Positions 1-44,130 of a DNA stretch of 44,130 bases are shown in pieces (the stretch's first letter is position 1; each line of letters begins with the position of its first letter). Position numbers and translations under genes: made by a program. Where the stretch lies: positions 1 to 44,130 of the forward strand of contig JAUYPJ010000073.1 of the NCBI GenBank assembly GCA_030697665.1, in the 5' to 3' direction. The notes under the pieces were generated by a model, which saw nothing but the letters and a program-made list of their open reading frames with translations, was not told the origin of the DNA and did no database searches. Source of the stretch: Candidatus Omnitrophota bacterium (GTDB lineage Bacteria > Omnitrophota > Gorgyraeia > Aquiviventales > Aquiviventaceae).

Positions 1-579
1 AAGCCGCTCGCGATCGCCAAGCAGGTCGACCATGAGCTCGAGGTGCGGGTCCATCCCACCCTGCTGGCCAAGACCCACCTCTTGGCCAATGTGAACGGGG
101 TGTACAACGCGATCTACGTCCATGGGGACCTGGTGGGTTCAGCCCTCTTCTATGGGCGAGGCGCCGGGCAGAATCCGGCCGCAAGCTCCGTGGTCTCCGA
201 CATCGCCGACGTGGCGCGCAACATCGCCAGCGGCGTGAGCCACCGCGTTCCGTTGATGCCTCGCCCAAGCCATACGATCCGCCGGCTGCGCCGGATGGGG
301 GCCATCGAAACCCGCTACTACATGCGGTTCATGGTGACCGATCGGCCCGGGGTCCTGGCGCGCATCGCAGGGGTGCTGGGGCGCCATCACATTTCCATTG
401 CGAGCGTCCATCAGAAGGAGCGGCGGGCGGCCCGCATCGTCCCCGTGGTGATGCTGACGCATGAAGCCCGGGAGGCCGACGTCCGCGACGCGCTCCGGGC
501 CATCGATCGCCTCGGATTTGTGAAGCAGCCCACGGTGGCGATTCGCACCGAAGCCCCGCGGACGAAGAGCGCTCCGTGA
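1..579 (+). CDS. hom: Homoserine dehydrogenase, C-terminal part (5' truncated by window)
   Basis: Reduces aspartate semialdehyde to homoserine in the cytoplasmic threonine/methionine pathway. The reading frame is open from base 1, so the gene starts upstream; 192 codons are visible. The stretch VRVHPTLLAKTHLLANVNG and the following FYGRGAGQNPAASSVVSDI are typical of the catalytic C-terminal half of Hom. From about base 310 there is an ACT-type regulatory domain (YYMRFMVTDRPGVLARIAG), which in this family mediates threonine feedback inhibition. The stop overlaps a GTG start of thrC by 4 nt (GTGA), which suggests translational coupling. The NAD(P)-binding N-terminus cannot be seen. Confidence 0.93.
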   Translation, partial: KPLAIAKQVDHELEVRVHPTLLAKTHLLANVNGVYNAIYVHGDLVGSALFYGRGAGQNPAASSVVSDIADVARNIASGVSHRVPLMPRPSHTIRRLRRMGAIETRYYMRFMVTDRPGVLARIAGVLGRHHISIASVHQKERRAARIVPVVMLTHEAREADVRDALRAIDRLGFVKQPTVAIRTEAPRTKSAP

Positions 580-1754
580 GCCCCTCTCGCCCTTCAGCCC
601 GTCCCTCGCCCCCCCGGCCCGCCTTTCACGACCGCCGGGGCGGGCCCGCCCCCCGCCCCTCACCCCTCTTGAAGCCGTGGCGTGGGGTGATCGAGACGTA
701 CCGGCCGTACCTCCCCGTCTCCTCAAAGACCCCGGTCATCACCCTCCTGGAAGGCAATACCCCGCTCATCCCCAGCCGGGTCCTCAGCCGGCGGGTGGGG
801 GGCCGTGCCGAGGTGTACCTGAAGTACGAGGGGATGAACCCCACCGGCTCGTTTAAGGACCGCGGGATGACCGTGGCGATTTCCAAAGCGGTCGAGGCCA
901 AGTCGGTCGCGGTCCTCTGCGCCTCGACCGGCAACACCTCCGCCTCCGCCAGCGCCTACGCGGCGCGCGCGGGGGTGCGGTCGATCGTGCTGATTCCGAG
1001 CGGGGCCATTGCGCTGGGGAAGCTGTCGCAGGCGCTCATCCACGGGGCGCGCGTCGTGGCGGTGGAGGCCAACTTCGATGCCTGCCTGGCGCTGGCGAAG
1101 TCGCTCGCGCAGCTCCACCCCATCACCCTGGTCAATTCCATCAACCCGCATCGGATTGAAGGCCAGAAGACCTGCGCCTTCGAGATCTGCGACGCCCTGG
1201 GGCGGGCGCCCGACATCAATATCACGCCGGTGGGCAACGCCGGCAACATCACCGCGCAGTGGAAAGGCTACCGGGAGTACTACGATCGCGGGCGCATCCG
1301 GCGCCTTCCCCTGATGGCGGGATTCCAGGCCGAGGGGGCTGCTCCGCTGGTCAAGGGAAAGATCATCACGCATCCCCGGACGATTGCCACGGCGATTCGG
1401 ATCGGGCATCCGGCCAGTTGGCAGGGGGCCCTGGCTGCCAGCGAGGAGTCCCACGGCTTCATCCGCGCCGTCTCGGATCGGCAGATCCTTCAGGCCTACC
1501 GGCTCCTCGCCGCTGAGGAGGGCGTCTTCGTGGAGCCCGCCTCGGCGGCGGCGGTCGCGGGGTTGCTCGCGCTGGCCGAGAGCGGATACTTCACGCAGCG
1601 CGTCCGGTCTCGCCACCGAGGCGGGCCGCTCATCGTGTGCATCCTCACCGGTCATGGGTTGAAAGATCCTGAGCGAGCCATCAAGAGTATCCGGGTCCCC
1701 CGGCCCCTCCCCCCGGCGCTTTCCACCATTGCGAAAGCGATCGGCCTGAAGTAG
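576..1754 (+). CDS. thrC: Threonine synthase
   Basis: PLP enzyme converting O-phosphohomoserine to threonine. The PLP-lysine motif NPTGSFKDRG is at about residues 88-97, the phosphate-binding region is in STGNTSASASAYAARAG, and the length (392 aa) is a little above the usual ~350. The excess is an odd Arg/Pro-rich N-terminus of about 36 residues before LKPWRGVIETYRPYL, where family members normally begin. This extension is encoded by a palindromic repeat (611-652) also found inside coaX. The start at 576 (GTG overlapping the hom stop) is the only in-frame option that couples to hom; a more internal start near base 684 would remove the repeat from the protein. Function is secure; the start is uncertain. 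Confidence 0.93.
   Translation: MSPSRPSARPSPPRPAFHDRRGGPAPRPSPLLKPWRGVIETYRPYLPVSSKTPVITLLEGNTPLIPSRVLSRRVGGRAEVYLKYEGMNPTGSFKDRGMTVAISKAVEAKSVAVLCASTGNTSASASAYAARAGVRSIVLIPSGAIALGKLSQALIHGARVVAVEANFDACLALAKSLAQLHPITLVNSINPHRIEGQKTCAFEICDALGRAPDINITPVGNAGNITAQWKGYREYYDRGRIRRLPLMAGFQAEGAAPLVKGKIITHPRTIATAIRIGHPASWQGALAASEESHGFIRAVSDRQILQAYRLLAAEEGVFVEPASAAAVAGLLALAESGYFTQRVRSRHRGGPLIVCILTGHGLKDPERAIKSIRVPRPLPPALSTIAKAIGLK
611..652 (+). repeat. 42-nt palindromic element, thrC copy
   Basis: This segment contains the perfect 16-bp palindrome GGGGCGGGCCCGCCCC and matches 26292-26333 (reverse strand, inside coaX) at 41 of 42 positions. It lies in the N-terminal extension of thrC. Flanking CCCTC/CCCCTC runs are also repetitive. 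Confidence 0.85.
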
Positions 1755-1758
1755 TCTA

Positions 1759-2901
1759 ATGAAGTACGTCATCGTGCGTTGTGAGGACGGGGTGCAAGGC
1801 GGGAGGGGCGCGACCCTCCTCGAAGGGGCCAAGCTCTCCCACCTGCAGCAGCTCGCCCAGGCCGGCGCAGCAGGAGGAATCACGGCGGCGTCCTCGGGTT
1901 CCGCCGGCGTTGAGTCGCTTCACCTGCACCGCGCGCTGTTCGGGCTCTCCCCCAGCGATCCTGAGGCGGCTCCCGGGCGATGCTACGCGGCCAGCCTGAA
2001 CGTCCCGCTCGCCGAGGAGGAAACGGTGTGGTGCGCTGAGTTGGTGACGCAGCATGAGGGGCGGGTGGTGGATCCCGCCGCGGGTCGTATTCCGACCCGT
2101 GAAAGCACGCTGCTGCTGCAGGCGCTTCGTGACCACCTCGGTTCAGACACCAGACGATGGGTCGCCGGGGATCGTTCCCGCCACGTCTTGGTGGCCCGTG
2201 ACGCCTCGCTGGCGTCGGATGGCTTGTGGTCGATGCCGTGCCCTGAAGGGCTGCGGGGGCAGCGATGGGAGCAGGCGCTGCCGGCCGGTCCGGTCGGAGA
2301 GGCGCTGCGGCTGCTGATGGCGCAGGCCTCCCAGGTGCTGGAGGAGCATCCCGTCAACCGGGTGCGGGTGGATTTAGGAGAGAACCCGGCGAATCTGCTC
2401 TGGTTCTGGGGCGCGGCCAGCGGAGGGCGACGCCGGACATTCACCGAGCGAGCGGGCTGCTCCGGGGCGGTCGTCTCGGCCAGCTTCCCCATGCGCGGTT
2501 TTGCGGCGACGCTGGGCCTTGAGTGGCGGCAGGGGATCGCCTCGTGTGAAGAGCAGGCCATCCGGCGTCTGATGGAGACGCTCAGCGCGTTGCTCACCCG
2601 ATGCGACTTCATCTACGTGCACGTGCGCGTGGAGAGCGCCGACCCGGTGGAGCGGCTCTGCGCGATGGAGCGGGTCGACCAGGGCCTGCTCAAACCGTTG
2701 ACCGAGACCTTGCCCGGCCTGGGCTCGTGGCGGTTGTTAGTGGTGCTGGATGACCGGCCGCCCCTGACCGCGCCGTTCGTCGCGATCGGGACGGGGATCG
2801 CGCCGCAGCCGATCGTGCGCCTGGAGGCCCGGTATCTTGCCGAGAGCCCCTTGGTCTTCAGCGACGGGGTGCGGTTGTTCACCTGGTTCACCGCGACATG
2901 A
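1759..2901 (+). CDS. ApgM-type phosphoglycerate mutase-like protein, catalytic motifs eroded
   Basis: 380 aa, matching the length and order of the archaeal-type cofactor-independent phosphoglycerate mutase family (alkaline phosphatase superfamily). Recognisable family segments are WCAELVTQHEGRVVDPAAG, the tail equivalent of 'ANxxWxWG' (NPANLLWFWGAASGG) and the strand DFIYVHV. However, the motifs that normally hold the metals and nucleophile are not there: the DEAGH-like motif after FIYVHV reads VESADPVERL, the TADH-like motif reads VLDDRPPL, and no ANLS-like nucleophile motif follows SGSAGVE. In hom-thrC-lysC operons lacking thrB, PGM-like proteins have been proposed to supply homoserine kinase. 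This position fits that role, but the missing ligands argue for a non-catalytic or diverged protein. It starts 5 nt after the thrC stop. Confidence 0.75.
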   Translation: MKYVIVRCEDGVQGGRGATLLEGAKLSHLQQLAQAGAAGGITAASSGSAGVESLHLHRALFGLSPSDPEAAPGRCYAASLNVPLAEEETVWCAELVTQHEGRVVDPAAGRIPTRESTLLLQALRDHLGSDTRRWVAGDRSRHVLVARDASLASDGLWSMPCPEGLRGQRWEQALPAGPVGEALRLLMAQASQVLEEHPVNRVRVDLGENPANLLWFWGAASGGRRRTFTERAGCSGAVVSASFPMRGFAATLGLEWRQGIASCEEQAIRRLMETLSALLTRCDFIYVHVRVESADPVERLCAMERVDQGLLKPLTETLPGLGSWRLLVVLDDRPPLTAPFVAIGTGIAPQPIVRLEARYLAESPLVFSDGVRLFTWFTAT

Positions 2902-2914
2902 GGCCTGACGCCTG

Positions 2915-4141
2915 ATGCGCCGCAGACTGATCGTGCAGAAATTCGGGGGCAGCTCGGTGGCGAATCCCGAACGCATTCAGCGGGTCGCCCAGCGGGTGGT
3001 GGAGACGAAGCGCACGGGCGCGGACGTGGTCGTGGTGGTCTCCGCCCTCGGGGACACGACCGATGAGCTGCTGCAGTTGGCCTCGCAGATCAGTCAGAGC
3101 CCCCCTGAACGGGAGCTGGATATGCTCATGGCGACGGGGGAGCAGGTATCGGTGGCGCTGCTGGCGATGGCGATTCACGAATTGGGGGAAGACGCGGTGT
3201 CATTTACGGGGGCGCAGGTCGGGATCTTGACCGATGGGACGCACACCAGGGCGAAGCTGGTGGACATCAACACCCAACGGGTCGTCAAGGAGCTCGCCAG
3301 AGGCCGCCTCGTCATCATCGCCGGGTTCCAGGGAGTGAACCTCAACCAGGACATCACGACGCTCGGCCGGGGAGGATCCGATCTTACCGCCGTCGCCCTG
3401 GCGAAGGTGCTGGGGGCGGACGCCTGCGAGATCTATACGGATGTCGAGGGGGTCTTTACGGCGGACCCCCGCATCGTGCCCCAGGCGAGGAAGCTGCCGG
3501 TCATCAGCTATGACGAGATGCTGGAGATGGCCTCGCTCGGCGCCCAGGTAATGCAGGCGCGATCCATCTTTGTCGCGAAACGGTTCGATATTCCCATTCA
3601 CGTCCGTTCCAGCTTTTCACCGCGGGAGGGCACCATGATCCAGCAGTCGGCCAAAGCGATGGAGGATATCGTCGTCAGCGGCGTGACGCTCCAGAAGGAT
3701 GAGGCGAAGGTGACGATCCGCGACGTGCCGGACAAGCCGGGCATGGCGGCGGAGATCTTCCGCGAGCTGGCGGCCAAAGAGATCAACGTCGACATGATCG
3801 TCCAGAACGTCAGCCGGGAAGGCTCCACGGATCTGTCCTTCACCGTGGTCAAGGGCGATCTGCCGGCCACTCTCCGGGTCACCCGCAGCGTGTCCCACCG
3901 GATCGGGGCGGGGGAGGTGACGACCGATGAGGGAGTGGCCAAGCTCTCCATCGTGGGGATCGGCATGCGCAGCCACTCCGGCATCGCCGCCAGGATGTTT
4001 GAGGCGATGGCGCGCGAGCGCATCAACATCGAAATGATCTCGACGTCCGAGATCAAGATCTCCTGCGTCATCCGCAAGGCCCACGCCGAGCGGGCGGTCC
4101 GCGCGGTCCATCGGGTCTTCGGCCTTGCCAAGAGAAGATAA
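2915..4141 (+). CDS. lysC: Aspartokinase (aspartate kinase), LysC type
   Basis: Phosphorylates aspartate as the first committed step for Lys, Thr, Met and Ile. The N-terminal kinase signature [13 protein letters not shown] is at residues 9-21, [13 protein letters not shown] lies in the nucleotide-binding part, and two C-terminal ACT repeats ([20 protein letters not shown] and [20 protein letters not shown]) provide allosteric control. The length, 408 aa, is typical of monofunctional class enzymes. It begins 13 nt after the PGM-like gene; the short gap holds two 7-bp repeats (GCCTGAC, GCCTGAT) ending in its ATG. Confidence 0.96.
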
Positions 4142-4150
4142 GCAATCTGT

Positions 4151-4238
4151 GTAATGTTCAATGTGGAATGTGTAATGTAAAGGCCAAATACGATGTCGTT
4201 CTTGTCGTTGACATTACACATTACACTGTTCACATTAC
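4151..4238. repeat. Inverted heptad array between lysC and cimA
   Basis: Four tandem heptads of form NNAATGT (4151-4178: GTAATGT, TCAATGT, GGAATGT, GTAATGT) are followed after about 32 nt by four heptads of the reverse complement (4211-4238, mainly ACATTAC). The two arms can pair into a hairpin just upstream of the cimA start at 4251. Confidence 0.9.
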
Positions 4239-4250
4239 ACAAAATGGTCC

Positions 4251-5933
4251 ATGACTAGAGTTGAGCTCTACGACACCACTCTTCGGGATGGGGCCCAGAC
4301 AGAGGGCATCTCCTACTCCGTGCAGGATAAGCTGCGCATCACCGAGAAGCTGGACGCCCTCGGCGTGCACACCATCGAGGGGGGATGGCCGGGCTCCAAC
4401 CCCAAGGACGGGGAGTTCTTCCGCCGCGCGAAGCGGTTGCGCCTCGCGCGTGCGCGACTGGCCGCGTTTGGCAGCACCCGGCGCGCCGCGACCGCGGCGC
4501 GGGATCCAAACCTCCAGGCGCTGCTCCGGGCCCAGACGCAGATCGTGACGATTTTCGGAAAGAGCTGGGACCTGCACGTCCACGATGTCCTGAAGATCAG
4601 CCTGGAGGAGAACCTGAAGGTCATCGAGGAGTCCGTCGCGTTCCTGAAGCGCCGCGGCCTGCGCGTCATCTACGACGCGGAGCATTTCGTCGACGGCTAC
4701 CGGGACAACCCCTCCTACGCGCTCAAGACCGTCACCGTGGCCCGTGAGGCGGGGGCCGACACGGTGGTGCTGTGCGACACCAACGGGGGCAGCCTGCCCT
4801 CGGACATCACGGCCGCCGTCCAGGCGGTGCAGGCGAGCCTGCAAGCCCCCCTCGGCATCCATACGCACAACGACGGCGATCTGGCGGTCGCGAACGCCCT
4901 GGCGGCGGTCGGGGCCGGCTGTACCCAGGTCCAGGGGACGATCAACGGCTACGGGGAGCGGTGCGGGAATGCCAACCTCGTGTCGCTCATTGCGCTCCTC
5001 AAGCTCAAGCTGGGGATCGACTGCTTGCCGGACGCCAAGCTCAGGGAGCTGACGGAAACCTCCCGCTACGTGGCGGAAGTCAGCAACATGGCGCAGCACA
5101 TGCACCAGCCGTTCGTCGGCTCAGCCGCGTTCGCCCACAAGGGCGGGGTCCATGTGAATGCCGTGCTGAAGAATCCCCGCACCTATGAGCACATGGATCC
5201 CTCTGCCGTGGGGAACCAACGCCGGGTCCTCGTGTCTGAGCTGTCCGGTCGCTCCTCGCTCGTGTTCAAGGCGAAGGGCCTGGCGCTGGACCTCTCGAAA
5301 GAGACGCCCCAGGCCAAGCGCCTCCTCCGGCTCCTCCAAGGGCTGGAGCACCGTGGCTACCATTTTGAAGCGGCCGAGGGTTCGCTGGAGCTCCTCCTCA
5401 AACGGCAACTCAAGCGGCTGACGCCGTTCTTCACGCTGGAGGGGTTTCGGGTCATCATGGAGAAGCGGGATCAGCGCCTGACGTCGGAGGCCACGATCAA
5501 ACTGCGCGTCAAGGGGGTCGTAGAGCAGACGGCGGCGGAAGGGGATGGACCGGTCAACGCCCTCGACAACGCCATCCGCAAGGCGCTCCGCCGCTTCTAC
5601 CCCACCCTCTCGCAGATGCACCTGACCGATTTCAAGGTGCGCGTGCTGGATGAGAAGGCCGGCACGGCCGCGAAGGTCCGCGTGCTCATCCAGTCGCAGG
5701 ACGAGCATGATTCCTGGGGCACCGTCGGCGTCTCCGAGAACATCATCGAAGCGAGCTGGCAGGCGCTCGTCGACTCGATCGAGTACAAACTGTTGAAAGA
5801 TCAGAAGGCAGAAGTCGGAGGTCAGAAGACAGAAGGCAGAAAGCAGAAGGCAGAGATCGGAAGTCAGAAAGCAGAAGGCGGAAAGCAGAAGGCAGGCCAG
5901 ACCAGGCTCCGCCGCCCCGCCCGCGCAAGCTGA
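4251..5933 (+). CDS. cimA: (R)-citramalate synthase
   Basis: Condenses pyruvate and acetyl-CoA to citramalate, a threonine-independent route to 2-oxobutyrate and isoleucine. The N-terminal HMGL/DRE-TIM barrel shows [18 protein letters not shown] (residues 4-21), the metal-binding [13 protein letters not shown], and a C-terminal LeuA dimerisation/allosteric domain ending near residue 520. The last ~40 residues are a 7-residue repeat ([28 protein letters not shown]) encoded by a 7-bp tandem array at 5800-5896, followed by a short basic end. That tail is not part of the known fold. The start was chosen at 4251, where homologous sequence begins; an ATG at 4244 is out of frame. Its place after lysC fits branched-chain and threonine metabolism. 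Confidence 0.94.
5800..5896 (+). repeat. Heptad array (about 13 units) in the cimA 3' end
   Basis: Tandem 7-bp units of consensus RKCRGAA (for example GGCAGAA, GTCAGAA, AGCAGAA, ATCGGAA) run without interruption through the end of cimA. Three units equal seven codons, so the encoded tail has a 7-residue period. No reverse-complement arm was found nearby. Confidence 0.92.
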
Positions 5934-5938
5934 CGAGA

Positions 5939-5968
5939 ACCTGTCCCTTCCGTACCCGGTACGGTGTT
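5939..5968. repeat. REP-like palindrome with ACCTGTCCC motif
   Basis: AACCTGTCCCTTCCGTACC followed by a GGTACGG arm forms a CCGTACCCGGTACGG palindrome. A related copy in reverse orientation lies at about 20219-20252 (CCGTACCGGATACCGAGGGG then ACAGGTT). These resemble REP units mobilised by REP-associated Y1 transposases, but no such transposase is in the window. Confidence 0.55.
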
Positions 5969-6049
5969 CCAGCTAGGATGCTACGGTTAGCACGCGTTGG
6001 GACGTCCCCCGCAGGTCTCCAAACACAAAGTGTATGTGACGGTGATGAG

Positions 6050-6826
6050 ATGGTAATGGGTGAATCGCTAGAGGATGCGGAAAAGAAAGCAGCCCACCTA
6101 TTGCTGCCGGAGTTGAAGGACCACCTTGAGCTTATACGCGGGTTCATGAACCTGATCGGGGAGAGTGGAGGGGTACTGCCGATAAATGAGTGTGCGCAGT
6201 CAGTTAAGGTTACCTCCCAGCTTCTGATACGGCTTGCTAACGATCTTCGTTGCGTGCACCTGTTAGCGGAACGTGGCTATCATCTTCAGGCGTGGACCAT
6301 CGCCTCGTCCGTTTACGAGGTCGGTATCACTGTAGCTTATATCGGGAAAGACGAGGAGCGGGCCCAAAAATGGATTGACCATGATAAACCTGACCAACCG
6401 TTTCTGAACCTGAGGACGGCTACGATAGAAGCGTTCAAGGCACTCGGAATTTCTGACCCGGAGAACCAAGCCGAGTCTGACTACCGCGTTTATCAATGGC
6501 TCTGCATGGGCAAGCACGCTAATCCGTTACTTCAGAAGGAATACGGGTTGATTCGGTGGGGGCAGGGTGCTCGCTTACAGAACGGTCCCGAGGAAACTGC
6601 TGTAGACAGCTTATGGTATGCGATGGATCATGCGGCTAGGTACGCTTATGTTGCCCTTGCTGCGTTCGCGATGAGTCATCTACCCATTGAGCAGCATAAC
6701 CGCATCGCAGAACGAGCCAACGCCCTTGCCGCTAAACGCGAGCAATTAAGAATCACGGCAAGGCAACGATGGTCCGGTCAGGATCCCTTTCAGGAGAAGT
6801 GGAGGCCGCAACGGAAAGCTCATTAG
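6050..6826 (+). CDS. Hypothetical protein, DUF5677-like
   Basis: 258 aa from the ATG at 6050; an in-frame ATG at 5978 would add 24 residues of unlikely sequence, and neither start has a strong Shine-Dalgarno. The protein is largely alpha-helical. The stretches LAERGYHLQAWTIASSVYE and KWIDHDKPDQPF, and a WLCMGKHANP motif, resemble the poorly characterised DUF5677 family, whose members often occur as cargo in variable regions. No signal peptide or membrane segment is visible. GC content is lower than in the flanking operons, and the gene stands alone between REP-like and IS-associated sequence, so horizontal origin is likely. Function unknown. Confidence 0.6.
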   Translation: MVMGESLEDAEKKAAHLLLPELKDHLELIRGFMNLIGESGGVLPINECAQSVKVTSQLLIRLANDLRCVHLLAERGYHLQAWTIASSVYEVGITVAYIGKDEERAQKWIDHDKPDQPFLNLRTATIEAFKALGISDPENQAESDYRVYQWLCMGKHANPLLQKEYGLIRWGQGARLQNGPEETAVDSLWYAMDHAARYAYVALAAFAMSHLPIEQHNRIAERANALAAKREQLRITARQRWSGQDPFQEKWRPQRKAH

Positions 6827-6841
6827 GTCGCCGTAGATGTT

Positions 6842-6921
6842 GAAAACTGGTGCTGTCCTAAATAGTACCGCTTCCGAGCAGGCAAAGCGAGCAAGACGAG
6901 ACTATGGAGGACGGCACCGAG
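6842..6921 (+). repeat. Dispersed ~80-bp palindromic repeat, copy A
   Basis: Begins GAAAACTGGTGCTGTCCTAA and ends GGAGGACGGCACCGAG; the ends (GGTGCTGTCC and GGACGGCACC) are inverted. It aligns along its length with 8365-8445 at roughly 85% identity in the same orientation, and the two copies flank the IS5-type element. Confidence 0.8.
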
Positions 6922-6983
6922 TTGTCCGAGCGCTTGTCATAAGAACAGCGGCGAGGAGCAGGATACGTAGCGGACAAAGTAAA

Positions 6984-7080
6984 CCTCCACGGACTCACGT
7001 CCGTGGCTTTGGCCGGTGCATGCTGATGCCTGTCGAACTTCGTCGGAACCTGATACACCGGCCGGACTGACGTCCGGGGG
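6984..7080. repeat. Paired hairpins resembling IS200/IS605-type ends
   Basis: Two hairpins share the motif GGACTSACGTCC: CCACGGAC-TCAC-GTCCGTGG at 6987-7006 and CCGGAC-TGAC-GTCCGG at 7062-7077. They are bracketed by GGCCGGTG (7011-7018) and CACCGGCC (7056-7063), which also pair. The CCACGGAC..GTCCGTGGCTTT form is reminiscent of subterminal hairpins of IS605-family elements. No transposase for it is present, so this is at most a remnant. Confidence 0.4.
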
Positions 7081-7120
7081 TCTTCTGCGGAGTCACTAGC
7101 AGTTGCCCCAGATTTCACTA

Positions 7121-8035
7121 GAACCGGTTTCATAAATGGTATTGCCTACTGAGGAGATCATGCTAAGCTGGGCCTGGGAGGCTTTGAAGGAGGCGCATCG
7201 CACCAGAGGAGGGGTGGCTGATGGCCTTTGGACCGTTGTTGACCGACGCCCAGTGGGCGAAGATTGCTCCACACCTGCCCGTCCTGCCCCGCCGCAAGGA
7301 CAGGCGAGGGCGGCCCTGGCGAGACGATCGCGCCTGCTTCGCGGGGATCCTGTGGGTGCTGCGCACCGGCGCCCACTGGAAGGCCCTGCCGCAGGAGTAC
7401 CCCAGCCCGGCGACCTGCTGGCGACGGCTGCGGCGCTGGGAGGACGACGGCACCTGGCTCAAGCTCTGGCGGGCGTTCCTGGCCGAGCTGGATGGGAAGA
7501 ACCGGTTGAACTGGAGCGAGGCGTTCATCGATGGCAGCTTCGTGTCTGCCAAAAAAGGGGGCCCGCCGTCGGCCCGACCAAGCGGGGGAAAGGCACGAAG
7601 TGGATGGTGGTGGCAGACGGCGCGGGTCTTCCTCTGGGAAGCGCCCTGGCCGCGGCCTCCCCTGCGGAAGTCACGCTCGTTGACCAGACGCTCCAAGCGA
7701 TTGCCGTCCCACGCTCCGGCCCCGGTCGGCCCCGCCAGAAGCCGGACCGGCTGATCGGTGATAAGGCCTTCGACAGCGACCCGCTGCGGACTCGCTTGGC
7801 GCAGCGGGGTATCGAGCTCATCAGTCCTCACCGCACGAACCGCGTGAAGCCGCCCACGCAGGACGGACGCGCGCTGCGCCGCTACCGGCGACGGTGGAAG
7901 ATCGAACGCCTCTTCGCATGGCTGGGCCACTACCGCCGCCTCGTCATCCGCTACGAACACTCGCTGGTCATGTACAGTGCGTTCTTCCATGTGGCGTGTG
8001 CCATGATCGTGCTCAGGCATTTATGAAACCGGTTC
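7121..8035 (+). mobile_element. Complete IS5-family insertion sequence (915 bp, IS427/ISL2-like)
   Basis: Perfect 18-bp terminal inverted repeats GAACCGGTTTCATAAATG at 7121-7138 and, inverted, at 8018-8035. Both ends are flanked by TA (7119-7120 and 8036-8037), consistent with a TA target duplication. The transposase stop codon lies within the right inverted repeat. It has inserted 17 bp upstream of the small gene at 8053. Confidence 0.92.
7221..8026 (+). CDS. IS5-family DDE transposase made by -1 frameshift
   Basis: The N-terminal half lies in the frame starting at 7221 (MAFGPLLTDAQWAKIAPHLP, with WVLRTGAHWKALP and the first catalytic Asp in FIDGSFVSAKK). The second half lies in the -1 frame (KRGKGTKWMVVADGAG, then the second Asp in LIGDKAFDSD and Glu in RWKIERLFAWLGHYRR). 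The frames overlap at A6G5 (7551-7561), a slippery run expected to allow -1 slippage of the AAA codon. The fused product would be about 268 aa, normal for this group. Because the inverted repeats are perfect, the two-frame layout is more likely programmed frameshifting than decay, but a simple mutation cannot be excluded. Confidence 0.88.
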
Positions 8036-8052
8036 TAAGCAGGAGACGTCAA

Positions 8053-8307
8053 ATGCCTAACGACTACGACGAGTTGAGTAGTACCGACCCCGTGCCAGAG
8101 TGTGCGGACAAGACCAGCGATCACGAGAAACTATTCGGTATGGGCATCGAATCGAACGATGTTGCCACGCATCTCAACCGCACGGCTCACTTTCAACGTC
8201 TCAGGTGTTGGTTGGGCTGGCATTGGTGGCTGAACGTCGAAGACGCCGGCCTGCCGGGAAACGTGATCTGTGGTTGGTGTTATACCCGGAGGTCTTGGCC
8301 GATATAA
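8053..8307 (+). CDS. Small hypothetical protein with C-terminal Cys/Trp motif
   Basis: 84 aa. The start at 8053 follows an AGGAGA ribosome-binding site at 8041-8046. The C-terminal part contains RCWLGWHWWLNV and then GNVICGWCYTRRSW, a Cys..GWH..CxxC arrangement that looks like a small zinc-ribbon-like module seen in phage and island proteins. The N-terminal half is acidic and has no recognisable motif. The IS ends just upstream, so the gene's own promoter may have been displaced. Function unknown. Confidence 0.5.
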   Translation: MPNDYDELSSTDPVPECADKTSDHEKLFGMGIESNDVATHLNRTAHFQRLRCWLGWHWWLNVEDAGLPGNVICGWCYTRRSWPI

Positions 8308-8364
8308 CGATCCACCGGACAGCACCCTCGCCCTCGTTGCGCGAGCACCTTTCTTAGCGCCCGG

Positions 8365-8445
8365 GAAAACTGGTGCCGTCCTAAATGGTACGGCTTCCAA
8401 GCGGGCAAAGCGAGCAGGACGACACTGTGTAGGACGGTACCGAAG
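8365..8445 (+). repeat. Dispersed ~80-bp palindromic repeat, copy B
   Basis: Partner of the repeat at 6842-6921. It begins GAAAACTGGTGCCGTCCTAA and ends AGGACGGTACCGAAG; the inverted ends GGTGCCGTCCT/AGGACGGTACC can pair. Confidence 0.8.
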
Positions 8446-8484
8446 GGCCCTGGTTGGTAAAGCACAAAGAGTCGGGTACGGACG

Positions 8485-8513
8485 TTGGAGAGGGTGGAGG
8501 GGCGTGCTATACT
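8485..8513 (+). promoter_or_regulatory. Sigma-70 type promoter for the MNT gene
   Basis: -35 TTGGAG (8485-8490), 17-bp spacer, -10 TATACT (8508-8513), 9 bp before the chosen ATG at 8523. Confidence 0.6.
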
Positions 8514-8522
8514 CTTCATAAG

Positions 8523-8924
8523 ATGAAAAGCATTTCTGGACGGTCTCAAAGACAGCGAAGAGGGCCTGGCGTCGTAGGCGCGGCGCCCCGGCAGGTGCGG
8601 GTCTTTTTGCGCCGCTCGATCCCTCGGATTATCTCGGCGTTTCCGCGCGTCCAGCAAATCATCCTCTTTGGCTCCTACGCGTCCGGCCGTCCCACGCGCG
8701 ACAGCGACGTCGATCTATTCATTGTCATGCCGACGACGCAGCGATGGAGCGATCGGGTGCGCAAAGTGCAGGCGCTCTTTCCTGATCGGCCGGCGCCGCT
8801 CGACGTGATCGTGCGGACTCCGCAGGAAGTCCGGCGGCGGTTGACCTCCTACTTCTGCCCGTTGACGCGAGAGATCTTCCAGAAAGGCCGCGTGCTCTAT
8901 GAGGCTGCGCCGAGATGTTCGTGA
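8523..8924 (+). CDS. Minimal nucleotidyltransferase (MNT-type, HEPN/MNT module)
   Basis: 133 aa. The pol-beta-type nucleotidyltransferase signature is ILFGSYASGRPTRDSDVDL, with the GS pair at residues 50-51 and the DxD metal ligands at 62 and 64. In HEPN/MNT toxin-antitoxin systems the MNT protein adenylylates or otherwise neutralises the HEPN RNase. The ATG at 8523 was chosen because it lies directly downstream of a good promoter; an upstream in-frame GTG at 8454 would cover the promoter. The expected HEPN partner survives only as a 45-codon tail in the same frame right after this gene's stop codon. Confidence 0.82.
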   Translation: MKSISGRSQRQRRGPGVVGAAPRQVRVFLRRSIPRIISAFPRVQQIILFGSYASGRPTRDSDVDLFIVMPTTQRWSDRVRKVQALFPDRPAPLDVIVRTPQEVRRRLTSYFCPLTREIFQKGRVLYEAAPRCS

Positions 8925-9059
8925 CTGGAATATCTGGAACCGTACGCCGTGAATCTGCGTTACCCCGGCGAGTGCGCCACCCGCACCGAAGCCAAGCGTT
9001 CCGTTCGCGCCATCACCCATGTGCGCGAAGCGCTGCGGCGGCTACTCCGCTGTTCGTGA
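8925..9059 (+). pseudogene. HEPN toxin remnant (C-terminal tail only)
   Basis: Reading on from the MNT stop in the same frame gives LEYLEPYAVNLRYPGE, then TEAKRSVRAITHVREALRR, ending at TGA 9057-9059. The 'YAVxxRYPGE...EA..AxxxVREAL' pattern is the characteristic end of HEPN-domain proteins from HEPN/MNT pairs. The start codon, first helices and RxxxxH active site are missing, so a deletion has removed most of the gene. Confidence 0.72.
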
Positions 9060-9165
9060 TGTGACCGCTCCGTCGCTCCCTTCTGACCCTCTTGACCTGA
9101 ATATGTCCATATGCTAGCCTTCTAATGAGTACAATGTATAAATTATCCTTACTATACTGTGCATA

Positions 9166-10494
9166 ATGAGCAAAGACGAGCTTATTGGTATTCTACAAGA
9201 CTGGAACTTCTGGCGCAAAGATCTTGAGACAGGCATTCCCAGGCATGCGTATCTGGCCAGAATCAAACAGTTCCTTGAGACGAACCAGGTGCTCACCATC
9301 ACGGGCCCCAGGCGGGCCGGCAAATCGTTTATCATGCGGCAGGCGGCTCAGGCTCTGACTCAGCATGGTGTGGGCAAGGAAAACGTCCTCATCGTGAATT
9401 TCGAAGATCCTCGGTTTCCGGAGCTGAACACGAAGTGGCTTGAACGGCTGTATGAAACCTATCTAGAATTCCTCACGCCCAAAGGCCAGGTCTATCTATT
9501 CCTCGACGAAGTGCAGGAGGTCGAGGGGTGGGAGCGATGGGTGCGGTACATGCACGAGCTGAAGAAAGCCCGGCTCGTGGTGTCGGGCTCGAACGCCAAG
9601 CTGCTGAGCCGCGAGCTGGGCACGCTGCTGACCGGCCGGCATCTCGATGTCACGGTGTTGCTATTGTCCTTCGGGGAGTTCCTGGAGTTCAGCGGCATCA
9701 CCCTCAAGGATCGCTTGGACATGCTGAACCAGCGCGTCGCCATCCAAGGGCTGCTGCGCAAGTACCTGGAGCACGGCGCCTTTCCCGAGGTCAGCCTGTC
9801 GGAGCAGAAGAAGGCGCTCCTCTTGAATTACTTCGAGGATCTGGTGACGAAAGACCTGCTGCGGCGCTTTCGGATTCGCAAGCCGCAGGAGTTGAAAGCG
9901 TTGATCAAGTACTATCTGAGCAACGTCGCGACCTTGAGCACCTTCAACGCCATCGCCAGGTCTCTGAAGCTTTCGGCGCTCACCGTGGAGAAATTCTCAG
10001 GCTACCTGGAGCAGGTCTACCTGGTGTTCTTTCTCAGGCGCTTTTCCTTCAAAGTCAAAGAACAAGAGAAAAGCCCGCGAAAGGTCTACTCCATTGACAC
10101 GGGCTTGAGTAACGTGGTCGGCTTCCGATTTTCAGAGAACGCGGGCAGGCTTGCCGAGAACGTGGTGTTTCTCCAGCTCAAACGACGACAAGCGTTCGAG
10201 CCGGAGCTCGAGGTATACTACTGGAAGGATGTCCACCACAGAGAAGTCGATTTCGTGTTGAAGCACGGAACGCAGGTCAGGGAGCTCATCCAGGTGTGCT
10301 GGCATGTTGAGGAGGCGTCCACGAAGGAGCGGGAAACGCGCAGCCTGGTGAAGGCGATGGGGGAGCTGAAGGCCGGCAGCGCCCTCGTCATCACAGAGGA
10401 CTACGAGGCGGAGGAGACATTCAAGGAACAACGCATCAGGTTCGTCCCGCTCTGGAAATGGCTGCTTGGCTATGATGAGCGAGACGGGACGTAG
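9166..10494 (+). CDS. AAA-family ATPase with DUF4143 domain
   Basis: 442 aa. N-terminal ATPase: Walker A GPRRAGKS at residues 47-54, Walker B VYLFLDEVQE at 109-118 and a sensor-like VVSGSNAKLLSRELGTLLTGR segment. The C-terminal DUF4143 part includes LAENVVFLQLKRR and the restriction-endonuclease-like strand pair VYYWKDVHHREVDFVLK. This is the AAA_14/DUF4143 family, widespread and frequently horizontally transferred in poorly studied phyla. The biochemical role is not established; links to DNA or stress functions are speculative. A TATACT box is at 9153-9158, only 7 bp before the ATG, so the leader would be very short. The valS ATG follows 3 nt after its stop. Confidence 0.85.
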   Translation: MSKDELIGILQDWNFWRKDLETGIPRHAYLARIKQFLETNQVLTITGPRRAGKSFIMRQAAQALTQHGVGKENVLIVNFEDPRFPELNTKWLERLYETYLEFLTPKGQVYLFLDEVQEVEGWERWVRYMHELKKARLVVSGSNAKLLSRELGTLLTGRHLDVTVLLLSFGEFLEFSGITLKDRLDMLNQRVAIQGLLRKYLEHGAFPEVSLSEQKKALLLNYFEDLVTKDLLRRFRIRKPQELKALIKYYLSNVATLSTFNAIARSLKLSALTVEKFSGYLEQVYLVFFLRRFSFKVKEQEKSPRKVYSIDTGLSNVVGFRFSENAGRLAENVVFLQLKRRQAFEPELEVYYWKDVHHREVDFVLKHGTQVRELIQVCWHVEEASTKERETRSLVKAMGELKAGSALVITEDYEAEETFKEQRIRFVPLWKWLLGYDERDGT

Positions 10495-10497
10495 TCG

Positions 10498-13308
10498 ATG
10501 ACCGAGCTTCCTCCTCGCTACAACCCGGCTGACGTCGAGGAGCGGCTCTACGCCCAGTGGGAGTCGCGCGGGCTTTTCCACGCCGAGCCGGATCGCTCCA
10601 AGACCCCGTACACGATCGTCATCCCGCCACCCAACGTCACCGGCATCCTCCACATGGGCCATGCGCTCAACGCCACCATCCAGGACATCGTGATCCGGAT
10701 GCGGCGGATGCAGGGCGCCAATGCCCTCTGGATCCCCGGCACCGACCACGCGGGGATCGCCACGCAGAATGTCGTCGAGAAGGCGCTGGCCAAGGAGGGG
10801 AAGCGCCGCCAGGACCTTGGGCGCGAGGCGTTCGTGCAGCAGGTATGGCAATGGAAGGAACAGTCCGGCAACACGATCATCCGGCAACTGCGGCGGCTGG
10901 GCGCGTCATGCGACTGGCGGCGCACCCGCTTCACGATGGACGAAGGCCTCTCCGAGGCGGTGGCCGAGGTGTTCGTGCGGCTTTACGAGCAGGACCTCAT
11001 CTATCGTGGCAATTACATCATCAACTGGTGTCCCCGCTGCCAGACGGCGCTCTCGGATGAGGAGGCCCCCAGGAAAGAAACCCACGGCAAGCTCTATCAC
11101 ATCCGCTATCCCCTCGAAGGCGGTCAAGGGTCAAGGGTCAAGGGTCAAGGGAAGGCCCCTCCACCCTCCACCCTCCACCCTTCACCTGCCTTCATTGAGG
11201 TGGCCACGACGCGGCCCGAGACGATGCTGGGTGATACCGCCATCGCGGTGCATCCGAAGGATACGCGCTACAAGCAGTTGATCGGGCGGCATGCGATCCT
11301 GCCGATCGTCAATCGTCGGCTGCCGATCATCGCCGATGAGCTGGTCGATAAGGAGTTCGGCACCGGCGCGGTCAAAGTCACGCCAGCCCATGACCCGGTT
11401 GACTTCCAGCTCGGGAAGAAACACCACCTGGAGTTCCTCAACGTCATGACCGATGACGCGCGCATGACCAACGTGCCGGCGCCCTATGAGGGGTTGGATC
11501 GATTGGACTGCCGCAGCAAGCTCATCGTGGATCTGGAGCAGCAGGGGCACCTGGGCCGGATTGACGAGCACTTGCACAACGTCAGCCACTGCTACCGCTG
11601 CCACACGGCTATCGAGCCTCGGTTGAGCCTCCAGTGGTTCGTCAAGATGAAGCCGCTCGCGAAGCCGGCCATCAAGGCGGTGAACGATGGCACGATCACG
11701 TTCGTCCCTTCGCGTTGGACCAAGGTCTACCTCAACTGGATGGCGAACATTGAGGATTGGTGCATTAGCCGCCAGATCTGGTGGGGCCATCGGCTCCCTG
11801 TCTACTACTGTCAAGCTTGCGTGAGACAGGGAGCAGTCCATAGTCCACAGTCCATAGTCCATAGCAAAAAAACTATCGACTATCGACTATCGACTATGGA
11901 CAAACAGGGCGTTATCGTCTCGAAAACGAGGCCGGAGCAGTGTCCCGCGTGCGGCTCAGCCGAGCTGAAGCAGGACGAGGACGTGCTGGACACGTGGTTC
12001 TCCTCATGGCTGTGGCCGTTTTCGACGCTCGGCTGGCCCAAGAAGACGAAGGACCTGGACTATTTTTACCCCACCTCCACGTTAGTCACAGCCCAGGAGA
12101 TCATCTTCTTCTGGGTCGCGCGGATGATCATGGCAGGCTACTTCTGCATGAAGAAACCGCCGTTTACCCAGGTGTACATCCACGGGACCGTGCGGGACCT
12201 CACCGGCAAGAAGATGTCCAAGTCGCTTGGCAACATCATCGACCCGCTGGAGATCATCGGCCGATACGGCACCGATGCGCTCCGCTATACGCTGGTGACG
12301 GCCACCGCCATCGGCCAGGACGTGTTCCTCAGCGAAGAGCGGTTCGCCGTGGGAAGGAACTTCGCCAACAAACTCTGGAACGCGACCCGGTTTGTCCTTT
12401 CGCAGGTGAGAGGTGAGAGGTTAGAGGTGAGAGGGGAACACCCGGACTCACACCTCACACCTCACACCTCACACCTCACGGTGGCGGACCGGTGGATTCT
12501 CTCGCGGCTCCAGCGGGCGATCAGCACGGTGACGAATTCGCTGGAGCGCTTTCGGTTCAACGACGCCGCCAAGGCGCTCTACGAATTCCTCTGGCACGAT
12601 GTGTGCGACTGGTACATTGAAATCTCGAAATATGCCGAGGCGTCGCAGAAAGAGCACGCGCGCGGCGTGCTGTCCCACGTGCTGGAAGTTTCGGTGCGCC
12701 TGCTGCATCCGTTTATGCCCTTTGTTACCGAAGAGCTGTGGCAGCAGCTGAAACCCGCGGCAAGCCCGGCTTCCGTCATGGTGTCTCCGTGGCCGAAACC
12801 GGACAAGCGACTGATGAATCCCAAGGCCGAGCATCAGTTTGGGCGCTTTAAGACGGTGGTGACTTCCATTCGCACAACCCGCGCCGAGCTGAACGTGCCC
12901 AATGACCGCAAAACACCGGTTGTTTTACTGATCAGCAAAGACGCGGCCACCCGTCGCTTCTTCGACGACCATAAGACCTTACTGCAAGCCCTGGCACAGG
13001 TGAGTACAGTTGGGGTGTTGGAAGTCTTTAAAAGACAGAAAGACGCGATCGCCACAATCGTTGATGGTGTGGAGGTGGTCATTCCGCTCGGCGGGTTGAT
13101 CGACGTTCAGAAAGAGACCAAGCGGCTGCAGCAGAAGGTCCATGAGCTCAACGGGTATGTCGAGCGCGCCACCGCGCGCCTGAAGGACAAGCGGTTTACT
13201 GAGAAGGCGCCGGCTGAAGTGATTGAGCAATCGAGGAAGCAGCTGAGCCAAACTCAGGAAACCCTCAAGAAGTATTCGGATTACCTTGCCATCTTCCAAT
13301 CCCTGTAA
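10498..13308 (+). CDS. valS: Valyl-tRNA synthetase with three in-frame repeat insertions
   Basis: Charges tRNA-Val. Class I motifs: HIGH equivalent HMGH at residues 52-55 and KKMSKS around 571-576. The editing (CP1) domain includes FIEVATTRPETMLGDTA, and a C-terminal coiled coil begins LIDVQKETKRLQQKV. At 936 aa it is longer than usual because three heptad arrays are translated: about residues 209-231 at the entry to the editing domain, 445-471 in the zinc-ribbon region between its CxxC pairs, and 635-661 just before the anticodon-binding domain (VADRWILSRL). All three preserve frame and fall in loops, so the enzyme is probably active. Homologues without the loops would show exact boundaries. 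Confidence 0.96.
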   Translation: MTELPPRYNPADVEERLYAQWESRGLFHAEPDRSKTPYTIVIPPPNVTGILHMGHALNATIQDIVIRMRRMQGANALWIPGTDHAGIATQNVVEKALAKEGKRRQDLGREAFVQQVWQWKEQSGNTIIRQLRRLGASCDWRRTRFTMDEGLSEAVAEVFVRLYEQDLIYRGNYIINWCPRCQTALSDEEAPRKETHGKLYHIRYPLEGGQGSRVKGQGKAPPPSTLHPSPAFIEVATTRPETMLGDTAIAVHPKDTRYKQLIGRHAILPIVNRRLPIIADELVDKEFGTGAVKVTPAHDPVDFQLGKKHHLEFLNVMTDDARMTNVPAPYEGLDRLDCRSKLIVDLEQQGHLGRIDEHLHNVSHCYRCHTAIEPRLSLQWFVKMKPLAKPAIKAVNDGTITFVPSRWTKVYLNWMANIEDWCISRQIWWGHRLPVYYCQACVRQGAVHSPQSIVHSKKTIDYRLSTMDKQGVIVSKTRPEQCPACGSAELKQDEDVLDTWFSSWLWPFSTLGWPKKTKDLDYFYPTSTLVTAQEIIFFWVARMIMAGYFCMKKPPFTQVYIHGTVRDLTGKKMSKSLGNIIDPLEIIGRYGTDALRYTLVTATAIGQDVFLSEERFAVGRNFANKLWNATRFVLSQVRGERLEVRGEHPDSHLTPHTSHLTVADRWILSRLQRAISTVTNSLERFRFNDAAKALYEFLWHDVCDWYIEISKYAEASQKEHARGVLSHVLEVSVRLLHPFMPFVTEELWQQLKPAASPASVMVSPWPKPDKRLMNPKAEHQFGRFKTVVTSIRTTRAELNVPNDRKTPVVLLISKDAATRRFFDDHKTLLQALAQVSTVGVLEVFKRQKDAIATIVDGVEVVIPLGGLIDVQKETKRLQQKVHELNGYVERATARLKDKRFTEKAPAEVIEQSRKQLSQTQETLKKYSDYLAIFQSL
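11123..11188 (+). repeat. Heptad array 1 within valS
   Basis: GTCAAGG repeated four times (11123-11150), a 10-nt spacer, then CCACCCT three times (11161-11181) plus TCACCTG. The second arm is an imperfect reverse complement (AGGGTGG against AGGGTCA), so a hairpin with periodic mismatches can form. Confidence 0.93.
11834..11901 (+). repeat. Heptad array 2 within valS
   Basis: Four heptads YAGTCCA (11834-11861), an 11-nt A-rich spacer, then CTATCGA three times and CTATGGA (11873-11900). The arms are reverse complements apart from a C/G change within the unit. The same heptad family recurs at 37674-37791. Confidence 0.94.
12404..12481 (+). repeat. Heptad array 3 within valS
   Basis: AGGTGAG-type heptads, four units (12404-12431), then a 15-nt spacer and five CTCACAC/CTCACGG heptads (12447-12481). 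The arms pair with one systematic mismatch per unit. Confidence 0.94.
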
Positions 13309-13322
13309 CCGGCGCGCCATCG

Positions 13323-14261
13323 ATGAATCCGCAGCGAAGGCCATCAGGGCCGAGCGAAGTGCCGGACCCGGTGGGGGTCCGGCCTCGGGAGTGTGACGCC
13401 TTGCTCAAGATGGCCCTCGCCGAGGATGCTGCGCGCAATGACATCACCTCGCGTTCGGTGATCCCTCAGAAAAGCCGCATCAAGGCTGCCATCGTTGCTC
13501 AGGAGTCGGGAATGCTCGCTGGCATCGATGTGGTTGCGCGCGTCTTCACGCTGCAGGACAACAACCTTTCAGTGCGCGCTTTGAAGAAAGACGGCAGCGT
13601 TCTCAAGCGCGGGCAGGCCGTGCTGACGGTTGAGGGGAGTGCCCGTTCACTCTTCGCGGCGGAGCGGACGGCCCTGAATCTCCTGGGGCATCTCTCCGGC
13701 ATCGCGACCCTGACCTCCCAGTTTGTCCGGCGCGTGAGGCCGTTCAACGTCACGATCCTGGACACGAGGAAAACGCTGCCTGGGCTGCGGCGGCTGGAAA
13801 AATACGCCGTGCGCGTGGGAGGCGGACAGAACCATCGCATGGATCTGCAGGATGATATCCTCATTAAGACCAACCACGTGCAGGCCGTAGCTCGTGAAGC
13901 GTATCTCGTGAAGCGCAACGAAAGAAGAGCGTTACTCATTCAGCGCACCATCCGACAGGCGAAACAACGTCACCCTGGAAAATTTGTGGAAATCGAGGTC
14001 GTCAATCTTAAGGAATTCAAAGCCGCGCTTGCCGAAAAGCCGCATGCTATTCTGCTCGATAACTGGCCTCTGAGATCTATCCGTCTGGCGGTTCGGTTGC
14101 GAGATGCGCTTCACGCTTCACGCTTCACGCTGTTGGAGGTGTCCGGCGGCGTGACGCTTGCCAACGTCCGGGCCATCGCCGCAACGGGCGTCGAGCGAAT
14201 TTCCATCGGCCGCCTCACGCATTCCGCCCCTTCGCTCGACGTCGCGCTTCACCTAGACTGA
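13323..14261 (+). CDS. nadC: Nicotinate-nucleotide pyrophosphorylase (quinolinate phosphoribosyltransferase)
   Basis: Converts quinolinate and PRPP to nicotinate mononucleotide in de novo NAD synthesis. Family motifs: LAEDAARNDITS near residue 31, the substrate-binding TRKTLPGLRRLEKYAV and GGGQNHRMDLQDDILIK, and C-terminal VSGGVTLANVRAIAATGVERIS. 312 aa against the usual ~280. The extra residues include AREAYLVKRNERR after IKTNHVQAV and HASRFTLLE before VSGGV; both are encoded by heptad repeats (GTGAAGC and its reverse complement GCTTCAC). The N-terminal 20 residues are also unusual. It starts 14 nt after valS, probably co-transcribed. Confidence 0.95.
   Translation: MNPQRRPSGPSEVPDPVGVRPRECDALLKMALAEDAARNDITSRSVIPQKSRIKAAIVAQESGMLAGIDVVARVFTLQDNNLSVRALKKDGSVLKRGQAVLTVEGSARSLFAAERTALNLLGHLSGIATLTSQFVRRVRPFNVTILDTRKTLPGLRRLEKYAVRVGGGQNHRMDLQDDILIKTNHVQAVAREAYLVKRNERRALLIQRTIRQAKQRHPGKFVEIEVVNLKEFKAALAEKPHAILLDNWPLRSIRLAVRLRDALHASRFTLLEVSGGVTLANVRAIAATGVERISIGRLTHSAPSLDVALHLD
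13894..14128 (+). repeat. Split inverted heptad arms within nadC
   Basis: Arm 1 at 13894-13914 is GTGAAGC, GTATCTC, GTGAAGC; arm 2 at 14108-14128 is GCTTCAC three times, its exact reverse complement. The arms are almost 200 nt apart, with normal nadC sequence between them. Confidence 0.85.
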
Positions 14262-14284
14262 CCCCCCAGTATCACCTCAGCGCC

Positions 14285-14313
14285 TTGACGGGATGGGAAA
14301 TTCAAGTTATACT
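14285..14313 (+). promoter_or_regulatory. Sigma-70 type promoter for the mazEF-like pair
   Basis: -35 TTGACG (14285-14290), 17-bp spacer, -10 TATACT (14308-14313). A GAGGAAGGGGG ribosome-binding region precedes the ATG at 14355. Confidence 0.75.
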
Positions 14314-14354
14314 TTGGTAGGATTTTATGCATACCAACGAGGAAGGGGGAACCG

Positions 14355-14609
14355 ATGCAAACGACGGTGAAGGTGGCCGTGAGCTTGCCGAGGGAGCAGT
14401 TCCGGTTAGCGGAGAAACGGCGACGCGCACTGCGCGTGTCGCGCAGCGCCATGGTGCGTGAGGCCATTCACCAGTGGCTGAAGTCGTTTGAAGAGGAACG
14501 AGCGATCCGTCAGTATATCGACGGCTATCGTCGCCATCCGCAGTCGCCTCAAGAGGTCGACGCGATGGAACGGGCGGCGGCTGAGGCGCTCAGGCATGAA
14601 GCGTGGTGA
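14355..14609 (+). CDS. Ribbon-helix-helix antitoxin (MazE-like)
   Basis: 84 aa. The N-terminus VKVAVSLPREQFRLAEKRRRALRVSRSAMVREAIHQWLK has the beta-strand/helix/helix pattern of RHH (CopG/MazE-like) DNA-binding antitoxins; the C-terminal acidic-basic part (EVDAMERAAAEALRHEAW) is the typical toxin-binding tail. Its stop overlaps the start of the MazF-like toxin by 14 nt. Such antitoxins normally repress their own promoter, here at 14285-14313. Confidence 0.85.
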   Translation: MQTTVKVAVSLPREQFRLAEKRRRALRVSRSAMVREAIHQWLKSFEEERAIRQYIDGYRRHPQSPQEVDAMERAAAEALRHEAW

Positions 14610-14910
14610 GGTGTGGTTGGCGTCACTTCGAGAGCCGATGGGGCGCCGGCCAGTCGTCTTGCTGTCCCGCGATGAAGCCTATCATATCCGGGCGTCCGTG
14701 ACCGTGGCGCTCGTGACGACAACCATCAGGCACATTCACACCGAAGTTCTGCTCACTCCTAAGGAAGGCTTAGCGAAGCGGTGTGTCGTCAATCTCGACG
14801 ACGTGTTGACCGTTCATACGTCGCGGCTGGAGCAGTTCATCACCCGCCTGTCGCCGGAGAAGATCGACGCTGTCGATGCCGCCTTGAAGTTTGCCCTGGG
14901 GATTCCTTGA
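14596..14910 (+). CDS. MazF/PemK-family endoribonuclease toxin
   Basis: 104 aa from the ATG at 14596, where the family start motif MKRGEVWLASL occurs. RRPVVLLSRDEAY carries the conserved Arg/Pro strand, and VALVTTTIRH the conserved Thr; the C-terminal LDDVLTVHTSRLEQFI and LSPEKIDAVDAALKFALG are standard. Cleaves mRNA at short sequences in this family. The length is normal, with no visible lesion. The stop TGA is also the first base of a long palindrome. Confidence 0.9.
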   Translation: MKRGEVWLASLREPMGRRPVVLLSRDEAYHIRASVTVALVTTTIRHIHTEVLLTPKEGLAKRCVVNLDDVLTVHTSRLEQFITRLSPEKIDAVDAALKFALGIP

Positions 14911-15050
14911 TCCCACCCCCTACGCTGGCTTGCCGTCGGGTAAGCCCCGCCGTCGGCGAGCAGCACACATCGGTGGGGCTCCGACGGCGGCCACGGCGGG
15001 CTGCAGCAGGACCTGCGAGAGGCCGCCGTGAAGCGCAGGGGGTGGGATGA
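14908..15050. repeat. Long palindrome starting at the mazF-like stop (family with 34013-34122)
   Basis: Left arm 14908-14926 (TGATCCCACCCCCTACGCT) pairs with right arm 15032-15050 (AGCGCAGGGGGTGGGATGA) with a single mismatch in the paired core. The interior (GCCCCGCCGTCGG .. CCGACGGCGGCCACGGCGGG) has further inverted segments. A second element with the same ends, TGATCCCAC and GTGGGATGATC, is at 34013-34122. Confidence 0.8.
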
Positions 15051-15060
15051 TCGCTCAGTG

Positions 15061-15108
15061 ATGGATCAATTTACACTCAGCACAGACCTCGTGCCAAAAG
15101 GAGCGCCG
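15061..15108 (+). other. uvrB-start-like sequence upstream of the real uvrB start
   Basis: ATG at 15061 reads MDQFTLSTDLVPKGAPF, matching the beginning of uvrB ([17 protein letters not shown] at 15275) and UvrB proteins in general. After this the frame runs into the structured repeat at 15141-15244 and stops at 15288. At the DNA level the two starts are clearly diverged, so this is not a fresh duplication. It may be the relic of an older uvrB 5' end. Confidence 0.6.
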
Positions 15109-15140
15109 TTCGCCTGCGGCTCACGGCACTCCCGTCGCCC

Positions 15141-15244
15141 ACCCCCGCTCGTTTGGCTTCGCCCCGTGACATGCGGAGCATGTCCGGGACTGAGTCCCCG
15201 AAATCGCTGCGCGATTTCTGGGGGCCAAACGAAGCCGCGGGGGT
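15141..15244. repeat. Structured element with conserved core, uvrB copy
   Basis: Outer arms ACCCCCGCTCGTTTGGC (15141-15157) and GCCAAACGA...GCGGGGGT (15224-15244) pair with a 4-nt bulge. Inside lies GCCCCGTGAC, a small ATGC-GGA-GCAT hairpin and a 42-nt core (15182-15223) starting TCCGGGACTGAGTCCCCG and containing AAATCGCTGCGCGATTT. The core matches 34771-34812 with about three differences, but the outer arms there have a different sequence. Confidence 0.88.
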
Positions 15245-15274
15245 ACCCGGGCTCGGTCGTCAACCATCACTCAT

Positions 15275-17290
15275 ATGGATCGATTTGAGCTAGTGACCGA
15301 TCTCACCCCTAAGGGGGACCAGCCGGAGGCGATTGACGCGCTCACCAAAGGCGTCCTAGAGGGAAAGAAGTACCAGACGCTGCTTGGGGTGACCGGATCG
15401 GGCAAGACGTTCAGCGTCGGCCATGTGATCGCCAATGTCAACAAGCCGACGCTGGTCATCAGCCACAACAAGACGCTGGCCGCGCAGCTCTACAGCGAGT
15501 TCAAAAGCCTCTTTCCCCACAACGCCGTCGAGTATTTCGTCAGCTACTATGATTACTACCAGCCTGAAGCGTACGTCCCGCAGACCGACACCTACATCGA
15601 GAAGGACGCCTCCATCAACGACGATCTCGACCGGCTCCGGCTCTCAGCGACCAGCTCGCTCCTGAGCCGTCGCGATTGCCTGATCGTCGCAAGCGTTTCC
15701 TGCATCTACAACCTCGGCGATCCGGAGGAATACAAAGAGCAGATGGTGTGGCTGGCGCGCGCCAAGCCGGCCCGCCGCGAGGAGCTGTTGTCGTGGCTGG
15801 TGGGCATCCACTATGAGCGCAACGACGTGGACTTCAGGCGGGGGACCTTCCGCGCCCGCGGGGACGTCATCGATATCTTCCCGGCCTACCGGCAGACCGC
15901 CTATCGCGTGGAGCTGGAGGCCGGCCGCATCGCGCGAATCAGGGAGATCGACCCATTGACCGGGGATCTCCGCTCGGAGCTCGACCAGATCGCCATCTAT
16001 CCGGCGAAGCACTTTGTCACCGACAAAGACCAGATCGCCGCCGCCTGCGAGGTCATCCAGCGGGAGCTGACCGCGTGCGTGCGCGATTTCCAGACCCAGG
16101 GCAAACTGCTGGAGGCCCAGCGGCTTGAGGCGCGGACCACCTACGACCTGGAGATGTTAAACCAGTTGGGGTATTGCCACGGGGTGGAGAACTACTCGCG
16201 GCACCTCTCCGGGCGAGCCCCGGGGTCCCGTCCGCGCTGCCTCATCGACTATTTCCCCGACGACTCCCTGCTGGTGGTGGATGAGTCGCACGTCACCATC
16301 CCGCAGATCCGGGGGATGTACGAGGGCGACCGGGCCCGCAAGGAGACGCTCGTGGCGTACGGGTTCCGGTTGCCGTCGGCTCTTGACAACCGCCCGCAGA
16401 CCTTCGAGGAGTTCGAGTCGCTCATCCGCCAGGCGATCTTCATTTCCGCCACGCCGGGACCCTATGAGCTCAAGCGCTGCCGGGGGGAGGTGGTCGAGCA
16501 GCTCCTTCGGCCCACCGGCCTCGTCGATCCGCCCATCACCATCAAACCCACCCGCGGACAGATCGACGATCTCATCGAGCAGGTTGCGGCGCGCGCAGCA
16601 CGCAAGGAACGCGTGCTGGTCACCACGTTGACGAAGCGGCTGGCCGAGGATCTCACCCGCTATCTGCAGGAGGCGCAGTTGCGCGTGAGATACCTGCACT
16701 CCGAGATCGAGGCGATCGAGCGGGTGGAGATCCTGCGCGACCTGCGCCTGGGGGCGTTCGATTGCCTGGTGGGGATCAACCTCCTCCGGGAGGGACTCGA
16801 CCTGCCGGAGGTGTCGCTGGTGGCTGTGCTCGATGCCGATAAGGAAGGGTTCCTGCGGTCGGCCACCTCGCTCATCCAGGTGGCGGGTCGCGCGGCCCGA
16901 CACGTCAACGGCGAGGTCATCCTGTACGCCGACCATGTGACGGGCGCGATGCGGCAGTTGATCGACGAGACCAGCCGGCGGCAGGTCAAGCAGCTTGAGT
17001 ACAACCAGCGCCACCACATCACCCCGACCTCCATCACCAAGGCGATCCGGGAGAGCATCGAAGTGGCGCGGCAGGCCGAGACGTTCGTCGTTGAGCAGTC
17101 GGGGCAGAGTCTTGAAGAGCACGCCGTTCGACAGACGCTCGCCGATCTCGAAGCCGACATGATGCGCTGCGCCCAGGAGCTGGATTTTGAACGGGCCGCG
17201 GTGCTTCGGGATGACATCCGGACGCTCAAGGAGAAGTACCATGTCAGCGAAGAACCTCGTCGCAGACGCCCCACGCGATTCCGCGCTTGA
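15275..17290 (+). CDS. uvrB: Excinuclease ABC subunit B
   Basis: DNA damage-verification helicase of nucleotide excision repair; partners UvrA and UvrC. 671 aa, normal. Motifs in order: [20 protein letters not shown] start, Walker A GVTGSGKT (residues ~38-45), beta-hairpin [20 protein letters not shown], Walker B VVDESH, helicase motifs [30 protein letters not shown] and QVAGRAARH, and a C-terminal UVR motif ([21 protein letters not shown]) that binds UvrC. The start at 15275 gives the canonical N-terminus. The gene overlaps the birA start by 50 nt. Confidence 0.97.
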
Positions 17291-18152
17291 ACGGCGCCTG
17301 GCTGCGGCGCTGGCCGGCACCCGCCTGGGACGCCCGCTCTACGGCTTCCAGCGCGTGGGCTCGACGATGGACGTCGCCAAGGCGCTGGCGGAGCAGGGCG
17401 CGCCGGAGGGCACGCTGGTGTGGGCCGCGCGCCAGGACCATGGCCGAGGCCGTCTGGGGCGGGTGTGGGAGTCCCCGGAAGGCGGCGCCTACTTCTCGCT
17501 GATCCTCCGACCGAGCCCGGGCACCCCGCCGACAGGGGGGGTGGGCGAGGGAGTCCCGCAGCCGAAGGCGGAGGGAAGGCCGACTCGCTCCCTCCAGGAT
17601 ATCCCTCAGCTTTCGTTAGTTGCGGGTTTGTCAGCCGCGGAAGCCATTCGTGAGCTGACCACGCTCTCGCCATCCATCCGCTGGCCGAATGACCTCTTGC
17701 TCAACGGGCGCAAGGTCGCCGGCATCCTCATAGAAGCTAGCGTACAGCGTATAGCGGATAGCGTACAGAACTACATTGTTGTAGGGGTGGGGATCAACGT
17801 TTCGACGGATCCGCGAGAGTTACCGGAAGGCTCCACCTCTCTCCGCGAAGCACTGGGTTCTTCCTATACGCTATACGCTAAACGCTATCCGCTAGATCCC
17901 GTGGCGCTGACCGTTGCGCTGTGCCGCAAGTTCGACGGATGGTACGATAGCTGGACGGCCAAGGGCTTCGCCCCCATCCGCGAGGCCCTGCGACCTTGGC
18001 TCACTCTCGGCGCACTCGTGAGGCTCACCACCAACTCTTCCCAGGTGGAAGGCCAGGCGTCGGACGTGGACGAACAGGGCCGCCTGCTCGTGCGCCTGGA
18101 ATCCGGCGTCATGAGGTCATTTGAAGCTGGGGAAGTGGCGTTGTTACGCTAA
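17241..18152 (+). CDS. birA: Biotin-[acetyl-CoA-carboxylase] ligase, no DNA-binding domain
   Basis: Attaches biotin to biotin carboxyl carrier protein. Ligase motifs are present: GSTMDVAKALA, the biotinyl-AMP loop DHGRGRLGRVWESPEGG, the catalytic segment WPNDLLLNGRKVAGILIE and VVGVGINVS. It lacks the N-terminal winged helix of E. coli BirA, so it should not be a repressor. Two features enlarge it to 303 aa: an insertion of about 28 residues (PGTPPTGGVGEGVPQPKAEG and on) after FSLILRPS from a hairpin repeat, and heptad-encoded segments SVQRIADSVQN and SSYTLYAKRYPL. The start was chosen at ATG 17241 inside the uvrB end; the spacing suggests coupling. Confidence 0.94.
   Translation: MSAKNLVADAPRDSALERRLAAALAGTRLGRPLYGFQRVGSTMDVAKALAEQGAPEGTLVWAARQDHGRGRLGRVWESPEGGAYFSLILRPSPGTPPTGGVGEGVPQPKAEGRPTRSLQDIPQLSLVAGLSAAEAIRELTTLSPSIRWPNDLLLNGRKVAGILIEASVQRIADSVQNYIVVGVGINVSTDPRELPEGSTSLREALGSSYTLYAKRYPLDPVALTVALCRKFDGWYDSWTAKGFAPIREALRPWLTLGALVRLTTNSSQVEGQASDVDEQGRLLVRLESGVMRSFEAGEVALLR
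17519..17602 (+). repeat. GC-rich hairpin insertion within birA
   Basis: Begins GGCACCCCGCCGACAGGGGG and contains GGCGAGGGAGTC (around 17544-17555) that can pair with GACTCGCTCCCTCC (around 17581-17594). It encodes the Gly/Pro-rich loop after ILRPSP that other biotin ligases lack. Confidence 0.65.
17738..17895 (+). repeat. Inverted heptad arms within birA
   Basis: Arm 1 (17738-17765): TAGCGTA, CAGCGTA, TAGCGGA, TAGCGTA. Arm 2 (17865-17892): TATACGC twice, TAAACGC, TATCCGC, which is the reverse-complement family. The arms are separated by 99 nt of conserved birA sequence. The same heptad family recurs at 30855-30882 and 36316-36339. Confidence 0.9.
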
Positions 18153-18171
18153 TCAAAAAGGCAAGTATCCC

Positions 18172-18199
18172 TTTACACCAAGTAAATTAGCGGTAGAAT
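18172..18199 (+). promoter_or_regulatory. Sigma-70 type promoter for the gene at 18234
   Basis: -35 TTTACA (18172-18177), 16-bp spacer, -10 TAGAAT (18194-18199). It marks the start of the AT-richer accessory island. Confidence 0.6.
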
Positions 18200-18233
18200 G
18201 TTCGCGTGAGTTCAAGCGGGATCATTCCCTAAC

Positions 18234-19025
18234 ATGCGCGACCTCTGGGACTACACAACCCTCGTCATTTGGCATTATTGGCTGTGGGTTGTGCTTGCCG
18301 CAATTCCGCGATTCCTTTCTTTCATCGGGTGGCTCCACCCTCCGTTTAAACGGTGGCTTGATGGAAAGCCGCTGATGGAAAAACGTTGGGTGGCAATTAC
18401 AGTGCTTTTGGCTGGTTTCTTCATCGCCAACTACATGGCTTTCCATGATGCCAAAAATGAGACCCGCGCCCTCCAACAGAAATTTGAACGATACAAGCAA
18501 GCGCATACGATTTCCATGGAAGGTCTCAAGAAGCACATTTTTCTCACTGAACGTTATGGAGGGGAATGGCAGGGCACAAATGATGCGCAAATTGTGTTTT
18601 GGAGGAGAGAAGGGCGGCGGGATGTATTACAGAAACCGTACAATCCAAATCTTCCTGAGGACCCAACACAATGGCCCCGACTGACCCCGTTCTTGGTTCA
18701 TCAGATTTTTGGTTTTATTACCCCTAACGCAACCCTTTACCTGAAAATTCCAAAGAGGATCGATGTAAAGGTTCTTCCGGGACACATTGAGCCATCCCCT
18801 AATTACAAGTGGACGCCGGGTGCGAGTGATAGCAAATGGAATCACTATTACACAACGATGCCAGCTGGAGCGACAGAAAAAATAGGGTCTGGTGTGATCC
18901 AGTCGTTAGCGTTGAAGTTCCCCGAACCTGGAACCTATCCGATAGAGTACATCTTATCTTTCCCAATCATGGGATGGGGGGACATGACTGGGACGTTTTA
19001 CCTTGAAATATTTGGCGAAAATTAA
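18234..19025 (+). CDS. Hypothetical membrane protein
   Basis: 263 aa. Two hydrophobic segments near the N-terminus, about residues 10-32 (LVIWHYWLWVVLAAIPRFLS) and 51-68 (WVAITVLLAGFFIANYMAF), followed by a short coiled-coil-like stretch (ETRALQQKFERYKQ) and a soluble domain of ~170 residues with many aromatic residues. No family recognised. Codon use is more AT-rich than in birA/uvrB, consistent with transfer. The IS1595-type transposase lies immediately downstream and convergent. Function unknown. Confidence 0.6.
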   Translation: MRDLWDYTTLVIWHYWLWVVLAAIPRFLSFIGWLHPPFKRWLDGKPLMEKRWVAITVLLAGFFIANYMAFHDAKNETRALQQKFERYKQAHTISMEGLKKHIFLTERYGGEWQGTNDAQIVFWRREGRRDVLQKPYNPNLPEDPTQWPRLTPFLVHQIFGFITPNATLYLKIPKRIDVKVLPGHIEPSPNYKWTPGASDSKWNHYYTTMPAGATEKIGSGVIQSLALKFPEPGTYPIEYILSFPIMGWGDMTGTFYLEIFGEN

Positions 19026-19045
19026 ATGCGAGGTTTATTCTTTGG

Positions 19046-19210
19046 ATGAGAAAAAAGGACTTTGACCGTCTTATCAAGCAGGCCGCCCAGCCCGTGCGAG
19101 CATCGGGAAAAAGAGCGAGGTCGGCCACTCGCGCTTTGAATAGCGATAAGCAAACTCGTTCACGTACTGTTGCAGGTACTTCGGAGAGACGGCGTGATAC
19201 GTCCCGCTAA
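19046..19210 (+). CDS. Small ORF overlapping the IS1595-type transposase antisense
   Basis: 54 aa, MRKKDFDRLIKQAAQPVRAS followed by a Ser/Thr/Arg-rich tail. It converges with and overlaps the 3' end of the transposase at 19074-19931. Short proteins of the form xFDxLIxxAAQP commonly accompany IS1595-type transposases in this arrangement, and the second IS1595 copy here also has a convergent small ORF. Translation is unproven; only a weak GAGG lies upstream. Confidence 0.45.
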   Translation: MRKKDFDRLIKQAAQPVRASGKRARSATRALNSDKQTRSRTVAGTSERRRDTSR

Positions 19211-19931
19211 GGCTCCGCTTCAACTGGCTCCAAAAGCCTTCAATCGTGTTGGTGTGAACTGTTCCGCGCACGTACTTGCCCGATGAGTGATTGATAGCCC
19301 GATGCGTATAGCCCTTGCGGGTCTTGTGGTAGGTCGTGAACTCGTCCGTCATCAAGGCGGCTCCTGGCTTAATGTGCTTCTCAATGAACGGGCGCACCGT
19401 CTCAGCCGACAAGTTGCCCACCACGCTGGCGGCGACACGCCCTCCGCGCTGAACGGCTCCCAACACCACGCTTTTACCTTCGGCTCCCCGTCCGCGCTTA
19501 CCAGACCGCACCCCGCCGATGTAGGTATCGTCCATCTCAACAGTCTGCGAGAGCTTCCGCGCTGGCGAGTGGAACAGGACACGAATCTGCTTGGCTATGC
19601 GCCATGCTGTCTTGTACGTCACGCCCAACTGCCGCTCAAGCTCTTTGGCCGACACGCCATTCTTCGAGTTGGCGAACAGGTAGATCGCATAGAACCAACT
19701 CTTGAGCGACGTGTCCGACTTGTGAAAGATCGTATCCGCCAGCGGGTGCAGTTGGTAGCCGCAGTATTGACAGGCGTAGCATTTGCGCTCCTTCACACGG
19801 TAGAACGTCGTGCGGTGCTCACAGCCAGGGCATTGGCGTAAGGTGCCGTAGCGATTCTTGAAAATGGACTCTAGACACGCATCATCCGTCGGATACTGCG
19901 CGTTGAAGTCTCGAATCGTAAACCGTTCCAT
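19074..19931 (-). CDS. IS1595-family transposase (copy 1)
   Basis: 285 aa. N-terminal zinc ribbon with CPGC (QCPGCEHRTTFYRV) and CYACQYCGYQLHPLADTIF, then an ISXO2-like DDE domain: MDDTYIGGVRSGKRGRGAEGK with the first Asp, LMTDEFTTYH with the second, and the C-terminal NTIEGFWSQLKRSLSGTYHAV with the Asn/Glu. The architecture is that of IS1595. Complete in length. Clear terminal inverted repeats were not found, so element borders are unresolved. A second, diverged copy is at 21242-22105. Confidence 0.92.
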   Translation of the reverse strand: MERFTIRDFNAQYPTDDACLESIFKNRYGTLRQCPGCEHRTTFYRVKERKCYACQYCGYQLHPLADTIFHKSDTSLKSWFYAIYLFANSKNGVSAKELERQLGVTYKTAWRIAKQIRVLFHSPARKLSQTVEMDDTYIGGVRSGKRGRGAEGKSVVLGAVQRGGRVAASVVGNLSAETVRPFIEKHIKPGAALMTDEFTTYHKTRKGYTHRAINHSSGKYVRGTVHTNTIEGFWSQLKRSLSGTYHAVSPKYLQQYVNEFAYRYSKREWPTSLFFPMLARAGRPA

Positions 19932-19958
19932 GTCGCTACCCTCCTTGTTTGTACAAGT

Positions 19959-19987
19959 AGGATAGCAGATGAGGTACTTGTTGTCAA
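19959..19987 (-). promoter_or_regulatory. Promoter of IS1595-type transposase copy 1
   Basis: On the minus strand: -35 TTGACA (19987-19982), 17-bp spacer, -10 TATCCT (19964-19959). The sequence just upstream (GGTAATTATCCC) is nearly shared with copy 2 and may include the element end. Confidence 0.65.
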
Positions 19988-20035
19988 GGGATAATTACCT
20001 ACTTTAATCGAGGGATTACGCTGAAGGTCCAGGGC

Positions 20036-20206
20036 GTGAAGAGCCGCGGCCGGTTGGGAAAGGCCGAATGTCTAGCTATGCACCTTTATGAGCCCAAACA
20101 TAATGATGTGAAGGCGTCGCATCGGAAGTGGGCAAAGGCTTGTCCGATCTGTAAGGCCAAGGACCGAATCAAAACTGACCTGAGTTCACTGTTACGCATG
20201 CGGTAG
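20036..20206 (+). pseudogene. Possible gene fragment with CPIC motif
   Basis: An open frame without ATG runs from about 19991 to TAG 20204-20206; from GTG 20036 it would give 56 aa including AECLAMHLYEPKHNDVKASH and ACPICKAKDRIKTDLSSLLR. The lysine-rich CPIC sequence looks coding, but the 5' end abuts the IS1595 promoter region, so this is probably the 3' remainder of a gene cut by the insertion. From 20207 to 20291 there is only the second ACAGGTT-type REP-like palindrome (about 20219-20252). Confidence 0.35.
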
Positions 20207-20291
20207 AGTAGACGGGGGAAATCCGTACCGGATACCGAGGGGACAGGTTAAGTTAAGCGAGTGCGGACGCATTTGTTGGAGGGAGCATAAT

Positions 20292-20465
20292 ATGCTTTCG
20301 GAATCTGCCAAGCAAATTGCCGGACGCCTAGACTATGTCAAAATCGGAGACCGCGTTCCCTTTCCGGAAACCTGGAAGCGATTGTTGAGTGAGTGGTGTT
20401 CAGCGATGGACGACTACATAAAACAACGCGTTTATCCCTTTGCAATATGTAGAGCTTTGGCGTAG
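20292..20465 (+). CDS. Small hypothetical protein (57 aa)
   Basis: ATG at 20292 follows a strong GGAGGGAGC ribosome-binding site (20278-20286). The product MLSESAKQIAGRLDYVKIGD... ends ICRALA. It has balanced composition with two Cys and no membrane segment. Its stop lies 9 nt before the ATG of the next gene, so the two are probably co-transcribed. Family unknown. Confidence 0.55.
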   Translation: MLSESAKQIAGRLDYVKIGDRVPFPETWKRLLSEWCSAMDDYIKQRVYPFAICRALA

Positions 20466-20474
20466 AATTGGGAG

Positions 20475-21146
20475 ATGGAAAAATCTAATAAGACAAATCT
20501 GGCGCTCATTCTTACGGGCGTTGGGGGAAACGGTCTGATGTGGCTCGCTGACATTTCAGGCTATACTCCGCCTTCCTGGTTGCTTATCCCTGGCATAGGT
20601 ATTTGTTCGCTCATGTTTATTGTAGGCGTGGTTTTTCAGTTGCGAAGTATTGTATCTAAATGGAAAAAATGTAAGCAGACGCATCCTGTTCAGGAACCTG
20701 AAAAACCCCCACAAAATACAGCCAATATGTCTGAACAGAATCCATTTATTCCTCTGCATGAAGCTGCTATCGCCCTCTACAGCGAAACGCGATCCCCAAA
20801 CAACCTTTACACCTGCGCTGCCGAGTACGTAGCTCCATTTCCGAATGAATCTTATGAGGACAGCGTGCGCACGTATATGTCTTTTGTGGTATTGGCTGAT
20901 GGGGGTCCGGTCTTTGCTAGACGCCCTCCCTCAACACAATCGGAACAACTAGATCAAGAGATTGTCGAGAACGCCAAGAGTAGCTTGTGGTTTGATAATG
21001 ATAAGGTCGCCCATTTTACCTGCACACTCGCTGACAAGTCCGGCACATTTTCGCACATCGCCGTTCAACAGAAATCTATCGCTCAGTTGATCGAGCGAAC
21101 TAAGGAGCGAGCGCAACATGTCCCTCGGCCAATACATCAGTCTTGA
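20475..21146 (+). CDS. Hypothetical membrane-anchored protein
   Basis: 223 aa. Two hydrophobic segments, about residues 8-26 (NLALILTGVGGNGLMWLAD) and 34-58 (SWLLIPGIGICSLMFIVGVV), then a linker rich in Lys/Pro and a soluble C-terminal domain of ~140 residues (from about NPFIPLHEAAIALYSET). AT-rich relative to the chromosome backbone. Its end overlaps the start of the small ORF at 21118 by 29 nt. Function unknown. Confidence 0.6.
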   Translation: MEKSNKTNLALILTGVGGNGLMWLADISGYTPPSWLLIPGIGICSLMFIVGVVFQLRSIVSKWKKCKQTHPVQEPEKPPQNTANMSEQNPFIPLHEAAIALYSETRSPNNLYTCAAEYVAPFPNESYEDSVRTYMSFVVLADGGPVFARRPPSTQSEQLDQEIVENAKSSLWFDNDKVAHFTCTLADKSGTFSHIAVQQKSIAQLIERTKERAQHVPRPIHQS

Positions 21147-21285
21147 GGAAGCCCGCCGCAAGAAGAAGCTCGACCGCTTCATCAAAGCGCACCCGTCCAC
21201 AGGGAGTGCGGCCAGGTTCGATAAACTGTTCGACCGCATGGCTAAAATCCCATCACAAGTCGGTCGAACATCAAAGAAGGGGTAG
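21118..21285 (+). CDS. Small IS1595-associated ORF (convergent)
   Basis: 55 aa, MSLGQYISLEEARRKKKLDR then FIKAHPSTGSAARFDKLFDR. The lysine-rich helical 'LEEARxxxxLDRFxKxHPS' pattern recurs in small hypothetical proteins found beside mobile elements. Its 3' end overlaps the transposase at 21242-22105 on the opposite strand. An AGGAGCGAGCGC stretch precedes the ATG. Confidence 0.5.
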   Translation: MSLGQYISLEEARRKKKLDRFIKAHPSTGSAARFDKLFDRMAKIPSQVGRTSKKG

Positions 21286-22105
21286 CTCGAAGGTTGTACC
21301 GGAACTCAAACTCTCCAAGATACTTAGCAAGATGCTGCTTGGAAACGTGAATATGCGTACCCTTGATGCTGCGCTTGATCTGGCTCCAAAACCCTTCCAC
21401 CGAGTTGACATGGTGGATGCCGCGCACATATTCTTTGGTTCCATGCTCGACCGTGCCGTGCGCGTAGCCCTTCGCGTCCAGCGTCTTGTAGGAGGTCAGT
21501 TCATCCGTACTGATCGTGCTCTGTTTGGCGACGTGCTGTTCGATGATGCCGTGCAGCGTGTTCCGCGTCGCGTCGGGAACCACCCGCGTCATAATGTCGC
21601 CCTTGCGCTGAAGCATCCCGAACACGATGGTCTTGCCAGCCGCTCCGCGTCCACGCTTGCCGGAGCGCCGACCGCCAATCATCGTTTCGTCAGCTTCGAC
21701 GTGACCGGACAGCCGGTCGTCGCCGTCGATCTCGGCCATATACTTCCTGATCTCATGCCCGATGCGCCACGCCGTCTTGTAGGTGACGCCAAGCTGCCGT
21801 TGAAGCTCCTTGGCGGGAACGCCATGCCGCGACGTGGTGAACAGGTACATCGCATAAAACCACTTCTGCAACGCCGTGTGGGAATCCTCAAACGGCGTGC
21901 CGACCATCGGGTGAATGTGATAGCCGCACCATTGGCACTCGTAGGCGGGAATCTTCTTGATGCGGTGAAACTTGCCGGCTTGCTTGCAGCGAGGGCATTC
22001 CAGAGATTCGCCGTAGCGGAATCTCATCAAATGCGCCAAGCAAGCGTCATCAGTGGGAAACCGCCGAAAGAAGTCTTGCACCGTCATCGTGTTGTGCATG
22101 GTCAT
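21242..22105 (-). CDS. IS1595-family transposase (copy 2)
   Basis: 287 aa. Same architecture as copy 1 but clearly diverged: zinc ribbon CPRCKQAGKFHRI plus CQWCGYHIHPMVGTPFEDS, then DDE domain with EADETMIGGRRSGKRGRGAAGK, STDELTSYKTL and NSVEGFWSQIKRSIKGTHIHV. Full length. The divergence means copies 1 and 2 arrived independently and are not a composite transposon. Confidence 0.92.
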   Translation of the reverse strand: MTMHNTMTVQDFFRRFPTDDACLAHLMRFRYGESLECPRCKQAGKFHRIKKIPAYECQWCGYHIHPMVGTPFEDSHTALQKWFYAMYLFTTSRHGVPAKELQRQLGVTYKTAWRIGHEIRKYMAEIDGDDRLSGHVEADETMIGGRRSGKRGRGAAGKTIVFGMLQRKGDIMTRVVPDATRNTLHGIIEQHVAKQSTISTDELTSYKTLDAKGYAHGTVEHGTKEYVRGIHHVNSVEGFWSQIKRSIKGTHIHVSKQHLAKYLGEFEFRYNLRATPSLMFDRLVMGF

Positions 22106-22122
22106 CTCCTTTGTCTAAGGAG

Positions 22123-22151
22123 ATATTACCTGAAAACACTACATATGTCAA
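22123..22151 (-). promoter_or_regulatory. Promoter of IS1595-type transposase copy 2
   Basis: On the minus strand: -35 TTGACA (22151-22146), 17-bp spacer, -10 TAATAT (22128-22123); upstream GATTATCCCC resembles the copy 1 region. Confidence 0.65.
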
Positions 22152-22181
22152 GGGGATAATCACGTAAAACAAAGTCAAGAT

Positions 22182-22676
22182 ATGTGCGGCTGGGTAAGGG
22201 AGAGAGGAGGCGATCTCCCTTATTGGTATGCGAAGGAAGAAACGAATATCGGGTTTCTTGCAGCGGCCGCTTGGCGCTTAGGGGGTGTTGCTCTGCAAGA
22301 ATTTACAGTGACCCGTCCTGAGGCAAAAGGGCAGGGGGACTTATGGATTAAACTGGGGGAGATGGGATGTCATATTGAGGCCAAAGGAACAGATTCACCC
22401 TCTACCTCAAGAGACGCGGTGGAGCAGGCGCTGTCCAAGGCCAAGAACCAACTCATTCTGCCTCCTAACGAAAAGGCAAACATGGGAATGGCGGCTTGTT
22501 TCGTCGTTCCTGCCATAACAGATTCAGCGTTTGATTTTCGTGAACTCGTTACCCAATTTGAAGGAGGCGACAGCATTGTAGCTGTGTATCTTCCAGATCG
22601 GACGCTTGATTTGCAGTATGAGGAGCACAACTACCCTGGAGTGGCTCTTATTGGACAGGTAGTTTGGCCAAAATAA
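22182..22676 (+). CDS. Putative PD-(D/E)XK nuclease-like protein
   Basis: 164 aa. The segment GQGDLWIKLGEMGCHIEAKG has the core PD-(D/E)XK layout: Asp53, a beta-strand, then Glu66-x-Lys68, with an upstream helix Glu (KEETNIGF, residues 18-25) as a further candidate ligand. The rest (FVVPAITDSAFDFRELVTQF and IVAVYLPDRTLDLQYEE) is alternating strand/helix as expected for the fold. No partner methylase is next to it. It directly follows the IS1595 promoter region with no strong Shine-Dalgarno, so the start is uncertain. The nuclease assignment rests on motif pattern only. Confidence 0.45.
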   Translation: MCGWVRERGGDLPYWYAKEETNIGFLAAAAWRLGGVALQEFTVTRPEAKGQGDLWIKLGEMGCHIEAKGTDSPSTSRDAVEQALSKAKNQLILPPNEKANMGMAACFVVPAITDSAFDFRELVTQFEGGDSIVAVYLPDRTLDLQYEEHNYPGVALIGQVVWPK

Positions 22677-22737
22677 GTTGGAAATTCTAGGTACAGGGGA
22701 CGGCGTTGCGAAAAGCGAGGGGCGGAAAAAACCGGAT

Positions 22738-22872
22738 ATGATTCTCGCGATTGTGGATGATTTGATCTTTCGGGTGAAGCTCGAGGCGGCGGCCGCGCAC
22801 CTTCGGACTCCGCTCACCATCACCGGAAAAAAGCGGGAAAAGCGGGAGGCGTTACTGGCAGAGCCAGGCTGA
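22738..22872 (+). pseudogene. Truncated duplicate of the receiver-domain gene
   Basis: From ATG 22738 the first ~90 bp are nearly identical to the start of the gene at 23343 (MILAIVDDLIFRVKLEAAAA), with only two differences in the shared part. After LTIT it diverges into GKKREKREALLAEPG and stops at 22872. This is a 5' fragment left by a duplication bracketing the RusA-like gene. Confidence 0.8.
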
Positions 22873-22923
22873 AAATAAGCCAAAGTAGTTAGTGCGGTGC
22901 CAGAAGCGACACCTCAGATTTTT

Positions 22924-23346
22924 ATGAGACGAAAGAGAAGGAAGCCTACCTCCCCAATTAGGCTGTTGATAATCGGGACCCCTTATGCTCAAAACAAGAC
23001 TCTCGGCAACGTTAGCGGTCTTGAGCGTTGGTCGGAAGCAATAAAGCGACAAACTAAAAACGCTCCCCTCATCCGTGCTGCTTGCCGTATGCGTGCAACC
23101 TTCTTCCTTCCAGCGGATAAATTCCCGGTCAATTTCCCATATGGGCCAGACCTTGATAATATGCTGAAACGCTTACTTGATGCACTCAATGAAACCATCT
23201 TTCGGGAGGCCCCTGGCCAGGATTCCTGCATCATGTCCCTTGAGGCCATTAAGGTCCCTGTGACTACAGCGGTTGAGCCAGGGGTAAAACTTGAGATATG
23301 GAAAACCGGGGCCGGGCTAAAGACTGTTGCCTATCCGGGGTTATGA
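22924..23346 (+). CDS. RusA-like Holliday-junction/crossover endonuclease
   Basis: About 140 aa from ATG 22924 (a GTG at 22897 would add 9 residues). The central motif YGPDLDNMLKRLLDALNETIF is the conserved metal-binding 'DxDNxxKxxxDAL' signature of RusA-family nucleases, which resolve Holliday junctions and are common in prophages. LLIIGTPYAQNKT at the start fits the family's first strand. Phage or island origin is likely. Its stop overlaps the start of the receiver gene (ATGA at 23343-23346). Confidence 0.75.
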   Translation: MRRKRRKPTSPIRLLIIGTPYAQNKTLGNVSGLERWSEAIKRQTKNAPLIRAACRMRATFFLPADKFPVNFPYGPDLDNMLKRLLDALNETIFREAPGQDSCIMSLEAIKVPVTTAVEPGVKLEIWKTGAGLKTVAYPGL

Positions 23347-23684
23347 TGATTCTCGCGATTGTGGATGATTTGATCTTTCGGGTGAAGCTCGAGGCGGCGG
23401 CCGCGCACCTGGGGACTCCGCTCACCATCGCCGCGGATGCTGAGTCGGCCCTGCGGTCGGGGCAGGGGTGGAGCCGCGTGCTCATTGATTTGAATCTGTC
23501 CCGCGGCGATCCACTGGCGATGATCCGCGATCTCCGCCAGGCCTATCCAGACGTGCCGATGATCGGCTACTGCTCGCACGTCCAGCAAGACCTCAAGACG
23601 CAGGCGCTCGAGGCCGGCTGCACGACGGTGCTGCCCCGCTCGGCGTTCGTCCAGCAGCTCCCGCAGCTCCTGAGCAACGGTTGA
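23343..23684 (+). CDS. Receiver-like (response regulator) single-domain protein
   Basis: 113 aa. CheY-like pattern: first strand MILAIVDDLIFRVKLEAAA with the acidic Asp pair, third strand VLIDLNLSRGDPLAMI carrying the candidate phospho-Asp, and PMIGYCSHVQQDLKTQALEAGCTTVLPRSAFV covering strands 4-5 where the usual Lys is replaced (LPRSAF). No output domain or adjacent kinase. The loss of the conserved Lys suggests a pseudo-receiver, but this is inferred from sequence only. The first 90 bp are duplicated at 22738. Confidence 0.7.
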   Translation: MMILAIVDDLIFRVKLEAAAAHLGTPLTIAADAESALRSGQGWSRVLIDLNLSRGDPLAMIRDLRQAYPDVPMIGYCSHVQQDLKTQALEAGCTTVLPRSAFVQQLPQLLSNG

Positions 23685-23709
23685 CGCTTGCGCCCAGGCA
23701 GGATAGACT
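23681..23709 (+). promoter_or_regulatory. Sigma-70 type promoter for hicB
   Basis: -35 TTGACG (23681-23686, overlapping the receiver gene stop), 17-bp spacer, -10 TAGACT (23704-23709). An AGGTGAG ribosome-binding site follows at 23717-23723. Confidence 0.7.
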
Positions 23710-23727
23710 TATGGTCAGGTGAGTACA

Positions 23728-23946
23728 ATGCGTCAACAGACCTATACCGTGCTGATTGAGCAGGACGAGACTGGCATCTACATCGCCAAGGTGCCCGATT
23801 TGCAGGGATGCCACACGCACGCCAGAACGATTCCTGAGCTCCTGAAGCGCGCGCGGGAGGCCATCGAGCTATGTCTCGAAGTTGAAGGGAAAGACGCCAA
23901 ACCCCTGCAATTTATTGGTGTTCAGCAAGTCAGCGTCCCTGCGTGA
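23728..23946 (+). CDS. HicB-family antitoxin
   Basis: 72 aa from ATG 23728, chosen because AGGTGAG at 23717-23723 fits as its ribosome-binding site (a GTG at 23719 is inside that site). The HicB partial RNase H fold shows in YTVLIEQDETGIYIAKVPDLQGCHTHARTIPELLKRAREAIELCLE. No C-terminal DNA-binding domain, as in short HicB proteins. The stop overlaps the hicA remnant start by 4 nt (GTGA). Confidence 0.85.
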   Translation: MRQQTYTVLIEQDETGIYIAKVPDLQGCHTHARTIPELLKRAREAIELCLEVEGKDAKPLQFIGVQQVSVPA

Positions 23947-24062
23947 GCAAACTTCCCGTCCTCAAACCTACCGAGCTCGTCCGGGTCCTTGAACGTCTAG
24001 GGTTTCAGCGGATCCGGCATGACATTGAGCTCACCCGAGAGCAATTCCTCAATCTGCTTTAA
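23943..24062 (+). pseudogene. HicA toxin with central deletion
   Basis: 39 codons: SKLPVLKPTELVRVLERLGF then QRIRHDIELTREQFLNLL. The start and the last helix (LTxExFLxLL) match HicA, but about 30 residues between the RIR strand and the last helix are missing, including the G-S-H motif with the catalytic histidine. The reading frame is kept across the deletion, so a short non-toxic peptide may still be made. Confidence 0.82.
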
Positions 24063-24110
24063 CAACAGGGACGTCATCGTGGTATGAGTGAAGGAACAAG
24101 GAGGAATCAC

Positions 24111-24734
24111 ATGCGGGCCACTGGTTGGTCAGTGGTGATGGTGGCAGGGGTCTTGGCGCTGGGCGGGGCGGCGCGCGCAGCCGAGGAGGCCGCCAAACCG
24201 GAGATGGACCCGGAGCAGCAGGCGGCGATGGAGGCGATGCGGCGGCTCGGCAGCCCCAGCGGAGGCCACCAGGCGCTTGAGCCGCTCGTCGGCGCCTGGA
24301 GCTACACGGCGCAGTGGTGGATGTCGCCGGAGGGCCCGGCCGAGTCCATGAGCGGCACCGCCGTCAACACGCTGATTTTCGGCGGCCGCTTCCTCCAACA
24401 GGCAATCCGCGGCGAGGCAATGGAGGAAGGCCAACCGCCCTTTGAGGGCCTGGGCTTCACTGGGTATGACAACCTGCGCAAGGAGTATCAGACGGTTTGG
24501 TTCGACACGATGATGACGGGCATGATGCGGGGCACCGGCCAGTTCGACGCCGCGGCCAAGACGCTCACCGATGAGGGCGACTTCAGCTGCCCGGTCACCG
24601 GAGAAACGCACCGGTGGTACCGCACGGCGTGGACGGTCGTGGACCCGGACCACACCACCTCTGAGAGCTACTCCCGCACGCCGGAGGGCCGCGAGTTCAA
24701 ATCCATGGAGATCCGTTACACCCGCGCGCAGTAA
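24111..24734 (+). CDS. Secreted DUF1579 protein
   Basis: 207 aa from ATG 24111 with AGGAGGAATC in front. N-terminal signal peptide: WSVVMVAGVLALGGAARAAE with cleavage after ARA. The mature part matches the DUF1579 family (LVGAWSYTAQWWMSPEGPAE, GRFLQQAIRGEAMEEGQPPF, GLGFTGYDNLRKEYQTVWFD), a lipocalin-like periplasmic fold of unknown role. It is followed 9 nt later by the SnoaL-like gene, so the two form a small operon. Confidence 0.85.
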   Translation: MRATGWSVVMVAGVLALGGAARAAEEAAKPEMDPEQQAAMEAMRRLGSPSGGHQALEPLVGAWSYTAQWWMSPEGPAESMSGTAVNTLIFGGRFLQQAIRGEAMEEGQPPFEGLGFTGYDNLRKEYQTVWFDTMMTGMMRGTGQFDAAAKTLTDEGDFSCPVTGETHRWYRTAWTVVDPDHTTSESYSRTPEGREFKSMEIRYTRAQ

Positions 24735-24743
24735 AGGACCCCG

Positions 24744-25118
24744 ATGGCAGGACGGACGCCGGCAGACACCGTGGCTCAGTTGATAGCAGCGATCAACCGG
24801 CAAGATGTCGAATCGGCGCTTGCCCTCTACGAGTCAGACGCCGTGCTGATGGCGGAACCGGGAAAGCCGGCCCGTGGACGTGCGGCGATCCGAGCGGCCC
24901 TCGAAGGGTTCATCGCGCTGAGAGCGACGCTCACCGGAGAAACCCATCGGGCGATTCAGGCCGGCGACGTGGCGCAGTTCTCCTCCACATGGAAGCTCCA
25001 AGGCACTGCGCCGGATGGCAAGCCCGTTCAGATGGGCGGCACCTCCTCAGACGTGCTTCGGCGACAGGCCGATGGGACGTGGTTACTCGCCATTGACAAT
25101 CCGTGGGGAATCGCGTGA
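24744..25118 (+). CDS. SnoaL/DUF4440-like (NTF2 fold) protein
   Basis: 124 aa cytoplasmic protein with the NTF2-like pattern: VAQLIAAINRQDVESALALYESDAVL, then PARGRAAIRAALEGFI, and the last strand pair VLRRQADGTWLLAIDNPWG. The substrate cannot be deduced. Bases 25119-25230 downstream show no gene. Confidence 0.75.
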   Translation: MAGRTPADTVAQLIAAINRQDVESALALYESDAVLMAEPGKPARGRAAIRAALEGFIALRATLTGETHRAIQAGDVAQFSSTWKLQGTAPDGKPVQMGGTSSDVLRRQADGTWLLAIDNPWGIA

Positions 25119-25230
25119 GAGAACGCAGATCGTGCGAGTGGCCGGGCGGCGATGCGCTGATGCTGCGCGCATTGTTTCCGCTACCGCGCAGTGCGAAGGT
25201 TGGCGAGCACAGAGCGAGGCGAGTAGCGGG

Positions 25231-25269
25231 TTGATATCCTGTACAAATTCATGTACAATTTGATGTACA
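25231..25269 (+). promoter_or_regulatory. Promoter with three phased TGTACA operators (YefM type)
   Basis: -35 TTGATA (25231-25236), 17-bp spacer, -10 TACAAT (25254-25259). TGTACA palindromes are at 25240-25245, 25252-25257 and 25264-25269, exactly 12 bp apart and covering the promoter. E. coli YefM binds TGTACA cores with 12-bp spacing, so autorepression by the downstream antitoxin is expected. Confidence 0.88.
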
Positions 25270-25284
25270 GAAAAGGAGGGAGCG

Positions 25285-25551
25285 ATGAAAGATCTGCCGA
25301 TTACGGAAGCGCGGGATGAGCTGACGTCTCTACCAGATCAGCTCCACCGCACCCACGAGACTGTGACCGTCACGCGCCGGGGGAAGCCCGTGCTGGCTAT
25401 CCTGCCATGGGAGGAGTATGAAGCCCTCGTGGAAACGCTGGACATCATGGCGGACGAGGAGTTGATGGCCTCGCTGAGACAGGGGATCAAAGAAGTCCAA
25501 CAGGGCAAGGTCATTCCGTGGGAACGCGCCAAACGGAAGCTCGGTCTGTGA
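25285..25551 (+). CDS. Phd/YefM-family antitoxin
   Basis: 88 aa. The N-terminal DNA-binding and dimer part, MKDLPITEARDELTSLPDQL, and TVTRRGKPVLAILPWEEYEAL are diagnostic of Phd/YefM; the C-terminal helix (LMASLRQGIKEVQQGKVIPW) should wrap the toxin. GGAGGG lies 5 nt before the ATG. The TGTACA operator upstream fits autoregulation. Stop and toxin start overlap (GTGA). Confidence 0.92.
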   Translation: MKDLPITEARDELTSLPDQLHRTHETVTVTRRGKPVLAILPWEEYEALVETLDIMADEELMASLRQGIKEVQQGKVIPWERAKRKLGL

Positions 25552-25862
25552 CCTACCGGATTGTCGTCACCCCCACCGCCTTGAGTCTGCTCGAGGCGAT
25601 TTCCGATCGGAGGATTCGGGAGCAGATCCGGGATCGCATTGACGGCCTTGCCCACAACCCGAAACAGCAAGGTAAGCCGCTCAGAGGGGAACTGGCAGGA
25701 TTCCGGAGTCTGCGCGCGGTCGGCCAGCGCTACCGGATTCTCTATCGAGTAGAACGCCGCAAAATACTTGTCATGGTCGTGGCAGTCGGCCTTCGCAAAG
25801 AAGGCGACCGACACGACGTGTATCGGCTCGCCCAAAAGCTCATCCGGTTACAGTTGATCTAG
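25548..25862 (+). CDS. RelE/ParE-family toxin
   Basis: 104 aa starting at GTG 25548, coupled to the antitoxin stop. The RelE fold is seen in YRIVVTPTALSLLEAISDRR, GLAHNPKQQGKPLRGELAGF, RSLRAVGQRYRILYRVERRK and ILVMVVAVGLRKEGD. Conserved basic residues of the ribosome-dependent RNase surface are present. No lesion. It could be called YoeB/RelE-like; the exact subfamily needs a profile search. Confidence 0.88.
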   Translation: MTYRIVVTPTALSLLEAISDRRIREQIRDRIDGLAHNPKQQGKPLRGELAGFRSLRAVGQRYRILYRVERRKILVMVVAVGLRKEGDRHDVYRLAQKLIRLQLI

Positions 25863-25923
25863 TGGTCGTGGTCTATCGGACCCAGCGTCGCATCTGGGCC
25901 ATGGACATGGTGGAGCAGCGAAC

Positions 25924-26778
25924 ATGATTCTGGCGGTTGACATCGGGAACACGACGACCAGCTTCGGGGTGTTCGAGCGGGGGCGCCTGCGGTCGCACTT
26001 TGCGATCGCGACCCAGTCCAACCGGACACCGGATGAAATCACGCTGCAACTGAAGGCGCTTGCCAACACCCGCCGGTTGCACCTGAAGCGCGCCAGGCAG
26101 ATCATGCTCTGTAGCGTGGTTCCGCGCATGTCCTCGGTGCTCATCCAGGCCCTCCGGTCGCTGCACACCGTCCCCCTACGGATCGTGGGGCAGGACCTCC
26201 AGGTCCCCCTCACCAACCGCTACACCTACCCGGAGCAGGTTGGGCAAGACCGGCTGGTCGGCGCCTACGCGGCGTGGCAGGAGTTTGGGAAGGGGCGGGC
26301 CCGCCCCGGCGGTCGTGAAAGGCGGACCGGGGGGGCAAGGGGCAAGGGGCGGGGGGGACGAGGCGGGGATTGCATCGTGGCGGACTTTGGGACCGCCATC
26401 ACCATCGATGTCGTGACGCAACAGGGCGAATATCTCGGCGGTCTCATTGCGCCGGGCCTTGAGCTTTCTCTGGACGCGCTGGCGGCCAGAACGGCGCTGC
26501 TGCCGAAAGTGGAGTTGCGGGAGCCTCCGGAGCTGCTGGGGCGCGACACCGCCAACAGCATCCGCGCGGGCCTCGTCTACGGCTGCGCGGCGCTCTGCGA
26601 CGGCTTGGTGGACCAGCTCAAGCGCCGCTACGTTCCAGGGGCGACCGTCGTGGCCACGGGGGGCGCCAGCGCGCTCATCGCTCGGCATGCCAAGACGATT
26701 GACCATCTGAGGCCCCACCTGGTCCTCGAAGGCCTTGCCCGTCTCGGGCTTCCTGGCCTTCCCAAAAAACGATCATGA
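25924..26778 (+). CDS. coaX: Type III pantothenate kinase with repeat-encoded insertion
   Basis: Phosphorylates pantothenate, the first step of CoA synthesis. Motifs: MILAVDIGNTTTSFGVFE (phosphate-binding), YTYPEQVGQDRLVGAYAAW, VADFGTAITIDVV and GGLIAPGLELSLDAL. Between AAWQEFG and DCIVADFG there is an insertion of about 26 residues, KGRARPGGRERRTGGARGKG and on, that no CoaX needs. It is encoded by the thrC-type palindromic element plus three GGCAAGG-like heptads. The frame is intact and the insertion sits in a surface loop between strands, so activity is likely kept. Confidence 0.94.
   Translation: MILAVDIGNTTTSFGVFERGRLRSHFAIATQSNRTPDEITLQLKALANTRRLHLKRARQIMLCSVVPRMSSVLIQALRSLHTVPLRIVGQDLQVPLTNRYTYPEQVGQDRLVGAYAAWQEFGKGRARPGGRERRTGGARGKGRGGRGGDCIVADFGTAITIDVVTQQGEYLGGLIAPGLELSLDALAARTALLPKVELREPPELLGRDTANSIRAGLVYGCAALCDGLVDQLKRRYVPGATVVATGGASALIARHAKTIDHLRPHLVLEGLARLGLPGLPKKRS
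26292..26354 (-). repeat. 42-nt palindromic element plus heptads, coaX copy
   Basis: 26292-26333 is the reverse-strand match of 611-652 (41/42). It is followed by GGCAAGG, GGCAAGG, GGCGGGG heptads (26334-26354). All of it is translated within coaX. Confidence 0.88.
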
Positions 26779-26844
26779 AGAAGCCTTGAAAAAGGCCATG
26801 TCCATTCCGTTTGTCGCGCCGAAGAAGCAGAGGAAGCAAAAGTC

Positions 26845-27375
26845 ATGATTCGACTTTTTTCTCTTGTTGGCGTCCTCATGTTTGCGATCATACAACCTCT
26901 ATTTGCGGAGTCCGAAGATTCTCCTCCAACGTGGACAGATGGACAAATATTGACCCATAAAGTCCTCTCCTCAGCAGCCGATGTCACAACGGGCATTGTC
27001 GTCCGATATGAAACTCAATTGCGAGAACTCAAAACCAAACTTGCTCAGAACAGCCTTTCTACTGAACAGGCCACACAGCGTGTAGCCGATCTCGAATCCC
27101 AACTGGCTACCCTCAAGAATGGATTGGCGTTGACGCAACGGGAAGCTGAACTGGCTAGTAAGGAAGCTCAACTTGCCCAACATGCTGCATCCGTGAATAA
27201 TTGGATCATTGGATTTCTCGGTGTTATCGTCGGATGGTTTTTCTGTCCGCTTTTCGAGCGATGGCGTGCCTCCTTAGGGCCGCAAGAACACAAACGATCA
27301 CCCACGCCACCCCCACTAGACCAGGCCACACCAGTCTCAACACCTCAATCCACCCAACCTTCATCAGTCAAATAA
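26845..27375 (+). CDS. Exported coiled-coil protein with C-terminal membrane anchor
   Basis: 176 aa. Signal peptide-like N-terminus (LFSLVGVLMFAIIQPLFAES), then a coiled coil from about residue 50 to 115 (ETQLRELKTKLAQNSLSTEQ and AVADLESQLATLKNGL-like heptads), a transmembrane segment near residues 119-134 (NWIIGFLGVIVGWFF) and a Pro/Thr/Gln-rich tail. The AT-rich composition resembles the 18-23 kb island. No family recognised. An imperfect hairpin (27373-27407) follows the stop. Confidence 0.6.
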   Translation: MIRLFSLVGVLMFAIIQPLFAESEDSPPTWTDGQILTHKVLSSAADVTTGIVVRYETQLRELKTKLAQNSLSTEQATQRVADLESQLATLKNGLALTQREAELASKEAQLAQHAASVNNWIIGFLGVIVGWFFCPLFERWRASLGPQEHKRSPTPPPLDQATPVSTPQSTQPSSVK

Positions 27376-27535
27376 CCCCTCCCTACGCCTTGGCAGGGTG
27401 TGGGTTAGCGCAAGTCCTAGCTGTACGACCTCTTGCGGGATTGGTGATTTGGCAAAGCGATAATTCCGCACTTTTGAAATAATGAGATATGACTAGTATA
27501 GATTCGATATGATAAGATAAATATCTGTTAAGAGA

Positions 27536-27554
27536 CTAAAAACACTGTTTTTAG
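27536..27554. promoter_or_regulatory. Perfect inverted repeat upstream of the groE promoter
   Basis: CTAAAAACA-C-TGTTTTTAG, 9-bp arms. It could terminate upstream transcription or serve as an operator. The rest of the 27376-27535 interval is AT-rich with no gene seen. Confidence 0.5.
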
Positions 27555-27557
27555 ACC

Positions 27558-27585
27558 TTGAAATGTCCAGCTAGGAGGCTATGAT
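27558..27585 (+). promoter_or_regulatory. Vegetative promoter of the groE operon
   Basis: -35 TTGAAA (27558-27563), 16-bp spacer, -10 TATGAT (27580-27585). The CIRCE element lies immediately downstream. Confidence 0.65.
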
Positions 27586-27595
27586 GGTACAAAAG

Positions 27596-27622
27596 TTAGC
27601 ACTCGGTATATCTTATTGCTAA
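27596..27622. promoter_or_regulatory. CIRCE element (HrcA operator)
   Basis: TTAGCACTC, 9-nt spacer, TATTGCTAA. The left arm is the exact CIRCE consensus; the right arm matches GAGTGCTAA at 7 of 9 positions. Its place between the promoter and groES is classical and implies heat-shock control by HrcA. Confidence 0.88.
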
Positions 27623-27637
27623 ACGGGAGGGGATGGG

Positions 27638-27925
27638 ATGGCGTTGAAGCCGCTAGGCGATCGGATCGTGATCAGGCCGTTGGATCCAGAGGAAACGACC
27701 AAGAGCGGGTTGGTCGTTCCTGATACGGCAAAAGAAAAGCCGCAAGAAGGAAAAGTCGTAGCGGTAGGTACAGGTCGCCTTCTTGACGATGGGGTGGTGA
27801 AGGCCCTTGAGGTCAGGAACGGCGACCGTGTGTTATATGGGAAGTATGCAGGGACCGAGATCTCCTTGGAGGGCGAGGACTACCTCATCCTCCGGGAGGA
27901 AGACGTCCTTGCAGTGGTCCATTGA
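27638..27925 (+). CDS. groES: Co-chaperonin GroES (first copy)
   Basis: 95 aa, normal size. [21 protein letters not shown], the mobile-loop region up to [21 protein letters not shown] and the C-terminal [13 protein letters not shown] are canonical. A GGGAGGGG ribosome-binding site precedes the start. First gene of the CIRCE-controlled operon, 36 nt before groEL. A second, different GroES lies after groEL. Confidence 0.96.
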
Positions 27926-29608
<1,683 letters not shown>

Positions 29609-29636
29609 CCAGTGGCCAGTGATCAGTGACCAGTGA
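29609..29636 (+). repeat. Heptad array between groEL and the second groES
   Basis: CCAGTGG, CCAGTGA, TCAGTGA, CCAGTGA, starting at the base after the groEL stop. Only one arm was found. Confidence 0.85.
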
Positions 29637-29649
29637 AAGGACCAGCACA

Positions 29650-29967
29650 ATGGCTACTGCAACAGCGACATCGAGCGCCTTGAAGTTAAAGCCGATCGGG
29701 GACCGCGTGATTGTCCAGCGGCTCGGATCGGCGGAGAAGAGCAAAGGGGGGCTCTACCTGCCCGACGCCGCGCAGGAGAAGCCCCAAGAGGGAAAGGTGA
29801 TCGCCGTGGGATCCGGACGGACCTTGAAGAATGGCAAGGTCATCCCCTTGGCCGTCAAGGCGGGCGACCGGATCATCTTCGGCAAGTACTCAGGCTCGGA
29901 GATCAAAGTTGACGACAAGGAGTACGTCTTCCTCAACGAAGACGACATCCTGGCCGTTGTCACCTGA
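29650..29967 (+). CDS. groES: Co-chaperonin GroES (second copy)
   Basis: 105 aa. Starts at ATG 29650 with an extra MATATATSSA before LKLKPIGDRVIVQRL; the remainder, [24 protein letters not shown] and YVFLNEDDILAVV, is a standard GroES. It is only partly similar to the copy before groEL, so the pair is old or was acquired separately. Two co-chaperonins for one GroEL would allow mixed or alternative heptamer caps. A strong terminator follows. Confidence 0.94.
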   Translation: MATATATSSALKLKPIGDRVIVQRLGSAEKSKGGLYLPDAAQEKPQEGKVIAVGSGRTLKNGKVIPLAVKAGDRIIFGKYSGSEIKVDDKEYVFLNEDDILAVVT

Positions 29968-29990
29968 TCTGCGACTGAGGGTCGCGATCG

Positions 29991-30033
29991 CAGACCCCGT
30001 TCGGCCTCAGGCCGAACGGGGTTCTGCTTTTTA
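29991..30033 (+). terminator. Rho-independent terminator of the groE operon
   Basis: CCCCGTTCGGCC-TCAG-GGCCGAACGGGG hairpin stem of at least 12 bp, extended outward by CAGA/TCTG, followed by a short T run (TTTTTA). Confidence 0.93.
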
Positions 30034-30088
30034 GCGGATAGAAGGCTCACCGATATGCTTGCGGCAAGCGTCGGAGGCGTGACGACGG

Positions 30089-30137
30089 TTGACAGCCGAG
30101 CAAGATGTAAGATATTATTATGATCGATAGGATCATA
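30089..30137 (+). promoter_or_regulatory. Promoter and operator of the vapBC pair
   Basis: -35 TTGACA (30089-30094); a possible -10 TATTAT (30114-30119, spacing 19 bp). Overlapping it is the inverted repeat TATGATC-GATAG-GATCATA (30119-30137), a likely site for the AbrB-type antitoxin. Confidence 0.6.
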
Positions 30138-30161
30138 CGTAAGACATAGGAGGGCGATGCG

Positions 30162-30371
30162 ATGACGCAGGTGACCGTGTCCTCAAAGTTCCAGGTGGTT
30201 ATTCCGAAGGACGTGCGGCGGCAGGTGCCGGTGCATATGGGCCAGAAGCTCGCCGTCATCGTCAAGGAAGGGACCATCACGCTTCTGCCGGATAAACCGC
30301 TCTCAGCCTTGCGTGGGTTTCTCAAAGGGATGAAGGCGTCTGGCATCCGAGAAAAGCGCGATCGGGTATGA
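30162..30371 (+). CDS. vapB: AbrB/SpoVT-type antitoxin (VapB-like)
   Basis: 69 aa. Swapped-hairpin AbrB domain: VTVSSKFQVVIPKDVRRQVPVHMGQKLAVIVKEGTITLLP. The tail ALRGFLKGMKASGIREKRDRV should block the toxin active site. Start preceded by TAGGAGGGCGATGCG. ATGA overlap with vapC. Confidence 0.9.
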   Translation: MTQVTVSSKFQVVIPKDVRRQVPVHMGQKLAVIVKEGTITLLPDKPLSALRGFLKGMKASGIREKRDRV

Positions 30372-30742
30372 TGTTGGTTGATTCGTCGGGTTGGATCGAA
30401 TTTTTTACCGAGGGTCCGCTTGTGGATGCGTACGCCTCCCATCTGAAACACCCCCACCAACTCATCACACCGACGGTTGTGTTCTATGAGGTGTACAAGA
30501 TCATCAAGCGGCAGCGCAGCGAAGAAGAGGCCCTGGCGGCCATCGCCCAGATGGGCAAAACCCACATCGTGCCGCTGACCGACTCTCTTGCGCTGACCGC
30601 AGCCGATCTCAGTTTGACCTATCACTTGGCGATGGCGGATGCGATCGTTTACGCCACTGCCCTGACGGAGCGCGTCACCCTCGTGACCAGCGACGCCGAT
30701 CTTCAGCACCTGCCTGGCGTCCAGTATTTGACAAAGTCCTAG
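30368..30742 (+). CDS. vapC: PIN-domain endoribonuclease toxin VapC
   Basis: 124 aa. Acidic PIN active-site residues are all present: Asp5 (MMLVDSSGWIEFF), Glu41 (VVFYEVYK), Asp91 (LAMADAIVYATA) and Asp109/111 (VTSDADLQHLPGV). Normal length, no lesion. Cleaves structured RNAs such as tRNA in this family. An ATG at 30371 is an equally good start. Confidence 0.92.
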   Translation: MMLVDSSGWIEFFTEGPLVDAYASHLKHPHQLITPTVVFYEVYKIIKRQRSEEEALAAIAQMGKTHIVPLTDSLALTAADLSLTYHLAMADAIVYATALTERVTLVTSDADLQHLPGVQYLTKS

Positions 30743-30748
30743 GCGGCG

Positions 30749-30777
30749 TTGACAGGGTGGGGGATGCCCGTTAGAAT
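30749..30777 (+). promoter_or_regulatory. Sigma-70 type promoter for guaB3-guaA
   Basis: -35 TTGACA (30749-30754), 17-bp spacer, -10 TAGAAT (30772-30777). The 5' leader of about 120 nt includes the heptad array at 30855-30882. Confidence 0.75.
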
Positions 30778-30854
30778 ATCGTATGGGTTACACAACCCCC
30801 CTTCCAAAGACCTCGTTACCCCTTCGCGTGAGACCTCTTGTGTCCGAATCGTTC

Positions 30855-30882
30855 TATCCGCTCTACGCTGAACGCTGCACGC
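30855..30882 (+). repeat. Heptad array in the guaB3 leader
   Basis: TATCCGC, TCTACGC, TGAACGC, TGCACGC, ending 24 bp before the ATG at 30907. Same heptad family as in birA (reverse arm). Only one arm. Confidence 0.85.
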
Positions 30883-30906
30883 TAATCGTTGAGGAGAGAA
30901 TGCGCA

Positions 30907-32136
30907 ATGGCTGAGTGGATCGGGATTGGGCGGCGCGCGAGGCGCTGTTACGGGTTTGACGAAATCGCCCTGGTGCCGGGGAGTACAACGATCAACCCCG
31001 CCGAAGTGGACACCGCGTGGGGGGTCGGCGGGGTGAGGTTCCGCGTCCCCATCATTGCCTCGGCGATGGACGGGGTCGTGGACGTGACCTTTGCCATCGC
31101 CATGGGCAAGCTGGGCGGCCTGGCGGTCCTCAACCTTGATGGCGTCCAGGCCCGCTACGAGGACCCGGCGGAGGCGATTGCGCAGATCGTCCAGGGTGAC
31201 GTCGGGGAGACGACGAACATCGTCCAGCAGCTCTACCGGGCGCCGATCCAGGAGCCCCTCATCGCCAAACGGGTCCAGGAGATCACGCAGGCCAAGGTCC
31301 CGTGCGCGGTCAGCACTATTCCCCAGCATGCCGAGCGCTTCGGGGCCATCGCCCAGGAGGCCGGCGCCAATGTGTTCGTGGTGCAGTCCACCGTGACGAC
31401 CGCGCGCCATCTCGCCACCATCTATCAGCCGCTCGACTTTGCGCGGTTCATCAGGTCCATGAAGATCCCGGTGATCGTGGGCAACTGCGTCACGTACGAC
31501 CAGAGCCTTGAGCTCATGGAGACCGGCGCCGCCGCCCTGCTCGTCGGGGTGGGGCCGGGGGCGGCGTGCACGACCCGCGGGGTGCTGGGGGTGGGGGTAC
31601 CGCAGGTGACCGCGACCGTGGACTGCGCCGCGGCGCGCGACTTCTACTACAAGAAGCGAGGGCGCTACGTCCCGATCATCACGGACGGCGGGATGCGCAA
31701 CGGCGGCGATATCTGCAAGGCCTTCGCGTGCGGCTCGGACGCCGTGATGGTGGGCTCGGCGTTCGCGAAGGCGAACGAGGCGCCGGGGCGGGGCTACCAC
31801 TGGGGGATGGCCTATCCCCATGCCAGCCTCCCCCGCGGCACGCGGATCTACGTGGGGACGACGGGGACGCTCGAGCAGATCCTCTTCGGGCCGGCGGTGA
31901 CCGATGACGGGTCCCAGAACCTCATGGGCGCCATCACGACCTGCATGGGCACCGTCGGGGCCAAAGATCTCAAGGCGCTTCAGCTCACGGAGATCATCAT
32001 TGCGCCGTCGATTCAGACGGAAGGAAAGATCTTCCAGCAGGTTCAGCGGGTTGGCATGGCCCGGAAGTCGGCCGAACAGCCAGTGAGCGCCAAGGTCACG
32101 CGCGCCAGACCCGCTCGCGCGGCGGCTCGAGGGTGA
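30907..32136 (+). CDS. guaB3: GuaB3-type IMP dehydrogenase family protein
   Basis: 409 aa. TIM barrel of the IMPDH/GMPR family without a CBS pair. [20 protein letters not shown] at the start, [20 protein letters not shown], the active-site loop [20 protein letters not shown] with the catalytic Cys, and [34 protein letters not shown] are typical of the GuaB3 subgroup. Because guaA overlaps its end (ATG inside the TGA), it probably supplies XMP for GMP synthesis here. The C-terminus ends in an Arg/Ala-rich tail. Classic GuaB with CBS domains is not in the window. Confidence 0.88.
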
Positions 32137-33689
32137 TGGATCGGCATGAAGCGATCGTCATTGTCGACTATGGCTCGCAGTATACGCAGCTTATCGCCAG
32201 GCGGATCCGCGAGCAGCGCGTCTTCTGCACCATCGTGGCCCCCCAGGATCTGTCCCTTCGACCGGAGCTGCTTGACCCGTCACACACCAAAGGCCTGATC
32301 TTCTCCGGAGGCCCTGCCAGCGTCTATCAGCCTCACGCCCCGTTGCCGGATCGTCGGCAGTTGGAGTTGGGCATCCCGGTGCTGGGGATCTGCTACGGGA
32401 TGCAGGCTATCGCCAAGCTCCTCGGCGGACGCGTGGAAGCCAGCGGGACGCGCGAGTACGGCCGGACCGTCCTGACCGTGACGGAGCCGAACGGCTTGTT
32501 CCACGACGTCAAGCCGCGTTTCACGTCGTGGATGAGCCACGGCGATTCCGTGAAAGAGCCTCCCGCCGGATTCCGGGTGCTCGCGCACACCGACAACACC
32601 CCCGTCGCGGCCATCGCCGATCCCGAGCGGCACCTCTACGCCTTGCAGTTCCATCCGGAAGTCGCGCATACCGAGGAAGGGGAGAAGATCCTGCGGAACT
32701 TCCTCTTCCGCATCTGCGGCTGCCGGGGCGACTGGACGATCCAGTCCTTCCTTGAAGAGGCGGTGGCCACGATTTGCCGGCAGGTGGGCAAGGCCCGGGT
32801 GATCCTGGGACTGAGCGGAGGGGTGGATTCGTCGGTGGCCGCGGTGCTCCTCCACCGGGCGATCGGCCGCCAACTGAGTTGTCTGTTTGTCGACAACGGG
32901 CTGCTCCGGCGGGGGGAGCGGGCCCAGGTGGATCAGACGTTCCGGCAGCACTTCCACATGGACGTGCGGACAGTGGACGCCGCCGATCAGTTCCTGGCGC
33001 GCCTTCGGGGTGTCGAGGATCCTGAAGAGAAGCGCAAGCGCATCGGTGAGGCGTTCGTCCGCGTCTTCGAGGCTGAGGCGGGGGCGATGCCGGACGTGGA
33101 GTTCCTCGCCCAGGGGACGCTGTACCCGGACGTGATCGAAAGCCGCTCGGCGTGGGGAGGGCCGTCCGCGACGATCAAAACCCACCACAACGTCGGTGGC
33201 TTGCCCAAGGGGATGCGCCTGAAGCTCATCGAGCCGCTGCGCGACTTGTTCAAGGACGAGGTCAGGGAGCTGGGCAAGATCCTGGGGCTCCCGGATGAGA
33301 TCCTGTTTCGGCACCCGTTTCCCGGGCCGGGGCTCGCCGTGAGGATCCTGGGCGAGGTGACGCCGGAGCGGCTCGAGATGGTGCGGGAAGCCGATGCGCG
33401 CATCGTGGAAGAAGTCCAGCGGGCGGGTCTCTACCAGAGCCTCTGGCAGGCCTTTGCGGTGTTGCTGCCGGTGAAGACGGTGGGGGTCATGGGGGATGAG
33501 CGGACGTATGAGCACGCGGTCGCCGTGCGCGCCGTCACCAGCCAGGATGCGATGACCGCGGATTGGGCGAAGCTGCCTCCGGAGCTATTGGAGCGCATGG
33601 CGAGCCGGATCATCAGCGAGGTGCGCGGGGTCAACCGGGTGGTCTACGACATTTCGTCAAAGCCGCCGGCGACGATTGAGTGGGAATAG
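32136..33689 (+). CDS. guaA: GMP synthase (glutamine-hydrolysing)
   Basis: Amination of XMP to GMP. N-terminal class I glutamine amidotransferase: [20 protein letters not shown], nucleophile in [16 protein letters not shown] and His/Glu in [16 protein letters not shown] pyrophosphatase P-loop [13 protein letters not shown], then the dimerisation domain to [17 protein letters not shown] and the terminal [19 protein letters not shown]-like sequence (here [19 protein letters not shown]). 517 aa, full length. Start ATG 32136 overlaps the guaB3 stop; a GTG one codon upstream is the alternative. Confidence 0.97.
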
Positions 33690-33699
33690 CGCAAAGCCC

Positions 33700-33728
33700 T
33701 TGACATACCCATGGGGAGTATGTATACT
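33700..33728 (+). promoter_or_regulatory. Copper-operon promoter with CsoR-type operator in the spacer
   Basis: -35 TTGACA (33700-33705), 17-bp spacer, -10 TATACT (33723-33728): a near-consensus promoter. The spacer contains ATACCCATGGGGAGTAT (33704-33720), an imperfect GC-centred palindrome like known CsoR sites (TACCC...GGGTA). Confidence 0.82.
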
Positions 33729-33745
33729 CTAGGCGAGTATCTACC

Positions 33746-34015
33746 ATGTCTCAGTCTCCTCGGCACCATGCTGTGTTGCCCCGGTTGCGACGGGTTGAGG
33801 GCCAGATCCGCGGCATCAGCCGGATGGTCCAGGAGCGGCGGTACTGCATCGACGTCATCCAGCAGCTCACCGCCGCCCGGAAGGCGCTGGATCAAGTGTC
33901 GCTGCGGATCATGAACGGCCACATCAACGCGTGCGTGAGCGAGGCCATCCGCAGGCGCGAGGGGGCCAAGAAAATCAACGAGCTGATGCAGACCATCAAC
34001 CGGTTCGTGAAATGA
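33746..34015 (+). CDS. csoR: CsoR-type copper-sensing repressor
   Basis: 89 aa DUF156 helical protein. The Cu(I) ligands Cys34 (RRYCIDVIQQL), His59 and Cys63 (NGHINACVSEA) show the spacing 25 and 4 seen in Mycobacterium CsoR (Cys36, His61, Cys65), which separates it from the nickel/cobalt (RcnR) and formaldehyde (FrmR) branches. PRLRRVEGQIRGISRMV is the DNA-binding helix. It heads the efflux operon and should repress 33700-33728 until copper binds. Its stop is the start of a long palindrome. Confidence 0.92.
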   Translation: MSQSPRHHAVLPRLRRVEGQIRGISRMVQERRYCIDVIQQLTAARKALDQVSLRIMNGHINACVSEAIRRREGAKKINELMQTINRFVK

Positions 34016-34122
34016 TCCCACAATCTGTTGGGTTTCGCCGTTCAATCGTAGAGACCTCTCGTAGGCGAAACGTCCCGCCAGCGGCGGGACGGCCTACGGC
34101 CAGCCAACAGGTTGTGGGATGA
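34013..34122. repeat. Long palindrome starting at the csoR stop (family with 14908-15050)
   Basis: Left arm TGATCCCACAATCTGTTGG (34013-34031) pairs with right arm CCAACAGGTTGTGGGATGA (34104-34122), one mismatch in the core. Inside, GTTTCGCC/GGCGAAAC and CGTCCCGCC-AGC-GGCGGGACG form additional stems. The right end supplies the ATG of the gene at 34119. Confidence 0.85.
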
Positions 34123-34472
34123 TCCTTCGACCCCTGACGTTGGCCATTGCGCTGGGTCTCGCCGCGGCGCCCGCAGCGGACGTTGCGCGGACGTGCCTCG
34201 CCCCGCCGACGCCGCTGTGCTCGTGCTGCGGCCCGGCCGGGTCGGCAGCGGGCTGCGACATGGCCTGCTCGCCGGACGATGCGCCCGACACGGCCGCCTC
34301 GCCCGTGCTCCGCCAGCCATCCACCCTGTCTCCGTCCAAGGCGCTTGCCGCGGCCTGGGTGGTGACCGAAGACCCGCAATACCTGACATCCCGCGTTGGA
34401 CCATCCGCGCTGGGGGCGACCCCAGCCCCGCCCCCCAAACGCTACCTCCTTGCGTGCATCCTCCGCCTTTAA
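34119..34472 (+). CDS. Small secreted Cys-rich protein of the copper operon
   Basis: 117 aa. Signal peptide (ILRPLTLAIALGLAAAPAAD), then a short cysteine cluster (RTCLAPPTPLCSCCGPAGSA then CDMAC) and a Ser/Pro/Ala-rich remainder ending YLLACILRL. CSCC...CDMAC suggests thiol metal binding in the periplasm. No family recognised. The ATG is formed by the last bases of the palindrome; no clear Shine-Dalgarno apart from GTGGG. The longer overlapping frame of cusC on the same strand is less likely here. Confidence 0.65.
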   Translation: MILRPLTLAIALGLAAAPAADVARTCLAPPTPLCSCCGPAGSAAGCDMACSPDDAPDTAASPVLRQPSTLSPSKALAAAWVVTEDPQYLTSRVGPSALGATPAPPPKRYLLACILRL

Positions 34473-34540
34473 CGCCGGTTTTTCCGCCTGACCAGGAACC
34501 TTCTGAGTCAAGGCTGTGCGGCCCGGCCGTGGTCGTCAAC

Positions 34541-36106
34541 ATGAGGCGTGAGAGGATGCGACACCAGAACCCCAGCACCCAACAACTGAAGAAGTCACGT
34601 GGACGGCGACCCCGCCATTGCGCCACGGCCTTCGGCCGTGGGCGGCATGGTGGTGCTGATACCCGCGGGTGGGCGGGATGTCGCCCCCATCGGGGCGTGA
34701 TCGTGGGTGCCACCCCCCTGCTTTCTTGCCCCGTGACCCCCCTTCTTGCTTTCGCAAGAAAGCAGGGGGGTCCGGGACTCAATCCCCGAAATCGCTCCGC
34801 GATTTCTGGGGGCGAAAGCAAGAAGGGGGGTGGGGCTCCACAGCGCGTCATCGCCTGGCTCCTTGTGCCGGTCGTCGCATGGCAGACCGCCGCCGCCCCG
34901 ATGTGGGCCGCCGATGGGGCGGCGCTCTCCCTGCCAGGCCTCCTCGAAGAGGTGCGGCGGGTGAACCCTGATCTCCGCGCCGCCCGGAAGCGCTGGGAAG
35001 CGGTTCAGGCCAAGGTCCCGCTCTCCAAGGGGCTGCCCGCGCCCCGCATTGGCATCGAGCTCGAGGACATCCCGCGCGGCACGGTGAAGCTCAACCAGGC
35101 GACGCTCATGTATCAGCTCATCCAGGCGCTGCCGTTTCCCGGCAAGCTTTCCGCTCGCCATCGCGTCGCGGTCGCCGAGTCCCAGATGGCGGCCGCGGAG
35201 TTCAAGCGGGCCGAGTGGGACCTCGTGAGCCAGACGAAGGCGGTCTACTACGACCTCTATCTCCTCGACCGGGAGCTTGAGATCCAACAGGAGCAGCTCC
35301 TGTGGCTCACACAGGCGGTCGCCTCGGCTCAGAGCCGATATGCGACTGGCGTGGCACCGCAGGCGGAGCTGCTCACCGTCCAAGCCGAGGCGCTTGAGGC
35401 GTCGAATATGCGCCAGGTCTTCCTGAACCGACGCCAAGCGATGGCCGCGCACCTGAACCACCTCCTCAACCGCGCCAGCCACGAGCCGATCGGGAAGCCC
35501 GGATCGATCCCGCTGGAGCCGTTGCCGCTCTCGCCCGATGAGCTGCTGCTGGCCGCCCAGGAGCGCCAGCCGGGGCTCCTCGTGTTCCGTTACTCGGCGG
35601 AGCGCGCCGATGCCGCGTGGCGCCTGGCGAAACGGGAGCTGCTGCCTGACCTGGAGACGATGCTCGAGCTGCGGGACCCGGCGATGGGACCCATCGGGCC
35701 GTGGGACCTCACCTTGGCGCTCGTCCTCCCCTTCTGGTTTTGGACCAAGCAGCGCTACGGGGTCAAGGCCGCCCTGTACGACAAGGAATCCGCTCAGGCC
35801 GCCTACGAGGCCATGCAGAACGAGATCGCCCGGCAGATCCATGAGCACTGGCACGAAGCGATGGCCGCCTACCAAACGGCGAAGCTGTGCCAGGATGGGT
35901 TGTTGAAGCTGCGCAGCCAGGCGGTGAGCTCGGCGCTGGCCGCGTACCAGACCGGACGCGGATCGCTGGGGGATCTTCTTGAGAGCCTGCGGATGCTCGC
36001 GGAACAGCGGCGAACATATTATCAGCATCTCGTTGCCTATGAGCAGCAGATGGTCCAATTGGAACAATCAGTCGGAATGCCGTTACTCGCGGAGGGACTT
36101 CAATGA
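34541..36106 (+). CDS. cusC: Outer-membrane efflux channel (CusC/TolC type) with interrupted leader
   Basis: The conserved part begins with a signal peptide, RVIAWLLVPVVAWQTAAAPM, then two OEP repeats: SLPGLLEEVRRVNPDLRAA (first), and a second from about LPLSPDELLLAAQERQPGL, with long helices (KAVYYDLYLLDRELEIQQEQ). It forms the exit duct of the tripartite Cu(I)/Ag(I) pump. The in-frame sequence before the signal peptide is ~110 residues of repeat-encoded low-complexity sequence; ATG 34541 (or 34556) begins MRRERMRHQ, a plausible original n-region, so the repeat may have split the signal peptide. A GTG inside the repeat is another possible start. The stop overlaps cusB by 4 nt. Confidence 0.82.
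   Translation: MRRERMRHQNPSTQQLKKSRGRRPRHCATAFGRGRHGGADTRGWAGCRPHRGVIVGATPLLSCPVTPLLAFARKQGGPGLNPRNRSAISGGESKKGGGAPQRVIAWLLVPVVAWQTAAAPMWAADGAALSLPGLLEEVRRVNPDLRAARKRWEAVQAKVPLSKGLPAPRIGIELEDIPRGTVKLNQATLMYQLIQALPFPGKLSARHRVAVAESQMAAAEFKRAEWDLVSQTKAVYYDLYLLDRELEIQQEQLLWLTQAVASAQSRYATGVAPQAELLTVQAEALEASNMRQVFLNRRQAMAAHLNHLLNRASHEPIGKPGSIPLEPLPLSPDELLLAAQERQPGLLVFRYSAERADAAWRLAKRELLPDLETMLELRDPAMGPIGPWDLTLALVLPFWFWTKQRYGVKAALYDKESAQAAYEAMQNEIARQIHEHWHEAMAAYQTAKLCQDGLLKLRSQAVSSALAAYQTGRGSLGDLLESLRMLAEQRRTYYQHLVAYEQQMVQLEQSVGMPLLAEGLQ
34713..34830. repeat. Structured element with conserved core, cusC-leader copy
   Basis: The core 34771-34812 (TCCGGGACTCAATCCCCG ... AAATCGCTCCGCGATTT) matches 15182-15223. 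Four G/C-rich arms surround it: 34713-34729 pairs perfectly with 34754-34770 (CCCCCCTGCTTTCTTGC/GCAAGAAAGCAGGGGGG), and 34737-34755 pairs perfectly with 34812-34830. The two helices interleave, so the fold is either a pseudoknot or two alternative structures. Confidence 0.88.
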
Positions 36107-37668
36107 AGCGACACGTCGCGATCGCCATGGGTGGAGCGCTGGCCATTGTCCTGCTGGTCGGTGTCGGAGTCCTCGTCACTCACCGCTCGCCACTCACCAG
36201 CCCCCATCACGCTTCTAAGGCGGTCTACTACTGCCCGATGCACCCGAGCTACACGTCAGACCGGCCGGGGGACTGCCCGATCTGCAACATGAAGCTGGTC
36301 AAAAAAGAGAGCGTTCAGCGGATAGCGGATAGCGGACAGGAAGAGAAAAAGCCCACGAAAGACATCTGCTACATGCACAATTGCCCGATGGTGCATCAAG
36401 GCAAGCCGTGCCCCATGCTGGTCGTCGCCAAGGAGGGGGAGTCGGTGACCTGTCCCATCTGCGGGACGCACGTCGCTGAGGCCGCGACCGAGCCCAAGAC
36501 CCAAAAAATCCTCTACTGGACCGACCCGATGATTCCCGGCTACCGCTCGGATGCGCCGGGCAAGTCGCCGATGGGCATGGATCTTGTGCCGGTCTATGAG
36601 GAGGAGGGTTTGCCAGCCGGTCCAGAGACAGCCGCCGGATACGCGTCGATCTTGGTCAGCCCGCAGAAGCGGCAGCTCATTGGTGTCAAAACGGCCCCGG
36701 CCGAGCGGCGACGGATGACGAAGACCATCCGGACAGTGGGTCAGGTGATGGTCGATGAAACACGGAGGGTGCACGTCCACCCCAAAGTGGAAGGATGGCT
36801 CGGCGAGCTCTACGCCAAGTATGAAGGGGATGCGGTCAAGAAGGGCCAGCCGCTGTTCTCGTTCTATAGCCCGGACTTCGTGTCGACCGAGCAGGAGTAC
36901 CTCGCCGCCCTGCAGACCGCACAGCAGATCCCGCCACAGGCCAGTGCGGAGGTTATCGCCGCCGCCCACGCCAATGTCGCCGCCGCCCGCCAACGGCTCC
37001 TCTGGTGGGACATCACCGAGGAGCAGATTCAGGAGATCGAACGGACAGGGACACCGGCAAAGATGCTCCTCCTCGTCTCGCCCATTGATGGGATCGTCCT
37101 CACGAAACATGTCTTTGCCGGGGAGTACATGGAACGGGGCGGCGATTTCTACCACATCGCAGATCTCTCCACCGTCTGGGTGGATGCGGCGCTCTACGAG
37201 TACGACCTCCCGCTTGTGAGCGTCGGCCAAGAGGCCACAGTGGACCTTCCTCAACAGGAGGGCCAGCCGCTCCGGGGCCGCGTGGTGTACATTTCCCCAA
37301 CGCTCAATCCTGATACTCGAACGGCGACGGCGCGCCTGGAGTTTCCGAACCCGGAGAACCGGCTGAAACCCGGGATGTACGCAACCGCGGAGGTCTCCGT
37401 GGACCTGGGGGAGCGCCTGGCCGTCTTGGCTGAGGCGATCATGGACACCGGAACCCGCCGGATTCTCTTCGTCGACAAGGGGGAGGGGGTCTTCGAGCCG
37501 CGCGATGTCACTCTTGGGGTGAAAGCGGATGGCTACGACGAAGTCAAGAGGGGTGTGGCTGAAGGCGAGCGCGTCGTGACCAGCGGGAACTTCCTGATCG
37601 ATTCGGAGAGCCGGCTCAAAGCTGCGCTGCAGGGGATGGGCGGACAGGAACACCAGCATGGGCAGTGA
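36103..37668 (+). CDS. cusB: Periplasmic adaptor of Cu/Ag RND pump (CusB type)
   Basis: 521 aa membrane-fusion protein. N-terminal signal anchor (MGGALAIVLLVGVGVLVTH), then three heavy-metal-binding modules: YYCPMHPSYTSDRPGDCPIC near residues 42-61, CYMHNCPMVHQGKPCPM at 89-105 with a CPIC at 117-120, and YWTDPMIPGYRSDAPGKSP at 138-156. The lipoyl/barrel-sandwich hybrid part is VHVHPKVEGWLGELYAKYEG and the beta-barrel DLSTVWVDAALYEYDLPLV. The metal-binding pieces are joined by VQRIADSGQ, encoded by a heptad array. ATGA overlap with cusC. Confidence 0.94.
   Translation: MKRHVAIAMGGALAIVLLVGVGVLVTHRSPLTSPHHASKAVYYCPMHPSYTSDRPGDCPICNMKLVKKESVQRIADSGQEEKKPTKDICYMHNCPMVHQGKPCPMLVVAKEGESVTCPICGTHVAEAATEPKTQKILYWTDPMIPGYRSDAPGKSPMGMDLVPVYEEEGLPAGPETAAGYASILVSPQKRQLIGVKTAPAERRRMTKTIRTVGQVMVDETRRVHVHPKVEGWLGELYAKYEGDAVKKGQPLFSFYSPDFVSTEQEYLAALQTAQQIPPQASAEVIAAAHANVAAARQRLLWWDITEEQIQEIERTGTPAKMLLLVSPIDGIVLTKHVFAGEYMERGGDFYHIADLSTVWVDAALYEYDLPLVSVGQEATVDLPQQEGQPLRGRVVYISPTLNPDTRTATARLEFPNPENRLKPGMYATAEVSVDLGERLAVLAEAIMDTGTRRILFVDKGEGVFEPRDVTLGVKADGYDEVKRGVAEGERVVTSGNFLIDSESRLKAALQGMGGQEHQHGQ
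36175..36202 (+). repeat. Degenerate heptad run in the cusB N-terminus
   Basis: GTCACTC, ACCGCTC, GCCACTC, ACCAGCC, four 7-bp units with a CACTC-like core, just after the membrane anchor. Weaker than the other arrays. Confidence 0.5.
36316..36339 (+). repeat. Heptad array within cusB
   Basis: CAGCGGA, TAGCGGA, TAGCGGA, CAG, same family as birA arm 1. Encodes the QRIADSGQ linker. Confidence 0.85.
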
Positions 37669-37673
37669 CCCAC

Positions 37674-37791
37674 GAGTCGATAGTCCATAGTCGATAGTCC
37701 ATAGGAAAAAGTGAGCAGGCAGCATGATGGTCAAAACGGTAAGGAGGGTCTTTGATGTTTTTACTATGGACTATGGTCTATGGACTATGGA
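37674..37791. repeat. Inverted heptad arms between cusB and cusA
   Basis: Arm 1 (37674-37701): GAGTCGA, TAGTCCA, TAGTCGA, TAGTCCA. Arm 2 (37764-37791): CTATGGA, CTATGGT, CTATGGA, CTATGGA. The two can pair; arm 2 lies between the AAGGAGGG ribosome-binding site (37741-37748) and the cusA ATG at 37801. Same heptad family as valS array 2. Confidence 0.92.
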
Positions 37792-37820
37792 CTTTTCCCC
37801 ATGAGCGAGCAACGATCTGA
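37755..37820 (+). CDS. Possible repeat-encoded leader peptide upstream of cusA
   Basis: The AAGGAGGG at 37741-37748 is well placed (6 nt) for ATG 37755, which opens a 21-codon frame MFLLWTMVYGLWTFPHERAT ending at TGA 37818-37820, 20 nt inside cusA in another frame. The real cusA ATG has no ribosome-binding site of its own. Translation of this peptide could therefore couple to cusA. Unproven; it may simply be the result of the repeat invading the gap. Confidence 0.35.
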   Translation: MFLLWTMVYGLWTFPHERATI

Positions 37821-40800
37821 CACAGCGCCTGGCGTGTTGCGGCAGGGCGGGGTCATCGAGAAGATCATCGAGTTCTCGGCCCACAACAAGTTCCTGGTCC
37901 TGATCTTCGTGGCGTTTGCCTTGGTGGCGTCGGTCTGGGCGATGCGGAATATCCCCCTCGACGCGATCCCGGACCTCTCCGACACCCAGGTCATCATCTA
38001 CTCGCGCTGGGACCGCAGCCCGGACATCATCGAGGACCAGGTGACCTACCCCATCGTCACCGCCATGCTCGGCGCCCCGCGTGTCAAGGCGATCCGGGGG
38101 TTCTCGGACTTCGGCTTTTCCTACGTCTACGTCATCTTCAAGGACGGCACCGACATCTACTGGGCCCGCAGCCGCACGCTGGAATACTTGAGTAAGATCA
38201 TCCCCCGGCTACCCGAAGGGGTGCGGACCGAGCTTGGGCCGGACGCCACCGGGGTGGGGTGGGTGTTCCAATATGCGCTGGTGGATGAAACCGGCCAGCA
38301 CAACCTGCAGGAACTGCGCAGCTTCCAAGATTGGTATCTCCGCTACTACCTTCAGAGTGTCCCCGGTGTGGCGGAGGTGGCGTCGATCGGGGGGTTCGTG
38401 AAGCAGTATCAGATCACCATCGATCCCAACCGCCTGCTGGCCTACAACATTCCGCTGACCATGGTGGTGGACGCCATCCGGCAAAGTAATCAGGAAGTCG
38501 GCGGACGGTTGCTGGAGTTCTCCGGCGCGGAATACATGGTGCGAGGCCGCGGGTATCTCAAGTCCGTGGAGGATCTCGAGAAGATCGTCGTGGGGACGGA
38601 TCAGAAAGGCACGCCGATCCTCGTCAAGCATATTGCGACCGTGGCCCTCGGTCCGGAGATCCGCCGAGGGTTGGCCGATTTCGACGGGCGGGGCGATGTG
38701 GTCGGCGGCACGGTCGTGATGCGCTACGGCGAAAATGCCTTGAACGTCATCAATCGGGTGAAGGCGAAGATCGAGGAGGTCACGCCGTCGTTCCCGCCCG
38801 GGATGGAGCTGGTCGTCACCTATGACCGCTCCGAGCTGATCCTCGAAGCCATCAAGAACCTGAAGGAAAAGCTCATCGAGGAGATGATCGTCGTCAGCAT
38901 CGTCATCCTCATCTTCCTCTGGCATTTCCCGTCGGCGGTCATCCCGATCGTCACGATCCCTGTGGCGGTCATCCTCTCCTTCATCCCCCTCTATGGCATG
39001 GGGCTGACCTCGAACATTATGAGCCTCTCGGGCATCGCCATCTCCATCGGCGTCCTCGTGGATGGCGCCATCGTCGAAGTGGAAAACGCGTACAAGCGTC
39101 TGGAGCAGTGGATCGAAGGCGGCCGCAAGGGCGATTACCACGCGATCCGGCTCAAGGCGCTCAAGGAAGTGGGCCCATCGGTCTTCTTTTCGTTGCTCGT
39201 CATCGCCGTCGCGTTCATGCCGATCTTCACGCTGGTGGATCAGGAAGGCCGGCTCTTCAAGCCGCTCGCGTGGGCCAAGAACCTGGCGATGGCCATTGCG
39301 GCGATCCTCGCGATCACGCTCGACCCAGCGATGCGGATGCTCTTTACCCGCATGGAGCCGATCACCCTGAAAGCCCGCTGGATCCCGAGGCGCATCCGGG
39401 GGATGGCCTCCAAACTGGCCACGACGATTGCCGTCGGGACCTACTACCCAGAGGAAAAGCATCCGGTCAGCAACGTCCTGTTTCGCGTCTATGAGCCGGC
39501 CTGCCGTTTTGTCTTGCGGCACCGCAAGGCGACGATCCTCACGGCCTTTGGGTTGGTGCTGACGACCATTCCGATCTATCTGCAACTTGGCTCCGAGTTC
39601 ATGCCACCGCTTCGGGAAGGCAGCCTCTTGTACATGCCCACGACGCTGCCGGGGATCTCAGTGACCGAAGCCCAGGCGCTCATGCAGAAGCAGGACCAGG
39701 TGCTGAAGAGCTTCCCGGAGGTCGAGCGGGTCTTCGGCAAGTCCGGCCGGATCGAAAGCTCAACCGACCCCGCGCCGTTTTCCATGATGGAAACCGTCGT
39801 CCTGCTGAAACCGGAGCAGGAGTGGCGGAAGGTCCGTCGCTGGTACTCGTGGCTCCCAGATGTTCTGGAAGGCCCGTTCCGTCCCTTCTGGCCATCCCAT
39901 ATTTCGTACGAGGATCTGATCAACGAAATGGATCAGGCGCTCAAGATCGTGGGCGTCACGAATGCCTGGACGATGCCGATCAAAAACCGCATCGATATGT
40001 TGACGACGGGCGTACGCACCCCGATCGGCATCAAGATCTTCGGGGCCGACCTCAAGAAGATCGAGGAGCTCGGCACGCATCTGGAAATGATCCTCAAGGA
40101 CGTCCGGGGCACCCGGAGCATCTACGCCGAGCGGGTGGCCGGCGGCTATTTCGTGGATTTCGACATCAACCGCGATGAGGTTGCTCGCTATGGCCTCTTG
40201 GTGGCGGATGTGCAGATGGTCATCATGTCCGCCATCGGTGGGGAGAACATCACCACCACGATTGAGGGCCGGGAGCGCTATCCCGTGAACGTTCGGTACT
40301 CCCGCGAGCTGCGGGATGATATCGAGAAGCTCAAGCGGGTCTTGGTGCCCACACCCGCCGGTCAACACATTCCGCTCGTGCAGCTGGCAGACATCAGATT
40401 AGTGTCAGGGCCGGCCATGATTCGCAACGAAAACGGCCTGTTGGCCGGCTACGTCTACGTGGATGTGGATACGTCCAAGCGGGATATCGGTGGCTACGTG
40501 ACCGAAGCCAAGAAGATCGTGGCGAAGGAGCTCGCGCTTCCCGCCGGCTACGCCCTGACGTGGAGCGGCCAGTACGAGAACATGATCCGCGTGCAGGAGC
40601 GGCTGAAGGTCGTGCTGCCCCTGACGATCTTCATCATCTGTCTCTTGCTCTACATGAACACGAAGTCGGCGGTGAAGACCGGTATCGTGATGCTCGCCGT
40701 GCCGTTCTCCCTCATTGGGGCGGTGTGGTTGCTGTGGTTTCTGGGGTACAACGTCTCCATCGCCGTATGGGTGGGGATGATCGCCCTCATGGGACTCGAC

Positions 40801-41178
40801 GCCGAAACCGGCGTGTTCATGTTGCTGTTTCTGGATTTGGCCTATCACGAGGCGGTTCAGAAGGGAAGGATGCGCAACGAGCGCGATCTGGAAGAAGCGA
40901 TCATCCACGGGGCGGTGAAACGGGTCCGCCCGAAGCTGATGACGGTGATGGCGGCCTTCATGGGGTTGCTGCCGATCATGTGGTCGACCGGGGCCGGCGC
41001 GGACATGATGAAGCGGGTCGCCGCGCCGATGGTCGGAGGGCTGGTGACCTCATTTATCCTGGAGCTCCTGGTCTACCCGGCGATTTATGCCGTCTGGAAA
41101 TGGCGGTTTGAGATGCGGGAAGGGAAGGCGACGTGGATCGTGAGAGCCCAACCCGCATCAGGGGGCAGCGCGTCATGA
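37801..41178 (+). CDS. cusA: Cu(I)/Ag(I)-type heavy-metal RND efflux pump (CusA/CzcA)
   Basis: 1125 aa inner-membrane RND pump. Start ATG 37801 gives MSEQRSDTAPG then the first TM (KFLVLIFVAFALVASVWAM); an ATG at 37780 lies in the repeat. Heavy-metal RND hallmarks: NIPLDAIPDLSDTQVIIYSR, the proton-relay TM4 region GVLVDGAIVEVENAYKRLEQ, PEEKHPVSNVLFRVYEPACR between the two halves and VWVGMIALMGLDAETGVFML in TM10. Duplicated 6+6 TM layout with two large periplasmic loops. Substrate Cu(I)/Ag(I) is inferred from CsoR and the CusB metal modules; zinc/cobalt types look similar. Confidence 0.95.
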   Translation: MSEQRSDTAPGVLRQGGVIEKIIEFSAHNKFLVLIFVAFALVASVWAMRNIPLDAIPDLSDTQVIIYSRWDRSPDIIEDQVTYPIVTAMLGAPRVKAIRGFSDFGFSYVYVIFKDGTDIYWARSRTLEYLSKIIPRLPEGVRTELGPDATGVGWVFQYALVDETGQHNLQELRSFQDWYLRYYLQSVPGVAEVASIGGFVKQYQITIDPNRLLAYNIPLTMVVDAIRQSNQEVGGRLLEFSGAEYMVRGRGYLKSVEDLEKIVVGTDQKGTPILVKHIATVALGPEIRRGLADFDGRGDVVGGTVVMRYGENALNVINRVKAKIEEVTPSFPPGMELVVTYDRSELILEAIKNLKEKLIEEMIVVSIVILIFLWHFPSAVIPIVTIPVAVILSFIPLYGMGLTSNIMSLSGIAISIGVLVDGAIVEVENAYKRLEQWIEGGRKGDYHAIRLKALKEVGPSVFFSLLVIAVAFMPIFTLVDQEGRLFKPLAWAKNLAMAIAAILAITLDPAMRMLFTRMEPITLKARWIPRRIRGMASKLATTIAVGTYYPEEKHPVSNVLFRVYEPACRFVLRHRKATILTAFGLVLTTIPIYLQLGSEFMPPLREGSLLYMPTTLPGISVTEAQALMQKQDQVLKSFPEVERVFGKSGRIESSTDPAPFSMMETVVLLKPEQEWRKVRRWYSWLPDVLEGPFRPFWPSHISYEDLINEMDQALKIVGVTNAWTMPIKNRIDMLTTGVRTPIGIKIFGADLKKIEELGTHLEMILKDVRGTRSIYAERVAGGYFVDFDINRDEVARYGLLVADVQMVIMSAIGGENITTTIEGRERYPVNVRYSRELRDDIEKLKRVLVPTPAGQHIPLVQLADIRLVSGPAMIRNENGLLAGYVYVDVDTSKRDIGGYVTEAKKIVAKELALPAGYALTWSGQYENMIRVQERLKVVLPLTIFIICLLLYMNTKSAVKTGIVMLAVPFSLIGAVWLLWFLGYNVSIAVWVGMIALMGLDAETGVFMLLFLDLAYHEAVQKGRMRNERDLEEAIIHGAVKRVRPKLMTVMAAFMGLLPIMWSTGAGADMMKRVAAPMVGGLVTSFILELLVYPAIYAVWKWRFEMREGKATWIVRAQPASGGSAS

Positions 41179-42341
41179 GGCGAGATCCGATGTGCGGAAT
41201 GGCCGGCGTGATCGCGCGCCACGGCCACTGGTTCTGCAGCGAGCGATGCCTGAGGGAGTTCGAGCGCCGCCAGTCCCACCACTTGCCTGGGACCGCCGAA
41301 GGCGGCCCGCCGACTCATGCCGGCGCGCTCGCAGCACTCCAGCAGGTGGTGGGAGACCCCTGGATCTGGGCTCCGCTCTCCGGTGTCGCCCTCGCCACGC
41401 TCGGGTGGTGGTGGCCTTTGGCCGCTGCGGTCAGCGCGACGTATGTGGGCTATCTCACGAAGATGTTGGGTCCGTTGATGCTCGGGTTGCTCCTGGGAGG
41501 CGTCATCGACCACGTGGTGCCGCGCGCGTATATCGTCCACTGGCTCGCAGGGCCTCGGAGGCGCGTCATCGTCCGCTCGACCCTGTTAGGGTTTTTGGCT
41601 TCCGCGTGCAGCCACGGATGCCTGGCGCTGGCGGTTGAGCTCTACCGCAAAGGGGCCTCAACCCCGGCGGTCGTGAGCTTCCTGCTGGCCAGTCCATGGG
41701 CGAGCCTGTCGTTGACCATCGTCCTGCTGAGCTTGTTCGGAGGCAAAGGGTTCGTCGTGGTCGGCGCTGCGCTGTCGATTGCGTTCATCACAGGCCTTCT
41801 CTTCCAACGGCTGGCCGAGCGGGGGCTTATTGAGCGTAACCCTCATACAGGAACCCAGGAGCCGCTGGCCGTCTGGCAGGATCTCCGGGCGCGGTGGAGC
41901 AGCTATCCCTGGACGGTCCGGCAGCTCGTTGCTGATGCGCGCGGTGTGATGGCAGGGACGATCCCGCTGGGCCGCATGATCATCGGGTGGGTTCAGCTTG
42001 GGCTTGTGCTCAGCTCGGTCCTGGGAGGGTTGGTGCCTCACGGGATCGTTGAACGGTTCTTCGGCCCCACGTTCGTCGGGCTTGTCCTGACGCTCGTGGT
42101 GGCGGCGGTGGTGGAGGTCTGCTCGGAGGGGACCGCGCCCCTCGCCTTTGAGCTGTACCGTCAGACCGGCGCGCTGGGCAACGCCTTCGTGTTGCTGATG
42201 GGAGGAGTAGTGACGGACTACACCGAGCTGGCGGTGCTCTGGACGGCCATCGGACGCCGCACGGTGTTCTGGGTGCTTGGCATCACCCTGCCGCTGGTGG
42301 TGACGGTGGGCTTGCTTCTGAATCGTTTGGGTGTACACTAG
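41175..42341 (+). CDS. YHS/TRASH-like domain fused to YraQ/ArsP-type permease
   Basis: 388 aa. N-terminal metal-binding motif: RRDPMCGM (residues 2-9) and FCSERCLREFERR, the YHS/TRASH pattern used by copper proteins. After a linker come eight or so membrane segments of the DUF318/permease family, with LGLLLGGVIDHVVPRAYIVH and a second half LGGLVPHGIVERFFGPTFVG, the usual paired repeat; ACSHGCLALA and EVCSEGTAPLAFELYR carry conserved Cys/His residues. Located in the copper operon and overlapping the cusA stop (ATGA), it probably exports or imports the metal across the inner membrane. Confidence 0.78.
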   Translation: MRRDPMCGMAGVIARHGHWFCSERCLREFERRQSHHLPGTAEGGPPTHAGALAALQQVVGDPWIWAPLSGVALATLGWWWPLAAAVSATYVGYLTKMLGPLMLGLLLGGVIDHVVPRAYIVHWLAGPRRRVIVRSTLLGFLASACSHGCLALAVELYRKGASTPAVVSFLLASPWASLSLTIVLLSLFGGKGFVVVGAALSIAFITGLLFQRLAERGLIERNPHTGTQEPLAVWQDLRARWSSYPWTVRQLVADARGVMAGTIPLGRMIIGWVQLGLVLSSVLGGLVPHGIVERFFGPTFVGLVLTLVVAAVVEVCSEGTAPLAFELYRQTGALGNAFVLLMGGVVTDYTELAVLWTAIGRRTVFWVLGITLPLVVTVGLLLNRLGVH

Positions 42342-42344
42342 ATC

Positions 42345-42365
42345 GCAGTAGGCAGTAGGCAGGGG
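42345..42365 (+). repeat. Short heptad array after the permease gene
   Basis: GCAGTAG, GCAGTAG, GCAGGGG: three units in the gap before the next gene. Single arm. Confidence 0.75.
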
Positions 42366-42408
42366 GCGGTCAAAGGTCCGACGATAACGAAGAGTGGAGG
42401 TCAAGCAG

Positions 42409-43092
42409 ATGAGACGGATGGTTCAGGTCCTGTTCGGGCTAGTCCTGTGGATGAGTGGCGCGTCAGGATGGGCCGATGAGAAGCACGAGCACGGCGCCGC
42501 GGCGTCCCAGCCATCAGGCACGACGGCTCAAAGGGCAGGGGGACGCACGCTGACGGGTGAAGTCGTGGATCTGTTCTGTTACCTGAGCCATGGGAAGGAG
42601 GGGTTGGGCAAGGCCCATGCCGCGTGCGCCAAGAAGTGCATTCAGGGCGGCCTGCCGGTGGCCATCAAGGTCGGGGATCAGCTCTATCTCGCCTCGATGG
42701 CCGACCATACCGCCGCGAACAAGCCGCTAGTGGAATTTGCGGGCCAGCAGGTCACCGTTCGAGGGCAGGTGATGGAGCGCGACGGCCAGCGCCTGATCGC
42801 GATCGACCGGGTGGAGAAGCAACCGACGGCCAGCTCCCCCCAAGCGCCCGAACCAGCCCCCGCAGCAACGGCTCCGAAAGAGCCGGACTACTACGGCAAA
42901 TCCACGCTCGGCCCGTGCGTCAGCGACAGCGACTGCATCCTCTCGGGATGCAACACGGAGATCTGCCAGAGTCGGTCGGAGGAACCCATCGCCTCCCCGT
43001 GCGTCGCGATCCAGCCGACCCCTCGACAGGCGGGCTACGCCTGTCGCTGCCAGGACCAGCAGTGTGAGTGGACGAAGCTGACGGCGGGATGA
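42409..43092 (+). CDS. Secreted protein with eight-cysteine cluster
   Basis: 227 aa from ATG 42409 (GTGGAGGTC upstream; an ATG-equivalent GTG at 42394 overlaps that site). Signal peptide VQVLFGLVLWMSGASGWADE, then a His-rich segment (EKHEHGAAA), a domain LTGEVVDLFCYLSHGKEGLG with CAKKC that resembles periplasmic metal/OB-like domains, and a C-terminal cluster with eight Cys (GPCVSDSDCILSGCNTEIC, then PCVA, CRC and QQCEW). The operon position and Cys/His content suggest periplasmic copper binding. ATGA overlap with the next gene. Confidence 0.75.
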   Translation: MRRMVQVLFGLVLWMSGASGWADEKHEHGAAASQPSGTTAQRAGGRTLTGEVVDLFCYLSHGKEGLGKAHAACAKKCIQGGLPVAIKVGDQLYLASMADHTAANKPLVEFAGQQVTVRGQVMERDGQRLIAIDRVEKQPTASSPQAPEPAPAATAPKEPDYYGKSTLGPCVSDSDCILSGCNTEICQSRSEEPIASPCVAIQPTPRQAGYACRCQDQQCEWTKLTAG

Positions 43093-44130
43093 GAGGCCGT
43101 TCGACGCCCCGTCGGTATACGACCCATAATACCGCCATCGACGCGCAGATCGCGAGTTTGGTCAGCGCTTTTGGCGATGGGGGGTTGGACCGACGTCTGC
43201 TGGAGGAGATGGTGGTGTCGGTCTACCGCCTCGGGCAGGACGGCTCGTCAACCGGCGACCTCAAGATCCTGAACGCCGCGGTCAAGGAGCTGCGCTACGC
43301 CTTCAAGATCTTCCGCCCCTACCGCGGGGTGCGAAAGGTGGCGATGTTCGGCTCTGCACGTCTGTCGCGTCAGCATCCCGCCTGCTACCTGGCCCGGGAG
43401 TTTGGGCGCGCGATGGTCCGTGCCGGCTGGATGGTCATCACGGGGGCGGCCAGCGGCATTATGAAGGCGGGGCATGAGGGGGCGGGCCGGGAGGCGAGCT
43501 TCGGGTTGAACATCCGGCTGCCGTTTGAGCAGGAGGCCAACCCCATCATCGCCCAGGACGCCAAGCTGATCTCCTGCAAGTATTTCTTCACGCGGAAGCT
43601 CCTCTTCATCAAGGAATCGCACGCCACCGCGCTCTTCCCTGGAGGCTTCGGCACGCTGGATGAAGGGTTTGAGTCGCTGACGCTGGTCCAAACCGGCAAG
43701 TCGGATCCGCGGCCGATCATCTTTGTCGATGAGTCGCGCGGGCGGTTCTGGACGCCGCTCCTAAGATTCTTTGACCGGCAACTGGTTCGGGGCGGCATGA
43801 TCTCGCCCTCTGACCGGTCGCTGTACCAGGTGGTCTCCTCCGCGGCAGAGGCGGTCCAGAAGATCCTCGACTTCTACGCGGTGTACCAGTCCCTCCGGTA
43901 CGTCGACGACTGGTTGGTGCTCCGGCTGCAGCGCCCCCTGCCGGACGGGGCCCCTGAGCAGCTCACGCACGAGTTTCACGACCTGCTGCGCTCCGGGACG
44001 ATCCGTCAAGGGAGGGCGCTGCCGGGAGAGGCGGATGAGCCGGAGCTGCAGCACCTGCCGCGGCTGCTCTTGCGGTTTAACCGTATGGAGTACGGGCGAC
44101 TGGCGGAGCTGATCCATCGGATCAACGTCC
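43089..44130 (+). CDS. LOG-family (lysine decarboxylase-like) protein, 3' truncated by window
   Basis: 347 codons visible from ATG 43089, open to the window end. Rossmann-type LOG domain: VRKVAMFGSARLSRQHPACY, GWMVITGAASGIMKAGHEGAG and the signature PGGFGTLDEGFESLTLVQTG with the catalytic Glu. Members with PGGxGTxxE hydrolyse nucleoside 5'-monophosphates to free base. This is the longer TIGR00730-like type with an extra N-terminal ~75 residues and a C-terminal extension. Its link to the copper operon may be only positional. Confidence 0.88.
   Translation, partial: MRGRSTPRRYTTHNTAIDAQIASLVSAFGDGGLDRRLLEEMVVSVYRLGQDGSSTGDLKILNAAVKELRYAFKIFRPYRGVRKVAMFGSARLSRQHPACYLAREFGRAMVRAGWMVITGAASGIMKAGHEGAGREASFGLNIRLPFEQEANPIIAQDAKLISCKYFFTRKLLFIKESHATALFPGGFGTLDEGFESLTLVQTGKSDPRPIIFVDESRGRFWTPLLRFFDRQLVRGGMISPSDRSLYQVVSSAAEAVQKILDFYAVYQSLRYVDDWLVLRLQRPLPDGAPEQLTHEFHDLLRSGTIRQGRALPGEADEPELQHLPRLLLRFNRMEYGRLAELIHRINV

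Follow-up and report, generated by a model that had tools for sequence, protein, structure and literature searches.

What does a phosphoglycerate mutase-like protein do in a homoserine-threonine operon when the residues for catalysis are gone, and which protein phosphorylates homoserine there? Few gaps in predicted amino-acid pathways are as common as a missing homoserine kinase: ThrB was absent from 29 of 148 prototrophs, 15 of the 29 carrying TIGR02535 (PMC7311316), a family proposed as homoserine kinase on operon position (PMC7311316) and, as 'ThrB2', backed by genome-context work (PMC9026213). Operon position and a mutant phenotype are the main grounds for the TIGR02535 assignment. BT2402, an intact TIGR02535 member of Bacteroides thetaiotaomicron, is needed for threonine, yet fails to rescue an E. 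coli thrB mutant (PMC7311316), a hint that simple kinase function does not describe the protein in this slot. The assignment can be probed in nature through lineages whose operon protein persists after loss of the catalytic site: should such dead versions still sustain threonine synthesis, the role of the family is not, or not only, phosphotransfer.

The window, a stretch of 44,130 nucleotides from a Candidatus Omnitrophota bacterium (contig JAUYPJ010000073.1), contains such a protein in a tight cluster with the gene order hom-thrC-X-lysC-cimA. The gene at position X opens with an ATG at 1759, 4 bases past the thrC stop, and closes with a stop codon at 2899-2901, 13 bases ahead of the lysC ATG. 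A preliminary description had placed a PGM-like protein of the homoserine-threonine operon here, and the reading frame, its coordinates and its neighbours all proved correct:

1..579, forward strand: homoserine dehydrogenase, 3' part with ACT domain, truncated by the window start (domain search)
576..1754, forward strand: thrC, threonine synthase (PALP, 236 bits; domain search); the real start codon may lie further inside
1759..2901, forward strand: gene for a probable ApgM-like pseudoenzyme ('PGML'), 380 aa (profile matches, AlphaFold, Foldseek, orthologues)
2915..4141, forward strand: lysC, aspartate kinase (domain search)
4251..5933, forward strand: cimA-type citramalate synthase, HMGL and LeuA dimer domain (domain search)

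The tail of the citramalate synthase gene (5802-5899) is an array of degenerate 14-base units (CAGAAGGCAGAAAG-like), adding ~40 residues that the orthologue at locus L102 does not have. Between lysC and cimA (4142-4245) lies low-complexity DNA in which 'words' such as GTTGACATTACACA recur, and similar word-like repeats occur in translated frames close to the stand-alone ApgM in L001. An ORF between cimA and a transposase (5978-6826) shows weak DUF5677 likeness (25.7 of 27.1 bits), its place after cimA being taken by valS at L102. The transposase, of IS4/IS5 type, lies at 7136-8026 in two overlapping frames, with PF13340 in one and PF01609 in the other, and is either frameshifted or expressed via programmed frameshift. 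An Rfam search of the window gave no match.

By sequence and predicted fold, the protein is a divergent member of the family of ApgM, the archaeal-type cofactor-independent phosphoglycerate mutase. The cap domain (PF10143) scored 52.7 bits against a Pfam cut-off of 21.5, and the metalloenzyme core (PF01676) gave no Pfam match. The NCBIfam scores, 147 bits for TIGR00306 (cut-off 320) and 126 for TIGR02535 (cut-off 446), fall far short of the curated thresholds for the functional enzymes. Solved ApgMs were the sole matches in a sequence search of the PDB (2zkt, E = 8e-13), and the intact ApgM of the same genome is 27% identical across 402 columns. The AlphaFold model was confident (pLDDT 91.8, pTM 0.91), its top Foldseek matches being the solved ApgMs 3kd8 (E = 3e-24), 3idd and 2zkt with TM-scores of 0.55-0.67, perhaps due to differing domain orientation. 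The protein shares overall fold and cap domain with these structures but lacks the two-metal site, a conserved Ser nucleophile and most substrate-binding residues. It is likewise of the same fold family, and found in the same kind of operon context, as the TIGR02535/ThrB2 proteins; BT2402, however, retains all zinc ligands (PMC9765024). PhpG, a phosphonoformyl transferase (NF038358), is an ApgM relative with another function, but the match to it is weak, 45 bits being far under the cut-off of 545.

The extent of the catalytic loss was read from an alignment that set 17 orthologues, the window copy among them, beside intact ApgMs (41 from operons of the class, 23 stand-alone) and the other degenerate copies, the ligand counts comparing the 17 with the 41. 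Across the window clade, six of the seven catalytic positions (two metal sites and the nucleophile) were lost or replaced:

1783..1788, forward strand: E9-D10, E9 standing in place of the first metal-2 Asp (PDG to CED); E9 in 15/17 and D10 in 17/17 orthologues
1915..1917, forward strand: column of the catalytic Ser; S53 in the window copy, Arg in 13/17 orthologues
2629..2634, forward strand: V291/E292 junction, the deletion site of the metal-1 DEAGH loop
2749..2754, forward strand: D331-D332, what is left of the metal-2 'DH' motif (Asp retained, His to Asp)

One metal ligand of six, Asp331, is kept in the window protein. The metal-1 Asp of DEAGH is deleted in all 17 orthologues and the DEAGH His lost in 16, and the third metal-1 His is deleted in 17/17 together with its loop, downstream of D331-D332. 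At metal site 2, the first Asp has become Glu or Gln in 17/17, and of the 'DH' motif the Asp is kept in 16/17 with the His changed to Asp in 13/17. This agrees with the earlier claim that the DEAGH-like and TADH-like motifs are replaced, and the profile alignment placed no intact ligands elsewhere in the protein. The parallel claim for the nucleophile holds for the clade, where Arg prevails, but not for the window copy, which has a Ser; S53 was rejected as a retained nucleophile because the orthologues mostly have Arg at that column. Most substrate-binding Arg, His and Lys residues of intact members are also gone: the GRG Arg has disappeared, and Cys replaces the FRCN Arg in 17/17 orthologues and Leu the xKA Lys in 15/17. 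R203 and the block H197-N212 with W215/W217 are kept. Pseudoenzyme status is thus well supported by the alignment, and a protein so altered would probably have no transferase activity.

Most other families of the class have an intact ApgM in the same slot, and the two copies tested exceeded the TIGR02535 cut-off of 446 (531 and 547 bits), in accordance with the expectation that the slot is usually occupied by a candidate homoserine kinase. In a second family (f8), the operon copy of 10 out of 13 genomes is likewise degenerate, its deletions being unlike those of the window family (f1): about 16 residues of the YDTNYxGKA segment are gone, and the His loop is replaced, not deleted. A third degenerate operon copy, on contig L115, has substitutions only. 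As the lesions are largely different among f1, f8 and L115, loss of the catalytic site looks to have been repeated. It may instead have been one ancient loss common to all three, and the change of Ser to Arg in both f1 (13/17) and f8 (5/9) would fit a common step; the differing deletions of f1 and f8 speak against it. The degenerate copies sit beside each other on long branches of the tree, a placement to be read with the mutual attraction of long branches in mind, and a ThrC tree did not resolve a sister relation of f1 and f8. Among individual loci, the operon ApgMs of L215-L224 and L060 (f8) and of L115 have lost most or all metal ligands and keep a DLGENPxN motif, and the intact stand-alone f8 ApgMs of L208-L214 have Thr for Ser at the nucleophile (PGTD for PGSD). 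Our literature search found no report of ApgM pseudoenzymes, of metal-less members or of Omnitrophota threonine enzymes.

The absence of thrB noted for the window holds well beyond it. ThrB (GHMP, TIGR00191) exceeded its cut-off in 0 of 59 genomes and ThrB-alt (TIGR00938) in 0 of 25, own genome included in both; among the f8 genomes whose sole ApgM is a degenerate copy, the search covered one, G033. The best TIGR00191 match in the own genome was rejected as a ThrB, being IspE, and a second GHMP match was weak (24.8 bits). At the orthologous locus L102, the other genes, named from translations (gpsA upstream, valS downstream), included no kinase candidate. A second apgM, which the preliminary description had proposed to look for, was found outside the window: it is intact, lies beside a cysteine desulfurase and scores 533 bits for TIGR02535 (cut-off 446). 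The own genome has a separate GpmA as well.

The distribution of the stand-alone copy, however, tracks the threonine operon poorly, which weakens it as a replacement kinase. Five f1 genomes (G004, 84% complete; G012, 95%; G018, 66%; G021, 90%; G023, 78%) and six f8 genomes (G033, 97%; G067, 92%; G092, 97%; G148, 80%; G149, 85%; G151, 84%) have the operon and a degenerate copy and no other ApgM, and incomplete assembly cannot easily explain the missing intact ApgM in all eleven. These genomes make the stand-alone ApgM an unlikely general substitute. Conversely, G013 (96% complete) and G016 retain it although neither operon ThrC nor LysC turned up in them. Window-family genomes without GpmA carry a stand-alone ApgM, with four exceptions at 63-84% completeness, a distribution that fits a role as phosphoglycerate mutase. 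At L048 (G014), the gene immediately upstream of the stand-alone ApgM is a further ThrC copy that shares 56% identity with the operon ThrC; most relatives have a cysteine desulfurase in that place.

Could the degenerate protein itself still be the homoserine phosphotransferase of the pathway, by a new chemistry without the two metals? It is the sole candidate in the operon, R203 and the surrounding motif are kept, and the eleven genomes have no other ApgM and, where tested, no ThrB over the cut-off. Yet 13/17 orthologues have Arg at the nucleophile position, the clade has lost the GRG Arg, the FRCN Arg and the xKA Lys, and among the residues conserved instead we recognised no kinase-like constellation; we consider this reading improbable, though the best placed of the alternatives. 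Slightly less probable still is a heteromer, in which the operon protein would be the inactive half and the intact stand-alone ApgM the real homoserine kinase. Most family genomes, the own genome among them, have both proteins, and the separate GpmA of the own genome would serve glycolysis; the idea has to contend with the eleven genomes, several 90-97% complete, that have a degenerate copy and no intact ApgM, and with the persistence of the stand-alone copy in G013 and G016.

The alkaline phosphatase superfamily includes one-metal sites, those of the sulfatases. A sulfatase-like enzyme acting on another substrate with a single cation at the remnant metal-2 site (E9/D10, D331/D332) would account for the conservation of E9/Q9, D10 and D331. 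We regard it as doubtful to the same degree as the heteromer, as there is no conserved nucleophile, 4/17 orthologues have another residue in place of D332, and the residues retained by the f8 and L115 copies are not the same set.

Of 27 genomes from this Omnitrophota family, 18 (own genome included) carry the gene, at 39-59% identity, and its conservation extends over many genera. A single-protein search of the genome contigs found no relative; relatives were recovered by an alignment-based search, the loci coming from Candidatus Omnitrophota with few exceptions. Where the flanks could be checked, the gene adjoins lysC, and usually also thrC, so that it nearly always occupies the same operon slot, and in the tree the f1 operon copies form one separate clade with full support. 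Pairwise dN/dS was 0.19-0.36 for the gene, 0.10-0.29 for ThrC and 0.05-0.09 for LysC, indicating purifying selection. The presence in 18 genomes, the dN/dS well below 1 and the confident AlphaFold and Foldseek fold mark the product as a maintained, folded protein and not as decay. A relic carried along between thrC and lysC would suit a gene that evolves faster than its neighbours, that the operons of G015 and G017 lack and that did not turn up in G019, but it is an improbable account of 17 full-length orthologues of which none is disabled, with invariant motif residues.

The residues that do persist centre on one segment:

2347..2394, forward strand: H197-N212, motif HPVNRVRVDLGENPAN, an operon-type signature (alignment)

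The pattern NxVRxDLGENPxN, in the window family NxVRxDLGENPAN, is kept in intact and degenerate operon copies alike (f1, f8, L115) and absent from stand-alone ApgMs, the intact ones of which have a different sequence there. Counting as operon-specific the columns conserved in the intact operon copies and both degenerate families and not in stand-alone copies, we obtained V202, D205, L206, E208, N209 and N212, plus G344. This suggests that the distinguishing property of the operon-type ApgM sits in the motif segment and needs no metals.

Our preferred reading, with a probability of about one half, takes the gene product as a conserved pseudoenzyme whose role in the threonine pathway is non-catalytic, homoserine being phosphorylated by another protein. 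The ancestor would have been an ApgM-family protein of the TIGR02535 'proposed homoserine kinase'/ThrB2 type, as found intact in the same slot in most relatives. In the window family, the two-metal site would then have disappeared along with the nucleophile and most phosphate-binding residues, while the fold, the operon position and the motif were retained. Through this motif the protein may do a non-catalytic job, for example binding a pathway metabolite, or alternatively docking on Hom, ThrC or LysC for their regulation or assembly; a different protein would phosphorylate homoserine. Two points weigh against this reading. Operon ThrC is present without the gene in G015, G017 and G019, making the gene dispensable at least there, and if the eleven genomes hold no other homoserine kinase, the degenerate protein is the remaining operon candidate. 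Of the three options in the preliminary description, phosphorylation by another protein and a non-catalytic role are thus favoured and function without the usual metals is unlikely, since the nucleophile and most substrate-binding residues are lost too; none is proven.

The metal-less operon protein is a variant of the known ApgM/ThrB2 family and bears directly on the unsettled TIGR02535 assignment. More tentatively, the operon-type ApgM of Omnitrophota may have a metal-independent function around NxVRxDLGENPxN, several lineages having shed the catalytic site and kept that function. If this is true, operon position alone has misassigned such proteins as homoserine kinases, and threonine synthesis in Omnitrophota involves an accessory factor and a kinase that have both gone unrecognised.
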